From Magnetospirillum sp. WYHS-4 (GTDB taxonomy: Bacteria; Pseudomonadota; Alphaproteobacteria; Rhodospirillales; GLO-3), in NCBI GenBank assembly GCA_039908345.1, contig JAMOBD010000022.1, positions 1 through 40,004 on the forward strand: a stretch of 40,004 bases of DNA. The letters run 5' to 3'. The notes under the pieces are model-generated. The model was given only the letters and a program-made list of their open reading frames with translations, did not search any database and was not told the DNA's origin. Positions 1-40,004 of the stretch are shown here, piece after piece; within the stretch, counting starts at the first letter, position 1; each line of letters begins with the position of its first letter. Made by a program: the position numbers and the translations under genes.

Positions 1-149
1 AGGCGGTGGACACCCTGGCCGGCTATTCCGATCCTGGGGACCACCCGCGTTGGACGGCCCGCGAGATCCGCCTGGAAGGCCCGACGGCCCTGGCGCGCAC
101 GCGGGCGACGATCCAGGGCCTGCAGGAAAGGGCGCCCGACCTGGTGTAG
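1..149 (+). pseudogene. Host gene, 5'-side fragment cut by the prophage
   Basis: The plus-strand frame starting at base 3 is open from the window edge and stops at the TAG at 147..149. That stop is supplied by the phage terminus (TGTAG from base 145), so host coding ends at 144. Forty-eight codons are visible, ending RAPDLV. If the prophage and one CCTGG copy are removed, the frame runs on as RAPDLADTYLRRLLG into the right flank at 39692. I do not recognise the protein. It is charged and probably soluble, with no membrane segment or signal peptide in view. The true start lies outside the window. The interruption is well supported; the function is unknown. Confidence 0.8.
140..144. repeat. Target-site duplication CCTGG, left copy
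   Basis: CCTGG directly abuts the phage terminus TGTAG and is repeated at 39687..39691 just outside the other terminus. Mu-family transposition makes 5-bp duplications. Confidence 0.9.
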
Positions 150-194
150 CGCGGCGCCGGCTTTTGGACTCTTTGGGATTTAGTTCTGGACTCG
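145..194. other. Phage right end with two transposase-site motifs
   Basis: The terminus TGTAG is followed after 12 bases by TTTTGGACTC (162..171) and then GTTCTGGACTCG (183..194). The latter is the exact reverse complement of a 12-mer near the other end. The spacing from terminus to first motif is identical at both ends. By analogy with Mu these are MuA sites R1 and R2; a third site was not seen. About 10 bp separates the last motif from the Dam-family stop codon. Confidence 0.85.
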
Positions 195-204
195 CCGAAC
201 GCGG

Positions 205-1005
205 TCATCGCGGCCCCACGATCAGCACCTCGCGGGCGGTCTGCGGCCGGTCGCCGCGAGCCACCGTGTAGGTGGTCTCGACGGCCTCGATCCGGAACCG
301 CTCGAAGGTCTCCCGGACGCCGGGGGTGTCGTTCAGGCTGAGGATGAACCGCCCCTTGATCCCGGCCAACTGTTCAGCCAGGGCGGCGAAGTCATCCCGA
401 CAGAACAAGCCCCGGCCGTAGTCGGCCTCGCAGCCCCAATAGGGCGGGTCCAAATAGAACAGGGTCTCCGCCCTGTCGTAGCGGGATATGAACCGGTCAT
501 AGGGCAGGCACTCGATCACCACGCCGGCCAGCCGCTCGTGGACGTCCTGGAGGTCCCGCTCCAGGGTGACCAGGTTGAACCGGGCGCCATTGCCGGGGGA
601 CACGCCGAAGTTCCGGCCCGAGACCTTACCGCCGAACGCCGTGCGCTGGAGGTACAGGAACCTTGCCGCTCGCTCCAGGTCGGTCAGCGTCTCGGGGCTG
701 GTGGCCACAAGCCGGTTGAAGTCGGTCCTGGTCGTGAGCTGGAACCTGAGCGTATCCATGAACTGCGGAAAGTGTCGTTGGAGGATGCGAAACAGGTTGG
801 CCACGTCGCGGTTGAGATCGTTGACCACCTCGGCCTCCGGTGCCTGCCGACGCCGGAAGAACACTCCGCCCATGCCCAGGAAGGGCTCGGCATAGGTGGA
901 ATGAGGAATGGCCTCGATGCGCGCCACGATGCGCCTGGCCAGGTTGCGCTTGCCGCCCAGCCACGCGGCGGGCGGCTTGGCGGAAGGAATGGACTCCTTG
1001 GTCAT
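205..1005 (-). CDS. Dam-family (D12 class) DNA adenine methyltransferase
   Basis: This 266-aa protein should transfer a methyl group from S-adenosylmethionine to the N6 position of adenine in DNA. The family signature is clear: the motif WLGGKRNLA (residues 15-23), SAM-binding AEPFLGMGGVF (39-49) and catalytic DPPY (186-189). Length is normal for the Dam/D12 family. The start at 1005 is preceded on the minus strand by GGTGA. It lies alone between the tail genes and the phage right end, where Mu carries its DNA-modification gene mom, so it probably protects phage DNA late in infection (inference). The recognition site, GATC or other, cannot be read from sequence. Confidence 0.9.
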   Translation of the reverse strand: MTKESIPSAKPPAAWLGGKRNLARRIVARIEAIPHSTYAEPFLGMGGVFFRRRQAPEAEVVNDLNRDVANLFRILQRHFPQFMDTLRFQLTTRTDFNRLVATSPETLTDLERAARFLYLQRTAFGGKVSGRNFGVSPGNGARFNLVTLERDLQDVHERLAGVVIECLPYDRFISRYDRAETLFYLDPPYWGCEADYGRGLFCRDDFAALAEQLAGIKGRFILSLNDTPGVRETFERFRIEAVETTYTVARGDRPQTAREVLIVGPR

Positions 1006-1143
1006 GTTTCACCATCATCGACCCGCCCCTCGAGGGGTGGCGGGATGGCCTGATCGAGGCCGGGTTTGGCCGTGCTGGGTCCATTCCAGCGGTTCGGGGT
1101 GGTTGCACACCCCGGCCCCCGCCGGCCTGGCGGGGGAAGCTCG
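1006..1143. other. Gap rich in inverted repeats between tail genes and methylase
   Basis: No convincing gene lies here. It holds a perfect palindrome CCCCTCGAGGGG (1026..1037), a dyad GGCCT-GATCG-AGGCC centred on a GATC (1047..1061), and a strong stem CCCCCGCC/GGCGGGGG with a 5-base loop (1116..1136). None is followed by a T-run, so a classical terminator is not shown. The region may end late transcription or control the methylase. Confidence 0.5.
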
Positions 1144-1515
1144 TCATGCCCAGAGGGCGTCGTTGGCCGGATCCAGGACGTCGCCACCGGCCACCCGGTC
1201 CTGGAGTGCCGCCGACCGGGCGAGGATCCTGGCCAGGTGGGCGCTCGCCCGGTCGAAGACGGCCCCGGCCTGGGCAGCCGAGGTGATCGTCACGGTGGTG
1301 CCGGACGCGGTCTTGAAGCTGATCGAGACCGCCTCCTGCCGCTCTTCCAACCGTTGGGCGGCCAGCAAGAGCCCCTGGATCCTCCCGACGCTTTCCGGGT
1401 CGCAGCGGAACATCACCCCGCCGCCGATGTCGATACCGGCCGCGATGCGACGCTCGGCTTCCGCCTTCACCCGCAGGACGGGGGAAAGCGGCTTCTTCAT
1501 CGTTCTCGCGCTCAT
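1144..1515 (-). CDS. DUF4376-type tail fibre assembly/accessory protein
   Basis: The 123-aa protein has the pattern typical of DUF4376, a domain common next to phage tail fibres: a basic helical start (KAEAERRIAAGIDIGGG), a central segment VSISFKTASGTTVTITSAA and a C-terminal helix. The start at 1515 follows AAGGAG and lies 3 bp after the fibre stop, so fibre and accessory protein are probably translated together. In related phages this position holds a fibre chaperone or assembly factor; the exact role is inferred from position. Confidence 0.7.
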   Translation of the reverse strand: MSARTMKKPLSPVLRVKAEAERRIAAGIDIGGGVMFRCDPESVGRIQGLLLAAQRLEERQEAVSISFKTASGTTVTITSAAQAGAVFDRASAHLARILARSAALQDRVAGGDVLDPANDALWA

Positions 1516-1518
1516 GGC

Positions 1519-3069
1519 TTATTGCTCCTTCCACTGCATGACCACGCCGTGGACCTGGATTTGCTTGCCGTTGGCGGTTTCGATCCGGTACTTCATCGCC
1601 GACCCCGACGGTTGGGCGGAAATGTCGATTGCGGCATCCTCGTAAAGGGTCGTGCCGTCGGCCAAGGTTTCGACGGCCGCCAGGGTCGCGGCCGTCCAGG
1701 TCGTGCCGCCGTCGCGGCCGACCTTGCCGACGAGATCGGTGTTGATCGTGATGCCGTCGATGGGCTTGGCCTGGATCGCCAGCCGAGCCGTGGCGGGTAC
1801 GGCATCAGCCGTGAAGGCGGACGAGACGAGGGTCATGTCCGATGGAGACGCGGCGGCGTAGGCCTTGGCCTCGCCGAGAGTGACCGACGATCCGCCGATA
1901 ACCTGCGTGATGGTAAGCCGCCAGTATTTGTAGGCCGTCGAATTCACGAACGTCCACTCGCGGGTCTCGGGAGCGGCCCAGTTCGACAAGCCGGACAGAT
2001 TGAGGAACGTCACTTCCTCCCCGGCGAACGCCCCGGTATTGCTGGCCTTGAGCGAGAACGCGCCAGGACCGTAGTTGCCGGACGCTGAAGAGTGCGACAG
2101 CGAGAACTTGGCGACAGCCTCGCCGGAGCCCGAGAACGTGTAAGTCCAGTATTGCGGCGGGGCGACGCCGGACCACCAAGTCGCCTGGTTGCCGTCGAGC
2201 AGGTTGCCGGGCGTTCCCGCCGGAGACGAAGCGGAGCCATTCCCCGTGGTGAACAGGTTGGCGCCGTATCCAGACATCGTGGCGCTGTAGTAGTCGCCAG
2301 TCGCGTCGTAGGTGGCGCCTGTCTTGGTGGCCACGTCGGTCTCGTCGGCAAACGGGTCAACAACGGTATTGTCCCATCGCGTCGTGTCGCCCATGAGGAT
2401 CGCAACGTAGAGCGCCATGAGTCGATCTGTTGCAGATGTGGGGACGGCGTCCTGCGTTGCCAGGGCGCCGAGCCCCAGGGTGGCGCGCAGCGCCGCCGCG
2501 TCCCCATCGTCCAGCAGCGTCCGGGCGAAGGCGGTCAGGTCGGCCAGCGCCGCCGTTCCCGACCCGGTGAAATAGGGCAGCTTGTCAGCCGCGCTGGTCA
2601 AGCCGGCCAGCGCCGCCAGCTGCGGGTTGTCGGCGTAGGAGCCGGCGGGGCCGCGCGCCCGTTCCCGCCAGGTGGTGCCATCGCGAACCAGCCACAGCCA
2701 CTTGTTGGTGGCGTCGAGGGCGAAGTCGGCGCCGCCTTCCAGCAGGATCTGCCCGAGCCCCCCGGCGCCGTGCTTGACCGTGGGGACACGCGACACGTCC
2801 ACCGACGACAGGTACAGGAACGAGCCGTTCGGCAGGTTGTCCTGCCCGATATGGGTCAGGTCGTCGGCGGCGGCGTCCGCCTCGGTATCCACCAAGTGTG
2901 CCGCCCTGGTCGGGGTCACCCCGCCGGAGGAAATGGTCAACTCTGAGGCCTCGGCGGCGCCCGGAAGCTGGCGGGCGGCGTCGAAGAATTGCAGCAGGGC
3001 GGCGACCCAGGGTCCGATCTCCTCGCCGATGCCGATGTCGATGTCGTTGCGGTCTGGAAAGCCGGTCAT
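1519..3069 (-). CDS. Tail fibre protein with discoidin-like domain
   Basis: This 516-aa protein is the last large structural gene before the right end and follows the J-like tip protein. The N-terminal half contains a fibre-type repeat segment ([20 protein letters not shown], then [17 protein letters not shown]) found in many tail fibres. Residues about 270-395 resemble an F5/8 type C (discoidin) galactose-binding fold: [20 protein letters not shown] and [11 protein letters not shown] mark its strands. Such domains bind sugars, so this is the likely receptor-contacting tip (inference). The C-terminus is beta-rich. It is followed at once by the DUF4376 gene. Confidence 0.8.
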
Positions 3070-3079
3070 GGCGTAGCCC

Positions 3080-6000
3080 TCAGGTCAGGAGTGGAATGCC
3101 CTTGATCGTCGCGTCGATCAAGGCGCTGGCGGGAAGATTGGCGGCGTCGTAGCCCCGACACAGGGGCCCGGCCGGGTCCTTGTCGAGCAGATCGCAGCGG
3201 ATCGCCGTGCATCCCGGCGCCTGCTGGACGGCGAACTCGACGGTCAGGATCTCCATCCAGGCCCGCGTCGGCGCCAGGCGGGCGCCGACGGCGGGCAGGG
3301 CCACGTCGGGCAGGACCTCCTCGGTGGTCTCCACTTCGATGGAGGCGTCCAGCCCCCGGACGATACCCTGGACGGGACCGCCGGGCAGCGAGACGCGGAT
3401 CGCCAGCGGCACGCCGGGCGCGACCAGGAAGGGGCCGGCGTAGGGGATGAAGGCGCCCCCAGTGTACAGGGGCTGGGAAGGGTCGGTGTACAGGGGCTGG
3501 TGGGGGTTGGTGTAGAGCGGGCCGCCGCCGGACTGGGCGTATTCGACGCTGGCCCCCGGCGCGTCCGCGGCGATGGCCAGATACCCCTTGCGGACCGGGA
3601 TCAAGGTCGCCTCGTAGGCCAGGGCGTCCCAGGCGCCGTACAGGGTATCGGCCGGATCGATGTAGAGGGGCTGGTTCGGGTCGGCATACAGGATGCCGGA
3701 TGCCACGGCGCGGATTTCCCCATCCGCCACGGCGCCGCCCGTGATCGTCCCCGGCCAGCCCTCGGCCCCGAAGTCCCGTCCGTCGATCCAGTTGGCGGCT
3801 ACGCGCTCCCCCAGCCGCACGATGGCCGAGGCCGCCTTGAGGCTCTCGTTGCCGTCCACGTCGACGGCCTTGACCAGGACGGTATAGGTGCCGGCCGCGA
3901 AGGCGGAGGCCTCGAACGTGTCGGCGCCCTGGACGCCGGCATGGGCGGGCGTGGCCCCGGCCCAGCGCAGATCGACGCCTGGCCGCCAGCGGAACAGCCA
4001 TCCCGCGCTGTCGACGGCGGCCGGGCCGGTCACCCGGTAGCGGGTCCGCCCGTCGGGCAGGACCTCCACATACAGCCCATCCGGATCGGGTGGCGGGGAG
4101 GATTTGCCGACCACCTGGTGCTCGGGCACCTTGGCCCAGGTGGAGGCGATGCCGGACGCGGCGATGGCCTGCACCTCGATGGTGTAGAGGGCGCCCTGAT
4201 CGACGCCCTGGATCAGGATCTCGGATGCGTCTCCGGGAATGCCGGTGCGCACCGACCAATCCTGTTGGTCGATCCGCCGCCAGCGGGCCTTGAGTTCCGC
4301 AACGGCCGGCCCGGTGCCTTCGCGGGGCGCCAGACCGACCCGCAGGCCCAGCAGGAACCCGCCGCCGGCCAGGCGCACGGCTACCGTCTCGTCCGAAACG
4401 ATGGAGGCGATGGCGGGCGGCGCCGGCCGGCGCTGGGCCACCGGCGGCTTGGTCATGTAAAGCTGGCGCGCCGGGATCGGCCCGTCGACGGCCGCATGGA
4501 TGTCCTGGGCGGCGTCCTGGCACTGGATCACGGCCGACAGGTCGGGCCCCCGGTCGATGGAAGTGATTATGACCGGCATGCCCTCCAGCCCCGCTTCGCC
4601 GAACATCCAGAGGTCGCGGCGCTCGGGTTCGATGGATATGGGCACCGGCACCCGGAAGGCGAGCCGGTCGACGACGTCGGCTTCGGTCGCCACCAGCAGG
4701 GTGTCGGTGACCCGCTGCCCTTCCTTGGCGCGGCGGATGCGGAGGCCGTAGTCCTTGCCGGCTTCCATGGTCACCGTCGAGTCCAGGACCACGCCGGTCA
4801 CCCGCTGCACGCCCTCCACCGTCTCCTTGACCAGGGCCTTGATCCGGCCGTCCCCCAATCCCACCCGCATCACGGGATGGGAGAGCAGCACCAGGTCTCC
4901 CCGGTCGAAGTCCAGGTTCTCGATGGCCTGCGACACCGTGTAGGTGGCGGGGCGAAGCTTCGCTTCGGCAAAGCGGTAGCGGCCCAGGCGGTATGCCTGC
5001 TTGTAGCGGGTGCAGCCGAGGAATTCGATCACCTCGAAATCGGTGGCGGTCGCCTCATCGTAGCCGTCGTTATAGACCAGGACCTCGGTCACCCGGTATC
5101 CCGCCTCCTCGTCCTCGAACTTGACGCGCAGCGCATGGGGGACGTTGACGTAGGTCTCGCTTTCACGCCAGCCCCAGGTGTTGGTGGGCGTCAGCGTCCC
5201 CATCGGGCCGGCCTGGGGGATATCGCGGATCACGCCCCACTTGCCGTCCGGCAGGCCCCGCCGCGCGCGGCCGGCGGCGCAGATATCGTCCAGCACCTGG
5301 CGCACCGTCACGGCCTGCTCGTAGACCGCATCGAAGGTGTATCTGGGAGCGCCGTCCCCATCCATCTCCGCGCAGTCGGCCCGCCAGGCCATCAGGTTGG
5401 CGAGCGCCATGCGCGCCGCCGGGATCGGCTTGACCTTGCGCCGGCGCAGGAAGTCGATGAAGCCGTCGGCCGGATTGCGGCTCAAGCCCCAGGACCAGGT
5501 GCCGGTATCCTCGTCATGGACCTCGCACCACCGTTCGGCCAGGCAGTTGAGGGTGTCGACAGTGCCGTTGAATTCCGCGCCGGCCTGGATGCGGATCGCC
5601 GCTTTGGCGACGCCGGGGATGTTGATGGGATCGCGATAGGTGATGCTACGCAGCCCGGCCCAGTGACTTTCGTCGACCACGTCGTTGCTGCTGGCGTCGG
5701 CCGTGTTGCGCCGGACCCGGATGTCGTACTGGCCCCGCGCCGGGAACTTGATCCGCCCGTCGCGGCGGACCTCCCCGCCCGAGACGCTGTCGCTGACGGT
5801 GGCGTATCCGGCTGTCCCGAACCCGGCGTCGGCGGCATTCGCCCAGGCGAGCTTCTGCCAGGTGCCCGCCCCGGCCGGGGAAACCTCGACCTCGAATTCG
5901 ACGGTGACCGCGTCGCGGCTGTTGGTGCCGGTGAACTTCGTCAGGCCGCGCTGGAAGACCCAGTTGACGAAGGCCTCGTCGGCATTGGGCGCGGTGCGCC

Positions 6001-6973
6001 GCTGATGCCAGCCGGCCCCGCCCGACAGCTTCACCGTCAGGCTTTCCAGGTGGTGATCGTCGGCATAGAGGGTCAGCGGCTCGTCGGTCGCCCAGCCTTC
6101 CCGCACCTCGATCTCGATGTCCTTCAGGTCCTCGGCGGGCGTGTCGCCCACCTGCCAGGCGGATAGCTTGAGCGGCCCCTTGCCGGCGATCAGCAGCATG
6201 CGGACGTAGGTCTTGCCGTTGACCCTCTCCACGTAGGCTTCTCCCGCCACGTCGGGGAAGATGCGGCGGCGGCCGAAGACCTCCCGCACCGGCTCGTAGG
6301 GCCGGGCCCGGTTGGTGGTCCCGGTGATCGAATAGACCGGATCGTCCTTCGCCAGGGCCGGCATGCCGGCGGCGGCCTCCGAGATCCGGGGCGTCGGCGC
6401 CGGAACCAAGGCGTTGACGATGGCGTTGCCGACCATGGAGGTCGCGAAGCCGGCAGCCATGCCGAGGAGGTTCTTGCCTAAAATCGAAGGGCCGATCTCC
6501 AACCCGCCCACTAGACCGCCGACGTAGAAGGCCGCCACCATGACGGCAATCGAGGCCACCAGGCGCCCGACGCTTTTGCCGCCGCCCCCACCGCCGCCCT
6601 TGCCGGCGACCACCCCGGCCACCACCACCATGCCCGGCCGCGGCTTGACCTGTCCCCAGTAACGGAACGGCACGGCGCGGGCGGAGGCCGGATCGTCCGG
6701 CCGGGCGATCCAGACCGTCAGGCCCGGCACGTCCAGCAGGGCGGGGGCGGCCAACCGGATGATATCCAGCACCGTGCCGCCGGGCGGTACCACCAGGTCG
6801 ATGTCGGTGGGCGCCAGGGGCAGCGGCTTGGTCGCCGCCAGCACTTGGATGGACTCTTTATCTTGGCCCTCGCCGGGCGCGCGCCTCCGCGCGCCTGTGG
6901 GGCGGCACGGCCGCGGCCTCAATGGCCGCTCGATACCGGCCAACGGGTCGGATGGAGTATTGGCCGGAATCAC
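3080..6973 (-). CDS. Central tail-tip / host-specificity protein (lambda J-like, with I-like start)
   Basis: The 1297-aa product begins at a GTG (6973) that overlaps the K-like stop as GTGA and follows AGGGG. The first ~220 residues include a glycine run ([11 protein letters not shown], about residue 125) and a hydrophobic stretch ([14 protein letters not shown]), as in lambda I-like tail assembly proteins. The bulk matches J-type hub proteins, with several fibronectin-like beta segments. Near residues 1090-1165 are octapeptide repeats of the type PLYTDPSQ. It should form the tail hub that binds the host surface. Because the N-terminal ~45 residues are low complexity, a downstream start is possible. 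Confidence 0.85.
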
Positions 6974-7488
6974 AGCCGCCCCTCCAGGTCGCGGTGCCGC
7001 CAGGCCCCGCCCTCGGCCAGACGGATCGCCCAGCGCTCGGCCCGCTGGCCGGCAAAGGCGTTGATCCGGCAGTCGACCCCGACCTCGGTATGGATGAACT
7101 GGCCGCCGCCGCAGGCCAGTCCGACATGACAAAGGTCTCCCATGATGGGCAGCAGCAGCACGTCCATCGGCCGGATCATCGGCGCCAGGCGGCGATGGAA
7201 ACCGGCCAGGCTTTCGCCCGGCATCCGTTCCGCCACCGGCCGGAAGGGCAGGTCCTGGCGCTCCCGGTGGATCAGGGCTGCCAGCAACTCCGTGTCCTTG
7301 GTGTCCGGATAGCCTTCGGTGAAGGCTGGCAAGGCGATCCCGGCCTGCTCCTGGTAGCCCAGCCGGATGATCCCCCAGCAGTCGCAGCCCGCGTCGCGGG
7401 TCCGGCCCTTTTCCAGGAAGGGAATTGCCGGTGCCACGTAGGAATAGGCCCAGGCTTCCGGTGCTCCGGTGCCGATGGCGCTGCTCAT
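6970..7488 (-). CDS. NlpC/P60-type tail-tip peptidase (lambda K-like)
   Basis: The 172-aa protein has the cysteine-peptidase layout of NlpC/P60: GCDCWGI with nucleophile Cys37, then CHVGLACGGG with His121, and a following HTEVG. Length fits tail-associated K homologues. It sits between the L-like and J-like proteins, its normal place in siphoviral tails, and overlaps both neighbours by 4 bases. It probably cleaves peptidoglycan peptides during DNA entry or acts in tip assembly. Confidence 0.85.
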   Translation of the reverse strand: MSSAIGTGAPEAWAYSYVAPAIPFLEKGRTRDAGCDCWGIIRLGYQEQAGIALPAFTEGYPDTKDTELLAALIHRERQDLPFRPVAERMPGESLAGFHRRLAPMIRPMDVLLLPIMGDLCHVGLACGGGQFIHTEVGVDCRINAFAGQRAERWAIRLAEGGAWRHRDLEGRL

Positions 7489-7976
7489 GCGAAGATCCCC
7501 GGCAGCTTGCCCGGCGACATGGTGTCATCCTGGGCCCGGTGATCGAGAATGTCCTCGATCCCGAATTCGGCGGCGATCTCCCCGTCCGACGATTCCCGTT
7601 CCTTCAGCACCAGCAGGATGGGGCCCCGTTCCACCGTGTTGGGGTCCTTCGACACCACCAGTTCCAGCATGGCCTCCGGCGCCGGGCGCAGGCCCCGCAC
7701 CGTCGCGGTGATCGTGCCGGCCGGGTCCCAGATCGTCACCGGGGTGCGGCCCTGGCCTTCCTCGTCGTCGGGCGGCAGGTCGATCTGGAAGGGATAGGCG
7801 GTGAATGTCACTTCCTGCCCGCCGACGATCCGCGCCATATCCTTGTTGTCGTTGACCACCCTTAAGGGTCCGCCCGCGATCCCCGGATGGTCGATGGTGA
7901 CGCACATCAGCCACGCCGCCTTGGCATGGGGGGCGTAGGCTTCATCGCGGGCGGGTTGGGTCAGGCGGTCGGCCAT
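7485..7976 (-). CDS. DUF1833-type minor tail protein (lambda L-like)
   Basis: This 163-aa protein has the beta-rich layout of DUF1833 minor tail proteins, with YPFQIDLPPDDEEGQG in its middle. Its place between the preceding distal-tail gene and the NlpC protein corresponds to lambda L. The start at 7976 overlaps the upstream stop as TGATG, indicating translational coupling. It should be part of the tail-tip complex. Confidence 0.7.
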   Translation of the reverse strand: MADRLTQPARDEAYAPHAKAAWLMCVTIDHPGIAGGPLRVVNDNKDMARIVGGQEVTFTAYPFQIDLPPDDEEGQGRTPVTIWDPAGTITATVRGLRPAPEAMLELVVSKDPNTVERGPILLVLKERESSDGEIAAEFGIEDILDHRAQDDTMSPGKLPGIFA

Positions 7977-8341
7977 CAGTAGGGCACCGTTTCCAGCTTC
8001 AGGGTAACCAGGTATCCGAGCCCCTGGCGCTTGCCTTCCGGGTCGGTCTCCGGGACGATCAGCACCTCCAGCGGCCCCAACTCTGCGTCCGGGTCGGGCC
8101 AGTCGAAGGACAACGGCCCGCCGCCGAGCGCATCGAAGAAGAAGTCCTGGAAGATCAGGTACTGGGCGGCGGTGAAGGCGTATGTCGCGGTGATCGCCTC
8201 CACCCGGCCGGTGAACTTGGCCCGCGTGATGCGCCGGCCGCGTCCGGTGGGCGAGGACAGGGTCTGGTTGACCACCTTGCGGGCAAATCCTTCCTGCAAG
8301 GGGCGCTGGGGCAGGCCGGGGGGCCAGGCGATGTTGGCCAT
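7976..8341 (-). CDS. Distal/minor tail protein (lambda M-like position)
   Basis: A 121-aa protein with a proline-rich start (WPPGLPQRP) and a beta-rich body (FTAAQYLIFQDFFFDALGGG, SFDWPDPDAE). It directly follows the tape measure and precedes the L-K-J set, which is the position of lambda M. Family assignment rests mainly on position and size. The 4-bp gap to the tape measure shows cotranscription. Confidence 0.6.
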   Translation of the reverse strand: MANIAWPPGLPQRPLQEGFARKVVNQTLSSPTGRGRRITRAKFTGRVEAITATYAFTAAQYLIFQDFFFDALGGGPLSFDWPDPDAELGPLEVLIVPETDPEGKRQGLGYLVTLKLETVPY

Positions 8342-8345
8342 GGTC

Positions 8346-11345
8346 CTACCCCTTGACGATCATCCGGGTGCCGACGCCCCGGCTGCGCAGGCCGCCGTCC
8401 ACCCGGCCGGAGCGGATGGCCTGGTTCATCAGCGGCGCCAGGGTCACCACCAGGTCGCGTTCCGACGGGCCGCCGTCGCCGTCGCGCTCCTCGACGGATG
8501 CCGAGAGCGGCTGTCCGCCCTCGTTGACCAGGGTAAGGTTGACGATCAAGGGACCGCCCCCCGCACTCCCCCATGCGGCCGACGAGGCGCCGGCACGCCG
8601 GACGTTGTTGATGTGCCGGGGATCGGCTTCCGTGAGGACTTCCTCGTTCTTCAGGATGACCGCCGCCATTTCGTCCGACCGCAGTTTCGGCGGCGGCGTA
8701 TATCCGGAATGGAAACGCGGCGCGTCGTCGTACCAGGCCGGATCGACCAGGCGCGGCGCGCCGTCGCGCCCAAGTCCTCCCTTATGGTTCTGGACGCCCC
8801 AGATCGCCCCCAGCTGGTCGCTGAACCCGGTCGACACGCCGGGGCTGGAGGCATAGCCCGAGCCACCGCCGCCGCCGAAGCCGCCCAGCAGCCAGTCGAT
8901 GGCCCCGTCGAAGATCGGCATGGCGAACTTGTCGACCATGCGCCCGACCAGCCGGCGGGAAAACTCGTTGAGGATGGCGAGCACCCCGTCCGCCATGGTC
9001 CGGGTCTGCATGATGACGTCGACGGACGTCTCCCGGAAGGACCGCCGCACCGCCATGGTGTCGTCGTAGATCTGCCGGGCGGCGTTGCGCCCTTCCGCTT
9101 GGATGTCCAGGTAGGCGAGATTGAGCCCGTCGCGCCATTCCGTGGACGCCGCCAGCTTGCGGCGCTCCGCGTCTTCCCAGATCCGGGTGATCTCCTCGGT
9201 CGTGGCGCCCAGGCGGCGCATCTCCTCCATGACCTCGCGCAGGCCCTCCGCCTCCCGGTCGTAGGTGAGCGACGGGGAGGCGGCGACGGCGCGCTGCGTG
9301 ATGGACTGGCGGTAACGGTCGGCATCGGCGGAGCGGATCAGGGCGGCGGCGACATCCTTCTCGGCCGCCGTCAGGTTCTTGGCCTCCAGGGCGCGCAACC
9401 GCACCTGGATGGTCGCCTCCCGCATGGCGCCGGTGCCCTGGGCGGTGGCGTCGGCCAGATCACGCGCCGCCAGAGCCTCCTCGTTCAGGCCCTTCAGGGT
9501 CTCGCCGGCGGCCAGGTCGCGCTTGACCTGCTCGACGCGGGCGTAGGCTTCGCCCAGCCGCCGGGCGGCATCCGCCCCCACCTGGGCGGCCTGCGCCTCT
9601 TCGAATGTGGCCCGCTGGGCCGCCAGCCTGGCTTCCGTCGATCCCTGGAGGGATCCGATCAGCCGGCGTTGCGCCGCTTCCTCTCGCGCTAAGGCCTGCA
9701 CCGCCTGGTTGACCGCGTCGGCCTGTTCAGCCCCGGCCAGTCCCACCAGCCCCCGCTTGGCCTCAGCGGCGTCCCCTTCCGTCAGCTTGCGGTCGCGGGC
9801 GACGTTCTCGGCCTGGATCACCGCCTGCACCGCCGGACGGGCCGGCACCGGCGCGGCCAGGACCCGGCGCCGTTCGGCGATCCCGTCCAGGATGTCGGAC
9901 AGCGCCTTGCCGGAGGCCTCGTTGGCGCCCTGGGCAGCCGTGGATACGGTGCTGGTCGCCTGTCCCTGGAGGGCGGCCAATTCCTTCCGCAGCCGGGCGA
10001 TCCGTTCTTCGGTCGCCTGGAGTTCGAAATTCCAGGCCTCCCCGGACGCCTGCATCTTCTCCCGCAGGTCGGCCAGGTTGGCTTCCTCGTGGGCCAGGAG
10101 CAGCTTGGTGTTGTCCAATTGCCAGCCGACGGTGGGGGCCGGCGCCGCCAGGGACTTGCCGGCGATGTTGGCCAGTCCTTGCAGGGCTCCCGTCAGTCCC
10201 TTGATGACGCTCTGGGCCGTGTCGGAGTTGGCGACCCGGTCGAGGAAGTCCGACCAGGCGTTGGCCAGGTCCCGCGTCGCCTTGGCGGCGCTGCCCATCC
10301 CTTCGTCGGCCAAGCCTTTCATCCGGCCTTTGAGCCGGTCCATGGCCAGCTGCATCGCCTCGGCCTGGCGGCCCTGTTCCGTCATCGTCCGGATCTGGTC
10401 GAGCTCGCTCCGTGTGAGGAACCCGAGGGCATCATCCAACTGCCGCACGCCCTGGTACCCGCCCTCGAAGGCCTTGGCCAGGCTGTCGGTGACCGCCGCC
10501 AGGTCCTGCCCGGTCGCAACGGCCAGGTCCACGCCGATGCCGAGGATGTCGGACATCGTCTGGCCGGAGAGCTGGCGGTGCCCGGCCAGCCCCTTGGCCG
10601 CGTCGAAGGTTTCAGCGCGGGAGAAAGGCCCCCGGCTGGCGGCCGTCTCGCTCATGCGCTTGAGTTGTTCGCCCGTGACGCCGGCGACATCACCCATGGC
10701 CTTGAGCGATACCGTGAGTTCCCGCGTGCGCGATTGGGTCTGGGCCATGTGGCTGGCTACCAGGACGGCACCGCCCGCCACCGCCGCGAGCGGCAGAGCG
10801 ACGCCGACGACGGCGGGGCGGAGCGCCAGGCCGAGCAGGTTGGAAAATCCGCCGACGGCGCCGGCCGCCTGCGGCACCTGCTGCATCATGACCAGGAAGG
10901 GGTTCTGGCCGCCGGCCAACTGAACCGCGATGTCCTGCAACTGGTAGCCCAGGTTGGTGACCTGGTGGGCCTGGAGCTTGACCGCCGCCGTCGCCCCGCC
11001 GGCCGCCTTTTCCATGCCGGCGATGGCCGCCGACGCGTTCGCCGCGCCTTTCCCGGCGCCGGACAAGGCGTCGAGCATCCCGGCCGCCTGTTTCCCCGCC
11101 GTCGATGCCCCGGCGCCGGTGTTGGCGATGGCCGCGCCCAGGTCCTTGATCGACCGGGCCCCGTCCCGGAGCCCGTCGACCGGGACGAAGGTCTTAAGCG
11201 GGTTCCCTGCCGCCTCCGCCGCCTTGCCCGCCTCCCCGACCGCCTTGCCGACCCCGGCCAGTTCGTCCTTGGCGGATTTGACTTCCTGGCGGAACTGCTT
11301 GGCCTCCGCCTTGAGTTCCATCGTCAGGGTGAAGTCGCCGCTCAT
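8346..11345 (-). CDS. Tail tape measure protein
   Basis: At 999 aa this is one of the two largest proteins in the phage. It is long, alpha-helical and rich in Ala, Gln and Lys, with a hydrophobic central patch (residues about 170-200, LRPAVVGVALPLAAVAGG), all typical of TMP_2-type tape measures. A Gly-rich stretch follows near residue 835. Tape length sets tail length; at about 0.15 nm per residue (general rule) the tail would be near 150 nm. The start at 11345 has a good site (GGAGG) and comes 4 bp after the frameshift-extension stop, the standard lambda G/GT-H order. Confidence 0.9.
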   Translation of the reverse strand: MSGDFTLTMELKAEAKQFRQEVKSAKDELAGVGKAVGEAGKAAEAAGNPLKTFVPVDGLRDGARSIKDLGAAIANTGAGASTAGKQAAGMLDALSGAGKGAANASAAIAGMEKAAGGATAAVKLQAHQVTNLGYQLQDIAVQLAGGQNPFLVMMQQVPQAAGAVGGFSNLLGLALRPAVVGVALPLAAVAGGAVLVASHMAQTQSRTRELTVSLKAMGDVAGVTGEQLKRMSETAASRGPFSRAETFDAAKGLAGHRQLSGQTMSDILGIGVDLAVATGQDLAAVTDSLAKAFEGGYQGVRQLDDALGFLTRSELDQIRTMTEQGRQAEAMQLAMDRLKGRMKGLADEGMGSAAKATRDLANAWSDFLDRVANSDTAQSVIKGLTGALQGLANIAGKSLAAPAPTVGWQLDNTKLLLAHEEANLADLREKMQASGEAWNFELQATEERIARLRKELAALQGQATSTVSTAAQGANEASGKALSDILDGIAERRRVLAAPVPARPAVQAVIQAENVARDRKLTEGDAAEAKRGLVGLAGAEQADAVNQAVQALAREEAAQRRLIGSLQGSTEARLAAQRATFEEAQAAQVGADAARRLGEAYARVEQVKRDLAAGETLKGLNEEALAARDLADATAQGTGAMREATIQVRLRALEAKNLTAAEKDVAAALIRSADADRYRQSITQRAVAASPSLTYDREAEGLREVMEEMRRLGATTEEITRIWEDAERRKLAASTEWRDGLNLAYLDIQAEGRNAARQIYDDTMAVRRSFRETSVDVIMQTRTMADGVLAILNEFSRRLVGRMVDKFAMPIFDGAIDWLLGGFGGGGGSGYASSPGVSTGFSDQLGAIWGVQNHKGGLGRDGAPRLVDPAWYDDAPRFHSGYTPPPKLRSDEMAAVILKNEEVLTEADPRHINNVRRAGASSAAWGSAGGGPLIVNLTLVNEGGQPLSASVEERDGDGGPSERDLVVTLAPLMNQAIRSGRVDGGLRSRGVGTRMIVKG

Positions 11346-11349
11346 TGGA

Positions 11350-11721
11350 CTACCTCCGCCTTGACCAGACTTCGAGCGCCGCGCCTTCCATGGCTCGCAA
11401 CTGGGCGAACAGCGCCGGCGTGGCCGCCATGCCCATCAGGACCAGCGTCGGCGGAATGGCCGCGTAGTCCAGCCCGGCCGCCCGCGCCCCCATCGGCCCG
11501 GCGATCCAGCGCCATTGGGTTCCGAGCGCGAGGAAGACGCGCAGCGCATCCCAGTTGTCGGGGTGCACCGCGAAGTCCTCGGGTTCCGGCGGCGTGGCGG
11601 CATCCAGCCATGCGGTGATCGCCTCTTCCGATGCGCCCAGGGCCCGGAGGGACGCGGCCGTATCGTCTTCGTCCGGCCCCTTGTCGTCGCCCCCCGCCCA
11701 GAGGCGGGCGGCCTCGATCAG
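11350..11721 (-). CDS. Tail assembly chaperone extension (GT-like, DUF1799) made by -1 frameshift
   Basis: This frame has no convincing start of its own but is open back through the end of the upstream chaperone gene. A slippery heptamer GGGAAAC (minus strand, 11721..11727) sits directly before that gene's TGA; a -1 slip there continues as LIEAARLWAGG and adds 123 residues. The extension contains HPDNWDALRVFLALGTQWRW and GLDY, typical of DUF1799. The fusion would be about 230 aa. In lambda the G/GT pair coats the tape measure during tail assembly. A short internal GTG start (11568) exists but would lose the domain's first half. Confidence 0.8.
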   Translation of the reverse strand: MIEAARLWAGGDDKGPDEDDTAASLRALGASEEAITAWLDAATPPEPEDFAVHPDNWDALRVFLALGTQWRWIAGPMGARAAGLDYAAIPPTLVLMGMAATPALFAQLRAMEGAALEVWSRRR

Positions 11722-12041
11722 TTTCCCCTGGCGATCCCGCCGATGGCCGCGCCGTAGGCCAGGGCCAGCGCGCGCCGGACATAGGGGATTTCGAGCAGCC
11801 GGGCGACGTTGTCCGGGGTAAAGGCCATGTCGCGGATTTCGCCCCCGGCGGCTTCTTCCATCAAGCCGGTCCAGCCGCGCAGGACATCCCGGACGAGGCT
11901 CTTGTCGTCGGCGGCGGCATCGAGCGCGCCCTGATCCACGGCGACAAATCGCGCCGTGAAGGTGGCGGGCTTTCCGCCCGGCACGTTGACGGCGACCTCG
12001 ACCTCGAACTCGAATTCCTTGCGCAGCACGAAGGCAGTCAT
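11718..12041 (-). CDS. Tail assembly chaperone (lambda G-like)
   Basis: The 107-aa protein begins with a beta-rich segment (VLRKEFEFEVEVAVNVPGGK) and ends ALAYGAAIGGIARGN. Its position between tail tube and tape measure is that of lambda G. The stop TGA follows the slippery sequence G-GGA-AAC, so a fraction of ribosomes should shift into the DUF1799 frame. It would act in the cytoplasm to keep the tape measure soluble and is not expected in virions. Confidence 0.8.
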   Translation of the reverse strand: MTAFVLRKEFEFEVEVAVNVPGGKPATFTARFVAVDQGALDAAADDKSLVRDVLRGWTGLMEEAAGGEIRDMAFTPDNVARLLEIPYVRRALALAYGAAIGGIARGN

Positions 12042-12052
12042 GGGGGCGATCC

Positions 12053-12985
12053 TTACTTGACGGTGATGGAGATTTCGTCGTCGCCGGCGTCCGACGGCAC
12101 CAGGGCCAGGTCCATGCCCAGCATCTGGACGCCGTCGCTGTCGGCGTATTTCGGGTTCAACACCTGGACGTTGCCGGCGTCGATCTGCACGATGTTGCCG
12201 GCGGTGGTGCCGTGGATCAGTTGCAGGGCGCCCAGGGTGGCCGCCTTGGCGGTGGTGAAATAATTCTTCGCCGCGACGCCGGGATCCTCGATCTGGATGC
12301 GCCCGGTGGGCTTCCGGTCGGTGATCTCCACGCTTTCGGCGCCGACCAGGGCGCGGAAGACCACCTGGTTGGCCAGGTCGATGGAGATCGTCTCCATGGG
12401 CGAGGCGATGCCGTGCAGCGTGATGGTCGGGGTGTGCGCCTTCGAGCCCGGCACCGGCGCCTTGAAGGCCGTGGTATCGGCGGCAGGAAGGGCCCCGGCG
12501 ACGGGATCGGACCAGATGCCCCGGCCGGTGAACGACAGCATGGGGATCTGCTTGGCCGTCAGGTCCATGGACACCGACCCGCGCCAGCCCAGCAGCTTGT
12601 GCAGGTTGCCGTCCTTGTAGATATAGAGCGTCACGCTCTCGATCCCCTCGGACACGGGGTCGTAGACCACCTCGGTAGCCGGCGTGACGGTTTCGGCGAA
12701 GGCACAGGCGCGCAGCAGCACGCCGTAGGCCGGGGCGGTGCCGGCGGCGCCGGCTCCCGCCATCTCCACCTTGAAGGTGCAGGAGACGTGGGCGCCCACC
12801 GGGATCTGCTGGTCGTTGCCGAAATGGGGCCGGACCAGGTTCCGCGAGACGTTCTCGCCTTCCAGCGGGACGATCTCCAGACCGGTCACCAGCATGGCGT
12901 TGGCGGCGCCCGTGGGGCCGGCATCGGTCCCGTAGGTGGTTTCGATCTTGGCCAGCAGGGCCTGCTTGCGAGTGCGCAGCGACAT
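12053..12985 (-). CDS. Major tail tube protein
   Basis: The 310-aa protein starts MSLRTRKQALLAKIETTYGT and reads as a phage tail tube protein, with beta-strand segments through residues 30-300 (for example TCTFKVEMAGAG-like and IESVTLYIYKDGNLHKLLGW regions). It is preceded by GGAGTAACC and follows the 44-aa gene. No sheath gene is adjacent, so it forms a flexible non-contractile tail. It should be one of the most abundant virion proteins. Confidence 0.8.
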   Translation of the reverse strand: MSLRTRKQALLAKIETTYGTDAGPTGAANAMLVTGLEIVPLEGENVSRNLVRPHFGNDQQIPVGAHVSCTFKVEMAGAGAAGTAPAYGVLLRACAFAETVTPATEVVYDPVSEGIESVTLYIYKDGNLHKLLGWRGSVSMDLTAKQIPMLSFTGRGIWSDPVAGALPAADTTAFKAPVPGSKAHTPTITLHGIASPMETISIDLANQVVFRALVGAESVEITDRKPTGRIQIEDPGVAAKNYFTTAKAATLGALQLIHGTTAGNIVQIDAGNVQVLNPKYADSDGVQMLGMDLALVPSDAGDDEISITVK

Positions 12986-12991
12986 GGTCGG

Positions 12992-13126
12992 TTACTCCTT
13001 CTTCTTGCTGACCTTCGGGGTCGGCGCGGCCTCGGGCTCGACTTCCGCCTTCGGGGGCATGCCGGTGCGTTCGACCAGTTCCAGGCTCCCGTCCGGTTTC
13101 CTCACGTAGCTTCCGCCTTCCCGCAT
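12992..13126 (-). CDS. Small phage protein, 44 aa
   Basis: Begins MREGGSYVRKPDGSLELVER and ends in a lysine run (VSKKKE). It has a strong ribosome site (GGAGG, 6 bases before ATG) and fits tightly between the Gp37-like and tube genes. Small proteins with a similar YVRKPDG start occur at this place in many Mu-like phages; some belong to DUF2635-type families. Function is unknown. Confidence 0.7.
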   Translation of the reverse strand: MREGGSYVRKPDGSLELVERTGMPPKAEVEPEAAPTPKVSKKKE

Positions 13127-13135
13127 GCGTGCCTC

Positions 13136-13552
13136 CTACTCGGATCGGATCAAGGTTTCGGTGACGTATTGATCCAACCACCAGACCGTTCCGGCCTTCA
13201 GGTCGATCAGTCTGCCGCCCCGGTACTCGATGGGTTCGCGGCCGGACGGCGCCCAGCCCAGCACGGCGGCCCGCACGGCATCCCTGGTGGCGCCGAGGGC
13301 GTCCACCCCCTTCGCTCCGGTCTTGTCGTTGGGCGCCTTGACGGCGATCACGATGGCGAATTGTTCGGTGACCATCTGGGAGACGATGGTGGCCATGCCG
13401 CTGGGCTTGGCGCTGTCGCCCACCGGGATTACCCAGGCGCAGGGGGCCTGGGGCGCCCCGTCCAGGGCGGCCAGGTCGAGGGCGCCCTCGACGGCCCGCA
13501 GCACGTCGCGGCCGACTTCCTGCTTCAATCTGGCGACGATGCCCCCGATCAT
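13136..13552 (-). CDS. Gp37/DUF1834-like tail terminator or completion protein
   Basis: The 138-aa protein (MIGGIVARLKQEVGRDVLRA, later VTEQFAIVIAVKAPNDKTG) follows gpG and precedes the tail genes, the position of Mu-like Gp37, which is thought to cap the tail or join it to the head. It overlaps gpG as ATGA. The alternation of helix and strand fits tail-terminator folds. Family is assigned by position and general pattern. Confidence 0.65.
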   Translation of the reverse strand: MIGGIVARLKQEVGRDVLRAVEGALDLAALDGAPQAPCAWVIPVGDSAKPSGMATIVSQMVTEQFAIVIAVKAPNDKTGAKGVDALGATRDAVRAAVLGWAPSGREPIEYRGGRLIDLKAGTVWWLDQYVTETLIRSE

Positions 13553-14046
13553 GCCATGGCCCTTTCGATATGGTCGCGCACGATGACGGCGATTTCGGCT
13601 TTGTCGTCGGCATCGAGTCCCAGGAAGGGACGGGCCGGGATGGTCACCGAATTGCGCAGCACCTTGCCGGCGCCCGACCCGAACGCCAGGGCCTTGCCCT
13701 TCTTGGCCCGGATGGTGCCGCCGAACTGGTGGATCGCCCCGTAGATGACGTTGGTGCCCACATCCACGGAATCGGCATGGGCAAGGTGGGTGACGGACTG
13801 CATCAACCGGCCGCTGTCCACCAGGGTCTGGCCGCCGCCCTTGGATTCCTCGACCCGCCGCGACGGCTTCCAGGGCTTGCCGTCCGGCCCCCGGCCCAGC
13901 TCGAAGCGGCGCTGGATCGCGGCGACCAGGTGGCCGCCGATGTCGTCCATGGCCGGGGTCAGGTCCTCGGCGGCCGCGATCACCCGGTCGAGCACCTTGG
14001 CGGCGCCAGCATCCTGGATGTCGATGGACAGGGTGATGCCGGTCAT
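13549..14046 (-). CDS. Phage virion morphogenesis protein (Mu gpG-like)
   Basis: This 165-aa protein carries the gpG/PF05069 pattern: helical start with DLTPAMDDIGGHLVAAIQRR, then GKPWKPSRRV, LVDSGRLMQSVTH, VGTNVIYGAIHQFGGTI and a C-terminal PARPFLGL. gpG-family proteins act in head-tail joining or tail completion. It overlaps DUF1320 upstream and Gp37 downstream as ATGA. Confidence 0.85.
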   Translation of the reverse strand: MTGITLSIDIQDAGAAKVLDRVIAAAEDLTPAMDDIGGHLVAAIQRRFELGRGPDGKPWKPSRRVEESKGGGQTLVDSGRLMQSVTHLAHADSVDVGTNVIYGAIHQFGGTIRAKKGKALAFGSGAGKVLRNSVTIPARPFLGLDADDKAEIAVIVRDHIERAMA

Positions 14047-14471
14047 CGGTAGTCCGCCATCGCATCGCCACCGAAGGCCAAGTTGGGCGCCACGGCCCGC
14101 ACCGCCCCCGTGGTGCCGCCGGCAGGCTCCTCGCCGCCGGCCTGCAGCGTCATCCGGCCTGCCGAAATATCCTTGAGCAGCCGGATGGCGTCGTCGTAGC
14201 GGGCCTTGGGCTCGCCCTCGGCGCTGTCGGTATGCAAGCGGTACCGCGCGATATCGCCGCATAGGGTAACCAGCAGAGAGGGCACGGAGGCCAGCGGCAG
14301 GGCGTAGCGCCCGGCCAGGTAACCGTTGATCAGCTGGGAGGCATCGTCCAGCGCCTTGGCCGCCACCGTCGCATCGACCGCCCCGGCCGGCGGATCGGCC
14401 CGGTCGGTCAAGGCGATCAGTTCGGCTTCGCCGAACCGGTCGGTCAGATCCTGGACGGTCGCGTAGGCCAT
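14043..14471 (-). CDS. DUF1320 head-tail connector protein (Mu gp36-like)
   Basis: The 142-aa product starts MAYATVQDLTDRFGEAELIA, the signature opening of DUF1320, followed by ALDDASQLINGYLAGRYALP and YRLHTDSAEGEPKARYDDAI. The family forms an adaptor ring below the portal. It sits after the capsid genes and is coupled to gpG by ATGA. Confidence 0.9.
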   Translation of the reverse strand: MAYATVQDLTDRFGEAELIALTDRADPPAGAVDATVAAKALDDASQLINGYLAGRYALPLASVPSLLVTLCGDIARYRLHTDSAEGEPKARYDDAIRLLKDISAGRMTLQAGGEEPAGGTTGAVRAVAPNLAFGGDAMADYR

Positions 14472-14552
14472 CTAGTCGGGCTCCTGTTCGGGCGGTTGGG
14501 AGGTCGGTGGCGTACTTGGCGCTTGCCGGATGGGGGATTTCCTCAGCCTCAC
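14472..14552 (-). CDS. Possible 26-aa proline-rich peptide
   Basis: In the 123-bp gap between the connector and the capsid-side gene, a GTG at 14552 follows GGGGGA and opens a frame reading VRLRKSPIRQAPSTPPTSQP with an acidic end. Its TAG abuts the ATG of DUF1320. The spacing fits an operon member, but short proline-rich frames are common in this GC-rich DNA, so support is weak. Confidence 0.3.
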   Translation of the reverse strand: MRLRKSPIRQAPSTPPTSQPPEQEPD

Positions 14553-14594
14553 ATCCCCCGCGCTGACCGATCCGCCTCCCCTCTCCGCCAGGTA

Positions 14595-14816
14595 TTACTT
14601 CGCCTTCTTCTTCTTCAGCTTGGGTTCCGGGTCGGAGTGCAAATTTGCACCCTCGCTCGGCGGGGGCTCGGCATCCGGGGACGGGCCGGGGATGGCTTCC
14701 AGCCGGCCGGCCCGGACATGCTCCAGGGCGGCGGTTTCTTCCACTTCGACCTCCGCCCCCGGCTTCCGGAGGCGGCCGTCGTAGTGGACCGCTGACAGCA
14801 CGCGATATCGAGCCAT
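14595..14816 (-). CDS. Small conserved phage protein with C-terminal lysine tail
   Basis: A 73-aa protein (MARYRVLSAVHYDGRLRKPG, then VEVEETAALEHVRAGRLEAI) with a short beta-rich domain typical of small proteins next to major capsid genes, and a basic tail PKLKKKKAK. Function is unknown; the domain recalls small head proteins. Its coding sequence contains the palindrome GTGCAAATTTGCAC, here encoding ANLHS, which also occurs in the methyltransferase gene at 26797. Confidence 0.75.
   Translation of the reverse strand: MARYRVLSAVHYDGRLRKPGAEVEVEETAALEHVRAGRLEAIPGPSPDAEPPPSEGANLHSDPEPKLKKKKAK
14637..14650. repeat. Palindrome GTGCAAATTTGCAC, copy 1
   Basis: A perfect 14-bp palindrome inside the 73-aa gene near the capsid gene, coding ANLH. 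The same core is found at 26799..26812. It is A+T-rich in a very GC-rich setting. Confidence 0.8.
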
Positions 14817-14828
14817 GGCGCCGTCCCC

Positions 14829-15755
14829 TTATTCGTCGACGACGGTCTGGATCAGGAACCCGGCGTCGGCGCCGACCATTTCGGCCGACCATTCGTCGGT
14901 GTAGGGATAGATCCAGGACTTGGCGTTGTTGTCGTAGTAGGTCTGTTCGACCACCGGCATGCCGTTCAGGCGATAGGTATAACCGAAGGACGGCACCATC
15001 CAGTTCGACTCGCCGGCGGGCGGAACCCAGGCCAACACCGCGTCGCGGCCCCAGACCTCCACGAAGATCCCGGCCACGGGGTCCCAGTAGACCATCTTGC
15101 CGACCACCACCCGGTCGACACCGAAGTACTTGGCCAGCATCGCTTCCGTCAACGAATCGGACGAGGTGTACTTGAGCTTTTCCAGCAGCTTCGGGTGATC
15201 GTCCAGGGCGTCGAAGACCTTGGGTCCCAACACCATGGTGTTGGGATCGCGCCCGGCGGACAGCCGGATCGCGGCCTTGCCGGCCTTCACGATGGCCTTG
15301 GGGTCGGAATCCGGATCGTTCCACCGGCTGGTGCCGGCCAGCGCGACCTTGTGGTTGGCATCGTAGTTGGCGGCGTCGCGGGCCTTGGTGGCCTGGTCGA
15401 CCTCCTGTTCCAGGCTGATCGAACCCTGGACCACCCGCACGGCCGATCCGGCCATGTCGATGCCGGGGGCTTCCTCGAGATGTTCGCGCGGAACCTGGCC
15501 CTCCAGCGAAGACTGTTCGAGCGAGAACTTCTCGCCTTCGTAGCCGAAGTTGACCCGCTTGGTCGCGGCGCCGGGGGCGCGCTTGGAGTTGTAGAGCTGG
15601 AAGGATTCCTTGCCGAACTCCAGGCGCTTGCCGGCCCGCTTGGGCACGCCCGTGTAGGGGAACAGGTAGATACCGGCCGCTTGGCCGTTGGTGTAGCCGC
15701 GTGCCTGCGTGGTCAGGATTGGATCGACGACGCGGACTTGCTCAAGGTTGGGCAT
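14829..15755 (-). CDS. Major capsid protein
   Basis: The 308-aa protein lies between the DUF2190 protein and the connector, where Mu-like phages have the coat protein. It reads MPNLEQVRVVDPILTTQARG, then YLFPYTGVPKRAGKRLEFGK, GRDPNTMVLGPKVFDALDDH and SFGYTYRLNGMPVVEQTYYD, segments typical of the capsid family with the HK97 fold. A strong site (GGGAG) precedes ATG 15755. It should be the most abundant virion protein. Confidence 0.85.
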   Translation of the reverse strand: MPNLEQVRVVDPILTTQARGYTNGQAAGIYLFPYTGVPKRAGKRLEFGKESFQLYNSKRAPGAATKRVNFGYEGEKFSLEQSSLEGQVPREHLEEAPGIDMAGSAVRVVQGSISLEQEVDQATKARDAANYDANHKVALAGTSRWNDPDSDPKAIVKAGKAAIRLSAGRDPNTMVLGPKVFDALDDHPKLLEKLKYTSSDSLTEAMLAKYFGVDRVVVGKMVYWDPVAGIFVEVWGRDAVLAWVPPAGESNWMVPSFGYTYRLNGMPVVEQTYYDNNAKSWIYPYTDEWSAEMVGADAGFLIQTVVDE

Positions 15756-15770
15756 GGTGGACTCCCTCGG

Positions 15771-16190
15771 TTAGCGGCGCAGCAGGACTTCGATGCGCTG
15801 GCCCGGCCCGGCGGCCGCCTGCAAGGCATCGGCGAAGATGAATTCGGGCAGGTCGGCGCCTTCCAGCACCGCCGCTCCGTTGGCGGCACCGGAAGTCACG
15901 GGGGTGGCGCCGGCCGCGACGGCCAGGGCCCCGGTGGATGGCATGGCCCGGCCCTGGTTGTCGCAGATCAGGCTGTCGCCGACGGCGATCTGCGCCCCGG
16001 ACTCGACGATGGCCGTGCCGATGACGGTCACGGCCAGCAGCTTGCCGGCCTCCGCGTCGGCACGGGCCACGCCCAAAATCTTGTCGCCCTGGGCGGACAC
16101 CTGGGCGCCGCCGAAGGTGACGCACCGCCCTTCGGCGATGGCACCGGCGGCACGGACGGTATTGGAAAGAAGGTCGCGAGCCTGGGTCAT
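15771..16190 (-). CDS. DUF2190 capsid decoration/cement protein
   Basis: The 139-aa protein has the beta-rich DUF2190 pattern (GDKILGVARADAEAGKLLAV, GAQIAVGDSLICDNQGRAMP). Members sit between protease/scaffold and major capsid genes and are thought to stabilise the head surface. Spacing to both neighbours is 10-15 bp, consistent with one operon. Confidence 0.8.
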   Translation of the reverse strand: MTQARDLLSNTVRAAGAIAEGRCVTFGGAQVSAQGDKILGVARADAEAGKLLAVTVIGTAIVESGAQIAVGDSLICDNQGRAMPSTGALAVAAGATPVTSGAANGAAVLEGADLPEFIFADALQAAAGPGQRIEVLLRR

Positions 16191-16200
16191 GTCGAATTCC

Positions 16201-17355
16201 TCACTTGCCGGAGACGGCCTTGACGGCCGTCATGTAGTCGCATCCGTTGGCCTTGGCGAAGGCCACGGCGCGGGCATGGCGTTCCAGATCCTCCGGCGCA
16301 ACGGTAAAGCCGTCCGGGGCGGCAAAGGCGACAGTGCCCGATCCGGCCCCATCCACGTCCTTCCCCTGCTCGCCCAACGGCACGACGCCCTTGGGCAGCA
16401 CGGCCATCAGCAGGTCCTTCAAGGCCTGGTCGGGCGCTTTGGCGTCGCCGTCGCCCAACTGGACGGTAGCGGCATCGCCCTTGCCCAGGGTGGTCAGGAT
16501 TTCGACCACCTGTCCCTTGGCGCCGGGTGCCAGGCGGTTGCCGACGACCAAACTGTCGGCGAAGGCCTCGGCATCGGCGCGGGCGGTGCGTTCGGCGAAG
16601 GCAGCCTGGGCGGCCGCAAGCTTCGCCTCGCGTTCGGCCAGCTCGGCCGAACGCTTCTTGTCTTCCTCGGACTCGGCCATCGGGCCATCCTCCTGTTGCT
16701 GGTGAGTCTCTTGGGGGTCGGAAAGGGCGGCCTGCGGATAGGCCTGGGCCTCCATCCGCGCCGCGCCCTCGGCGATCATGTCCAGGTCCCAGCCGTCCAT
16801 GATCCTGTCGGCGGTTTCCTGGCCTTGGTTTTCGATCAGCCAATCCTTGATGCGCCGCAAGATGCGCCCGATGCGCTTCAGGCCGTAGGCGGTCTCGCCG
16901 GCATCGGCTTCGGCCAATTCGACGGTGAACACGCCGGCTTCACTTTCGGCCAGTTCCAGGGGCTTCAGGCCCTTCACGGCCGGCGCCATGGCGCCCAGGA
17001 TGCCGACGTGCCGCAGATAGGGCTTGCCGGGGGTGGGATTGTTGGGGGCGTCGGCCAGGTAGACGGCGGCGGATACGTGGCGGTACCTGCCCGCCCGCAC
17101 GGCGGCGGCCACGTCTGGTTCGACCCATTCCGGATCGACGGTCAGGACGCCGTCGGCCAGGCGGACCGATCCGACCCATCCGACGGCCGGATCGTCATGC
17201 CTGGGGTGCCCCAGACAAAGGGGGGCCTTGTGCTTCAAGGGGTCATAGGCACCCTCCATCGCCGCGAGATCGGCGGCCGTGAAAGTGACGGTGTTGCCGC
17301 CCATGCCGGTGTAGGTGCCCGGCCTCAGGATTTGTATGGATCTGCCCGCCGTCAT
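16201..17355 (-). CDS. Head maturation protease / scaffold (Mu I-like)
   Basis: The 384-aa protein matches the Mu I family: N-terminal protease region with HKAPLCLGHPRHDDPAVGWV, VKPxWVEPDVAAAVRAGRYR-like and HVGILGAMAPAVKGL; then a charged, helical scaffold region (EEDKKRSAELAEREAKLAAA, about residues 225-265). Internal initiation at MAESEEDKKRS (minus-strand ATG near 16680) could yield a scaffold-only form, as Mu gpZ is made from gpI. It is the first gene after a 416-bp gap with a promoter-like region, so it may head a late operon. Confidence 0.85.
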   Translation of the reverse strand: MTAGRSIQILRPGTYTGMGGNTVTFTAADLAAMEGAYDPLKHKAPLCLGHPRHDDPAVGWVGSVRLADGVLTVDPEWVEPDVAAAVRAGRYRHVSAAVYLADAPNNPTPGKPYLRHVGILGAMAPAVKGLKPLELAESEAGVFTVELAEADAGETAYGLKRIGRILRRIKDWLIENQGQETADRIMDGWDLDMIAEGAARMEAQAYPQAALSDPQETHQQQEDGPMAESEEDKKRSAELAEREAKLAAAQAAFAERTARADAEAFADSLVVGNRLAPGAKGQVVEILTTLGKGDAATVQLGDGDAKAPDQALKDLLMAVLPKGVVPLGEQGKDVDGAGSGTVAFAAPDGFTVAPEDLERHARAVAFAKANGCDYMTAVKAVSGK

Positions 17356-17771
17356 CGTGCCACCCGATAAAAGGGGCGCGCCGCCCCGCTCGAAGGGCAG
17401 AATGGGGGACCGGGACCCCTTATATAAGGTGAAGGGCTTCACCCGGCGGGAATGGGAAGACAAGGATCAGGACTCCACCGAGCGGCGGGCGAGTCAAGGG
17501 GGCACCGCCGTCGCCGCCCCCATACCGCGCGCGCAAGGCGTCCAGGGTCGCCGCTAACGCGGGCGCTAACGCCGGAATCGGGACGGGAGCCCCTAGGGGT
17601 GCAGGGAGGACCTTCCGGCGCTGTACGGGCGATTTTTCCCGACCCCTGGAATCCGGGCCGGCGGGGTGCTATGATGATGCTACCGAAGGCACCGGTCGGG
17701 AGCGGCTCCGACAACCGGCTGTCTGGCGCCCCCGCTGGCCGACTCGGCGAGGGGCCCCCATCCCCCCATGC
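17356..17771. other. Non-coding gap before the protease/scaffold gene
   Basis: No convincing gene lies in these 416 bp, although weak GC-rich frames exist. It holds a promoter-like region (17418..17443), two direct copies of GCTAACGC (17553..17560 and 17565..17572), the palindrome CCCCTAGGGG (17590..17599), and an imperfect stem near 17696..17713. In a genome packed this tightly, this is one of only two gaps above 300 bp. Confidence 0.6.
17418..17443 (-). promoter_or_regulatory. Putative activator-dependent late promoter
   Basis: On the minus strand a dyad GGTGAAG-N2-CTTCACC (17428..17443) lies directly upstream of CCTTATATAAGG (17418..17429), which contains a TATATA -10-like box about 65 bp before the protease/scaffold ATG. 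No good -35 is present. Mu late promoters likewise lack a -35 and use a Mor/C-type protein bound to a dyad. The only Mor/C-like gene here is at 25080..25457. The assignment is inference. Confidence 0.45.
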
Positions 17772-18989
17772 TTATCGCCCGAACAGCAGCTGCCCCCGGC
17801 GCTGTTTGTCGATCTGCGCCGCCCGGTCGGACGGCACGAAGGTCCATCCCTCGAACATGCCGTCGCGGACCTCGGCCACCAGGACGAGCTTGCCGCGATC
17901 CAGGCCGTCGATGATTTTGAGGATGCGCCGGCGCAGCACTACCTTGCCGGTGCCTTTGTGCTGCTCGAAAGACAGCCAGACCTCGAAAGGGTCTTCCAAC
18001 AATTCGGGGAGGAAGGGGACGAAGGGGGCACGAGGCAGGGCGATATGCCCGCCAAAGGTTTCCGCGTTGACCAACACTCGCCCGCCGTCCGGCTGAACGA
18101 AGATCCTTTCCGCGCCGCCGATGGCCCGTTCCACCGCCGCCGCCATGGCTTCGGCGTCCGCCGCCGGCGGGCCCAGCCTGGCCTTGGGCTTGTCCAAGGG
18201 GACAAGCTTCGGCCGCCCGGCCGACTGCCAATCGCCGGGCGTCAGGCTTTCCCAGGCCTCCGCCCCGGACTTCCGCCAGCCGTCCATGGCCTGCTCGGAC
18301 AGCTGGTTGCCCCAGGCGGCGCGGCCGGGGTTGTAGGCAAAACCCGGATCGATTCCCTTCGGCACACGCACCGTCCGGTGGCCTTCCGGCGTGGCGATCC
18401 CCTTGGCTTCCCATTCGATATCGGGGGAGCGGCTTTCGGTATAGCCCCAACGATCCAGATCCCGGCGGGACAGCTGCTGCACCGTGCAGCGGCAGTACCA
18501 ACCGTTGGGCGGCGTATGGGTGTCCCAGAACGGATGATCCACCGGCAGGACGGTGCCGTGCAGGGCCCGGTGTTCCGGGCGCGTGCGCCCGTCCAGGATG
18601 GCGATGTAGCGCAGGAACGGTCGCGCGGACTTGAGACGCTGGATCTGCGCCCAGCGCCCCGCCGAATGGCCCATGCGGATGTTGGTGTCCAAAATGACGC
18701 GAGTGCGCCAGTCCCGGCCACCCTTGTATTGCCACCCGTGGGTCGCGACGATCCGGTCGAAATCCTTGCGGAACTCGGCCAGGGTGGTGCCCTGTTCAAT
18801 GGCCTTGCCCACCGCCGCTTGCAGGTCGGCCAGCAGGGCATCCTTCATGGCGCCCGCCACCACGAAGGCGCGGGCGTGCATGCCCTCCCACAAATCCGTC
18901 CAGGCCCGCGTAGGCAGGCGTACCTTGCCCCGGTGGTAGTCGATGGCCTCCCGGAAGGGGACCGGCTCAGCCTTGAGGGTCGGGGCCAT
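17772..18989 (-). CDS. Mu F-like head morphogenesis protein fused to PBECR2-like RNase domain
   Basis: The 405-aa protein has an N-terminal Mu F domain (about residues 30-180) with TRVILDTNIRMGHSAGRWAQ, then DGRTRPEHRALHGTVLPVDH and WYCRCTVQQLSRR, the conserved Cys/His end of the family. Residues about 290-400 resemble PBECR2, a barnase/EndoU/colicin-like nuclease domain found on phage polyvalent proteins: EDPFEVWLSFEQHKGTGKVV, RRRILKIIDGLDRGKLVLVA and a C-terminal LLFGR. The F part acts in head assembly below the portal; the nuclease part may be injected with DNA (inference). It overlaps the portal gene by 23 bp. Confidence 0.85.
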   Translation of the reverse strand: MAPTLKAEPVPFREAIDYHRGKVRLPTRAWTDLWEGMHARAFVVAGAMKDALLADLQAAVGKAIEQGTTLAEFRKDFDRIVATHGWQYKGGRDWRTRVILDTNIRMGHSAGRWAQIQRLKSARPFLRYIAILDGRTRPEHRALHGTVLPVDHPFWDTHTPPNGWYCRCTVQQLSRRDLDRWGYTESRSPDIEWEAKGIATPEGHRTVRVPKGIDPGFAYNPGRAAWGNQLSEQAMDGWRKSGAEAWESLTPGDWQSAGRPKLVPLDKPKARLGPPAADAEAMAAAVERAIGGAERIFVQPDGGRVLVNAETFGGHIALPRAPFVPFLPELLEDPFEVWLSFEQHKGTGKVVLRRRILKIIDGLDRGKLVLVAEVRDGMFEGWTFVPSDRAAQIDKQRRGQLLFGR

Positions 18990-20433
18990 CCAGGGCCTCC
19001 GCGCGGCCTTGCAGATCGGCCAGGGTCATCACCGCGCCCAGGACCTCCGCCGCCTTGTCCACGCCGGCGGTGGCCGCTACCTGGGCCAGGCGTTCGCGGA
19101 AATCCTCAAGGGATCCGGCGGCGGCCAGTTCGGCCTCGGCCGCCGCGATCCAGGCGGCGATCTCCGGGGCCAGCGCCCCGGCGGCTTGGCCGGCCAGATC
19201 GTCCAGGGCGTCCCGGCCGGCGCCGGTAACAGGATCGGCCAGGGCGACGGTCTTGGTCTCGCGGTTGCCCGGATTCCCCGAATCGGCAGGCTGCCCCTGG
19301 CTCCGCTCCCACTTCCCACCGTAGATTTCAACCACGTGTTCGGCGGTGGGGCGCAGGCCGGACATCCGTCCGACGATTTCGTCCCGAGCCGCCCGCGCGT
19401 TAAGGTCCTCGGCATCCGGCAGGCGGCGCCAGACGCGGGGCGGCACTGCCCCGGGGAAGTTCCAGGCGGTCAACCAGGCAGCGACCGTAACGTTGAATGA
19501 CTCGCAGAGCAGGTCGGCATCGCCCCGCACCAGTTCCACCTTCACATCGGCATGGACTCGCGCCTGCGACAGGCTGGAGCCCTCGTCGGTGGTCATGGTC
19601 TGGCCCAGGATCACCTTGCTGATCGCCGAGTCCAGGAACTCCATGAACTTGTCGTAGTTGCCGCCCGACGCCCGCATGGCTTCCAGCAAAGATACCTTGG
19701 CGGATTCCGGCACCGCCACGGCGGCGTTGCCCCGCACCTTCAGCAGGGCCTCCAGCAGTTCGTCGATCTCCGTCTCGGAGGTGCCCTGCGGGTAGGTGCC
19801 CAACACGGTCGGGTCGGACCATTTCTCCAGCGCCAGGCCCCAAAGGCGGGCCGCGTTGCGGCTGAAGTAGTCCAGCCACCACAAAGGCCAGGCCAGGCCG
19901 GGGCCGTAGGGGTCGTCGTCGTTGTCGGACGGCGCCCGGAATAGCCACCACTTGGCCGGCGCCAGTTCCTCCCCGTCCGCCTTGCCTTCGGTCTTCAGGC
20001 GGCATTCGTGGCCTTTCCACAGGAACCGTTCCGCTTTACGGACCCTGATATCCGCGAGGCGCACCCTGGCGCCATCCATGGCGTAGATGGCCTCGGCCGC
20101 GGCGAATCCGAAGAACAGGCCGTGCAGCATCTTGTCGGTGACGGCATCCCATCGCAGCGCCTCCAGCTGCGCCCGCAAGTCATCGGCCGCGGCCTTGTCG
20201 GCCGGGCCATCGCCGCCCGGCTCCACGCCCCATTCGACGCTGGTCACCGCCCGGCGCCGCTGGGCGAAGGCCGACGCGATCTGGTGGTGGCGCAGCAACG
20301 GCCGCGCCCCTTCGGGCGTCATGGATAGGTGCCCATCGGTCGCCATGCCGCCAGCGAAGGCGGAGACCTTGGCCGCCGCGCCCACCTCCCCCAATACCGG
20401 CTTGGCCGGAATGTCCGTCTGGTCAGCTAACAT
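18967..20433 (-). CDS. DUF935 portal protein (Mu gp29-like)
   Basis: This 488-aa protein matches DUF935 portals: LRHHQIASAFAQRRRAVTSV early on, AVPESAKVSLLEAMRASGGN, LDSAISKVILGQTMTTDEGS and SQARVHADVKVELVRGDADL. It should form the dodecameric ring through which DNA enters and leaves the head. It starts 1 bp after the large terminase stop and runs into the F gene, the normal Mu-like order. Confidence 0.9.
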   Translation of the reverse strand: MLADQTDIPAKPVLGEVGAAAKVSAFAGGMATDGHLSMTPEGARPLLRHHQIASAFAQRRRAVTSVEWGVEPGGDGPADKAAADDLRAQLEALRWDAVTDKMLHGLFFGFAAAEAIYAMDGARVRLADIRVRKAERFLWKGHECRLKTEGKADGEELAPAKWWLFRAPSDNDDDPYGPGLAWPLWWLDYFSRNAARLWGLALEKWSDPTVLGTYPQGTSETEIDELLEALLKVRGNAAVAVPESAKVSLLEAMRASGGNYDKFMEFLDSAISKVILGQTMTTDEGSSLSQARVHADVKVELVRGDADLLCESFNVTVAAWLTAWNFPGAVPPRVWRRLPDAEDLNARAARDEIVGRMSGLRPTAEHVVEIYGGKWERSQGQPADSGNPGNRETKTVALADPVTGAGRDALDDLAGQAAGALAPEIAAWIAAAEAELAAAGSLEDFRERLAQVAATAGVDKAAEVLGAVMTLADLQGRAEALDGPDPQG

Positions 20434-20434
20434 G

Positions 20435-22111
20435 TCAGTACCTCACCGTCCTGAATCCTTCGCCCGGCACCCCGGCCATGGCGCGGCCGGGATCGCGCCC
20501 GGCCGTATCCCGTTCGCCGCCGGTGCGGATGCCGCCGGCCCCTCGGACGAATCCCACGGCCCCCGTCCAGAGCATTTCCAGCGCGTCCGGCCCGTCGTCA
20601 TGGTCCGCCATCGGAAAGTGGCGCAGCTGGGACATCAGCGTCTGCTGGTGCGGATGCAGCCGGATCAGCCCGTCCTTGACCGGGATCTGGAGCCCCAGGA
20701 TGCGCAGCACCTTGTCGGTGGTCGGCTGCACGGCAACGGCCGACAGGGGAACGCCCTCGCGGATCGCGCGGCGCATCAGCTCCGTGCGCAGGAACTCCTG
20801 GAACTGCACCGTCTCGACGAACCAGGCCAGGCAGCGATGGCGGCGCTGCATCTCGATCACATCGGCGATGATGGTGTCGGGCAGGCGGCGGCGGATCCCC
20901 GCCTCGATCACGTCCATCCTGCCGCGCTCCCTGTCGAAGGCGCCCACCAGGATGGCGGAGGGATCGTTGCCCCGGTTGTTCTTGCCCAGGCTGGGATCGA
21001 GGGCGCCGAAATAGAGCCAGTCGCCGCTCCGGTCCGTCCAGAACTGGATGGCGGCGAAGGGTGCGTCGTCGGCGTTCAAGGGATCGTTCTGGTATTCGCT
21101 GTCGAAGGCCGAATGCCCGACCTTTTCCCGCAGTTCCATCAGCAGCAGAAGGGGCCGCTTGTCCGGCCACGAGACCACCGCTCCCCGTTCCATTTCCGAC
21201 CGCCATTCGGCATGGAAGGCGCGCGCGGCGGCGGGGCCGTCCACCTTCAGCATGCCGGCCCACTGGTCCCAGATCGCCATGTTGTCCGGCCATTTGACGA
21301 TGGCTTGAAAGACCTTGGAATCCCACATGGGCTTGGCCTTCTGGCGCATGATGACCGCGTCGTAGTGCAGGACGGTGCCCACCAGGATCACGTCGCACTT
21401 GGCGCCGGCCTCGCCCAGGTTGGCGACGCCCTTGTCGAGCCAGGATTCCTGCTTGTCCCGCTGTTCCGGCTTCTTCACGTTCTCGTCGTTTTCCAGATCG
21501 TCGCCGATGATCAGGTCGGGGCGCCATGGACCGTGCTTGAAGCCGCGCACCCGCTGGCCGGAGCCGCGCGCCTTCAGCTTCACGTCGCCCTTGGTGACGA
21601 TCTCGCCTTCCTTCCAGACCCGCCCGGCGCCGGCGGCGTCGGGAAAGTCCATGGCGATCCGGGGATTGACCTCCAGTTCCGCCTTGATCGCCTCGATCAA
21701 CACGGCGGCCTGGTCGTAGGTGTCGCTGATGTAGAAAATGAAGCGCTTCAGCCGGAATACCATGCACCAGAGCACGAAGATCACCAGGTAGGTGGTCTTG
21801 GCCTCGCCGCGGGGGGCGACGATCACCTGGCTGACGCTGTCATCCTGACGCACCAGTTCCGGCAGGCGGTCGATGATCCAGCGCTGGAAGGCGGACGGCT
21901 CGACGGGGCGGCCGTCGGCATGGGGGCGGATGTAGTGGGGAAAGTAGGTGCGGGCGAAGAAGCCGAAGTCGGACTCGGCCTTATCCTTGCGGGCCTGGCG
22001 GGCGGCCAGGGACGGATCGAGTCCATCCACCCCGGCCTCGATTTGGGCACGGAAGTCGGCGGCGTAGTCGGCCAGGCCTTTCTCGAACTGCCGGACGGTC
22101 AACTTACCCAT
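20435..22111 (-). CDS. Large terminase subunit (TerL)
   Basis: The 558-aa protein packages DNA into the prohead. The ATPase part shows a terminase-type Walker A (VAPRGEAKTT, residues 98-107) and Walker B (LIIGDDLE, 200-207). The C-terminal nuclease half has acidic motifs in FGALDPSLGKN and DDGPDALEML. The start at 22111 overlaps the small-subunit stop by 8 bp; a longer upstream frame runs inside the small-subunit gene and is rejected. As in Mu, it should cut headful lengths including flanking host DNA. Confidence 0.9.
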   Translation of the reverse strand: MGKLTVRQFEKGLADYAADFRAQIEAGVDGLDPSLAARQARKDKAESDFGFFARTYFPHYIRPHADGRPVEPSAFQRWIIDRLPELVRQDDSVSQVIVAPRGEAKTTYLVIFVLWCMVFRLKRFIFYISDTYDQAAVLIEAIKAELEVNPRIAMDFPDAAGAGRVWKEGEIVTKGDVKLKARGSGQRVRGFKHGPWRPDLIIGDDLENDENVKKPEQRDKQESWLDKGVANLGEAGAKCDVILVGTVLHYDAVIMRQKAKPMWDSKVFQAIVKWPDNMAIWDQWAGMLKVDGPAAARAFHAEWRSEMERGAVVSWPDKRPLLLLMELREKVGHSAFDSEYQNDPLNADDAPFAAIQFWTDRSGDWLYFGALDPSLGKNNRGNDPSAILVGAFDRERGRMDVIEAGIRRRLPDTIIADVIEMQRRHRCLAWFVETVQFQEFLRTELMRRAIREGVPLSAVAVQPTTDKVLRILGLQIPVKDGLIRLHPHQQTLMSQLRHFPMADHDDGPDALEMLWTGAVGFVRGAGGIRTGGERDTAGRDPGRAMAGVPGEGFRTVRY

Positions 22112-22607
22112 AGCGCTTGGCCACTTCCGCCCCGAAGGGCTCCAGCACCTCGACGAAGGCGGGCCCGTGCTTCGGGTAGTTGTTCCGGATGAAATCGCCC
22201 AGCATGCGCAGCACTTCCTGGGCGACGGCCAGGGCGGACAGTTCCGGGGCCGCCTTGCCGGCCGCCGCCATGGTCTTCGAAAATGCGTCCGCCAGCATGG
22301 ACAAGGCCTGGACCTTGGCCAGCGCCGGCATTTCGCCATCCCCCTTGACCGCGTCCAGCACGCTTTGGTGCAGGTTGATGAAATCCTCGATCAGGGCGCG
22401 GACCAGGACCACGGCCGCCTCGCCCGCCATGGCGCCGGCGGCGCGGGCCTTGTCCCAATCGTCGCCGTCGCGCCGGGCCTTGTCCTTCCACTTCCGTGCC
22501 GTATCGAAGGGCACCCCGCATTCGGCCGCAGCCGCCGGCAGGGGCAGGCGGCGATGGACATAAGCGGCACGCAGGGCCTGGCGCTTCTCGGGGCCGTGAC
22601 GGGACAT
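22104..22607 (-). CDS. DUF1804 protein, probable small terminase subunit
   Basis: The 167-aa protein opens with a helix-turn-helix-like segment (RRLPLPAAAAECGVPFDTAR, then KWKDKARRDGDDW) and continues helical to NNYPKHGPAFVEVLEPF, the DUF1804 pattern of Mu-like phages. Its place directly before TerL indicates the DNA-recognition subunit. Specific pac recognition is inferred. Confidence 0.8.
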   Translation of the reverse strand: MSRHGPEKRQALRAAYVHRRLPLPAAAAECGVPFDTARKWKDKARRDGDDWDKARAAGAMAGEAAVVLVRALIEDFINLHQSVLDAVKGDGEMPALAKVQALSMLADAFSKTMAAAGKAAPELSALAVAQEVLRMLGDFIRNNYPKHGPAFVEVLEPFGAEVAKRYG

Positions 22608-22610
22608 TGC

Positions 22611-22946
22611 TCAGGGCCCTTTCGCCAGCATGGAGGCGACGCTCATCGCCGCGCTGCCGGGCGACGGTCGTTTGACGCCGGGCACGATGGCTCGGCCCTG
22701 GGCGACATCGAGGCCGCGATCCGTCAGGGCGAGGGTGGGGACGGCGGCAACCAGCCCCAGTTGCACGAGTCCCTGCTCGTGTAGCCAGGATGCCTCGACG
22801 GCAAGCCCGTCGCGGGTGACCATCAAGCCGAAGGGAGCGAGGGCATCCACGAGCACGGACAGGTTCGCCATATAGCCGGGCGCTTCCGTCAGCGCCCGCA
22901 GGATGGCGATCCGCTGGTGCTCACGCAGGGTGGTCCCGAAACTCAT
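22611..22946 (-). CDS. Winged-helix phage protein (ArsR-like fold)
   Basis: The 111-aa protein (LREHQRIAILRALTEAPGYM, NLSVLVDALAPFGLMVTRDG, LAVEASWLHEQGLVQL) reads as a small winged-helix DNA-binding protein. Homologous genes lie between DUF2730 and the small terminase in Mu-like phages; none has a firmly known role as far as I can tell. It starts as ATGA over the DUF2730 stop. Confidence 0.75.
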   Translation of the reverse strand: MSFGTTLREHQRIAILRALTEAPGYMANLSVLVDALAPFGLMVTRDGLAVEASWLHEQGLVQLGLVAAVPTLALTDRGLDVAQGRAIVPGVKRPSPGSAAMSVASMLAKGP

Positions 22947-23284
22947 TTGCCTTCCCTCACCTTGACTTCGAGCAGCACGCCCACCTGGTTTTCCAGGGAT
23001 CGCACGGAAGCGACCAGGCCGCTGATCCCGGCGATGGCCTGGGATATTCCGCTCAAGGCCTCGTTGATGCGTTCGTGGATGTCACCCAGGTCGTCGTGGT
23101 CCGGATGGTTCTTCAGCCTCTCCTCGATGATGGTAATCCGGGTCTCGGCCGTGGCCCGCGCCTTGCCTTCCTCATCGAGTTCCTTCTTCGTGGCGAAGGT
23201 CTTCATAAGGGCCCAGCCCGCGACCAGGAAAGCGACGTTGAAGAGCGTCACGGCGACGGGCCAGTATTTAAGAACATCATCCAT
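22943..23284 (-). CDS. DUF2730 membrane coiled-coil protein
   Basis: The 113-aa protein has one N-terminal membrane segment (WPVAVTLFNVAFLVAGWALM, residues 8-27) followed by a long coiled coil to the end. This is the DUF2730 (Mu gp25-type) pattern. The topology also resembles an inner-membrane spanin, and no other Rz-like gene is present, so a lysis role is possible but unproven. Confidence 0.75.
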   Translation of the reverse strand: MDDVLKYWPVAVTLFNVAFLVAGWALMKTFATKKELDEEGKARATAETRITIIEERLKNHPDHDDLGDIHERINEALSGISQAIAGISGLVASVRSLENQVGVLLEVKVREGK

Positions 23285-23551
23285 CTACGGCCCCTCGTAT
23301 TCCGCTTGGCATTCGATGCATAGAATGGCGTCGGGACGGGCCCGGAGCCGCTCGACAGGGATCGCCTCGCCGCAGGCGGCGCAGAGGCGCGCCTCGGCCA
23401 GCAGCCCGGCACGCACCGCCGGATCGTGGCCGGCCAAGGGCGTGGCCGCCGCCGCCAGCCCTGGCACCCAGGTATCCACCTGGCGGCCCCGGATCAGGGC
23501 ATCCCGTTCCCGCTGTTCCAAGTCGCCTGCCATGTCGGCTTCGTCAGCCAT
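23285..23551 (-). CDS. TraR/DksA-type C4 zinc-finger protein
   Basis: An 88-aa protein with a short acidic helical part (MADEADMAGDLEQRERDALI) and a C-terminal C4 finger CAACG-(18)-CIEC in the style of DksA/TraR. Such small proteins bind RNA polymerase through the secondary channel and change promoter choice (family knowledge). ATG 23551 overlaps the lipase stop; a second in-frame ATG lies 6 codons later. The location in the lysis block is usual for Mu-like phages. Confidence 0.85.
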   Translation of the reverse strand: MADEADMAGDLEQRERDALIRGRQVDTWVPGLAAAATPLAGHDPAVRAGLLAEARLCAACGEAIPVERLRARPDAILCIECQAEYEGP

Positions 23552-24368
23552 CGGCGGCGGCCTTGTCCAGGGCCTCGATATAGCGATCGACGTAATGGTC
23601 CAGGACGCCCCGGCCGGGGCGATAATCCAGGGACCGCAGCATCCATTCGGAGCCGGCCCCAAGTCCCCAGTGGATGCCGCCGTCGCCGTCGATGTAGACG
23701 GCCTCGCGGTCGTGACACCAGCCGGTCAGTGCCGGGGGCACCAGAGGCACCATGTCGCAGCGGTTGACCACCCGGTAATGCCGGGTGCTGCTGTGGCGGC
23801 GGAAGGCCGCCGCGCCCTCGGCGTTCAGGCAGCGCGGCGCCCCGAAGGTGGCGATGGCGCGGAAGATCCAGGGCCACAGGGCCGCGGCCAGAACCGTCTC
23901 CGCCCCGCCCTTGGAATGCCCGCAGCCGTAGACCGGCCCCAGTCGGTAGGCGGCGTCCAGCAGGCGGCCCAGACGTGTGGCCACCGCATCCACGCCGCGC
24001 TGGAACCCGGCATGGACCTTGACCTTGTGGCTCTCGCCATCCCCCTCGATCAAGCCCATGGACAGGCTCTCGCGCCGCACGTCCAGGTCGGCGACGATGT
24101 CGGCCGGCTCCTGCCGGGGCTCGGTCCCCCGGAAAGCGACGACGGTGAAGGTGCACCCCTCGCTTTCCCCGAAGCGGGCGACGAAGACCTCGCAGCCCCC
24201 TTCGTCGATGAACCCCACCAGGCGACCGCCCGCGCGGGCCAACGCCCCCGCGATTTCAGCCTCCGTCTTGTAGACCACCTGGGCCCGTCTGGCCAGGAAG
24301 GCCAGGGCGGCGGCGTCCAGATCGGCCGACTCGGCCAGCAGGGCGGCGGGCACTGTGGCCTTACCCAC
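23544..24368 (-). CDS. Class 3 lipase-like alpha/beta hydrolase in the lysis block
   Basis: The 274-aa protein has the class 3 lipase layout: an FRGTEP strand-loop (79-84), nucleophile elbow GHSKGG with Ser152, probable acid Asp205 (NRCDMVP) and His258 (LDHYV). It starts at a GTG (24368) after AAGGAGGGGG, overlapping the holin candidate by 8 bp. No signal peptide is seen. Lying between holin/endolysin and the TraR gene, it may attack outer-membrane lipids at lysis, in the way LysB esterases aid mycobacteriophages; this is inference. The substrate is unknown. Confidence 0.85.
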   Translation of the reverse strand: MGKATVPAALLAESADLDAAALAFLARRAQVVYKTEAEIAGALARAGGRLVGFIDEGGCEVFVARFGESEGCTFTVVAFRGTEPRQEPADIVADLDVRRESLSMGLIEGDGESHKVKVHAGFQRGVDAVATRLGRLLDAAYRLGPVYGCGHSKGGAETVLAAALWPWIFRAIATFGAPRCLNAEGAAAFRRHSSTRHYRVVNRCDMVPLVPPALTGWCHDREAVYIDGDGGIHWGLGAGSEWMLRSLDYRPGRGVLDHYVDRYIEALDKAAADG

Positions 24369-24540
24369 GGTCCCCCTCCTTGCGGATCATGGCCACGGTG
24401 CCGGCGATGGCGACGCCCGCCGTCGAGATGATCTGCCATACCCCCGGCTCCAGATGGACGCCGGCGGCGGCGGCGATGGCGGCGATCCCGGCCCATGTGC
24501 TGGGTTCCTTGAGGCGGTCGATGATGGCGTTCGCGTTCAT
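24361..24540 (-). CDS. Holin candidate, small membrane protein
   Basis: The 59-aa protein (MNANAIIDRLKEPSTWAGIA) has two hydrophobic segments, about residues 15-29 (STWAGIAAIAAAAGV) and 33-50 (PGVWQIISTAGVAIAGTVAM), and a charged C-terminus RKEGDRG. It starts as ATGA over the endolysin stop. Size, topology and place fit a small holin; no motif proves it. Confidence 0.65.
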   Translation of the reverse strand: MNANAIIDRLKEPSTWAGIAAIAAAAGVHLEPGVWQIISTAGVAIAGTVAMIRKEGDRG

Positions 24541-25007
24541 CCGCGCGTCTCCCGATAAAAGGCGTGCCGCCCGATCCGCGCCGTCTCGATCATGCTTTTG
24601 GCCCAGGACGGGTCGACCAGCTTGGGGTTGATGTAATGGGTGGCCCCGCCGGTGTTGTCGACCAGCCGGCCGGCCAGGGCGTCGCGGGCGATGGCGAGGC
24701 AGTCGGCGAAGGCCTTGTCCGCTTCCGTCACCGCCAGCATCTTCGGCAGGTTCTGGTCGCTCCCGTTCCAGCAACTGAACTGCAGGGGTTGGAGGCAGAC
24801 TTCCTTGGGCGTTTCACCCCACCAGAAGCGGGTGCCCTTGCGGCGGCGATGGGCCTGGGCGCGGGCGGCCCGATTCAGGATCACGCAGGCGACCGCCACG
24901 CGGCCCTCATGCTTCTCTCCGCGCGCCTCTCCCCAGAGGGTGCGGGCGAGCACCTGCTCCTCGCTCAGGTCGTGCGGATCGGGCAGGCTGTCGGGATCGA
25001 CGGACAT
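24537..25007 (-). CDS. Endolysin, SleB-type cell wall hydrolase
   Basis: The 156-aa protein has the Hydrolase_2/SleB pattern: ARTLWGEARGEKHEGRVAVA with the likely catalytic Glu27, CVILNRAARA, PLQFSCWN and GATHYINP. It should cleave peptidoglycan at lysis. ATG 25007 follows AGGGGG. No signal peptide is seen, so it depends on a holin. It is the first gene after Mor, where Mu-like lysis genes begin. Confidence 0.9.
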   Translation of the reverse strand: MSVDPDSLPDPHDLSEEQVLARTLWGEARGEKHEGRVAVACVILNRAARAQAHRRRKGTRFWWGETPKEVCLQPLQFSCWNGSDQNLPKMLAVTEADKAFADCLAIARDALAGRLVDNTGGATHYINPKLVDPSWAKSMIETARIGRHAFYRETRG

Positions 25008-25079
25008 GGGATTCCCCCTTCGCTTTGGCGTCGGGAGAGCATCGCGCGGGCGGGCGGACGGGACCATGGGACGGGCGTC

Positions 25080-25457
25080 TTACTGCCCGAACAGGTCGCC
25101 CTGGCTGGTGTCGGGATTTTGCCGCAGGATCGCCACCACGCGGCGCTGGGACAGCCCGACCGCCAAAGCGATGGCGGCGTGCTTCATGCCCTTGGTACGG
25201 GAAAGTTCGACCACCAGGGCGGCGCGCGACTGCACCGACATCGACGGTACATCAAGGTGTTCCCCCGTGAAAGCCCTTGCGATCCGGCCCGCCCGGTCCC
25301 AGCCCAGGCGTCGCACCAGGTCGTGGTCGGCGGTCAGGTTGTCGGCGCGCGGTACGTAGACGCGGGTGCCACGGAACCCGGCCACCAGGGCGTTGGCGGT
25401 CTCAGCGCCGACCGCCTCCACCAGATCCAGGTAGGCTTGCGGCACCCGGCGCGCCAT
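25080..25457 (-). CDS. mor: Mor-family transcription activator
   Basis: The 125-aa protein matches the Mor/C family: N-terminal dimerisation part (YLDLVEAVGAETANALVAGF) and a C-terminal helix-turn-helix (KGMKHAAIALAVGLSQRRVV). Mu Mor and C bind dyads upstream of weak -10 promoters and recruit RNA polymerase. ATG 25457 overlaps the GemA stop as TGATG; a GTG one codon earlier is also possible. As the sole member seen, it may control both middle and late genes. Confidence 0.9.
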   Translation of the reverse strand: MARRVPQAYLDLVEAVGAETANALVAGFRGTRVYVPRADNLTADHDLVRRLGWDRAGRIARAFTGEHLDVPSMSVQSRAALVVELSRTKGMKHAAIALAVGLSQRRVVAILRQNPDTSQGDLFGQ

Positions 25458-25858
25458 CACGCCCTGCCCTTCACCCGGCCGAGCCAGCCCTTCAGGGCCT
25501 CGATCAAGCGACGCTTTTCGTCGGCCCCGCAGAATCGCAGGTCATCCTTGCCGGTTTCCAATTTGACGAAGGCGCGCAGCCCGGCAGGGCTGGGATCGCG
25601 AACGCCGCCGGCCTCGGGCGGCACCTGGCCCAGCTGTCGCCAGAGCCCCGCGATGAAGTTGACCTGCTTGTCGAGGCCCCCGGCCTTGCCGTTGAGGGCG
25701 TCCAGCACCCGGCCGATCTCCGGCCCCGTCATGTCGGTGAGGGTGTCCTTGCCGGTGACCTGCCGGTACAGGTCCCGCCGCGAGTCCTCGTCCAGGCCCT
25801 TGGCCCTGGCGGCGACATGCACGGCGCGGGTCAGCTTCTGGCGGGAGTCGGGGGTCAT
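25457..25858 (-). CDS. gemA: GemA-like regulatory protein (DUF1018)
   Basis: The 133-aa protein follows the DUF1018/GemA pattern: LTRAVHVAARAKGLDEDSRR-type start, YRQVTGKDTLTDMTGPEIGR, LDALNGKAGG and LWRQLGQVPP. In Mu, GemA/Mor form one operon and GemA alters host gene expression and DNA topology. Here GemA and Mor overlap and follow a 41-aa membrane peptide, also by ATGA. Confidence 0.9.
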   Translation of the reverse strand: MTPDSRQKLTRAVHVAARAKGLDEDSRRDLYRQVTGKDTLTDMTGPEIGRVLDALNGKAGGLDKQVNFIAGLWRQLGQVPPEAGGVRDPSPAGLRAFVKLETGKDDLRFCGADEKRRLIEALKGWLGRVKGRA

Positions 25859-25980
25859 TGGCCCCCCCTCATCAACTTGGCTCCCAGCCAAACGACGCCG
25901 CCGACAATGGCGGTCCATCCGCCGAGTTCCAGGCCGACGAACATCCAGCCGATGACGATATCTCTCGTCTCGCAGGTCAT
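25855..25980 (-). CDS. 41-aa single-membrane-segment microprotein
   Basis: It starts as ATGA over the methyltransferase-fusion stop and ends as ATGA over the GemA start. The sequence begins MTCETRDIVIGWMFVGLELG and continues with a hydrophobic segment WTAIVGGVVWLGAKLM. Coupled translation at both ends makes it likely real despite its size. Function is unknown. Confidence 0.7.
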   Translation of the reverse strand: MTCETRDIVIGWMFVGLELGGWTAIVGGVVWLGAKLMRGGQ

Positions 25981-27134
25981 TCCGCCGCCTCCTCTACGCA
26001 GGTCTCGGCCTCGTTGCCCCAGGCGTCCCAGCCCGGCCGGGCGGGCCCGCGCCGGAACAGTTCGATCCGGGGCAGCCCGGGCCAGAGTTCCTCGAGCACC
26101 TGGGCGTAGATTTCCGGCTTCTCGCTATGCCGGCCGCGCGGGTATTCCAGGCAGGACAGGGGCGCCTCGCCCTGGGCCGGGGCCGGGAAGGCCCCCTTCA
26201 CGCCGATCAGCAGGACCTCGTGGTTGTTGATGCCCCAATGGCCAGTGCCGCCCTTGTCCTTCTTCCAGACCCAGTGGGACCGGTATTCGAATCCCCAGGC
26301 CTCCAGCACCTTCAGGGCGTTGGCCAGTTGCGGCGTGGTGGCCCACAGGAACAGGACGGAATCGGGCGCCGCGAGGCCCGCCACGTCCATGGCGGCGATC
26401 TCCTCCAAAGCCATCAGCGGGTAATGATTCTCGGGGCTCCTGTTGCCCCCGCCGGGGCCCCAGGTCTCGAACGGCCAGGGCGGATCGGCGTAGATGACCC
26501 CGTACTTGCCTTCCGGCCATGCGGCGGCCTTCCCCGCCAGCTTGCGCACCTTGCGGTCGCGCTGCGCCTGGCGCACCGCCACGGGCGCCTTGGCGCCCTT
26601 GGTGACTGCCTCGACGATCCGCGCCTGGTCGGGCGGGGCCATGCGGGCGGCCGTCTCCGCCGCCGTCACCGTCATCGCGCCCCGGTCCACCTGGTCCACC
26701 AGGTCGGGGGCGCCGTCCTGCAACACCTTGCGGGCCATCATCACGGCCCGGCGGGAGACGTTGAGCATGTCGGCCGCCGCGTCCGCCGTGATGGCGGAGT
26801 GCAAATTTGCACTCCTCGGGTCGACGCGGGTAAGCCGCGCCGCCGCCATGGCGCGGGCGGACTCGTCCATGTGGCGCCGGGCCACGTTGCGGGCAAGCAC
26901 CTCCCGGATCATGTCCTCCTCCGCGCCCTCGTATTCGCGGTAGGCCGGCTCGACCCCGGCGGCCAGGCAGGCGGCCTGGCGGTTCTGGCCGTCGACCACC
27001 TGGCCCCGCCAAGTGAGGATCGGCTCGCGCAGCCCGACTTGCCGGACGGAGGCGACCATCAGGTCGAAGTCGGCCCCCCGCAGCAAGGGGAAGGCGGCGC
27101 AGACGGGATGCAGGGGCAGCGGCTTGATGGTCAT
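25977..27134 (-). CDS. ParB-like domain fused to MT-A70 adenine methyltransferase
   Basis: The 385-aa protein joins an N-terminal ParB/Srx-like domain (LREPILTWRGQVVDGQNRQA, residues 35-54), a helix-turn-helix (about 114-135) and an MT-A70-type N6-adenine methyltransferase (residues about 205-360) with VIYADPPWPF, catalytic DPPW at 217-220 and FLWATTP. It should methylate DNA adenines; the ParB part probably guides binding. It starts as ATGA over the ASCH gene. With the Dam-family enzyme at the right end, the phage carries two adenine methylases. The palindrome at 26797..26814 lies within the segment just before the helix-turn-helix. Confidence 0.9.
   Translation of the reverse strand: MTIKPLPLHPVCAAFPLLRGADFDLMVASVRQVGLREPILTWRGQVVDGQNRQAACLAAGVEPAYREYEGAEEDMIREVLARNVARRHMDESARAMAAARLTRVDPRSANLHSAITADAAADMLNVSRRAVMMARKVLQDGAPDLVDQVDRGAMTVTAAETAARMAPPDQARIVEAVTKGAKAPVAVRQAQRDRKVRKLAGKAAAWPEGKYGVIYADPPWPFETWGPGGGNRSPENHYPLMALEEIAAMDVAGLAAPDSVLFLWATTPQLANALKVLEAWGFEYRSHWVWKKDKGGTGHWGINNHEVLLIGVKGAFPAPAQGEAPLSCLEYPRGRHSEKPEIYAQVLEELWPGLPRIELFRRGPARPGWDAWGNEAETCVEEAAE
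26797..26814. repeat. Palindrome GAGTGCAAATTTGCACTC, copy 2
   Basis: A perfect 18-bp palindrome inside the ParB/MT-A70 gene, in the same phase as copy 1 and also coding ANLHS. Confidence 0.8.
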
Positions 27135-27661
27135 TCAAGGGCTCCAAAGGATTGTTGGGTCAAGGGCATCTCCGCCCGGATCAGGGCTTCCAGGCCGGGC
27201 GGGACGCGCCGCAGGCCCTGGTGGCCGCGCATCGGCATAAAAGTCTTGAGGACCCGGAGGTTGGAGGTGTGCCAGGCGGCCCGGCCGTGGCCGTAATTTC
27301 CGAGGGCGTATTCCAGGGGCGACACGATGCGGGCGGCCGCCTCCGTGGCGGTCCACCCGTCCAGCGTCACGACGCATAAGGCCTGACCTCGCGGCAGGCC
27401 GGCAGCCGCCAGCGCATGCAGCGGCGCAAGCAATTGGACATCCGCGCCCTGCCGCGCACCGAACTCGACGATATCGCGGATCATCCAGAGGTCCTCTTGG
27501 CGATTGCCCGCCAGCCCGGCATGGATGACCAGGTCGCAGCCCAGGGCGTCCTTGGGCGGGGCCCAGGACCGGGTCTCGTTGACTTTGATCCTCAGCGCCA
27601 TCGCCGTAGCCCAGGGCTGGACGAGGGTTAACTTATACATGGGGGGTATGTGGATCGTCAT
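27131..27661 (-). CDS. ASCH-domain protein
   Basis: The 176-aa protein has the ASCH opening YKLTLVQPWATAMALRIKVN followed by ETRSW and LVIHAGL, then ALCVVTLDGW and a closing GNYGHGRAAW. ASCH domains share the PUA-like fold and bind RNA or modified nucleotides (family knowledge). It overlaps the zinc-binding gene before and the ParB/MT-A70 gene after by ATGA, so it may work with the methylase. Partner and substrate are not known. Confidence 0.85.
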   Translation of the reverse strand: MTIHIPPMYKLTLVQPWATAMALRIKVNETRSWAPPKDALGCDLVIHAGLAGNRQEDLWMIRDIVEFGARQGADVQLLAPLHALAAAGLPRGQALCVVTLDGWTATEAAARIVSPLEYALGNYGHGRAAWHTSNLRVLKTFMPMRGHQGLRRVPPGLEALIRAEMPLTQQSFGALE

Positions 27662-27918
27662 TGCGCGGGCTCCCAAAACTGGCAGGCCGGGGAACCGACC
27701 TTGATGTCGGTCCCGGCGCCGAAGGTCCACTTGACCAGGCCGCACTTGACCAGGCCGCACTTGTGGTAGGTCCTGCCCCGCCCGTGCCCGGTGCGGTGCC
27801 GACAGGTCTTGCAGGTCTCTCCTTGGGGGCCGCCGCCCGGCCGCGCGGCGTAGCCCTTGGCCGGACGGGCGGGCACGTTGGGGACCACGTTGCCCCACAG
27901 GTCGATCTGCGGGCTCAT
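27658..27918 (-). CDS. Small Cys/His-rich protein, probable zinc binder
   Basis: The 86-aa protein has CKTCRHRTGH, a run YHKCGLVKCGLVK and a final CQFW, giving five cysteines and several histidines suited to a zinc site. The doubled CGLVK encodes a short repeat (DNA repeat near 27736..27765). Small proteins with this CKTC...CGLVKW...CPxF-like layout occur in Mu-like phages. Function is unknown; DNA or RNA binding is possible. Confidence 0.75.
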   Translation of the reverse strand: MSPQIDLWGNVVPNVPARPAKGYAARPGGGPQGETCKTCRHRTGHGRGRTYHKCGLVKCGLVKWTFGAGTDIKVGSPACQFWEPAQ

Positions 27919-27957
27919 GGCCGGCCCCCGTGACAGGGACCGGCCACGTCCTCGCGG

Positions 27958-28089
27958 CTACCGCCGCCGTTGCGGCGGCTTGGGGTTGCTCCAGACCAGG
28001 CGTAGGCCGAAGCGGCGTGGCGTGCTGGATTCCTCCAGCAGGCGGGGAAGCTCCGCCTGGAGGCGGTCCTCCCGGACCCGCCTATCCAT
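27958..28089 (-). CDS. Small basic protein, 43 aa
   Basis: Starts MDRRVREDRLQAELPRLLEE and ends in PKPPQRRR. ATG 28089 follows GGGGAGG and overlaps the antirepressor-like stop by 8 bp, as ATGGATAG. Helical, then basic. It is too short to place in a family, but its spacing and ribosome site support it. Confidence 0.6.
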   Translation of the reverse strand: MDRRVREDRLQAELPRLLEESSTPRRFGLRLVWSNPKPPQRRR

Positions 28090-28732
28090 GGGCGTCCTCC
28101 CCGGCCTTCATCTCGGCCAGGGCGAACCTGAGCTGCTTGTCGGGATTGCCGGGCCAGTCGGGCAGCAGGCCGCAGTCCTGCATGGCCTCCCAGGTGTCGT
28201 CGATCTCCGACGAGGTCAGCCCGAGCTGGTGCTGGATCGAGCTCCAGCCGTAGCCGCCCTCGTGATGCAGCCGGTGCACCCGGCTCCAACGCTGCCTGGT
28301 CACCAGCAACTGCATGGTCAGGTTGCGGTTGAACCGCCGCAGCAGGGCGAGTTCCTTCATCAGCCCCGGATGGGCCGCGTCGCCCAGGATGAAGTGGCGG
28401 TAGAGCACCTCGTCGCAGTGCTGTTGGTAGGCGATCAGCTTGTCCCGCGCTTCCGGCTTGACCCGGTTGGGATGGATGGTCATCAGCCAACCGAAGAGAC
28501 GGCGCTGGGGCAGGCAAGTCACCGACCGATTTTGGTCGTCTCCAGGCATCTGCATCACCATGATGGTGACGCCCCAGCGCTCCGAATTGCTGCTCAGCTT
28601 GCGGTGCTGGACCTGCCAAGCCAGCCCGAGGGCATCGCAGATCGGCTTGATGGGCACCATCTGCTCCCCGTCCTGGACGATGTAGGACAGGACGTCGCCC
28701 TGGAAGGGCACGGAAATCAGGTTCGCCGACAT
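28082..28732 (-). CDS. Antirepressor-like protein (P22_AR_N domain)
   Basis: The 216-aa protein has the P22_AR_N domain: VPFQGDVLSYIVQDGEQMVP, IKPICDALGLAWQVQHRKLS, CLPQRRLFGWLMTIHPNRV and YQQHCDEVLYRHF. In P22, Ant binds and inactivates the prophage repressor; many phages carry the N-domain with other C-termini. Here the C-terminal ~80 residues are helical and unlike P22 Ant. It is in the middle block, so it may tune repressor or host functions (inference). AAGGAGG lies in the end of the upstream gene. Confidence 0.85.
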   Translation of the reverse strand: MSANLISVPFQGDVLSYIVQDGEQMVPIKPICDALGLAWQVQHRKLSSNSERWGVTIMVMQMPGDDQNRSVTCLPQRRLFGWLMTIHPNRVKPEARDKLIAYQQHCDEVLYRHFILGDAAHPGLMKELALLRRFNRNLTMQLLVTRQRWSRVHRLHHEGGYGWSSIQHQLGLTSSEIDDTWEAMQDCGLLPDWPGNPDKQLRFALAEMKAGEDAHG

Positions 28733-28735
28733 GGC

Positions 28736-28960
28736 TCAGGCCTCCTTGGACAGGGCGTTCAGGTTGGAAAAGGCGGCGGCCGCCACATGCTGGCATGCCA
28801 TCCGCACCAGGGCGCACTTGAACGCCCTGTCGCACTTCGCCTTGCACCACAGCAGGTGCGCGAGATAGGCGGGGGAATTGGCCTTGTGGGCGTTGGCGAC
28901 CAGCCAGCCGTCCACCAGCGCGCGGGCGCGCGCCGACTTGTCCGTGTCGTGTTGGGTCAT
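28736..28960 (-). CDS. Small helical phage protein, 74 aa
   Basis: Starts MTQHDTDKSARARALVDGWL, contains LLWCKAKCDRAFKCALVRMA with four cysteines counting the later one, and ends LNALSKEA. ATG 28960 has AGGAG 8 bp upstream. It is the first gene after the inverted-repeat-rich gap and may be the first of the middle transcript. I do not recognise the family. Confidence 0.65.
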   Translation of the reverse strand: MTQHDTDKSARARALVDGWLVANAHKANSPAYLAHLLWCKAKCDRAFKCALVRMACQHVAAAAFSNLNALSKEA

Positions 28961-29312
28961 GAGAAAAGCTCCTGTATGTGGTCGATCCAACCGACCACCG
29001 GAGCCCTTTGCCGAGGCCCTGGCGGCCGGACGTGCACGTTCGGCAAAGAACCGCCCACACAGGAAAACGGCTAGCCCGAAGGCTAACGCACACGCCCGAC
29101 CATGGGAAAGCCGCGCTCGACGGAATCGGCGCGGCTTGGGCGCCTGTATGAACGGTGGGGGCTTTGCCGACCCCCGCCGGCACCTTTTGCGTACCGGCAC
29201 CGTCCAGGCTGCGCCCGGAGGAAATGAAAGTCAAGACCGCGAAAACGACTCGCCAATCCGCTGGCGATTGCGCTACCCTGCGCCCATTCGTTGCATGAAC
29301 GGGGAGAATGAA
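28961..29312. other. Inverted-repeat-rich intergenic region
   Basis: About 350 bp without a supported gene, between the middle genes (minus) and the membrane cassette (plus). It contains dyads GTGGTCG/CGACCAC (28978..28998), CTTTGCCGA/TCGGCAAAG (29006..29048), a TTCG stem-loop terminator (29062..29086), AAGCCGCGC/GCGCGGCTT (29108..29137) and TCGCCA/TGGCGA (29250..29267). CTTTGCCGA recurs at 29162..29170, and CCTGTATG occurs twice (28971, 29143), so part of the region looks like a decayed duplication. Promoters for both directions probably lie here, but I cannot place them. Confidence 0.6.
29062..29086 (-). terminator. Rho-independent terminator with TTCG loop
   Basis: On the minus strand a stem of seven pairs (GTTAGCC/GGCTAGC, one G-T pair) closes an exceptionally stable TTCG loop and is followed by CGTTTTCC. 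It would end transcripts coming from the early operon after they cross the plus-strand cassette. Confidence 0.55.
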
Positions 29313-29573
29313 ATGGAGATTTTCCTGGCCATACTGTGGGTGGCCCTGTGGGCCGGCACCTGCGCCATCGTCGCGGGCGCCGCGCGGGGGCGCAGTCCCT
29401 TCGGCTGGGCCATCCTGGGGGCCTTGGTTTCGATGTTCGCCCTGATCGTCCTGCTGGCCCTGCCCAAGCGGGAAACGCGGGTCAAGGGCTGTCCGCGCTG
29501 CGCGGAACTGGTCAAGGACAAGGCCCTCGTCTGCCGGTTCTGCGGCCACGAATTCGCCGTCGCGACCGAATAG
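29313..29573 (+). CDS. Membrane protein with C-terminal zinc ribbon (cargo candidate)
   Basis: The 86-aa protein has two membrane segments (about residues 2-24 and 33-55, separated by a short loop GARGRSPFGW) and a zinc ribbon CPRCAELVKDKALVCRFCGH of the UPF0547 type at 65-84. ATG 29313 is chosen because GGGGAG lies 6 bp before it; an ATG at 29295 has no such site. It is transcribed against the surrounding phage genes, with a second membrane protein 18 bp downstream. Likely expressed in the lysogen, perhaps for exclusion of other phages (inference). Confidence 0.8.
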   Translation: MEIFLAILWVALWAGTCAIVAGAARGRSPFGWAILGALVSMFALIVLLALPKRETRVKGCPRCAELVKDKALVCRFCGHEFAVATE

Positions 29574-29591
29574 CCGGTCGGGGGACGAGCC

Positions 29592-29903
29592 ATGTTCGGA
29601 TCGAACAAGGGCGCCATGCCGCCGCCGGGCTGGAATCCGGGCGCCAAGGCCGGGCCGGAAATCAAGCTGCCGAGGGTGTCCGCCGCCGGGGTGCTGACCG
29701 TGCTGGTCGCCGTCAACCTGGTAGGACTGCCCTTGGCGGGGATCGCCTGGGCCGGCGCCAACGCGGCGCGGGGCGTTGTCGCCATCCTGGAGGCCGGCCT
29801 GCTGGTCTGGATCGGCCTGCTGACCAACGTGGCCCTCTTGGTCCACGCCCGCAAGGCCAAGCTGCTGGCGGCGATCCTGGCGCGGCTGGAAGCCAAGCCC
29901 TAG
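29592..29903 (+). CDS. Small membrane protein, partner in plus-strand cassette
   Basis: The 103-aa protein has a Gly/Pro-rich N-terminus (MFGSNKGAMPPPGWNPGAKA) and hydrophobic segments at about 33-53 and 60-85, then a basic helical end HARKAKLLAAILARL. ATG 29592 follows GGGGGAC. It ends 2 bp before the stop of the convergent minus-strand gene. With the upstream zinc-ribbon protein it forms a two-gene membrane cassette. I do not recognise the family. Confidence 0.75.
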   Translation: MFGSNKGAMPPPGWNPGAKAGPEIKLPRVSAAGVLTVLVAVNLVGLPLAGIAWAGANAARGVVAILEAGLLVWIGLLTNVALLVHARKAKLLAAILARLEAKP

Positions 29904-29905
29904 CA

Positions 29906-30169
29906 TTACGCATCTCCCCTCAGCCTGGCGCCATAGGAGGCCCGGTCGTTGACCGCGGCCACCAGGTCGTGCCAGTCGCCGCCCGCCGCGATCCAGGCCC
30001 GCACCAGGTTGTCGGCCGCCGGCAGGTCGCCGGGCACCGCCCGGAGGCAGCCGTTCAGCGCGGCCCCCCGGAGGCAGGCCATGCCGTCCAGGACGGACCG
30101 GGGCGTTTCCCGGCGGCGCCGGATGTAGCCGTCAATTTCCAGGACGGCGGCGAGGGCGGCGGCGATCAT
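29906..30169 (-). CDS. Hypothetical early protein, 87 aa
   Basis: Starts MIAAALAAVLEIDGYIRRRR and contains DLPAADNLVRAWIAAGGDWH and LVAAVNDRASYG. Helical throughout. ATG 30169 follows GGAGAAG inside the end of the nuclease fusion gene. It is the last gene of the early minus-strand series before the plus-strand cassette. Function unknown. Confidence 0.7.
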   Translation of the reverse strand: MIAAALAAVLEIDGYIRRRRETPRSVLDGMACLRGAALNGCLRAVPGDLPAADNLVRAWIAAGGDWHDLVAAVNDRASYGARLRGDA

Positions 30170-30170
30170 G

Positions 30171-30881
30171 TCACTTCTCCCCCGCGCACCAGGGCTGGCG
30201 GGCGCCGCCGTCGTAGCGGCGGGCCAGGCCGGCGGCGATCAGCACGTCCGCCAACTCACGGCCATCCGGCAGGATCACGCGCCCTAGCAGCCGGCCGTAC
30301 TTGTCCTGGCCGTCCAGGTGGATGGACACCCGCGCCCCCGCCGGGACCAGCATCTTGACGAGCGCCGTGGCATCGCGGGCGGCGGCCTTTTCAGCGGAGC
30401 ATTTGCCGTGGAGCTCCGGGGTGTCCACCCCGGCCACCCGCAGCCTGTCTCGCGCGACAACGCCCGGCCATACCGGGGCATCAATCGCGATGGTGTCGCC
30501 GTCGATCACCCCGGTGACGGTCGCCTCGTACACCGGCCAGGCGGCTGCCGAGCCGGCGTAGATCCAGAGCATGACGGCCGCCAGCGCGGTGCGGGCGCCG
30601 GCGAGCGCCGCCCGCCGCGGCCGGCCAGATGGCGCCGGACGATCCAGGTACTTGATCCGGGCAATGGGGTAGCGCAGGAGGACGGCTGGGTCGTCTGGCC
30701 GGAACCGGATCATGATCTTCTGCCCCGGCACGACGTGGTCGTCGAGCAGATCCGTGCCGACCCACGCCCAGGCCTGGCACGGGGCGCTGTCGATCACCTC
30801 CCCGTCCATGACTTCCCACCAGAGGAAGTCCTGTCCGTGATCTTCAAACTGCAGCCTCATGTGGCGCTTTCCGTTCGGCAT
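30171..30881 (-). CDS. Fusion: phage N-domain, membrane segment, thermonuclease domain
   Basis: The 236-aa protein has three parts. Residues 1-80 are a small soluble domain (LQFEDHGQDFLWWEVMDGEV). Residues about 91-114 form a signal-anchor-like segment (ALAAVMLWIYAGSAAA) preceded by RRAALAGAR. Residues 116-232 are a staphylococcal nuclease-like domain: VIDGDTIAI, LRVAGVDTPEL with Arg148, Asp153 and Glu156 aligned to the catalytic residues of that family, and DKYGRLLGRV with Arg197. No ribosome site precedes the nuclease part, so one fused product is expected, with the nuclease outside the inner membrane. ATG 30881 has GGAGGG upstream. Confidence 0.8.
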   Translation of the reverse strand: MPNGKRHMRLQFEDHGQDFLWWEVMDGEVIDSAPCQAWAWVGTDLLDDHVVPGQKIMIRFRPDDPAVLLRYPIARIKYLDRPAPSGRPRRAALAGARTALAAVMLWIYAGSAAAWPVYEATVTGVIDGDTIAIDAPVWPGVVARDRLRVAGVDTPELHGKCSAEKAAARDATALVKMLVPAGARVSIHLDGQDKYGRLLGRVILPDGRELADVLIAAGLARRYDGGARQPWCAGEK

Positions 30882-30883
30882 GG

Positions 30884-31141
30884 CTATGCCCTCCTGCTCT
30901 CGAGAATGACGATGAAATCGGCGATGGCCCGGTAGGCGGTCGCCCGCCCGACGGCGGGGGACACCCCGGGAACGCGATAGTCGCGTCCGTCCCACCGGGC
31001 CGTGGCATCCAGTACCCTGGCGATGCCGAGTTTGCTTCCCATCATGAGAGGCGCGGCGTTGCCGCAGGGCCGGCGGGCCACGTCGATGACCCCGGTCCTG
31101 GGCCCCAGCATGATGCAGTGGGCGTGGAAGGTGCTGCTCAT
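30884..31141 (-). CDS. Hypothetical early protein, 85 aa
   Basis: Starts MSSTFHAHCIMLGPRTGVID, continues RRPCGNAAPLMMGSKLGIAR and ends in a helical segment ATAYRAIADFIVILESRRA. ATG overlaps the stop of the 27-aa peptide as ATGA. Two bases separate its stop from the nuclease-fusion start. The internal GRATAYRAIADF reads like a short DNA-binding helix pair, but I do not recognise the family. Confidence 0.7.
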   Translation of the reverse strand: MSSTFHAHCIMLGPRTGVIDVARRPCGNAAPLMMGSKLGIARVLDATARWDGRDYRVPGVSPAVGRATAYRAIADFIVILESRRA

Positions 31142-31221
31142 GGCCGTGCCCCAGGCCACAGCGCCACCACGACCGCGAGCGCCCCCAGGGCGACGATGGC
31201 GGTCTCCATGAGGGCGGTCAT
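31138..31221 (-). CDS. 27-aa membrane microprotein
   Basis: Reads MTALMETAIVALGALAVVVA then LWPGARP: a single hydrophobic segment. Its ATG overlaps the upstream stop and its stop overlaps the downstream ATG, both as ATGA, so ribosomes coming from the upstream gene should translate it. It is too short for usual gene callers. Function unknown. Confidence 0.65.
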   Translation of the reverse strand: MTALMETAIVALGALAVVVALWPGARP

Positions 31222-31505
31222 GTCCGGCGTCCTTCCAGCCGATCCCAGGACTGGACGGCCTGGATGGCCAGGGCGGCGATGTCGAGGAGGATGCCCCGAT
31301 AGGACACATACTGCCCCCCAGGCAGGAGACAGCAGCCGGCCATGGCGCCATCCACGACGATGGCCGTGAGACCGTCGATTTTACCTCGCAGCACGCACAG
31401 CCAGTCGTCGGCCCCATGCCGGTCGTCGTGGAAGACGGCGCCTCGCTGGACGTCCAGTTGCACGCGGGCCATGACCTCGGCGACGACTTGATCCAGTGGG
31501 CTCAT
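31218..31505 (-). CDS. Hypothetical early protein, 95 aa
   Basis: Starts MSPLDQVVAEVMARVQLDVQ and contains RHGADDWLCVLRGKIDGLTA, AMAGCCLLPGGQYVSYRGIL and a helical end AIQAVQSWDRLEGRRT. It overlaps both neighbours by ATGA. I do not recognise the family; the layout suggests a small soluble alpha/beta protein. Confidence 0.7.
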   Translation of the reverse strand: MSPLDQVVAEVMARVQLDVQRGAVFHDDRHGADDWLCVLRGKIDGLTAIVVDGAMAGCCLLPGGQYVSYRGILLDIAALAIQAVQSWDRLEGRRT

Positions 31506-32377
31506 TCGGCACCGCCTTCCGGCGCGGCCGGGGCGTCGACCGGGCGCACCATGCCGGCGCGGGGATCGACGGCGCTGGCCAGGTCGATGGTGACCGCCAG
31601 CCAGTTGTCGGTCGGGCGGGCGCGCCGGTAGAAGCGCAGGTAGGTCTTGCTGCCCTCGATCCGGATGCTGTCGCCGATGGCCTCCATGGCCTTCCGCCAG
31701 CGTTCGTCGTCGATCTCGACGCGGCGCAACGAGAAGATGGCCTCCCGGCTCACTTGTCCTTCCTTGTCGGTCTGGAAGGCGCGCTCGATCAGGGCCCGCA
31801 GCTCGGCCCGCGACCCTTCCATCCATTCGGCGAGGCACTGGTCGATCAGGGCCTTGGCAACCTGCAATTCCGGCCCGAAGGTCAGGCGGTCGGCCACGGC
31901 CACCTGCACCTTGCACGTGCCGTCGTAGCTATTGAAGGTCATGTTGCCCTTGGTGCCGGCGCCGAGGGTCGTGTCGTACTTTTCGGCCAGCAGGGCCATG
32001 AAGGCCCCGATGTCGTCGAAGCAATGGCCCTTGAAGCGGGCGATCTGGGCGGACAGATCATCGGCGTAGCCCAGGATGCGGCGCACCAGGTCGTCTTCCA
32101 GCTTGTCGGTCGGCTTGACCTGGTCGAGGAAGACGAGGCGTTCCTTTCGGTCGCGCATGTATTCGTGGCCGCCCACCACGATCACGGCGGGCGAGAGGAT
32201 GGAGGGGCTGTCAGCGGTATTCGTCATGGCGGGTCTCCGGGAAAAGAGTTTAGGGATCAGGGAAAAGAGGCGGCCCAGGCCGATGTAGAGCACCGGCAGG
32301 ATGGCGATCACCGGCAAGGCGACATACCGGGCCTGGTTGAGGGCGCGGCGGAGGCGGCGGCGGGTGGCGATGCTCAT
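31502..32377 (-). CDS. DUF3164 protein with membrane-anchored long form
   Basis: The core (from ATG 32227, 241 aa) is DUF3164, a family of Mu-like phages: EYMRDRKERLVFLDQVKPTD, DLVRRILGYADDLSAQIARF and FNSYDGTCKVQVAV. It is open in frame up to ATG 32377, which overlaps the upstream stop as ATGA and has GGAGGG before it. This 291-aa form adds MSIATRRRLRRALNQAR and a membrane segment YVALPVIAILPVLYIGLGRL. ATG 32227 also has its own site (CGGAG). Both a membrane and a soluble form may be made. DUF3164 function is unknown. Confidence 0.8.
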   Translation of the reverse strand: MSIATRRRLRRALNQARYVALPVIAILPVLYIGLGRLFSLIPKLFSRRPAMTNTADSPSILSPAVIVVGGHEYMRDRKERLVFLDQVKPTDKLEDDLVRRILGYADDLSAQIARFKGHCFDDIGAFMALLAEKYDTTLGAGTKGNMTFNSYDGTCKVQVAVADRLTFGPELQVAKALIDQCLAEWMEGSRAELRALIERAFQTDKEGQVSREAIFSLRRVEIDDERWRKAMEAIGDSIRIEGSKTYLRFYRRARPTDNWLAVTIDLASAVDPRAGMVRPVDAPAAPEGGAE

Positions 32378-32604
32378 GCCGCCCTCCGGCTGGCGAGGGC
32401 GACGACGTTGCCGGCGCACTGCCGACGCCACGCCATGGCCAGGACATAGACGGCGTCATCCCAGGACGGCGCGCGGGCGGACCAGGCATGGCCGCAGGCC
32501 TCGATCACCTCGCGCGGGGTGTATCCAGCCTCCACCGCCCACAGGGCCTGCTCGATGGCGATGGCATGGCTGCCGTCCAGCACGGCCTGGCAGGCGCTGT
32601 TCAT
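32374..32604 (-). CDS. Hypothetical early protein, 76 aa
   Basis: Starts MNSACQAVLDGSHAIAIEQA, helical, with EAGYTPREVIEACGHAW and VYVLAMAWRRQCAGN. ATG 32604 follows GGGAGG. Coupled to the next gene by ATGA. No family recognised. Confidence 0.65.
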   Translation of the reverse strand: MNSACQAVLDGSHAIAIEQALWAVEAGYTPREVIEACGHAWSARAPSWDDAVYVLAMAWRRQCAGNVVALASRRAA

Positions 32605-32924
32605 ATGAGCCTCCCGGTCTGCGCGAGCGCCCCCAGCAGGGCGACGGCGATCTCGGTCGCCTCGCCATGGACCGAGCCATGGCTGTGGCCGGACAGGTGG
32701 CCGACGGCCCTGTCCACCGCGTCGGCCAGGATGACCGGCGGGCCGGCGGGCTCCGACAGCAAAACGCCGGCCGTCTCGACGAGGAGCCAGTACCGGTCTT
32801 CGGCGTCGGCGGCGACGATCCGCCGGCCGCCGGACCTATGGGGCACGACGGTCAAGGCGACCGCCGCCACCGGCCGGCCCTGCCAGACGATCTCGATGGG
32901 GGCGGCGTATTCGTCGGTCAGCAT
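32601..32924 (-). CDS. Hypothetical early protein, 107 aa
   Basis: Starts MLTDEYAAPIEIVWQGRPVA, beta-rich first half (RIVAADAEDRYWLLVETAGV), then AVGHLSGHSHGSVHGEATEI with a His-rich stretch. It overlaps the upstream gene by 7 bp and the downstream by 4. No family recognised; metal binding is possible. Confidence 0.65.
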   Translation of the reverse strand: MLTDEYAAPIEIVWQGRPVAAVALTVVPHRSGGRRIVAADAEDRYWLLVETAGVLLSEPAGPPVILADAVDRAVGHLSGHSHGSVHGEATEIAVALLGALAQTGRLI

Positions 32925-33529
32925 GGCCGCGTTCCTTCCTGCAGGGCGCCGGCATGTCCCGCTTTACGGGCTCGGACCACGGCATCGGCGAACACCAGGT
33001 CGGGTCCCCGCCTGGACATCCAGATGCCGACGCAGGACAGCAACGCCTTGTAGACAGGCAGGGCGTCGACGTCGCGGGACACATCGCCCGCCGCCACCGA
33101 CAGCAGGCCGGCCACGGCGGCGGCGTGGACCCACGCCATCTGGATTTCGGTCATGTCCGCCATCCGCATGGTGGACGATGCCAGTTGCATGGCGGCATCC
33201 GCCGCCTGTTCCTGGTCGGCCGCCAGCCGCGCCGGATTTACTTCCGCCGATGGGGCGACCAGGGGTAGGTAGGCAAGTTCCTGCGGCCGGATCTGGCCGG
33301 CCGATGCGATGAGGTTCCAGAAAGCCGACGCGATGGACCCGTCCTTTTCATCGCAGGCCGCCGCCAGCACGACGTAGGCCGTCAGGACGGCCCGCGCCAG
33401 GTCGCGCCCGCCCATGCCCTCGGCCAGGCGGGCGTTGATGTCGGCGACCATCGCCGCCATGGCCGCCCGCTCGAAGGCGGTCGGGCTTTCGCCGGCCCCT
33501 GGTTCCGCAAGGTGGATTTGCATGGTCAT
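32918..33529 (-). CDS. Hypothetical early protein, 203 aa
   Basis: Starts MTMQIHLAEPGAGESPTAFE and is helical, with DLARAVLTAYVVLAAACDEK, DQEQAADAAMQLASSTMRMA and VHAAAVAGLLSVAAGDVSRD. The chosen ATG overlaps the upstream stop as ATGA and has GAGGAA before it; a much longer frame upstream is a shadow. No family recognised. Position after MuB suggests a role in early replication or host takeover, without direct evidence. Confidence 0.7.
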   Translation of the reverse strand: MTMQIHLAEPGAGESPTAFERAAMAAMVADINARLAEGMGGRDLARAVLTAYVVLAAACDEKDGSIASAFWNLIASAGQIRPQELAYLPLVAPSAEVNPARLAADQEQAADAAMQLASSTMRMADMTEIQMAWVHAAAVAGLLSVAAGDVSRDVDALPVYKALLSCVGIWMSRRGPDLVFADAVVRARKAGHAGALQEGTRPC

Positions 33530-34311
33530 GGCCGTTCCTCCAGGTTTGCCAGGTGTTGCAGGATCGCGGCCTCCAGGGCCGCCTTGGTTTTCGCCGGGTA
33601 CTTGCCGGCCACGTAGCTGCTCAATGCCGACCGGCTGTAGCCGATGCGCTCGGCCACCCCGGCAATGCCTCTCGGGTGGACGTCCACGGCGGCCAGGGCC
33701 CATCCCAGGGGCCCGATGGGCCGGGTGGTGCCGTCGTTTCGGTCGTAGATTTGCTGTCGCTGCACCCGCTCGACGGGCGCCATGGGCCCGCTGTCGCGGA
33801 CCAGGGACCAGCGGAAGGGACCGTTGGCCGGTGCCTTCAGGGCCAACAGGTAGCCGGCTTTTGCCAGGGCCTTGCAGTAACGCCGGGCATCGTCGGTGGC
33901 GACCGTCTCGCCGGCCGGGGCGGCCCTGGCCACCAGGCAGGCCGCCGTGAATTTCCCGGCCGCCCGCATGGCGGCCCAGTACTTGTCCCGCATGGTCCGC
34001 CGCCGCGGTTGGTAGGGGCCATCCTGGGTGCGGGGACCGGACTTGCCGGCCACGATCACCGGGCCGCCGGGCGCCGCCAGCAGGCTGCGCCCCGCGGCGG
34101 TTGCCTTGTAACAGCCGGCTTCCTTGCGGATCGCCAGGCGCCTGGTCACCAGGCGGGCCATGGCCTGCTGGAGGCCGGGATGGGCGGCGATCCCGGTGAC
34201 GGCCGCCAGGTCGGCCAGGCGATGGCACTTGCCATCCGCCAGGGCCAGCAGGGCGGCCTCCATGTTGGGGGACCGGCGCTTATCCGTATCTGGGCGGGGT
34301 TTGCGGGCCAT
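33526..34311 (-). CDS. DNA-binding regulator with C-terminal helix-turn-helix
   Basis: The 261-aa protein has two winged-helix-like segments (about residues 14-75 and 105-165) and a C-terminal XRE-type helix-turn-helix RGIAGVAERIGYSRSALSSY followed by a dimer-like helix KTKAALEAAILQHLANLEER. It starts within the MuB stop (TGATGG). Genes of this kind lie after MuB in B3/D3112-like phages. Target sites are unknown. Confidence 0.75.
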   Translation of the reverse strand: MARKPRPDTDKRRSPNMEAALLALADGKCHRLADLAAVTGIAAHPGLQQAMARLVTRRLAIRKEAGCYKATAAGRSLLAAPGGPVIVAGKSGPRTQDGPYQPRRRTMRDKYWAAMRAAGKFTAACLVARAAPAGETVATDDARRYCKALAKAGYLLALKAPANGPFRWSLVRDSGPMAPVERVQRQQIYDRNDGTTRPIGPLGWALAAVDVHPRGIAGVAERIGYSRSALSSYVAGKYPAKTKAALEAAILQHLANLEERP

Positions 34312-35075
34312 CAACGCGCCCCCGGCACCTTGACCGGCTTGGTCGTCTCGCGGTCGTTGAACAGCACGGCGCCGGCCAGGGCGGCCAGGTCCACCGGCCG
34401 GCCGGGGTTGCGCCGCCCGGCCCGCTCGACGGGGGCCAGGGCTTCCTTGATTTCCCGCGCCCGCCCCTTGGTTTCGGCATAGAGGAAGTCCACCAGGTCG
34501 GGGGCCACCTCGGCCTCGCACAGCCCCTTCACCAGGGCGTCCACGTCCTGCCGGGACAGGCGCTGGAATTCGACCCGCTGGCCGACGCGGGACGCGATCT
34601 GAGGATAGCGCTTCAGCTGGTGGCTGATCTTGCCCATGCCGACGAAGACGAAGGGGATTTCCAGGGAATCGGACAGGTCCCGCAGGGTCTCCATCGCCCG
34701 GCCGTTGCCGATGATGTGGTCGGCCTCATCGATCAGCACGGCCGGCGTCAGGCCGTCCCGTTCCGCCTGCTTGGCGAGCCTCGCCAGGTGTTCCAGCGCC
34801 TGGCGGTACATCTTCTCGAAGCTGTTGGCGGGCGGTTCCGTCGTGACCCGGCCCAGCAGGTCGCGCAGCATCCAGGACGGGGTCCATTCGCGCTTGGCGC
34901 GCAGCAGCACCGCGCCTTGTTGGACCGCCCACCATTCGGCCGTGCGGGTCTTGGAAAGACCAGGTTCGCCGTCCACCACCATCAGGCAGGCCTCGCCGGC
35001 TCCCCGGTCCCGGAGCGCCGCCAGGGCGGCCACGAAGGCCTTGGTATTACTGGTCATGACGAACGTGTTGCGCAT
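34311..35075 (-). CDS. MuB-type AAA+ ATPase, transposition target selector
   Basis: The 254-aa protein has Walker A DGEPGLSKT (residues 35-43) and Walker B VLIDEAD (113-119), then a sensor strand FVFVGMG and a C-terminal helical part. MuB coats target DNA, delivers it to the transpososome and stimulates MuA. The Walker A has Ser41 where Gly usually precedes the Lys, which may lower ATP turnover. ATG 35075 follows GAGAGGA, 18 bp after MuA. Confidence 0.9.
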   Translation of the reverse strand: MRNTFVMTSNTKAFVAALAALRDRGAGEACLMVVDGEPGLSKTRTAEWWAVQQGAVLLRAKREWTPSWMLRDLLGRVTTEPPANSFEKMYRQALEHLARLAKQAERDGLTPAVLIDEADHIIGNGRAMETLRDLSDSLEIPFVFVGMGKISHQLKRYPQIASRVGQRVEFQRLSRQDVDALVKGLCEAEVAPDLVDFLYAETKGRAREIKEALAPVERAGRRNPGRPVDLAALAGAVLFNDRETTKPVKVPGAR

Positions 35076-35093
35076 CGCGTTACATCCTCTCTC

Positions 35094-37349
35094 TCAGGCG
35101 GCAAGGGATTTCAGGGGGTCGATGGAGATTCCCTCCATTTCCAGCAACATCCGGAACTCGCCCATCCCGAGGCGCTCGGCCAGCAGGCGGCGGTCGTCGT
35201 CGGTGGCGCGATCCGGGTGATCGGCGAGCCATGATGCCCATTCGAGGTCGCTGAAGAAGTTGGGCCGGGCATTGGGGTGCTGGACGATCTGCGCGGCCGG
35301 CTGGACGGGTTCGGCGCGGGCGGCCATGGCGGCGATCTCCGCGTCCGCCATCTCCAGGGCCTCGGCGTCCAAGGGCATGACGGGGGCATGCTCGATCAGC
35401 GCGGCGGGGTTCAGCTCGGCCTCGATCTCGGCCCGCTGGACGTCCAGGCGCCGGATGCGCCCTTGGGCGCGCTTCTCGGCCGCCTGGCGCATCTTGGAGA
35501 CCGGATAGAACTCCGTCCGGTGCCCGTTCCACAGGGCCTCGCCGATCAGCCGGCCCTCGATGTCCCGCACCCACACCCGGTGGGCGTCATGGATGTCGTA
35601 GCCGACCAGGACCTCCTCGCCGTGCCGGTGTTCCAGCGCCGGCAGGTAGTAGCTGTTGCCGAGCCACGACACCAGGCCGCGCCGGGTCTTGCGGCGGATT
35701 TGCGGCCGGAACAGGTCCTGGGCCTCGGCCTCCGTCAGCACGTCCGGGACGAAGCCTTCCGCGACCGCCCGGTCCCACATCTCGTCCGGGGACATGTGGC
35801 GCTTGCGCCCGTCCTCGCCCCGGACCTTGGGCAGCCCCCGGTGCGGCCGGGCGTTGTAGGCGGCCACCGCCTCCTCGCACAGCCGCATGAACTCCGGCCA
35901 GTCGATCAGCAGGCGGGACCGGCCGAATTCCTTGATTTCCTTCCGGGTTACTTTGAAGGCGCGCTGGCGGGCCTCGTCATCCATCGCCGCGCCCATGTAG
36001 GTGGGCAGGGTCTTCGCCGCCTTCACCCACAGCGACTGGTTCAGGCGTTCGATGATGCCGTGGCCCTGGGGGTTCCTGGGGATGCCGAATTCGTGGGTCA
36101 CTTCCAGCCGGGCCAGCAGGCCGGTCACCGGATCGTCCAGGGCGGCGTTCTTCTCGCCCGGCCCCCGGTCGGAATAGGCGATGGCGCAGATCCCGGTGGT
36201 GCTGAACGCATGCCGGTAGGCGTCGGCCACCGCGATGGTGTTCTCGGCCAGCGCCACCGACCACCCGGCCACCCGGCGGGTGAAGGCGTCGATGATGGTG
36301 GTGATCTCCGGCCGGAACGGCTGGCCGTGGGCCGGGTGCGCGACTTCGGCATCAAAGCTGTGCCCGTCCGGGACGTAGACCGCGGTTGGCCAGAGGTTGT
36401 CCGTGGATCGCGCGCGGTAGGCCCGCATGGCCTTCAAGGCACGGGGACCCATGCGACCCTGGTGGCGGGTCAAGTTGGAACAGCTGTCCAGGAACCGCCG
36501 CGCCTGGTCGTAGGTGGGCGCGGCGATCCCGCTGCCCGCCAGCGCCGCCGGGAGGTCCTGCTCCACGATGCCCAGCAGGGACGGCTTCTGCGGCCGGCCC
36601 CAAAGGCGCAACAGATCGGGCGCCCAGTCGGGGATCTCGGACTCGCGGGACGGCCGGGGCGCCAGGGCCGCCGCCCCGCCCTCGGCATGGGCGTTGCACC
36701 AGTTGATAAGTGTGGCGCGGGACAGCGTCCGGGCCCCGGTCTTGCCGGCGCGGGCATTGGCGGCCGGAACCAGGGCGGCGATCCGGGGCTCCGCCGTGCC
36801 CTCGCGGATCGCAGCCACCAGGGCAGTGGACCCGGCCGACATGGACACGTGCAGGGCCGCTTGCAGGCGGGAAACCTCGGCCACCAGGGCTGCGCGGGCT
36901 TCCATGCACTGGCGCTGCCAGTCCTTCAGATGGGAAAAAAGCGGTGCCGCCGGGGGGAGCGCGCGAGCGCGGGGGGTGTCCCCCCCTTGCTCGAGACTCC
37001 CCGTCCCCGCGCCATGCGAGAGAGAGGGGGCCTTGGCCGGCGGCACCGCCGAGGTTGAGAGCGCGCGGGTGTGGCCGCGGCCCTCGGGGATGACGGCCGG
37101 GAGGGGAAGGGAGGATATGCCCCCGGCCGCCGAAGAGATGGTCTCCACCCCGCCGGAAACGGCCTGCGCCATGATGTGCTCCCGCGTCGCCGGGGGAAGG
37201 CTGGTGAGGTGGTATTCCTGGCCGCCGCCACGTCCCGAACGGGGCTGCGACTTCCAACCCGCGCGCCCGGCCTTAAGCTGCACGCCGCGTTCCGTTCCCG
37301 GCATCCCCGGCATCCCGGCCAGCTCGGCGGCGGACCACCAGGGCTTCAT
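35094..37349 (-). CDS. MuA-type DDE transposase
   Basis: The 751-aa protein cuts and joins phage ends to target DNA. An N-terminal HTH (MKPWWSAAELAGMPGMPGTE) would bind the operator/enhancer. After a low-complexity linker (80-135) come site-binding helices. The rve-type core has Asp328 (VPDGHSF), Asp394 (YSDRGPGEKN) and Glu434 (GHGIIERLNQ) as the DDE triad. A Mu-type C-domain follows, and the C-terminal region (to SLAA) should contact MuB. Length is close to Mu and B3 homologues. It starts as ATGA over the upstream gene. Confidence 0.95.
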   Translation of the reverse strand: MKPWWSAAELAGMPGMPGTERGVQLKAGRAGWKSQPRSGRGGGQEYHLTSLPPATREHIMAQAVSGGVETISSAAGGISSLPLPAVIPEGRGHTRALSTSAVPPAKAPSLSHGAGTGSLEQGGDTPRARALPPAAPLFSHLKDWQRQCMEARAALVAEVSRLQAALHVSMSAGSTALVAAIREGTAEPRIAALVPAANARAGKTGARTLSRATLINWCNAHAEGGAAALAPRPSRESEIPDWAPDLLRLWGRPQKPSLLGIVEQDLPAALAGSGIAAPTYDQARRFLDSCSNLTRHQGRMGPRALKAMRAYRARSTDNLWPTAVYVPDGHSFDAEVAHPAHGQPFRPEITTIIDAFTRRVAGWSVALAENTIAVADAYRHAFSTTGICAIAYSDRGPGEKNAALDDPVTGLLARLEVTHEFGIPRNPQGHGIIERLNQSLWVKAAKTLPTYMGAAMDDEARQRAFKVTRKEIKEFGRSRLLIDWPEFMRLCEEAVAAYNARPHRGLPKVRGEDGRKRHMSPDEMWDRAVAEGFVPDVLTEAEAQDLFRPQIRRKTRRGLVSWLGNSYYLPALEHRHGEEVLVGYDIHDAHRVWVRDIEGRLIGEALWNGHRTEFYPVSKMRQAAEKRAQGRIRRLDVQRAEIEAELNPAALIEHAPVMPLDAEALEMADAEIAAMAARAEPVQPAAQIVQHPNARPNFFSDLEWASWLADHPDRATDDDRRLLAERLGMGEFRMLLEMEGISIDPLKSLAA

Positions 37350-37798
37350 GGCCGGGCCCCCTTCCAGGTGCGCCTGGCCATCCGCCGGCGCTGGGCCATC
37401 TCCTCCATCTTGTCGTCGAACATCGCGTCTTCGATGGCCGCCAGATAGCGATCCTCGACCAGGCTGTGCCCGACGGGCTCCGCGCCGATCTGCAGGGGCC
37501 GCACGTCGCCGGTCACCTGCACCAGCGCGATCAGGCGCAGGTAGGGGATGGTGTGGTCCTCGCGCGCCTCGGACGCATAGGCGTCCAGCATGTTCTTGGT
37601 GACCTCCTCGGCCAGGTAGGCCGACATTTCCGCCGCCACCTGGTCGCGGTCCTTGCCCGTTTCCTTCAGCGCCGCCGCCACCGCCTTGGCGATCCGCCCC
37701 CTGAGGGACGCGGCCCGCACCTCGGCCTCCTCGAATTTCCGCACGACGGCTGGTGGCTCCCAGGCGAACAGGTCCTTCGTAATGCTGTCCCGCTTCAT
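37346..37798 (-). CDS. Hypothetical early protein, 150 aa, before transposase
   Basis: Starts MKRDSITKDLFAWEPPAVVR, then a long helical part (RIAKAVAAALKETGKDRDQV, EEVTKNMLDAYASEAREDHT) and a charged end KMEEMAQRRRMARRTWKG. The segment from 45 to 90 recalls a small helix-turn-helix. ATG 37798 has GGAGG upstream; a longer frame overlaps the opposing gene and is rejected. Similar genes precede transposase genes in several Mu-like phages; role unknown. Confidence 0.75.
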   Translation of the reverse strand: MKRDSITKDLFAWEPPAVVRKFEEAEVRAASLRGRIAKAVAAALKETGKDRDQVAAEMSAYLAEEVTKNMLDAYASEAREDHTIPYLRLIALVQVTGDVRPLQIGAEPVGHSLVEDRYLAAIEDAMFDDKMEEMAQRRRMARRTWKGARP

Positions 37799-37821
37799 GC
37801 CCGGCCTCCGGCGCAAAGGCC

Positions 37822-37871
37822 GGCCGGGCGGGCGTCGATCCCCAACGCGCGAAGGATGACGCCGCCCGGCC
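37822..37871. other. Long stem-loop between divergent starts
   Basis: GGCCGGGC-g-GGCGTC (37822..37836) pairs with GACGCC-GCCCGGCC (37858..37871): 14 pairs with one bulged base and a 21-base loop. It lies in the 120-bp gap between the minus-strand start at 37798 and the plus-strand start at 37919. No T-run follows on either side. It may shape transcript stability or read-through to MuA. Confidence 0.5.
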
Positions 37872-37918
37872 GTTCCGCTACCTTCGGGTGATGCGAAACC
37901 AACCCGAGGAGGGAACCG

Positions 37919-38278
37919 ATGACGACACGGCCCGTGACATACGCGGAGGCAATGAAGCTGCTGATGGCATGGGGGGATCGGCGCGTTCCCGCCAAGCCGG
38001 GCCCTTCCCCCATGGATTTCTCGCTGGAGGATGATTGCGAGCACGTCTGCCACTGGATCGCCGACGACCCTGAGCGCGACTTGTCGTCGGTTGAACCCAG
38101 AATGCTCAGCCACCTGAGGCAGAGACTGCTCTTTGCCATCGCGGCCTGCATGACTCGGGCACCCGACGAGGTCATTGGTCGGGTCCCTCGCGATCTGACG
38201 CCGGACCAAGTCCTAGCCGTTCTAATCGGCGTGCAACTTGCGGGAACGAGGCTCCCTCCCGAATGGCGCCCTCGATGA
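37919..38278 (+). CDS. Plus-strand orphan gene inside the early operon (cargo candidate)
   Basis: The 119-aa protein (MTTRPVTYAEAMKLLMAWGD, SLEDDCEHVCHWIADDPERD, LTPDQVLAVLIGVQLAGTRL) has a very strong ribosome site (GAGGAGG, 6-7 bp before ATG). It is read against the early genes, and its 3' end overlaps the convergent 71-aa gene by 107 bp. Its third-codon bases are visibly less GC-rich than those of neighbours, suggesting separate origin. No family recognised; soluble, helical. Expression from the prophage is plausible. Confidence 0.75.
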   Translation: MTTRPVTYAEAMKLLMAWGDRRVPAKPGPSPMDFSLEDDCEHVCHWIADDPERDLSSVEPRMLSHLRQRLLFAIAACMTRAPDEVIGRVPRDLTPDQVLAVLIGVQLAGTRLPPEWRPR

Positions 38279-38387
38279 CGCCGCGAATTTCCTCCAGGGC
38301 CTCCGCCGGCAGGTTTGCGGCCACATTGAAGGCTCGCGCCTTCTGGCGTCGCTGGAGGGGGGACAGGCGAACAAACCCCCTGTTCAT
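38172..38387 (-). CDS. Small early protein, 71 aa
   Basis: Starts MNRGFVRLSPLQRRQKARAF, then NLPAEALEEIRGVIEGAIRE. ATG overlaps the Ner stop as ATGA, so it is translated with Ner. The last ~35 codons lie antisense to the plus-strand orphan gene; they may be a chance extension after that gene was inserted. Function unknown. Confidence 0.65.
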   Translation of the reverse strand: MNRGFVRLSPLQRRQKARAFNVAANLPAEALEEIRGVIEGAIREGASFPQVARRLERLGLGPASDREGPDQ

Positions 38388-38683
38388 GCCGCCCTCCTCT
38401 TTTGACGGTGACCGGGGACGCCGGCCGCGTTAATCTGCATCCAGACGGTGGGAGACACCGGAGAGCCCGTGAGGTGGTAGCGGCTGGGCCAGACCTGGTG
38501 CGGCGCCAATCCCAGGGCGGCGGCCAGGATTTCCTGGGCCCGCGGCTGGGGGCGGTACTTGGCCTTGGTCAGCGACCACTTCGTGATCCCGTGGCGGGCG
38601 GCCAGGGACGTGATGCTGAGGCCCCTGGCCTCCAGCCCGGCCTTGATCCGCCACCAGGGCCAGTCGCGGCGCTTCGATGCCAT
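38384..38683 (-). CDS. ner: Ner-like winged-helix regulator
   Basis: The 99-aa protein fits the Ner/Nlp family: WPWWRIKAGLEARGLSITSL, ARHGITKWSLTKAKYRPQPR, EILAAALGLAPHQVWPSRY. In Mu, Ner is the first early gene and shuts down early and repressor promoters. ATG 38683 is chosen over the upstream ATG 38770 because it has AGGAGA before it and because 38770 would overlap the predicted early promoter's -10. Confidence 0.9.
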   Translation of the reverse strand: MASKRRDWPWWRIKAGLEARGLSITSLAARHGITKWSLTKAKYRPQPRAQEILAAALGLAPHQVWPSRYHLTGSPVSPTVWMQINAAGVPGHRQKRRAA

Positions 38684-38760
38684 TCTTCCGTCTCTCCTGA
38701 GGAGCGGCCCCATGCCGGGAGCCGCTTTTTCCGGGGTGTCAAAGGTCAACTTGTGGGATG

Positions 38761-38789
38761 ACAATGGCAAGTTCGGGCCATGCCGTCAA
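38761..38789 (-). promoter_or_regulatory. Putative early (lytic) promoter
   Basis: Minus strand TTGACG (38784..38789), a 17-base spacer, and CATTGT (38761..38766). It would start transcripts about 70 bases before ner, running through MuA and MuB. The nearest repressor-site copy is 13 bp upstream. Confidence 0.45.
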
Positions 38790-38801
38790 GCCAGTTCTGC
38801 G

Positions 38802-38915
38802 ATTTCGGAGTTCGGCAGCACGTCGATTTGGCTATGCTGGCTATAGCGCATTGATTTTGCGGCGTCTTTCGGAACTCCGAAATTTCGGAGTTCAGCGTGG
38901 CTTGATTTCGGAGTT
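38802..38915. promoter_or_regulatory. Repressor operator cluster, probable transposition enhancer
   Basis: Four copies of ATTTCGGAGTT: 38802..38812, inverted at 38873..38883, 38882..38892 and 38905..38915. The middle two form a perfect 22-bp palindrome (half-site GAACTCCGAAA) at 38872..38893. The last copy contains the GGAG that precedes the repressor ATG. Placement about 0.8 kb inside the left end matches Mu, where the operators also serve as the transposition enhancer bound by MuA's N-terminus. Confidence 0.8.
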
Positions 38916-38921
38916 TCCCTC

Positions 38922-39425
38922 ATGAACCCAGAAATGACGGACAACCTCGCGAATCGCATTAGGCAGTGCGCCGATATGGCAGGAAGTGGCGACGAGCTAT
39001 CCCGCCGATCTGGCGTTCCTCGTCGGACGCTTGAGAACTACCTATCTGGTCGATCCGAGCCAAAGGCCACAACGCTTGCGGCGTTGGCGCGTCCGGTCGG
39101 TGTGTCTCTGGATTGGTTGATTACTGGCGAGGGACCGATGCTGGCCGGGGAGGCCGCGCCGCCGCCCGAGCGGCCTGCCGGCGGCCTGGACGCCGAGCTG
39201 CTGGGCTTGGTGGTCGAGGGCGTGGAAGCCTTGTACAAGGCCGAGTCCGCGCGCCTGACGCGCCGCGACCTGGGGCGCCTGGCCGCCCGCGTCCATGATG
39301 ACCTGGTGGCCGCCTATGATACCGCCGAGGAGCGCCGCATCGGCCTCAAGCTGGCCCTGGAGCACCTGCGCCGGGAGCTGCGTTCCGCCCCCGTCGCGCC
39401 CGATCAGGGCAAACTGTCGGCCTGA
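38922..39425 (+). CDS. XRE-family lysogeny repressor
   Basis: The 167-aa protein has an N-terminal helix-turn-helix (DELSRRSGVPRRTLENYLSG, residues 24-43) followed by LARPVGVSLDWLITGEGP, the common ending of phage XRE domains. The C-terminal part is helical (ESARLTRRDLGRLAARVHDD) and lacks the Ser/Lys peptidase of LexA-like repressors. It should bind the operator cluster directly upstream, hold ner-A-B silent and limit its own synthesis, because one operator copy overlaps its ribosome site. Without a peptidase, induction probably does not go through RecA cleavage. Confidence 0.85.
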   Translation: MNPEMTDNLANRIRQCADMAGSGDELSRRSGVPRRTLENYLSGRSEPKATTLAALARPVGVSLDWLITGEGPMLAGEAAPPPERPAGGLDAELLGLVVEGVEALYKAESARLTRRDLGRLAARVHDDLVAAYDTAEERRIGLKLALEHLRRELRSAPVAPDQGKLSA

Positions 39426-39686
39426 GGCTGATCGCTGGCGCCCCGCGCGGAGTTGTAGCGGGCGGCGTTCCTCGCGTCATCCTACGGACCATCGTAGGGT
39501 CCGACCACTTCATGGCCAAAACCCGCCCATCCCCGAGTCCAGAACCGACCGCCAATTCCCCCGTTCCTGCCCAAACGAGTCCAAAACCTCGTTTTGCCCC
39601 GCCTTCCCCCGAAGCCCTTGCCCACCGCCCGTTTCGCCCCGGTTTCCCCGATCCGGACAGAGTCCAGAACTGGTCACCTCCCTACA
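39426..39686. other. Gap between repressor and phage left terminus
   Basis: No gene is supported here. It contains a stem-loop CCTACG-N6-CGTAGG (39481..39498) that could end repressor transcripts, and the three transposase-site motifs at 39534..39670. Short open frames on both strands are composition artefacts. Confidence 0.6.
39534..39686. other. Phage left end with three transposase-site motifs
   Basis: Three direct copies of a GAGTCCARAAC motif lie at 39534..39545, 39576..39587 and 39659..39670, pointing inward relative to the terminus CTACA (39682..39686). They match in sequence and orientation the two copies at the right end. By analogy with Mu attL these are transposase sites L1 to L3, with L1 nearest the terminus. 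Confidence 0.85.
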
Positions 39687-39691
39687 CCTGG
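39687..39691. repeat. Target-site duplication CCTGG, right copy
   Basis: Second copy of the 5-bp duplication, directly after CTACA. Collapsing the two copies restores an open host reading frame. Confidence 0.9.
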
Positions 39692-40004
39692 CCGATACTT
39701 ACCTCCGCCGCCTGCTTGGCCACGACCTGCCGGACGGCGCCCGCCGGGCCCTGATCGGCGACGCGGAACCGGAACGGATTCCGGTGGGCGTGCTGAAGGA
39801 CGAATGGGAAAAGCGGCATCCCTCCGACACCATGGAATGCACGCCGGAGAAGTGCCCGCCCGTCACGCCGCGCCCCCTCGGCACAGTGAACGCCGCCGAC
39901 CCGGTCCCGCCGCCGCGGCTCATGGTGGATCGGCTGGACGACCCCGAGGAGGAAGACCGCCAACGCCGCCTGGCCCATATCGAACGCCGCCGCGCCGAAC
40001 GCGG
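39687..40004 (+). pseudogene. Host gene, 3'-side fragment of the interrupted gene
   Basis: This is the continuation of the host frame after the prophage. It reads from the CCTGG duplicate to the window end without a stop (about 105 codons). The protein includes LADTYLRRLLGHDLPDG, two closely spaced cysteines (MECTPEKCPP), a proline-rich linker and a strongly charged C-terminal stretch rich in Arg and Glu. It has no start codon or ribosome site of its own near the junction, which fits a separated 3' part. I do not recognise the family. It could be a regulator or a gene of another mobile element; no function is assigned. Confidence 0.75.

What the first reader, a model, noticed from the sequence alone, without database searches (positions are those of the whole stretch)
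29313..29903. Plus-strand two-gene membrane/zinc-ribbon cassette
Two membrane proteins with good ribosome sites are read against the lytic genes, behind a structured intergenic region. One carries a cytoplasm-facing zinc ribbon. This is the usual mark of cargo expressed by the lysogen, such as superinfection exclusion or another defence function, and I do not recognise the pair.
Basis: inference. Interest (0 to 1): 0.65.

Follow-up and report, generated by a model that had tools for sequence, protein, structure and literature searches.

The report
Prophage membrane gene pair beside C4 RNA
A dormant virus in a bacterial genome carries two small membrane-protein genes, one with a zinc-binding tip, next to an RNA-controlled immunity switch, a place where phage P1 keeps genes that shut out competing viruses, so it is a good but unproven candidate for such an exclusion system.

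Summary
The two plus-strand genes at 29313-29573 (A, 86 aa) and 29592-29903 (B, 103 aa) are real: codon use fits the phage's own genes, and A is a two-helix membrane hairpin with a four-cysteine UPF0547 zinc ribbon. The "structured intergenic region" is real but belongs to the opposite strand: a C4 antisense RNA (Rfam RF01695, 54.8 bits) with P1-like target sites, then a small ORF and a P22-type antirepressor gene, that is, a P1-type c4-icd-ant (immI) operon in a Mu-like prophage. A and B diverge from it, as the superimmunity genes simABC do in P1, but show no sequence similarity to them. Fifteen related Mu-like regions lack A, B and C4, so the pair is cargo. Homologues of A sit beside tape-measure genes (7 of 28 loci read; in some, the HK97 gp15 exclusion slot), in repressor neighbourhoods (3 of 28), and also on plasmids and chromosomes. 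B is nearly an orphan. Most likely a lysogen-expressed moron for superinfection exclusion at the inner membrane. Position is shown; function and expression are inferred, no promoter was found, and membrane orientation is unresolved.

The parts
29313..29573 (+). Gene A, 86 aa: membrane hairpin (helices 2-23 and 29-49) joined by a basic loop, then a four-Cys UPF0547 zinc ribbon (C60, C63, C74, C77)
29592..29903 (+). Gene B, 103 aa: N-terminal tail, two hydrophobic segments, basic C-terminal helix; nearly an orphan (one weak match)
29018..29107 (-). C4 antisense RNA (Rfam RF01695), 54.8 bits, full-length match
29006..29014 (-). Target site like P1 a2: TCGGCAAAG, 9-nt complement of C4 CUUUGCCGA
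28970..28975 (-). Target site like P1 b2: ACAGGA at the ribosome site of the icd-like ORF, complement of C4 UCCUGU
29162..29170 (-). Upstream copy of the first target (P1 a1-like): same 9 nt, between gene A and C4
29143..29147 (-). Possible upstream b1-like ACAGG, 5 nt, read by eye
   Evidence: not tested statistically
28736..28960 (-). Small ORF (74 aa) in the icd position, between C4 and ant; no convincing match to P1 Icd
28082..28732 (-). Antirepressor gene ant (P22_AR_N, PHROG 524)
29906..30169 (-). Last minus-strand gene before the pair, 87 aa; its stop lies 2 bp from the stop of B; matches in 3 of 15 related regions
29250..29267 (-). Terminator-like hairpin between A and C4 (scan found 3 such sites in 28700-30200 against 1.5 expected, so weak evidence)

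Best explanation
The pair is a moron (lysogenic-conversion) cassette that came in with, or beside, a P1-type secondary immunity operon (c4-icd-ant). On the minus strand the operon would make C4 RNA, which by base pairing keeps the icd-like ORF and the antirepressor silent in the lysogen (inferred from the C4 match and its target sites). On the plus strand, from a promoter in the same 29.1-29.3 kb region (inferred), A and B are made in the lysogen as small inner-membrane proteins. A most likely works by presenting its zinc ribbon at the membrane to block entry of DNA from superinfecting phages, possibly by disturbing a tape-measure-dependent step, as proposed for HK97 gp15; B would be its membrane partner. 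On induction, early minus-strand transcription would run antisense through B and A and shut them off (inferred). Shown: the genes, the C4 match and its target sites, absence from relatives, and the slots of A's homologues. Inferred: expression, exclusion, mechanism, partnership.
For: Coding statistics; ribbon and hairpin. C4 at 29018-29107 with complementary target sites before and after it (a downstream match as long as the best one, 9 nt, came up in 26 of 1000 shuffles), in the layout annotated in P1 as a1, b1, c4, a2, b2, icd, ant with simABC divergent. P1 Sim is described as possibly preventing DNA injection (PMC8546580, passages). P22 sieA, on a fragment with orf59a and mnt, gives exclusion, and SieA blocks DNA injection (PMC10883804, passages). 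In 0 of 15 related Mu-like regions were A, B, the icd-like ORF, ant or C4 found. A homologues: 7 of 28 loci beside a tape-measure gene (L038, L057, L062, the Pseudomonas group L088/L090/L091, L006, L036, and L100 without ribbon); in FSL SP-016 this is where HK97 has gp15, annotated 'moron product'. 3 of 28 by an S24-type repressor gene: L002/L040 and L042 tail-to-tail with it, L003 second gene after it with one small ORF between.
Against: No function of any A homologue was found in the papers searched. 18 of 28 loci are neither beside a tape measure nor by a repressor, and several are chromosomal or plasmid genes. A has no detectable similarity to HK97 gp15, to P1 SimA, SimB or SimC (nor has B), or, in its hairpin, to PF14373 Imm_superinfect (probability 2%). 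A is absent from the 14 other C4 regions fetched, none of the 8 viral-contig loci of A homologues has a C4, and in the P1 relative D6 the neighbour upstream of c4 is repL, not sim. No promoter was found. B has no relatives that support a partnership; in the Microcystis phage the gene after the A homologue shows no match to B.
Confidence: 0.45

Rival explanations
1. Moron of another kind: A is a general bacterial membrane zinc-ribbon protein (envelope stress, metal or thiol sensing) picked up by the phage, which helps the lysogen but does not exclude phages.
For: Relatives of A on chromosome-like contigs beside ordinary genes (L092, L093, L094, L099, L102) and on plasmids; relatives of the hairpin without ribbon (L059, L099, L100, L102, L103).
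Against: Repeated placement beside tape-measure genes and by S24 repressors, and here divergent from c4.
Confidence: 0.3
2. A and B take part in the immunity switch itself, for example by acting on Ant or on the early transcript, so that their place beside c4 is regulatory rather than cargo.
For: They share a 206-nt divergent region with C4; A homologues lie tail-to-tail with S24 repressor genes in two loci; zinc ribbons can bind nucleic acid or protein (general knowledge).
Against: Both look like membrane proteins; A homologues occur away from any immunity region in most of the 28 loci read; 14 other C4 regions lack A.
Confidence: 0.12
3. B (or A) is a lysis or pore protein such as a holin or antiholin.
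For: Small proteins with two hydrophobic segments, and a basic C-terminal helix in B.
Against: They are on the strand opposite to the endolysin (24540-25067) and about 4 kb from it; no holin family matched A or B; A carries a zinc ribbon.
Confidence: 0.07

Closest known systems
P1 immI region: simABC / c4-icd-ant (NC_005856)
   Same: C4 RNA with target sites on either side, small ORF, antirepressor gene, and small genes divergent from c4 (273 nt in P1 from simA start to c4, 206 nt here)
   Different: Sim proteins show no similarity to A or B and begin with signal-like sequences (read by eye); the antirepressor here is of P22 type; the phage is Mu-like
HK97 gp15 superinfection exclusion moron
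   Same: Small moron predicted to lie in the inner membrane; A homologues occupy the same slot between tail chaperone and tape-measure genes in HK97-like phages
   Different: No sequence similarity, different PHROG (5031 against 8436), no zinc ribbon
Imm_superinfect (PF14373) proteins with a C-terminal zinc ribbon, e.g. Pseudomonas phage YMC11/02/R656 'immunity to superinfection'
   Same: Two-helix membrane segment followed by a zinc ribbon (UPF0547 over cut-off in L008 and L009, below cut-off in L063 and R656), and in R656 the slot before the tape measure
   Different: A does not match PF14373 and the hairpins do not align by profile
PHROG 8436 (unknown function)
   Same: A matches over residues 6-83, E 2e-11; the Salmonella and Edwardsiella homologues match nearly end to end
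   Different: A is a divergent member with a short linker
P22 sieA beside mnt (with arc and ant, recalled)
   Same: Membrane exclusion gene near an antirepressor region
   Different: Control by Mnt/Arc (recalled), not C4; SieA not compared by sequence here

Membership tests
UPF0547 zinc ribbon (PF10571) | Score over the curated cut-off; CxxC-x10-CxxC ribbon | tested here: met
   30.2 bits against 29; cysteines invariant in 7 aligned members
C4 antisense RNA (RF01695) | Covariance score over the gathering cut-off, full length | tested here: met
   54.8 against 45 bits, model positions 1-87
P1-type immI operon | C4 complementary to sites upstream of itself and at the ribosome site of the next ORF, followed by ant | tested here: met
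   9-nt match on both sides, 6-nt at the ribosome site; ant PF10547
P1-type immI operon | icd homologue | tested here: not met
   ORF present and coding but best alignment with P1 Icd is 5 of 20 residues, E 0.081 for one comparison
P1 Sim superimmunity proteins | Sequence similarity | tested here: not met
   A and B against SimA, SimB, SimC: no alignment, or 8-15 residue chance matches (best E 0.074 for one comparison)
HK97 gp15 family (PHROG 5031) | Sequence similarity | tested here: not met
   nor for the SP-016 homologue
Imm_superinfect (PF14373) | Profile match of the two-helix segment | tested here: not met
   Not among Pfam hits of A at E up to 10; hhalign probability 2%
Superinfection exclusion system | Blocks superinfection when expressed in a lysogen | not testable with these tools
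   needs a plating assay
Moron (cargo on a phage genome) | Absent from relatives at a variable place | tested here: met
   0 of 15 related regions; interval between the DUF3164 and gp16 matches about 0.35-5.3 kb in the 13 where both were found, 5.6 kb here
Moron (cargo on a phage genome) | Own promoter and terminator | tested here: inconclusive
   No sigma-70-like promoter found in 28700-30200 on either strand, so none for the c4 operon either; no terminator-like site after B
Padloc defence families | Model match | tested here: not met
   One weak match for A, E 0.044; none for B

The most novel reading that the evidence does not exclude
A belongs to an unrecognised, widespread family of superinfection-exclusion proteins, a basic-loop membrane hairpin carrying a zinc ribbon, that phages park in immunity or injection slots (by the repressor, beside the tape measure, divergent from c4). 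The ribbon may even face the periplasm, where it would meet incoming tape-measure protein or DNA.
Probability: 0.3. Interest if true: 0.65.

Novelty: new variant of a known kind. Interest (0 to 1): 0.45.

Why it matters
If the pair excludes other phages, a family now listed only as 'zinc ribbon domain-containing protein', 'hypothetical protein' or PHROG 8436 gains a testable function, and its slots (tape measure, repressor, c4) suggest what it targets. It also shows a P1-type C4 antisense-RNA switch with its divergent cargo place in a Mu-like prophage. C4 RNAs are already listed for Proteobacteria and phages (PMC2864571, passages), so the RNA itself is not new; the combination is what I found no report of, without a search made for that combination alone.

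Tried and rejected
Rejected: (1) structured leader of A-B: the fold signal is on the minus strand and includes a C4 RNA. (2) A as an Imm_superinfect member: profile comparison failed. (3) A or B as a HK97 gp15 (A only) or P1 Sim relative. (4) Minus-strand ORFs over the pair (27915-29906 and 29273-29896): open antisense frames score 0.03-0.08 bits/codon against 0.53 and 0.68, and the 207-aa frame has no Pfam match. (5) A and C4 as a fixed pair: A absent from the 14 other C4 regions fetched, no C4 in 8 loci of A homologues.

Led nowhere: viral-contig scans with B and with Ant found no relative; of 408 viral fold matches to A only two had E up to 0.001, both phage 'zinc-ribbon containing domain proteins', and B's two matches had E above 5; a first gene-calling script for the C4 regions was too noisy, its output was cut, and on the window it missed B and ant, so I draw no count from it; B's only genome match elsewhere was weak (36%, E 7.5e-4) and was not read further; the window-trained codon model finds no genes in L125 and L126 and two in L134 (lower GC), so ORF lists there are not used.

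Literature: no paper holds 'superinfection exclusion', 'zinc ribbon', 'prophage' and 'membrane protein' together or 'superinfection immunity protein' with 'zinc ribbon'; 'UPF0547' occurs in none of the 15 papers listed of 92. The HK97 gp15 paper is not held; I know it from its title in reference lists and from passages of PMC10883804.

Full report
What is there. The window is a whole 40,004-base contig of its genome and holds a Mu-like prophage: a repressor-like gene on plus at 38922-39422; on minus a Ner-like repressor, Mu A and Mu B transposition genes, DUF3164, a nuclease, antirepressor, DNA methyltransferase, a gp16-like protein (PHROG 286; the name gp16 is recalled), late activator, endolysin, terminase, portal, head and tail genes. 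Genes A (29313-29573) and B (29592-29903) are on plus. Both have good ribosome sites and strongly coding codon use. A's start is also backed by the alignment of seven family members, in which M1 is invariant. AlphaFold2 gives A helices 2-23 and 29-49 and two short strands in the ribbon (mean pLDDT 80.5, seven sequences). B, folded from one sequence, is a helix 31-100 after a loose tail (mean 77.1), with two hydrophobic segments.

The structured region is the other strand's. Rfam C4 matches 29107-29018 minus over its full length. The 90-nt RNA folds better than 197 of 200 shuffles. Its CUUUGCCGA is complementary to TCGGCAAAG both just after C4 (29014-29006) and before it (29170-29162), and its UCCUGU to the ribosome site of the next ORF (28975-28970). 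A downstream match of 9 nt or more came up in 26 of 1000 shuffles of the target, which are shuffles of single bases, so the statistic is modest; a third, 6-nt match is probably chance (mean 1.1 matches of 6 nt or more per shuffle). The order of sites carries the weight: P1's record has the same order, a1, b1, c4, a2, b2, icd, ant. After C4 here come a 74-aa ORF in the place of icd, without convincing similarity to P1 Icd, and an antirepressor gene of the P22 type (the best phage matches are E. coli phage antirepressors, 35-39% identical). In P1, full repression of ant needs C4 (PMC8198154, passages).

A-B and the c4 operon diverge. In P1 the genes divergent from c4 are simABC, annotated as superimmunity, and Sim is thought to stop superinfecting phages from injecting DNA (PMC8546580, passages). 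In P22 the exclusion gene sieA was cloned with orf59a and mnt (PMC10883804, passages; that mnt lies by arc and ant in immI is recalled). The place is therefore suggestive. It is not a rule: in the P1 relative D6 the upstream neighbour of c4 is repL, A is in none of the 14 other C4 regions that I fetched (17 C4 matches in 9 other genomes, one match below cut-off), and none of the 8 viral-contig loci of A homologues has a C4.

The pair is cargo. A search with DUF3164 found related Mu-like elements in 16 other genomes of 199 searched, the window's own among the 199; I fetched regions from 15 of the 16, leaving out one near a contig end. tblastn with 16 window proteins at E 0.001 found no A, B, icd-like ORF, ant or nuclease in any of the 15, although gp16 was found in 13 and the 87-aa gene before B in 3. 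None of the 15 has a C4 over cut-off. Where both DUF3164 and gp16 were found, the distance between the matches runs from about 0.35 to 5.3 kb, against 5.6 kb here. The regions vary in GC and distance from the window, so a very diverged A could be missed.

Where A's relatives live. I read the neighbours of 28 loci (three near-identical Pseudomonas phages counted once; L002 and L040, and L004 and L005, counted once each; loci whose ribbon is joined to PF14373 or to a similar segment left out: L008, L009, L063, L087, L089; loci that match mainly over the ribbon not read). Seven are directly beside a tape-measure gene: FSL SP-016, a Salmonella Infantis plasmid with phage genes, a Klebsiella plasmid with phage genes, the Pseudomonas group, Methylobrevis L006, Microcystis phage Mae-JY04, and L100, whose hairpin lacks the ribbon. 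In L006, L036 and L100 the gene is on the opposite strand, divergent from the tape measure. Three are by an S24-type repressor gene: L002/L040 and L042 tail-to-tail with it; L003 second gene after it on the same strand, overlapping the stop of a small ORF that lies between. The other 18 are: Edwardsiella between minor tail protein L and a tail assembly gene; two Klebsiella phages beside lytic-transglycosylase genes and hypothetical genes; Marinomonas phage P12026; plasmids L055, L058, L059, L060, L061; chromosomal or unresolved L004/L005, L043, L085, L092, L093, L094, L099, L102, L103. In unannotated loci the neighbours were read by eye, and by family search only for the proteins named. I have no control for how often an unrelated small membrane gene falls in these slots. 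In a separate search 12 of 385 genomes of the class, the window's own included, had a match to the A1 profile at E 1e-6 or better; with A alone 10 of 199 relatives, own included, at E 0.001.

Mechanism. HK97 gp15, TP-J34 Ltp and Tuc2009 Sie2009 are reported to block DNA injection, and escape from Ltp and gp15 is tied to tape-measure or tail genes (PMC10883804, passages). A's relatives share the slot with gp15 and with a PF14373-ribbon gene annotated 'immunity to superinfection' in phage R656. They do not share sequence with gp15, and the hairpins of A and PF14373 do not align. So A works like them at best by analogy. The ribbon's side is open: the family's basic loop argues for loop-in and ribbon-out.

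Judgement. The genes, the C4 match with its target sites and the cargo status are solid. Exclusion is the best single guess at about 0.45. B's role rests only on adjacency.

Noticed in passing
L128:2413-2481: A type II hammerhead ribozyme (RF02276, 46.9 bits, cut-off 37) lies in the variable interval between DUF3164 and gp16 of a related Mu-like region.
   Followed up: no
window:30171-30893: The nuclease gene looks like a fusion: an N-terminal stretch matching PHROG 27241, then a signal-peptide-like segment (by eye), then the SNase domain.
   Followed up: no
window:25980-27134: A DNA methyltransferase whose N-terminal part matches ParB-like partition proteins.
   Followed up: no
L133 (interval between DUF3164 and gp16): A related region has an opposite-strand ORF of 222 aa with two hydrophobic segments just before gp16; codon support is weak.
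   Followed up: partly
L074 and L076: Some genomes of the same order carry several C4 RNAs close together (three within about 2.5 kb in one contig, two within about 2.9 kb in another).
   Followed up: no
L063:2863-3651: A Methylobacterium plasmid protein joins Imm_superinfect, a zinc ribbon (UPF0547 just under cut-off) and a TonB-like C-terminal domain.
   Followed up: no
window:29901-29908: The stop codons of B and of the last minus-strand gene before it are 2 bp apart with no terminator-like site found there, so early transcription may read antisense through A and B.
   Followed up: no
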